9,467 nucleotides of DNA, taken from positions 1 through 9,467 of the forward strand of contig JAHENE010000061.1 in assembly GCA_024643305.1 (NCBI GenBank), in the 5' to 3' direction. The stretch is from Thiobacillaceae bacterium (GTDB lineage: Bacteria > Pseudomonadota > Gammaproteobacteria > Burkholderiales > Thiobacillaceae). Below, piece by piece: positions 1 to 9,467 of this stretch (position 1 is its first letter; every line of letters starts with the position of its first letter). The notes below the pieces were generated by a model. It saw only the letters and a program-made list of their open reading frames with translations, did not search any database and was not told the origin of the DNA. The translations under genes were made by a program, and so were the position numbers.

Positions 1-118
1 GTGCTTCTAGTAGCCAGAGCAGCACCGGAACAATTATGAGGCCGCCACCGACGCCCAACAGGCCGGCGATAAAACCGGCAATCAGTCCGAGCAGAAGACA
101 GCCAGCAAGAAATTCCAT
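1..118 (-). CDS. TauE/SafE-like membrane permease, N-terminal fragment
   Basis: Reading leftward from the ATG at 118, the frame stays open to the window edge (39 codons). The visible part is one hydrophobic segment followed by a glycine-rich stretch, LLGVGGGLIIVP. Such an N-terminal helix plus G-V-G-G-G motif is typical of the TauE/SafE (DUF81) family, which are inner-membrane proteins proposed to export sulfite or organosulfonates. The start overlaps the stop codon of the upstream EVE gene by one base (TAATG), and no Shine-Dalgarno sequence is visible, so translation is probably coupled. The family call rests on the N-terminus only; the substrate cannot be judged. Confidence 0.7.
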   Translation of the reverse strand, partial: MEFLAGCLLLGLIAGFIAGLLGVGGGLIIVPVLLWLLEA

Positions 119-573
119 TACAGCAGCGTCAGAATGAACTCGTACTCTTTCGGGTCGACTGGGGTGATGGAAAGCCGATTGCCTTTTTGCAGAATGCGCA
201 TATTCGCGAGTTCGGCATGGCTGCGTAGCTCCTTGATCGACACCAGACGGGTTTTCTTTAGCAGCTTGACGTCCACATTCATCCAGCGAGGATTTTCCCT
301 GGTTGCCTTGGGCTCAAAGTATTTGCTGGTGGAATCGAACTGTGTTTCATCTGGATAGGCTTTCTTGCTGACCATCGCAAGCCCCACTATTCCAGGCTCC
401 TCACATGAGGAGTGATAAAACAGCACCTTGTCATCCACTGTCATTTGATCGCGCATGAAATTGCGCGCCTGATAATTGCGGACGCCATACCAGGCTACTG
501 TCTGGTTGGGCATGGCAGCGAGATCGTCAATACTTACGTCGGAGGGCTCCGATTTCATCAGCCAATAGCGCAT
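118..573 (-). CDS. EVE domain-containing protein
   Basis: A 151-residue protein that consists of a single EVE domain (PUA-like fold, same superfamily as thymocyte nuclear protein 1 and YTH domains). Visible family hallmarks are the N-terminal YWLMKSEP, the W-Y-G-V-R-N-Y-Q-A-R-N-F-M block at about residues 28-40, the V-L-F-Y-H-S-S segment near 50-56, and Y-P-D followed later by N-P-R-W-M near 73-98. Known EVE proteins are proposed to bind modified bases in nucleic acids; the role of this stand-alone bacterial type is not established. It starts 4 nt after the argB stop with a poor ribosome binding site, and its stop overlaps the start of the TauE-like gene. This suggests co-transcription and translational coupling. 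Length is normal for the family. Confidence 0.9.
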   Translation of the reverse strand: MRYWLMKSEPSDVSIDDLAAMPNQTVAWYGVRNYQARNFMRDQMTVDDKVLFYHSSCEEPGIVGLAMVSKKAYPDETQFDSTSKYFEPKATRENPRWMNVDVKLLKKTRLVSIKELRSHAELANMRILQKGNRLSITPVDPKEYEFILTLL

Positions 574-577
574 TGAG

Positions 578-1459
578 TTATGCCCGCTTGACGAGTGTAC
601 CTACGCCCTCTGGGGTGAGCACCTCAAGCAACAGGGCGTGCTCGACGCGGCCATCAATGATGTGTGCGGTTTTAACGCCACTGTTCACAGCATCTACAGC
701 GTAGCCGACCTTTGGGATCATGCCGCCGGAAATCGTGCCATCTTCGGTCAATTCTTCCACTTCGCGAGGCGTAAGGCCGGTCAGAAGCTGACCCTTCTTG
801 TCCAGTACGCCGGGTGTGTTGGTCATGAAAATGACTTTCTCTGCAAGCAGAACGCCCGCAATCTTGCCAGCGGCGACGTCAGCATTAATGTTGTAGGCAT
901 TCCCCTCGGCATCGGCACCAAGCGGGGCCACTACCGGTATGAAATCGCGAGCGTCCAGATGCTGGATGATTTCCGGATCAATGCTGGTGATTTCACCGAC
1001 CTGGCCGATATCAAGCATCTGGTCGGCTTTTTCCTTGCTGGCCACCAGCATTTTCCTGGCGTGAATAAAATTGCCATCCTTGCCGGTCAAGCCAACCGCC
1101 TTGCCACCATGCTTGTTGATCAAAGTGACGATGTCCTGGTTAACCAGACCGCCCAACACCATTTCAACAACGTCCAGGGTTTCTTCGTCTGTAACGCGCA
1201 TACCCTGGATAAATTCGCTTTGTTTGCCGATGCGCTTTAACAAGTCGGCAATCTGAGGCCCCCCACCATGAACAACGACTGGGTTCATGCCGACTAGTTT
1301 GAGCAGTACCACGTCCTTTGCAAAAGCTTCCATCAAATGACGTTCAGTCATGGCATTGCCGCCGTACTTGATGACGATGGTCTTGTCGTAGAAGCGCTGG
1401 ATGTAGGGTAGCGCCTCGGAAAGAATATTTGCCTTGTCGGCGGGGGCGAAATCGGTCAT
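578..1459 (-). CDS. argB: N-acetylglutamate kinase
   Basis: A 293-residue cytoplasmic kinase that phosphorylates N-acetyl-L-glutamate with ATP, the second step of arginine biosynthesis. The amino-acid kinase signature is clear: V-I-K-Y-G-G-N-A-M at residues 29-37 (Lys31 is the phosphate-stabilising lysine), H-G-G-G-P-Q-I at 64-70, [12 protein letters not shown] in the substrate-binding half, and G-G-M-I-P-K-V near the C-terminus. An N-terminal extension of about 25 residues before the kinase core (L-P-Y-I-Q-R-F-Y) resembles the extra helix of arginine-feedback-inhibited, hexameric ArgB enzymes, so arginine inhibition is likely (inference from family). An AGAGG ribosome binding site lies 5 nt upstream of the ATG. 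A TAAAAT candidate -10 box lies on the minus strand at 1490-1485. It is first in an apparent three-gene unit with the EVE and TauE-like genes. Confidence 0.97.
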
Positions 1460-1625
1460 GGAAGCCTCTGTTTAACTTTAAGCGATTTTAGTTCCATGCG
1501 GCGCAATAAAAAAGCAGGTATAAGCCGGCCTGCAAAAAGAAGTGGTCAGGGTGTTGTTATCGCTCCATAACAAGCCCTTTACAGGCAACCGTAGGTCTCA
1601 TAGGCGGAACCAATTGCGGGGACTG

Positions 1626-1639
1626 TTCCCAAAAGGGAA
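1626..1639. repeat. 14-bp dyad TTCCC-AAAA-GGGAA
   Basis: A perfect 5-bp inverted repeat, TTCCC/GGGAA, around an AAAA spacer, 57 bp upstream of the sigma factor start. A third GGGAA follows at 1656-1660. It may be a transcription-factor operator or part of the promoter spacer/-10 area of the operon. The short arm length means chance is possible. Confidence 0.3.
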
Positions 1640-1685
1640 TGTGTTATGTGGATTTGGGAAAATCAGCATAAAATTAATAAAACAC

Positions 1686-1692
1686 AAGGAGG
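1686..1692 (+). promoter_or_regulatory. Ribosome binding site deciding the sigma factor start
   Basis: AAGGAGG is a near-perfect anti-16S match ending 4 nt before the ATG at 1697, inside a run of G residues. It favours 1697 over the in-frame ATG at 1646, whose extra 17 residues look unlike any sigma N-terminus. Confidence 0.85.
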
Positions 1693-1696
1693 GGGC

Positions 1697-2242
1697 ATGA
1701 GTGATCCGGCACTTTGGCTGGAGGAGCATGGAGATTATTTGTTCCGGTACGCTCGAAGGCGTCTTTATACGGATGAGCTGGCCGAGGATGCAGTGCAAGA
1801 GACACTGCTGGCGGCACTGAAAGCACGTGAAAAGTTTGCCGGCGCCAGTTCTGAGCGAACCTGGTTGACGGGCATACTTAAGCACAAGATTGTCGATACG
1901 ATAAGAATCCAGGCGCGCGAAATAACGGCTCCAAGCGGGTCTGATGCGGAAGACCCAAGTGATTGGGAGGCGCTTTTTGATCAAAGCGGCCATTGGCTTG
2001 AAACCGTCAGGGACTGGGGTGATCCTTCTTCCGAACTTGAAAAATCCCGTATCCGCCAGGCGCTGGACGATTGTTTCAGGCGACTTAAACCGGCGCTCGC
2101 ACAGATTTTTTCACTTCGTGAGCTATCTGGCTTAGGCAACGAGGAAATATGTAAGGAGCTCAACATCACTGCGACGAATGCGTGGGTGATGCTGCATCGA
2201 GCCCGTTTGTTCCTTCGGGAATGTTTGGATACCCGAATCTAG
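1697..2242 (+). CDS. ECF RNA polymerase sigma factor (TIGR02943-like)
   Basis: A 181-residue extracytoplasmic-function sigma factor with only the two canonical domains. Region 2 spans about residues 8-75, with D-A-V-Q-E-T-L-L at 31-38 and R-T-W-L-T-G-I-L-K-H-K-I-V-D at 54-67. Region 4 spans about 118-176, with the helix-turn-helix N-E-E-I-C-K-E-L-N-I-T-A-T-N-A-W-V-M-L-H-R-A-R. The linker W-E-A-L-F-D-Q-S-G-H-W and the T-N-A-W-V-M-L-H-R-A-R tail resemble the TIGR02943 sigma family as I remember it. It would direct polymerase to its own operon. The next gene is its likely anti-sigma factor, whose ribosome binding site overlaps this stop codon. Because precursor, MNIO enzyme and partner follow on the same strand, the sigma factor probably controls them, as RpoQ does for the gig operon and SigF for Caulobacter bufferins (known systems). 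The inducing signal, perhaps copper or another metal, is inference. Confidence 0.92.
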   Translation: MSDPALWLEEHGDYLFRYARRRLYTDELAEDAVQETLLAALKAREKFAGASSERTWLTGILKHKIVDTIRIQAREITAPSGSDAEDPSDWEALFDQSGHWLETVRDWGDPSSELEKSRIRQALDDCFRRLKPALAQIFSLRELSGLGNEEICKELNITATNAWVMLHRARLFLRECLDTRI

Positions 2243-2250
2243 GGGGCATG

Positions 2251-2499
2251 ATGGGAATGATTCATAAAACCTGTAAGGAGACCTCGATGCTGGTGACTCA
2301 GTCACTGGATCGCAGGCTGACATGGAGTGAACGCATGAGCATGGGCATTCACTTGGCTATTTGTGACAATTGCGCCCGTTTCATGAGGCAGATGCATGCG
2401 CTCAGAACATGGTTGAGCACTGAAGATGAATCTACCCAGCCGGGACTGAGTGAGGAAAGTCGCGAGCGAATTTCCCAAAAGTTGCGGGAGGGGGAGTAG
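2251..2499 (+). CDS. Small zinc-finger anti-sigma factor (zf-HC2/ZAS-like)
   Basis: An 82-residue soluble protein with no membrane segment. It shows a zinc-binding pattern: H-K-T-C at residues 5-8, then H34-x3-C38-x2-C41 (H-L-A-I-C-D-N-C), the layout of zinc-binding anti-sigma domains. The region S-L-D-R-R-L-T-W-S-E-R-M before the His is the usual helical part of this family. It lies directly behind the ECF sigma gene, which is the usual place for its cognate anti-sigma factor. In ZAS proteins the metal site or its cysteines can sense oxidation or metals and then release the sigma factor (family knowledge). The start is uncertain: ATGs at 2248, 2251 and 2257 are all in frame behind an AGGGGG at 2241-2246, and 2287 has a good AAGGAG but would remove the conserved N-terminal Cys. 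I chose 2251 for spacing. Confidence 0.8.
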   Translation: MGMIHKTCKETSMLVTQSLDRRLTWSERMSMGIHLAICDNCARFMRQMHALRTWLSTEDESTQPGLSEESRERISQKLREGE

Positions 2500-2547
2500 T
2501 CATTACTTTGAATTTTGTTATGCCGTACTACGGTTTTGAACTTACCA

Positions 2548-2554
2548 AAAGGAG
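2548..2554 (+). promoter_or_regulatory. Ribosome binding site deciding the precursor start
   Basis: AAAGGAG lies 10 nt before the ATG at 2565. It supports that ATG over the in-frame TTG at 2508 and ATG at 2520, which would add residues in front of an otherwise textbook signal peptide (M-A-S-R-K-K then a hydrophobic core). Confidence 0.8.
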
Positions 2555-2564
2555 TGTTTACAAG

Positions 2565-3014
2565 ATGGCAAGCAGGAAAAAAACAATTAGCGTGGCCGTC
2601 GGCTCGGCTTTTGTGGCGGGCATCACGATGGCCCCGATGACGAACGCGGCAGACAACCCATTCGCCTTGCAAAGCCTGCAGCGCGGTTACATGGTGGCTG
2701 ACGCTAACACTACAGAAGCAAAATGTGGACAGGGCAGGTGCGGTGGTGCCATGGCTTCTGCAGCCAAGGCTGGTGAAGCCAAATGTGGCATGAGCATGAT
2801 GGATGCCAATAAGGACGGCAGGATTTCCAGGGGTGAATTCAGGAAAGCCCACGATGCAATGTTTGCCGCCAAGGACAAAAACAAGAACGGTTACATTGAC
2901 GCCGACGAAATGACTGTCCCAATGGAAGCTGCGCCTGCGGCAGTTGCGCCAGCAGGCAAGGCTGGCGAAGCCAAGTGCGGCCAAGGCAGGTGCGGCGCCA
3001 TGCCCAAGAAATAA
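2565..3014 (+). CDS. bufA: Exported Cys-motif RiPP precursor with two EF-hands (BufA/HvfA-like)
   Basis: A 149-residue protein. Residues 1-28 form a Sec signal peptide: M-A-S-R-K-K, a hydrophobic core, and cleavage near T-N-A|A-D. Next comes N-P-F-A-L-Q-S-L-Q-R-G-Y-M-V-A (31-45), matching the segment that precedes the EGKCG motifs in HvfA/bufferin-type precursors. Three cysteine motifs follow: E-A-K-C-G-Q-G-R-C-G at 51-60, E-A-K-C-G at 71-75 and E-A-K-C-G-Q-G-R-C-G at 135-144, giving five cysteines in all (54, 59, 74, 138, 143). Between the second and third motifs lie two canonical EF-hand loops, D80-x-N82-x-D84-G-x-I-S88-x-x-E91 and D104-x-N106-x-N108-G-x-I-D112-x-x-E115, and then an Ala/Pro linker. 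In the known family, MNIO enzymes turn such cysteines into oxazolone/thioamide or thiooxazole groups that bind copper. The EF-hand insertion is the odd part and suggests calcium binding or calcium-dependent folding in the periplasm. The bufB gene starts 13 nt downstream. Confidence 0.88.
   Translation: MASRKKTISVAVGSAFVAGITMAPMTNAADNPFALQSLQRGYMVADANTTEAKCGQGRCGGAMASAAKAGEAKCGMSMMDANKDGRISRGEFRKAHDAMFAAKDKNKNGYIDADEMTVPMEAAPAAVAPAGKAGEAKCGQGRCGAMPKK
2715..2996 (+). repeat. Three repeated EAKCG core motifs in the precursor
   Basis: Motif copies are encoded at 2715-2744, 2775-2789 and 2967-2996. Copies 2 and 3 share the longer K-A-G-E-A-K-C-G block (2766-2789 and 2958-2981), with synonymous differences between the DNA copies (for example AAATGTGGC against AAGTGCGGC). 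Copies 1 and 3 share the full ten residues including the second Cys. The middle copy lacks the second Cys and runs straight into the first EF-hand loop. The pattern suggests internal duplication with the EF-hands lodged between copies. Confidence 0.85.
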
Positions 3015-3027
3015 AGCGTTGTGCGCC

Positions 3028-3894
3028 ATGGATACCGTCGTGCAAAACGTGCCGATTTGTGGCGCCGGCCTCGGGTATCGCAGAGAATTGATGGAAGCCC
3101 TCGATGCCGGCGTGCCTGATGTCATCCGGTTTTTCGAAATTGCGCCGGAAAACTGGATTGACATGGGTGGCGCCTTGGGGCGGCGCTTCAGGGCTTTTGC
3201 CGAGCAACACCGCTTTGTCTGCCACGGTCTTTCGTTATCTTTAGGAGGCCCATCCCCGCTGGATGAAATGCTGTTGCGCAAGATCAAGGATTTTCTCGAC
3301 CAATTCAAGATCCCGCTCTACACCGAGCATTTGTCCTATTGTGCAGATGATGGGCACCTCTATGATCTGCTGCCAATCCCCATGACGGGCGAAGCCGTGA
3401 AATATGTGGCTGCGCGCATCCGTCATACCCAGGAAATCCTGGAAAGACGCATCGCCATTGAGAATGCCTCGTTTTACGTCAACGCGCCCATGGCTGAAAT
3501 GGACGAACCGACTTTCGTTCGAGCGGTACTGGAAGAGGCAGATTGCAACCTGCACCTTGACGTCAATAATGTCTATGTAAACAGCGTCAACCATGGATTT
3601 GACCCCCGTACCTACATTGCAGCGATGCCGGCTGACCGTGTGGTTTATATGCACACTGCCGGGCATTACTACGAGGCGGAGGATTTCATTATTGATACCC
3701 ATGGTGCAGACGTCATTGATCCGGTATGGGAGTTGCTCGATTTTACATACCAAACCCTGGGCGTACGGCCAACCCTGCTTGAGCGCGACTTCAATATCCC
3801 GCCATTGGCGGAGTTGGTGAAAGAGATCGAGCGAATCGATGTTTTGCAGCGCAAATACGAGCAAACCCCGTATGTTCGGCATGTGCATGGATGA
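3028..3894 (+). CDS. bufB: MNIO (DUF692) peptide-modifying iron enzyme, BufB/HvfB-like
   Basis: A 288-residue cytoplasmic TIM-barrel enzyme of the multinuclear non-heme iron-dependent oxidase family (DUF692). Expected metal-site and core motifs are all present: G-A-G-L-G-Y-R at 12-18, E-I-A-P-E-N at 37-42, H66-G-L-S-L-S, E100-H101-L-S-Y, E145-N-A-S-F-Y, H176-L-D178-V-N-N, H209-T-A-G-H213, D223-T-H225-G and L-L-E252-R-D. Family members oxidise cysteines of a precursor peptide; in HvfB and BufB the targets are EGKCG-type cysteines. The natural substrate here is the protein encoded 13 nt upstream, and the partner is encoded by the overlapping downstream gene. I chose the ATG at 3028 because the family N-terminus begins just after it; the ribosome binding site is weak, which suggests coupling to the precursor gene. 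An in-frame ATG at 2944 lies inside the precursor gene and is rejected. Confidence 0.95.
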   Translation: MDTVVQNVPICGAGLGYRRELMEALDAGVPDVIRFFEIAPENWIDMGGALGRRFRAFAEQHRFVCHGLSLSLGGPSPLDEMLLRKIKDFLDQFKIPLYTEHLSYCADDGHLYDLLPIPMTGEAVKYVAARIRHTQEILERRIAIENASFYVNAPMAEMDEPTFVRAVLEEADCNLHLDVNNVYVNSVNHGFDPRTYIAAMPADRVVYMHTAGHYYEAEDFIIDTHGADVIDPVWELLDFTYQTLGVRPTLLERDFNIPPLAELVKEIERIDVLQRKYEQTPYVRHVHG

Positions 3895-4639
3895 ACTGCC
3901 TTCATTTCAGGCGTTTCAATACGCATTCGCTGCCCACATCCGCGACCCAAAAAATGTGAAACGTCCGCAGGGTGTGCCGGCTCGGCGCATGGCTGTTTAC
4001 AACGAACTGCTTCATAGCAATATCGAAAGTTTTTTGTTGAGCTGCTTCCCGGTGCTGAGAAAAGTTCTTGGCAGCAGAAAATGGGCCCGGCTGGTGCGGG
4101 CTTTTATCGCAGAGCATCGTAGCAATACGCCTTATTTCAGACAGATATCGGACGAATTCCTGCGATTCTTGCAGAATGAATGGCAGCCGGACGACAGTTA
4201 CCCAAACTACCTTCTGGATCTGGCGCATTACGAATGGATAGAGCTTGTGTTATCAGTTTCAAATCATGACGAGCATCTACCGGTGTTTGATGCGCAGGGT
4301 GATCTGCTTGACGGGCGACCATTGTTAACCCCCGTATTGGCGAACCTTGCCTACCGCTACCCTGTACACTGCATCAAACCGCGCATGAAAGTTGTGGGGA
4401 AACCCACTTATCTCCTGGTGTTCCGGAACGCCGCATTGCAGGTTAGGTTCATGGAGCAAAGCGGCGTTAGCGCACGCCTGCTTGCTTTGCTGGAAGGAGG
4501 AGGACTAACCGGGAGGCAGGCAGTGGAACAATTGGCCTTGGAACTGGGCCACCCAAATCCGGCGCAACTGATTGGGTTTGCTAGGGAGTATCTCGAAGAG
4601 CTTCGCGCAGCCGGTGTGGTATTGGGAACGCAATGCTGA
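3887..4639 (+). CDS. bufC: DUF2063 MNIO partner protein, BufC/HvfC-like
   Basis: A 250-residue protein of the DUF2063 family. Its N-terminal half shows the family pattern: F-Q-Y-A-F-A-A-H-I-R-D-P near 11-21, G-V-P-A-R-R-M-A-V-Y-N-E-L near 29-41, S-C-F-P-V-L-R-K-V-L-G near 52-62 and the T-P-Y-F-R-Q-I-S-D-E-F-L-R-F-L block near 81-95. The C-terminal half, about 150-250, is the second domain, thought to act as the precursor-recognition part. Known partners bind the MNIO enzyme and deliver the precursor. The ATG at 3887 overlaps the bufB stop by 8 nt; ATGs at 3872 and 3881 are in frame, but 3887 fits the family N-terminus best. The overlap implies translational coupling and a fixed ratio with BufB. 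No DoxX-like gene follows; the operon ends here. Confidence 0.92.
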   Translation: MDELPSFQAFQYAFAAHIRDPKNVKRPQGVPARRMAVYNELLHSNIESFLLSCFPVLRKVLGSRKWARLVRAFIAEHRSNTPYFRQISDEFLRFLQNEWQPDDSYPNYLLDLAHYEWIELVLSVSNHDEHLPVFDAQGDLLDGRPLLTPVLANLAYRYPVHCIKPRMKVVGKPTYLLVFRNAALQVRFMEQSGVSARLLALLEGGGLTGRQAVEQLALELGHPNPAQLIGFAREYLEELRAAGVVLGTQC

Positions 4640-4641
4640 AC

Positions 4642-4682
4642 AGGGTGCGCTAAAGGAATGGGAAACGGGCTTCACCCTTTTT
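4642..4682 (+). terminator. Candidate buf operon terminator hairpin
   Basis: AGGGTG (4642-4647) can pair with CACCCT (4673-4678), and TTTT follows at 4679-4682. It begins 3 nt after the bufC stop. The 25-nt loop is long and the stem is short, so the strong hairpin just downstream is the more likely true end. Confidence 0.3.
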
Positions 4683-4701
4683 GGGACGCCGATGCATAGA
4701 C

Positions 4702-4731
4702 AAAAAAAGCCCCATCCGAAGATGGGGCTTT
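4702..4731. terminator. Strong bidirectional terminator, buf operon / tolC-ompA
   Basis: The stem AAAGCCCCATC (4706-4716) pairs perfectly with GATGGGGCTTT (4721-4731) around a 4-nt loop. On the minus strand the loop is C(TTCG)G, the very stable UUCG tetraloop, followed by seven T residues, so it is a textbook terminator for the tolC-ompA gene. On the plus strand the T tract is only TTT, then AAGTTT, so termination of the buf operon would be weaker. It sits between convergent genes. Confidence 0.93.
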
Positions 4732-4750
4732 AAGTTTGCAGCTACGCGGC

Positions 4751-6685
4751 TTACTTGATGATGCGCAGTTCCACGCGGCGGTTTTGGGCGCGACCATCTG
4801 CTGATCCGTTGTCAGCAACTGGCATGGATTCGCCATAACCCTTGGAAGTAAGGCGGTTGGCATCAATGCCCTTTGAAATGAAGTAGTCCATCACGGCTTG
4901 AGCGCGACGTCCGGAAAGCCCCTCGTTGTACTCATCCGTGCCTACAGCATCGGTGTGGCCGCCAACCTCGACCTTGATTTCAGGGTAGCGCGCCAGGGTT
5001 GCGATCACATCGTCGAGAATGGGCAGCGCATCGTCGCGCAGGGCGGATTGGTCAAAGTCAAAGTTCACACCCTTGAGAACGGTAATTTCTTTCAGTGGGC
5101 AGCCAGTGTGGTCAACCTTTGTGCCTGCAGCGGTGTTCGGGCAGAGATCCTTATCATCGGTTACGCCATCACCATCGCTGTCGCCTATGACTGCAGCGGC
5201 AGGTGCGGCAGCAGGCGCTGCAGCAGGTGCGGCAGTAGCGGGGCCAGATTCAGGCGGAAGCAGGCTGGGATTGGCCGCCATAGCGTCGGCAAAAACCTTG
5301 TCCTTGTCGAGGAAGAGCTGATCTGCAGCAGACAGGGGGCAGATGGTGTCCGGGTCGAATTCAGCCTTCTCTTTTCCGTCGAACAGGTTGGGCGTATCCA
5401 GGCGCTGCAGACCGATAGCGGCAAGCAGATTGCCCATGGAAGCCTGTGTGCGGCCATAGGACTGGATGTAGTCGTGCGTGGCATTTACGTAGGCACGGCG
5501 TGCTTCAAACAGCTCATTTTCGGTGTCCAGCAGGTCAAGCAGGGTGCGCTGGCCAATATCAAACTGTTTGCGATAAGCATCGCGGGCTTTTTCGGTGGAA
5601 GTCAGATGCTGTTCAAGATACCTGAGCTGCTCTTCCAGGCGGAAGATATCGTTGTGCGCGATGCTCAAGGTTTGACGAACGTCGCGACACTCCTTGTCAC
5701 GCAAGTCCTTGGCCACATTTACGCGTTCAACATACTGGCGTTCGGCAGCCTTGTCGGAGCCACCGTTATAAAGGTTGTAATTCATGGCCAGACCAATTTT
5801 ACGGTCGTCGTAGTTGCCATCATATCCATTGGTGTCCCATCCCCAGGACTGGCTGGCTTGAAGGTCGAGCCGCGGGTAATATCTGGCGCGGCGGACCTGG
5901 ACGTCGGCCAGCGAGGAAACAATATTTTCGTTGGCTGCTGCCAGAGCGGGGTTGCCTTCGTATGCTTTTCTCAGGGCGTCGACCTTCTTGGAAGGTACGC
6001 CTTCCTTAAGGTAGCCAAGACCCGCCATTTCAGATGGGGGGAGGGTGCCTACAAGGCGCTGGTAGCGTGCGCTTACATCATGCAAATTGCTGGCTTCGGT
6101 CAGCAAATTGGATTCGGCAAGGGCCAAACGGCCGGCGGCTTGCTCAAGATCAACGCCACGGCCTACGCCCAGTTTTACCTTGCGCTGGATCTGTTCATAA
6201 ACCGCGCGGTGCTGGACATAATTTTGCTCGGCAAGCTTGTGGAGTTCACGATAGCGCAGCACATCGTTGTAGGCGCGCATCGTTTCCACTGCCGTACTTT
6301 CCGAGGCGTCGAGGAGTTCGTAATAACGAACGCGTTGGGCATAGCTGAGGCGCTTGACGTCATTGCGGGTTGCAAAGCCGTCAAACAGTATTTGATTAAG
6401 CCGCAGTTCAATGCCCTTGGATGTGAAATCTCGATGTCCGCCAGCGGCAACCGGATCGTCCCTGTGCTCGCTAAAGATACCCGCGTTAAGATCAACCGTT
6501 GGCAGGTAACGTCCCTTTACGGTATCGATGGTCTCGGTGGCCTCCTTGTAGGCATGCCATTTGGCCTGCACCTCTGGATTGCGTAGCACAGCTTCCTGAG
6601 CCGCATCCTTTAGCGTAATGGGTTGAGCATAAGCTGTGCCAACCATTGCAGCCATAATAGAAACTCGGAACCAATACGGAATCAT
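4751..6685 (-). CDS. TolC-family outer membrane channel fused to OmpA peptidoglycan-binding domain
   Basis: A 644-residue protein. Residues 1-20 are a signal peptide ending A-Y-A|Q. Residues about 21-440 form the two OEP repeats of TolC-type channels (type I secretion family), with D-A-A-Q-E-A-V-L-R-N-P-E near the start, L-R-L-N-Q-I-L-F-D-G in the first repeat, and L-A-M-N-Y-N-L-Y-N-G-G and R-T-L-L-D-L-L-D-T-E-N-E-L in the second. A Pro/Ala linker (477-501) and an acidic D-S-D-G-D-G-V repeat with two cysteines (502-532, thrombospondin type-3-like) lead to an OmpA C-terminal domain at 533-644. That domain has peptidoglycan-contact residues Asp579 and Arg594 (G-H-T-D and S-G-R-R-A). Next to divergent lapG and lapD, it is probably the LapE-like outer-membrane exit for a giant adhesin, anchored to the wall by its own OmpA part. 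The upstream in-frame ATG at 6727 is rejected because AAGGGG precedes 6685. Confidence 0.93.
   Translation of the reverse strand: MIPYWFRVSIMAAMVGTAYAQPITLKDAAQEAVLRNPEVQAKWHAYKEATETIDTVKGRYLPTVDLNAGIFSEHRDDPVAAGGHRDFTSKGIELRLNQILFDGFATRNDVKRLSYAQRVRYYELLDASESTAVETMRAYNDVLRYRELHKLAEQNYVQHRAVYEQIQRKVKLGVGRGVDLEQAAGRLALAESNLLTEASNLHDVSARYQRLVGTLPPSEMAGLGYLKEGVPSKKVDALRKAYEGNPALAAANENIVSSLADVQVRRARYYPRLDLQASQSWGWDTNGYDGNYDDRKIGLAMNYNLYNGGSDKAAERQYVERVNVAKDLRDKECRDVRQTLSIAHNDIFRLEEQLRYLEQHLTSTEKARDAYRKQFDIGQRTLLDLLDTENELFEARRAYVNATHDYIQSYGRTQASMGNLLAAIGLQRLDTPNLFDGKEKAEFDPDTICPLSAADQLFLDKDKVFADAMAANPSLLPPESGPATAAPAAAPAAAPAAAVIGDSDGDGVTDDKDLCPNTAAGTKVDHTGCPLKEITVLKGVNFDFDQSALRDDALPILDDVIATLARYPEIKVEVGGHTDAVGTDEYNEGLSGRRAQAVMDYFISKGIDANRLTSKGYGESMPVADNGSADGRAQNRRVELRIIK
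5192..5227 (-). repeat. Three 12-nt tandem repeats encoding Pro-Ala-Ala-Ala
   Basis: On the minus strand three consecutive 12-nt units start with CCT (5227-5216, 5215-5204, 5203-5192) and each encodes P-A-A-A in the linker between channel and OmpA domains. The units differ only at third codon positions. Linker length could vary between strains by slippage. Confidence 0.85.
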
Positions 6686-6691
6686 TTCAAA

Positions 6692-6697
6692 CCCCTT
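6692..6697 (-). promoter_or_regulatory. Ribosome binding site deciding the tolC-ompA start
   Basis: On the minus strand AAGGGG ends 6 nt before the ATG at 6685. The longer frame from 6727 has no such site and would put 14 extra residues, including E-T-S-I-F-F, in front of the signal peptide. Confidence 0.8.
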
Positions 6698-6721
6698 CAA
6701 GAAAAATATGGATGTCTCCCA

Positions 6722-6764
6722 ACCCAATTACCTTAGTAGATGTCTTGAACAAATGTAATTGGGT
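6722..6764. repeat. Perfect 10-bp inverted repeat upstream of tolC-ompA
   Basis: ACCCAATTAC (6722-6731) is exactly the reverse complement of GTAATTGGGT (6755-6764), with a 23-bp spacer. The arms repeat every 33 bp, close to three helical turns, so both halves face the same side of the DNA. It lies 37-79 nt upstream of the tolC-ompA ATG, in the promoter or 5' leader. It could be a paired operator for a dimeric regulator or a long-loop RNA stem in the leader. Confidence 0.65.
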
Positions 6765-6860
6765 CGGCGACAGGACTTTTTTATTCTCCGCTTTTCCTGC
6801 AGTTTTTCGCCAAATAGGCCGATATTTATGGGCAGATGTTCCGCATGATAAGCGTAAATC

Positions 6861-6886
6861 AAAAAAACAGGCAACCCTGTCTTTTT
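6861..6886. terminator. Terminator-like hairpin upstream of lapG
   Basis: ACAGG (6867-6871), loop CAAC, then CCTGT (6876-6880), flanked by AAAAA (6861-6865) and TTTTT (6882-6886) with one A-C mismatch between stem and flanks. It would work in both orientations. It lies 25 nt before the lapG start with no annotated gene ending there, so it may be an attenuator in the lapG leader, the end of an unannotated small RNA, or insulation between divergent promoters. Confidence 0.5.
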
Positions 6887-6911
6887 AGGCAATTGACCAA
6901 ATTACCACATA

Positions 6912-7601
6912 ATGTTGTATTTTCGACAAACTGGGTTTCTCGGAAAGTGCCTGATTATCGGGCTTTTCTTCCTGGGCATCCCCAATCCTCAGGCTGCGCT
7001 GCCAAATGTGGAGAAAATGCTCCTGTTGGCGCAGGCGCGTTATGGCGCCCAAGCCGTCCTGGCTGTGAATCAATGGCGGGAGATGCTGGCAAAATCACAA
7101 GGGAAACCTGAAGCGGAGCAAATTATCCGAATTAACGACTTCTTTAATCGCAGGATCGTTTTCGAGGATGACCCGGTGATATGGGGGAAGCCGGACTACT
7201 GGGCGACGCCGCTCGAAACTTTGGGACGCGGCATGGGGGATTGCGAAGACTTCGCCATAGCCAAGTATGTTTCACTCAAGAGTCTTGGAATTCCGATCGA
7301 CAAACTTCGGTTGACCTACGTTCGGGCACAACTCGGCGGTTACGGGGGCAGCGTATCGCAGGCGCACATGGTGCTGGCGTATTATCCCCTGCCCAATCAA
7401 GAACCCTTGATTTTGGACAACCTGATCAGTGATATCCGGCCTGCTTCCCAACGAAACGATCTTTTTCCGGTTTTCAGTTTTAACAGCGAAGGTTTGTGGG
7501 TGGGCAATGGCGCCTCGGAAAAACCCTCAGGAAGCCCGACTGCACGGCTTTCTCGCTGGCGCGATGTGATTGCCCGTATGCAGAGTGAGGGTGTTGAATA
7601 G
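6912..7601 (+). CDS. lapG: LapG-type periplasmic cysteine protease (BTLCP, DUF920)
   Basis: A 229-residue bacterial transglutaminase-like cysteine proteinase. Residues 1-28 or 29 are a signal peptide (K12 before the hydrophobic core, then P-Q-A-A). The catalytic triad is visible: Cys111 in G-M-G-D-C-E-D-F-A, His152 in Q-A-H-M-V-L-A-Y-Y and Asp169 in L-I-L-D-N-L. Asp110, Glu112 and Asp113 around the Cys match the calcium site known in LapG. The W-x-T-P-x-E-T-L-G-R-G-M-G block is typical. LapG cuts the N-terminal retention module of LapA-like adhesins after a di-alanine site and so frees cells from the surface; LapD holds it back when c-di-GMP is high. lapD follows 50 nt downstream. No good Shine-Dalgarno sequence precedes the ATG at 6912, yet an in-frame stop at 6894-6896 rules out an earlier start and the signal peptide requires this one. 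Confidence 0.94.
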   Translation: MLYFRQTGFLGKCLIIGLFFLGIPNPQAALPNVEKMLLLAQARYGAQAVLAVNQWREMLAKSQGKPEAEQIIRINDFFNRRIVFEDDPVIWGKPDYWATPLETLGRGMGDCEDFAIAKYVSLKSLGIPIDKLRLTYVRAQLGGYGGSVSQAHMVLAYYPLPNQEPLILDNLISDIRPASQRNDLFPVFSFNSEGLWVGNGASEKPSGSPTARLSRWRDVIARMQSEGVE

Positions 7602-7651
7602 CAACAACATCTTTTATACATATTGATATAGTTAACGCTGGAGAATAACCC

Positions 7652-9467
7652 ATGTCCCTGTTTAGACGCATCTGGCTAGCAGTAATAGGGCTCACCATCG
7701 CTGCCTTTGCAGGCAGTCTTCTGGTGAATGCTTATTCTGCACGCAGTTATCTGGAAAAACAGCTTTATCTCAAGAATCTGGACAATGCTACGGCGCTGGC
7801 GCTATCCATGTCGCAGATTAGGGAGAAAGACCCAGTAACCATAGAACTATTGCTTTCCGCCCAGTTTGATACCGGCCATTACCAGGAAATCACGCTTAGC
7901 GACCCTGCGGGCAAGGTGGTGGTTGAGCGGGTACAGGAAGTTGATGGCGACATCGGGGCGCCTGCCTGGTTCGTGCGGTTGTTTCCCATCAAAGCCGCTC
8001 CCGGCATTGCCCACGTGCAGGATGGCTGGAAGCAGTTTGGCACCATCACCTTGGCCAGCCAGAGCAAGTTTGCTTACCAGGACCTGTGGAAAAGCACCAT
8101 GGAGCTTTTTGTCTGGTTTCTGGTGGGTGGCGTTATTGCCGGATTGATTGGAACCTTGATGCTGCGGCTTATCACCAAGCCGCTGGATCGTGTTGTCGAG
8201 CAGGCGCAGGCCATCTCCCGCAGGCAGTTCATAACAGTGGATTTGCCAAGAATCCCTGAGTTGAACAGTGTTGTGCAGGCCATGAATGACATGGTGCTAC
8301 GGGTAAAACAGATGTTTGCCGATGAGGCCGCACGACTTGAATTTCTGCGCCAGCAGGCAAACCACGATAGCGTGACTGGACTACCCAACCGGGAATTCTT
8401 CATTAATCGCCTGCGCGATGCATTGGTCAGCGAAGAATCGGCTGCCGGCTTGCTGGCAATAGTTCGACTGGCTGACCTTGAGGCCATCAACGCCAAATTG
8501 GGGCATGACAAAGCTGACCAGTTGCTGCAATCAGTGGCTGGACTCCTTAACAGGGAATGCGCCGTCCAAAGTGACTGGCTGGCTGCGCGAATCCGCGGCT
8601 CGGACTTTTCCATACTTGCCCCACATGCGGTAGATGCCGCCATGCTGGCAGATTCTCTCGATCAATCCATGCGGCAACACGTTGCAACCGCTTTTCCCGA
8701 GCTTGAAAATCTGTTCCACGTTGCGGTTGTCGGCTACAGGCGAGGTGAGGCGATGGATGTCCTGTTGGCCAATGCTGACACAGCCTTGGCTACCGCAGAG
8801 GGCAAAGGGTATAACCAATCGCATGCCAGCGAAGTGCCGGACCATGTTCCGCCCGCCACTTCGGCCGAGGGTTGGCGCAATTTGGTGGCCAATGCCCTAG
8901 CCGAACAGCGCCTGAAGCTTGCACACTTCCCGGTGTTGAACGCCAGCGGACAATCCATTCACCAGGAATGCGCCATTCGCCTGCAAGCGGTGTCGGATGG
9001 CCCGTGGCTTCCAGCTGGCGATTTCATGCCCATGGCCGAACGCCTGAAGCTCACATCAGAACTGGATCTACAAGCCATCAATCTTGCATTGAGCATCCTG
9101 CGGACAGACAGGGGTGATATTGCCGTCAATCTTTCTGCGGACACGATCGCCGACTGGGGGTTTCATAACAAGCTGGTCGAGTTGCTGGAAGGGCAGCAGT
9201 CCTTGTGTCAGCGTCTGTGGGTCGAAGTGGCCGAGCATGGTGTTTTCCGGCAATTGGAAGCCTACCGGGATCTTTGCCGCACACTCAAAAAGCTGGGATG
9301 CCGAGTAGGCGTAGAGCACTTCGGGCACCGCTTCGGCGAGATCGCCAAGTTGTCAGATCTTGGCCTGGATTACCTCAAAGTCGACGGCAGCTTTATCCGT
9401 GACATTCATCAGAATGCCGGCAATCAGGAATTCCTTAAGGGTGTATGCAAGATGGCGCACTCCATTG
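7652..9467 (+). CDS. lapD: LapD-type inside-out c-di-GMP receptor (HAMP, degenerate GGDEF-EAL), partial
   Basis: Open for 605 codons from the ATG at 7652 (TGGAG 8 nt before it) to the window edge. Layout: membrane helix about residues 7-27; periplasmic LapD/MoxY-N domain about 28-150, with P-A-W-F-V-R-L-F-P-I (104-113) and D-G-W-K-Q-F-G (124-130), where Trp126 sits where LapD uses a conserved Trp for LapG contact; second helix about 152-171; HAMP about 172-225; GGDEF-like about 245-410; EAL-like from about 420. Both output domains look inactive: R-G-S-D-F (315-319) replaces GGDEF, E-C-A (439-441) replaces EAL, and E-H-F-G (555-558) replaces the catalytic D-D-F-G. The segment V-A-V-N-L-S and the Y-L-K-V-D-G-S-F-I-R-D end are kept, which is expected of a domain that binds c-di-GMP without cutting it. 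It should capture LapG in the periplasm when c-di-GMP is high. Confidence 0.95.
   Translation, partial: MSLFRRIWLAVIGLTIAAFAGSLLVNAYSARSYLEKQLYLKNLDNATALALSMSQIREKDPVTIELLLSAQFDTGHYQEITLSDPAGKVVVERVQEVDGDIGAPAWFVRLFPIKAAPGIAHVQDGWKQFGTITLASQSKFAYQDLWKSTMELFVWFLVGGVIAGLIGTLMLRLITKPLDRVVEQAQAISRRQFITVDLPRIPELNSVVQAMNDMVLRVKQMFADEAARLEFLRQQANHDSVTGLPNREFFINRLRDALVSEESAAGLLAIVRLADLEAINAKLGHDKADQLLQSVAGLLNRECAVQSDWLAARIRGSDFSILAPHAVDAAMLADSLDQSMRQHVATAFPELENLFHVAVVGYRRGEAMDVLLANADTALATAEGKGYNQSHASEVPDHVPPATSAEGWRNLVANALAEQRLKLAHFPVLNASGQSIHQECAIRLQAVSDGPWLPAGDFMPMAERLKLTSELDLQAINLALSILRTDRGDIAVNLSADTIADWGFHNKLVELLEGQQSLCQRLWVEVAEHGVFRQLEAYRDLCRTLKKLGCRVGVEHFGHRFGEIAKLSDLGLDYLKVDGSFIRDIHQNAGNQEFLKGVCKMAHSI

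Follow-up and report, generated by a model that had tools for sequence, protein, structure and literature searches.

The window, that is, the whole stretch of 9,467 nucleotides that was analysed, includes a small gene whose product combines the cysteine motifs of a RiPP precursor with a pair of EF-hand loops. The question raised by this locus is what an EF-hand pair does in a protein of this kind. The open reading frame at 2565-3014 (+) encodes 149 amino acids plus a stop codon, and its parts and the neighbouring genes are as follows (residue numbers are those of the precursor).

1697..2242 (about), + strand: ECF sigma factor gene (Sigma70_r2 52.9 bits, Sigma70_r4_2 44.0 bits); the frame is open from 1646 and the start was set at 1697, behind AGGAGG
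2251..2499 (about), + strand: zf-HC2 anti-sigma factor gene, start uncertain (zf-HC2 24.8 bits, cut-off 22.2; NF052368 anti-sigma 62.7 bits, cut-off 50)
2350..2373, + strand: HLAICDNC, the ZAS motif (H-x3-C-x2-C) of the anti-sigma factor, as it reads in the frame 2182-2499
2565..3014, + strand: RiPP precursor gene (NCBIfam KCGExKCG_twice, NF050137, 29.8 bits, cut-off 19.5; EF-hand Pfam models)
2565..2651, + strand: likely Sec signal peptide, residues 1-29, MASRKKTISVAVGSAFVAGITMAPMTNAA, judged by eye
2652..2702, + strand: conserved segment DNPFALQSLQRGYMVAD (30-46), a likely recognition leader (P32, F33, G41 and A45 invariant in 77 sequences)
2715..2744, + strand: N-side Cys motif EAKCGQGRCG with C54 and C59 (C59 and G60 invariant in 77 sequences)
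2775..2789, + strand: EAKCG with C74, 6 residues ahead of the calcium ligand D80 (sequence read)
2802..2837, + strand: EF-hand loop 1, DANKDGRISRGE (80-91; Pfam models, sequence read)
2829..2873, + strand: single predicted helix joining the loops (89-103; AlphaFold2 model)
2874..2909, + strand: EF-hand loop 2, DKNKNGYIDADE (104-115; Pfam models, sequence read)
2967..2996, + strand: C-side Cys motif EAKCGQGRCG with C138 and C143 (sequence read)
3028..3894, + strand: MNIO (HvfB family) gene (PF05114 340 bits; NF003818 414.6 bits, cut-off 360)
3887..4639, + strand: HvfC/DUF2063 partner gene, with 3872, 3881 and 3887 as possible starts (PF09836 91.5 bits; NF050145 273 bits, cut-off 142)

The precursor has five K/R-Cys-Gly sites, at residues 54, 59, 74, 138 and 143, which read EAKCG, QGRCG, EAKCG, EAKCG and QGRCG. 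The initial annotation of this DNA had placed two EF-hand loops between the second and third copies of an EGKCG-like motif. The loops, their sequences and their coordinates were correct and the motifs are of the KCG type, but the letters are EAKCG and QGRCG rather than EGKCG. Both Pfam EF-hand_1 (40.3 bits, cut-off 25.4) and EF-hand_5 (PF13202, 37.7 bits, cut-off 25.9) match two stretches of the protein. Since these scores and that of the NCBIfam model exceed their cut-offs, the combination of EF-hands and KCG motifs is not due to chance.

The ECF sigma, anti-sigma, precursor, MNIO and HvfC genes follow one another in this order on the same strand. The precursor stop and the chosen MNIO start are separated by 13 bases, and the HvfC/DUF2063 gene overlaps the 3′-end of the MNIO gene whichever of its likely starts is used. 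The precursor had been described as lying immediately upstream of MNIO and partner genes, and this was borne out by an HvfB-family MNIO and an HvfC-family partner, both over the cut-offs. The sigma and anti-sigma pair upstream, absent from that description, includes an anti-sigma factor of the ZAS type, as indicated by its H-x3-C-x2-C motif, which has been described for NMB2145 of Neisseria. A scan for promoters and terminators gave counts not above those expected from shuffled sequences. On the MNIO tree, the window lies nearest to L002 (Thiobacillus sp. UBA6918), with 85% identity in the columns used for the tree.

The gene after HvfC, on the opposite strand (4751-6691), encodes a protein in which a TolC-family outer membrane part is joined at its C-terminus to an OmpA domain. 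A weak match to thrombospondin type 3 lies between the two, and in L002 this protein was matched as two pieces. It is followed by a gene for a LapG-like cysteine protease (6912-7601, +; Peptidase_C93; LapG model 229.8 bits, below the cut-off of 320) and, adjoining the latter, one for a LapD-type HAMP-GGDEF-EAL protein (7652-9466, +). Together with the TolC gene beside them, these have the look of a system for adhesin release. A connection of these downstream TolC/LapG genes with the EF precursor was considered and rejected, LapG being found in one of 80 genome-contig loci (L002) with flanks of at most 5 kb, many of them shorter.

Assignment to known classes

The initial annotation left open whether the precursor subclass was new. 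The class is already published (PMC12452194; EfhP, PMC4053335; the calcium and iron idea, PMC11559002), and with it the central idea of that annotation, a hybrid of modifiable cysteine motifs and EF-hands, is in print (PMC12452194 and the EfhP papers). The closest description is that of the Buf_EGKC|EF-hand_5 chimaera class, which has EGKCG-type motifs in a part predicted to be unstructured, two EF-hand_5 domains and an association with MNIOs (PMC12452194). The window precursor shares the two EF-hand_5 domains, the adjoining MNIO and DUF2063 genes and a motif domain of the EGKCG type, the latter recognized by NF050137 rather than by the authors' Buf_EGKCG profile and with the letters EAKCG and QGRCG. 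In the published class, however, the EF-hands are fused C-terminally to the EGKCG domain, while in the window KCG motifs stand on both sides, with C138 and C143 beyond the EF pair. Therefore, we file the precursor as a variant of this class and not as a plain member. The features given in the class descriptions of PMC12452194 do not include the distance between cysteine and calcium ligand, the loop spacing or the turnover of the EF block.

A second relative is EfhP (PA4107) of Pseudomonas, described in 2014 with adjoining DUF692 and DUF2063 genes (PMC4053335); as in the window, an EF-hand pair and EGKCG repeats precede these genes. Two loci, L060 (a Pseudomonas) and L273, were taken as the EfhP type. 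They have loops 27 residues apart and a register, the distance from the last N-side Cys to calcium ligand 1, of 9, with no C-side Cys and no sigma pair found, whereas the window has a spacing of 24 and a register of 6. The border of the EfhP type is blurred by L255, which has a spacing of 27 but a register of 6 and C-side cysteines.

The cluster fits the HvfA/captophorin type. KCG cysteines of FonA, HvfA and gonophorin are converted to 5-thiooxazoles, and association with copper has been reported (PMC13097082). The window shares with these captophorins the KCG motifs and the HvfB/HvfC-type enzymes, although its precursor scores 25.7 bits with the HvfA equivalog NF050188, below the cut-off of 95. 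The term EF-hand has no occurrence in the captophorin paper (PMC13097082), and the window precursor has EF-hands. As a consequence of these comparisons, half of the original label "bufferin/HvfA-type" stands. The bufferin half (BufA/BufB; Buf1) was rejected, as no DUF2282 match was found at E <= 1 and the MNIO scores 256 bits with the BufB model NF050167, below its cut-off of 310.

The upstream genes resemble those of the Neisseria rpoE operon NMB2140-2145, in which an ECF sigma factor and a ZAS anti-sigma factor share one operon with NMB2140-2143 (PMC2893595). We link this operon to gonophorin through NGO1945, the DUF2063 protein of the matching gonococcal operon. The Neisseria operon differs in having a DoxX-like gene, for which there was no match among the ten window proteins scanned, and the EF-hands of the window precursor are another difference. 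A related Haemophilus sigma factor responds to hypochlorite (PMC7907618).

The EF pair and its surroundings among relatives

A search identified 318 homologues at E <= 0.001, and all 120 of those listed have EF-hand Pfam domains. The hybrid architecture that had been proposed is real, conserved and tied to MNIO genes. The EF pair occurs in 38 of the 190 loci that have a KCG precursor and a distinct MNIO, a proportion that is not a frequency because some of the loci (from L002-L081) were found through precursor patterns. An EF pair was called from a score above 12 bits with the profile of a 77-row alignment together with one strict loop, so very divergent pairs could be missed. KCG or CGG motifs flank the EF pair on both sides in 28 of the 38 precursors; they are found on the N-side only in nine and on the C-side only in one.

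The position of the last N-side cysteine is also recurrent. In 26 of the 38 precursors, and in 111 of 118 listed homologues with two strict loops (the 120 minus two that were dropped), calcium ligand 1 comes 6 residues after it. This register occurs together with EF spacings of 24, 26, 27 and 42; other registers are 9 in the two EfhP-like loci and in L142, and 8 in L148. The loops are 24 residues apart in 29 of the 38 precursors, 27 in three, 26 in two and 42 in two, with one strict loop in the remaining two, and the 36-residue spacing of the calmodulin type was found in none of the 38. A spacing of 24 also occurs in other bacterial EF-hand proteins. The loop 1 of L018 and L123 is degenerate; these were omitted from the ligand tally, and their register assumes that loop 1 starts 24 residues before loop 2. 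The KCG sandwich, the register of 6, the spacing of 24 and the cassette-like presence described below were not found described in the text of the papers searched.

Because the patterns used to pick loops demand D at ligand 1 and E or D at ligand 12, these two positions are uninformative in the pattern-based counts. The 77-row alignment is free of patterns; it includes 77 of the 120 listed homologues, those with loops 42 apart and some near-duplicates having been omitted by eye. In it, D80, D84, G85, E91, D104, N106 and G109 are invariant. The dN/dS ratio of the EF block was 0.06-0.36 in six of nine pairs (L018/L123 on 15 codons) and undefined in three. Compared with the rest of the precursor, it was higher in three of the six computable pairs and lower in the other three. 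These values indicated that the EF block is under purifying selection that is no stronger than that on its surroundings. The AlphaFold2 model built from the same alignment has a mean pLDDT of 56, with 85-89 over residues 81-110, 72 over residues 111-120 and 37-57 elsewhere. One helix connects the two loops and the flanking tails are predicted to be disordered.

Several variants were seen. In P0009 the unit of KCG motif and EF pair is tandemly duplicated, resulting in four EF-hands spaced 24, 26 and 24, close to the layout of lanmodulin. P0012, L084 and L085 form a subclass with loops 42 apart, and the insert of P0012 has a degenerate EF-like stretch about 24 residues past loop 1. Two KCG/EF/KCG proteins, L289 and L295, are found in genomes G220 and G184 at a distance from the MNIO place of those genomes, and they may be stand-alone precursors modified in trans.

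Presence and absence of the EF block

Two samples show how common the EF pair is. In the window's family, sampled by MNIO alone (72 loci from 73 hits, one without a KCG frame), it is present in 18 of the 71 loci with a KCG precursor and absent from 53. An even draw from the class that includes the window (111 loci from 120 hits, 26 without a KCG frame) has it in eight of 85 loci. In the window's genus it occurs in six of the seven genomes with a match, L094 being the exception. Sigma genes lie upstream in 50 of the 71 family loci and four of the 85 class loci, the window being counted in both; these numbers are lower bounds because some flanks are short.

Precursors with and without the EF pair are otherwise alike. 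Those without it have a segment similar to DNPFALQSLQRGYMVAD, and the leaders of the two kinds are up to 85% identical (L165 and L035). The cleanest of five aligned pairs is L163 and L035, whose MNIOs are 86.6% identical. Their precursors align almost throughout, and the EF block between the KCG motifs is the chief difference, in addition to a 3-residue gap and a ten-residue tail in L035; the other four pairs are less clean. The same amino-acid-kinase gene lies upstream in 10 of 80 genome-contig loci, so this kinase-flanked site is likely orthologous. The EF pair is present there in L002, L003, L004, L008, L015, L018 and L021 and absent from L035 and L053, L040 not having been scored.

The distribution of the EF pair was also followed on MNIO trees. 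On a 190-row tree the trait needs 15 changes, at least six of them forced by starred branches, compared with a mean of 35.0 for shuffled traits; on an 84-row tree it needs nine, at least five of them forced, compared with 24.3. Both are quick trees with some long branches, in which gain is indistinguishable from loss. The EF module is thus present or absent between close relatives in the manner of a plug-in, mostly at one distance from a Cys. The loss of the EF loops in close homologues that keep the Cys motifs was named in the initial annotation as evidence against its proposal, and it is what the 53 of 71 loci and the pair L163/L035 display. Since such relatives keep the pathway, the EF pair is unneeded for the MNIO pathway as such. 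Such relatives, alike in operon and distinguished mainly by the EF block, offer a natural experiment on what a thiooxazole metallophore gains from calcium.

Calcium, copper and alternative roles of the EF pair

We propose that the precursor is a thiooxazole copper chelator that is unfolded for modification and export and is then folded by periplasmic calcium, a reading to which we assign a probability of about 0.6. Judging from its relatives, HvfC would use the leader (NPFALQSL..GYMVA) to present the precursor to HvfB, the MNIO would turn each KCG/RCG Cys into a 5-thiooxazole as happens to FonA, HvfA and gonophorin (PMC13097082), and Sec export would follow modification. The link between enzyme and product is thus made by family, and copper binding, known for the relatives, is predicted for the window precursor. 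By analogy with the systems of Neisseria and Haemophilus, the ECF sigma and ZAS anti-sigma pair may activate the cluster when the cell is stressed by oxidants or metals.

Calcium in the cytoplasm is sub-micromolar. Because this is below a micromolar affinity such as that of EfhP, 13.7 uM (PMC9132961), the loops would be empty in the cytoplasm and the substrate would stay flexible for the enzyme and for Sec. In the periplasm, calcium could fold the protein into a compact loop-helix-loop, which would place C74 right beside calcium site 1 and keep the copper sites of the N-side and of the C-side motifs, one on either side of the compact core, in a fixed geometry. We infer this switch and the interplay of calcium and copper. 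The stable fold of EfhP needs calcium, and its calcium-free form is described as likely a molten globule (PMC9132961). The affinity and the calcium-free state of EfhP suggest loops that are empty inside and filled outside, and for this reason modification in the unfolded state is favoured. The specificity of FonBC fits an unfolded substrate with KCG and RCG sites, since this enzyme takes Arg in place of the Lys but does not tolerate Pro there, which its authors read as a need for flexibility or backbone contacts (PMC13097082). The EAKCG site of native FonA is modified. FonBC acted on a peptide with two repeats, and a FonA peptide with one repeat stayed unmodified (PMC13097082). The latter result counts against the proposal, as C74 sits in a single motif.

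Other observations count against the proposal. Ligand 5 of loop 2 is Asn, the EF block has a higher dN/dS than the rest of the precursor in the three pairs mentioned above, 10 of the 38 EF precursors are one-sided, and the EfhP-like loci differ in spacing, register and C-side Cys. In addition, control of folding is not essential, because the MNIO pathway is kept in relatives that lack the EF pair.

The same absences would be expected if the EF pair were a passive folded spacer or protease-resistant knob that binds calcium and makes the protein more stable in the periplasm but has no influence on the modified cysteines. The KCG precursor and the MNIO stay without it in most family loci, the EF block is the chief difference between L163 and L035, and the tails are predicted to be disordered. 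However, a register of 6 in 26 of the 38 precursors, seen with spacings of 24, 26, 27 and 42, exceeds what a loose spacer needs, and we consider this explanation rather unlikely. Taken further, our calcium-folding proposal leads to a calcium-gated copper chelator in which the EF pair is repeatedly inserted or dropped, in some cases at one chromosomal site and mostly with a Cys abutting the calcium loop, and in which calcium would clamp the thiooxazoles and set their affinity for copper. This full version is unlikely. If it were true, one small protein would act as a logic gate for two metals in the cell envelope. The register between cysteine and calcium ligand predicts that calcium alters how this modified Cys reacts, absorbs light or binds copper. 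This would also tie the calcium phenotypes reported for EfhP to the copper chemistry reported for captophorins.

EfhP also suggests a calcium sensor whose modified cysteines would report iron or copper and whose output would be regulation rather than metal buffering. EfhP is a calcium-binding protein with control over iron-uptake genes, and dual sensing of calcium and iron with involvement of the EGKCG repeats was proposed for it in 2024 (PMC9132961, PMC11559002). The sigma pair upstream in the window would agree with such an output, but sigma genes lie beside 35 of the 53 EF-less and 15 of the 18 EF loci of the family. Being common beside both kinds of precursor, they are no marker of a calcium module, and no receptor gene was noticed in the cluster, which makes a sensor quite improbable.

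Lanmodulin (PDB 6mi5, 8fns), likewise a small protein with EF loops 24 apart, is the best sequence match among solved structures (8.1e-06) and aligns without gaps at that spacing, but a lanthanide site is very improbable, as the lanmodulin model NF053806 gives 28.8 bits (far under its cut-off of 135), the window has two loops instead of four with no Pro at loop position 2 and with KCG motifs added, the 36 precursors scored have 3-4 acidic ligands per loop compared with five in three of the four lanmodulin loops compared, and no PQQ alcohol dehydrogenase scored over its cut-off in the 83%-complete genome. Kinship with lanmodulin was likewise rejected, the match being generic. An EF-hand model of XopAW has just as many matching members (71 of 77 each), and spacings of 24-26 make up 17 of the 38 adjacent EF spacings below 60 in 30 class loci with EF-hand hits, a count in which some are entered twice where L279 and L308 overlap and three come from KCG proteins including the window. 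These counts indicated that a spacing of 24 denotes a short bacterial EF pair and not a lanthanide protein.

EF-hand proteins without KCG motifs score up to 66.9 bits with the EF-pair profile, compared with 82.6 for the window, so the pair may have been recruited from a general pool. A Nitrosomonas protein (L066, 4803-5231) has a similar EF pair in which His-rich tails replace the KCG motifs, in a locus where no MNIO was found. The pair may serve more generally as the core of proteins with metal-binding tails.
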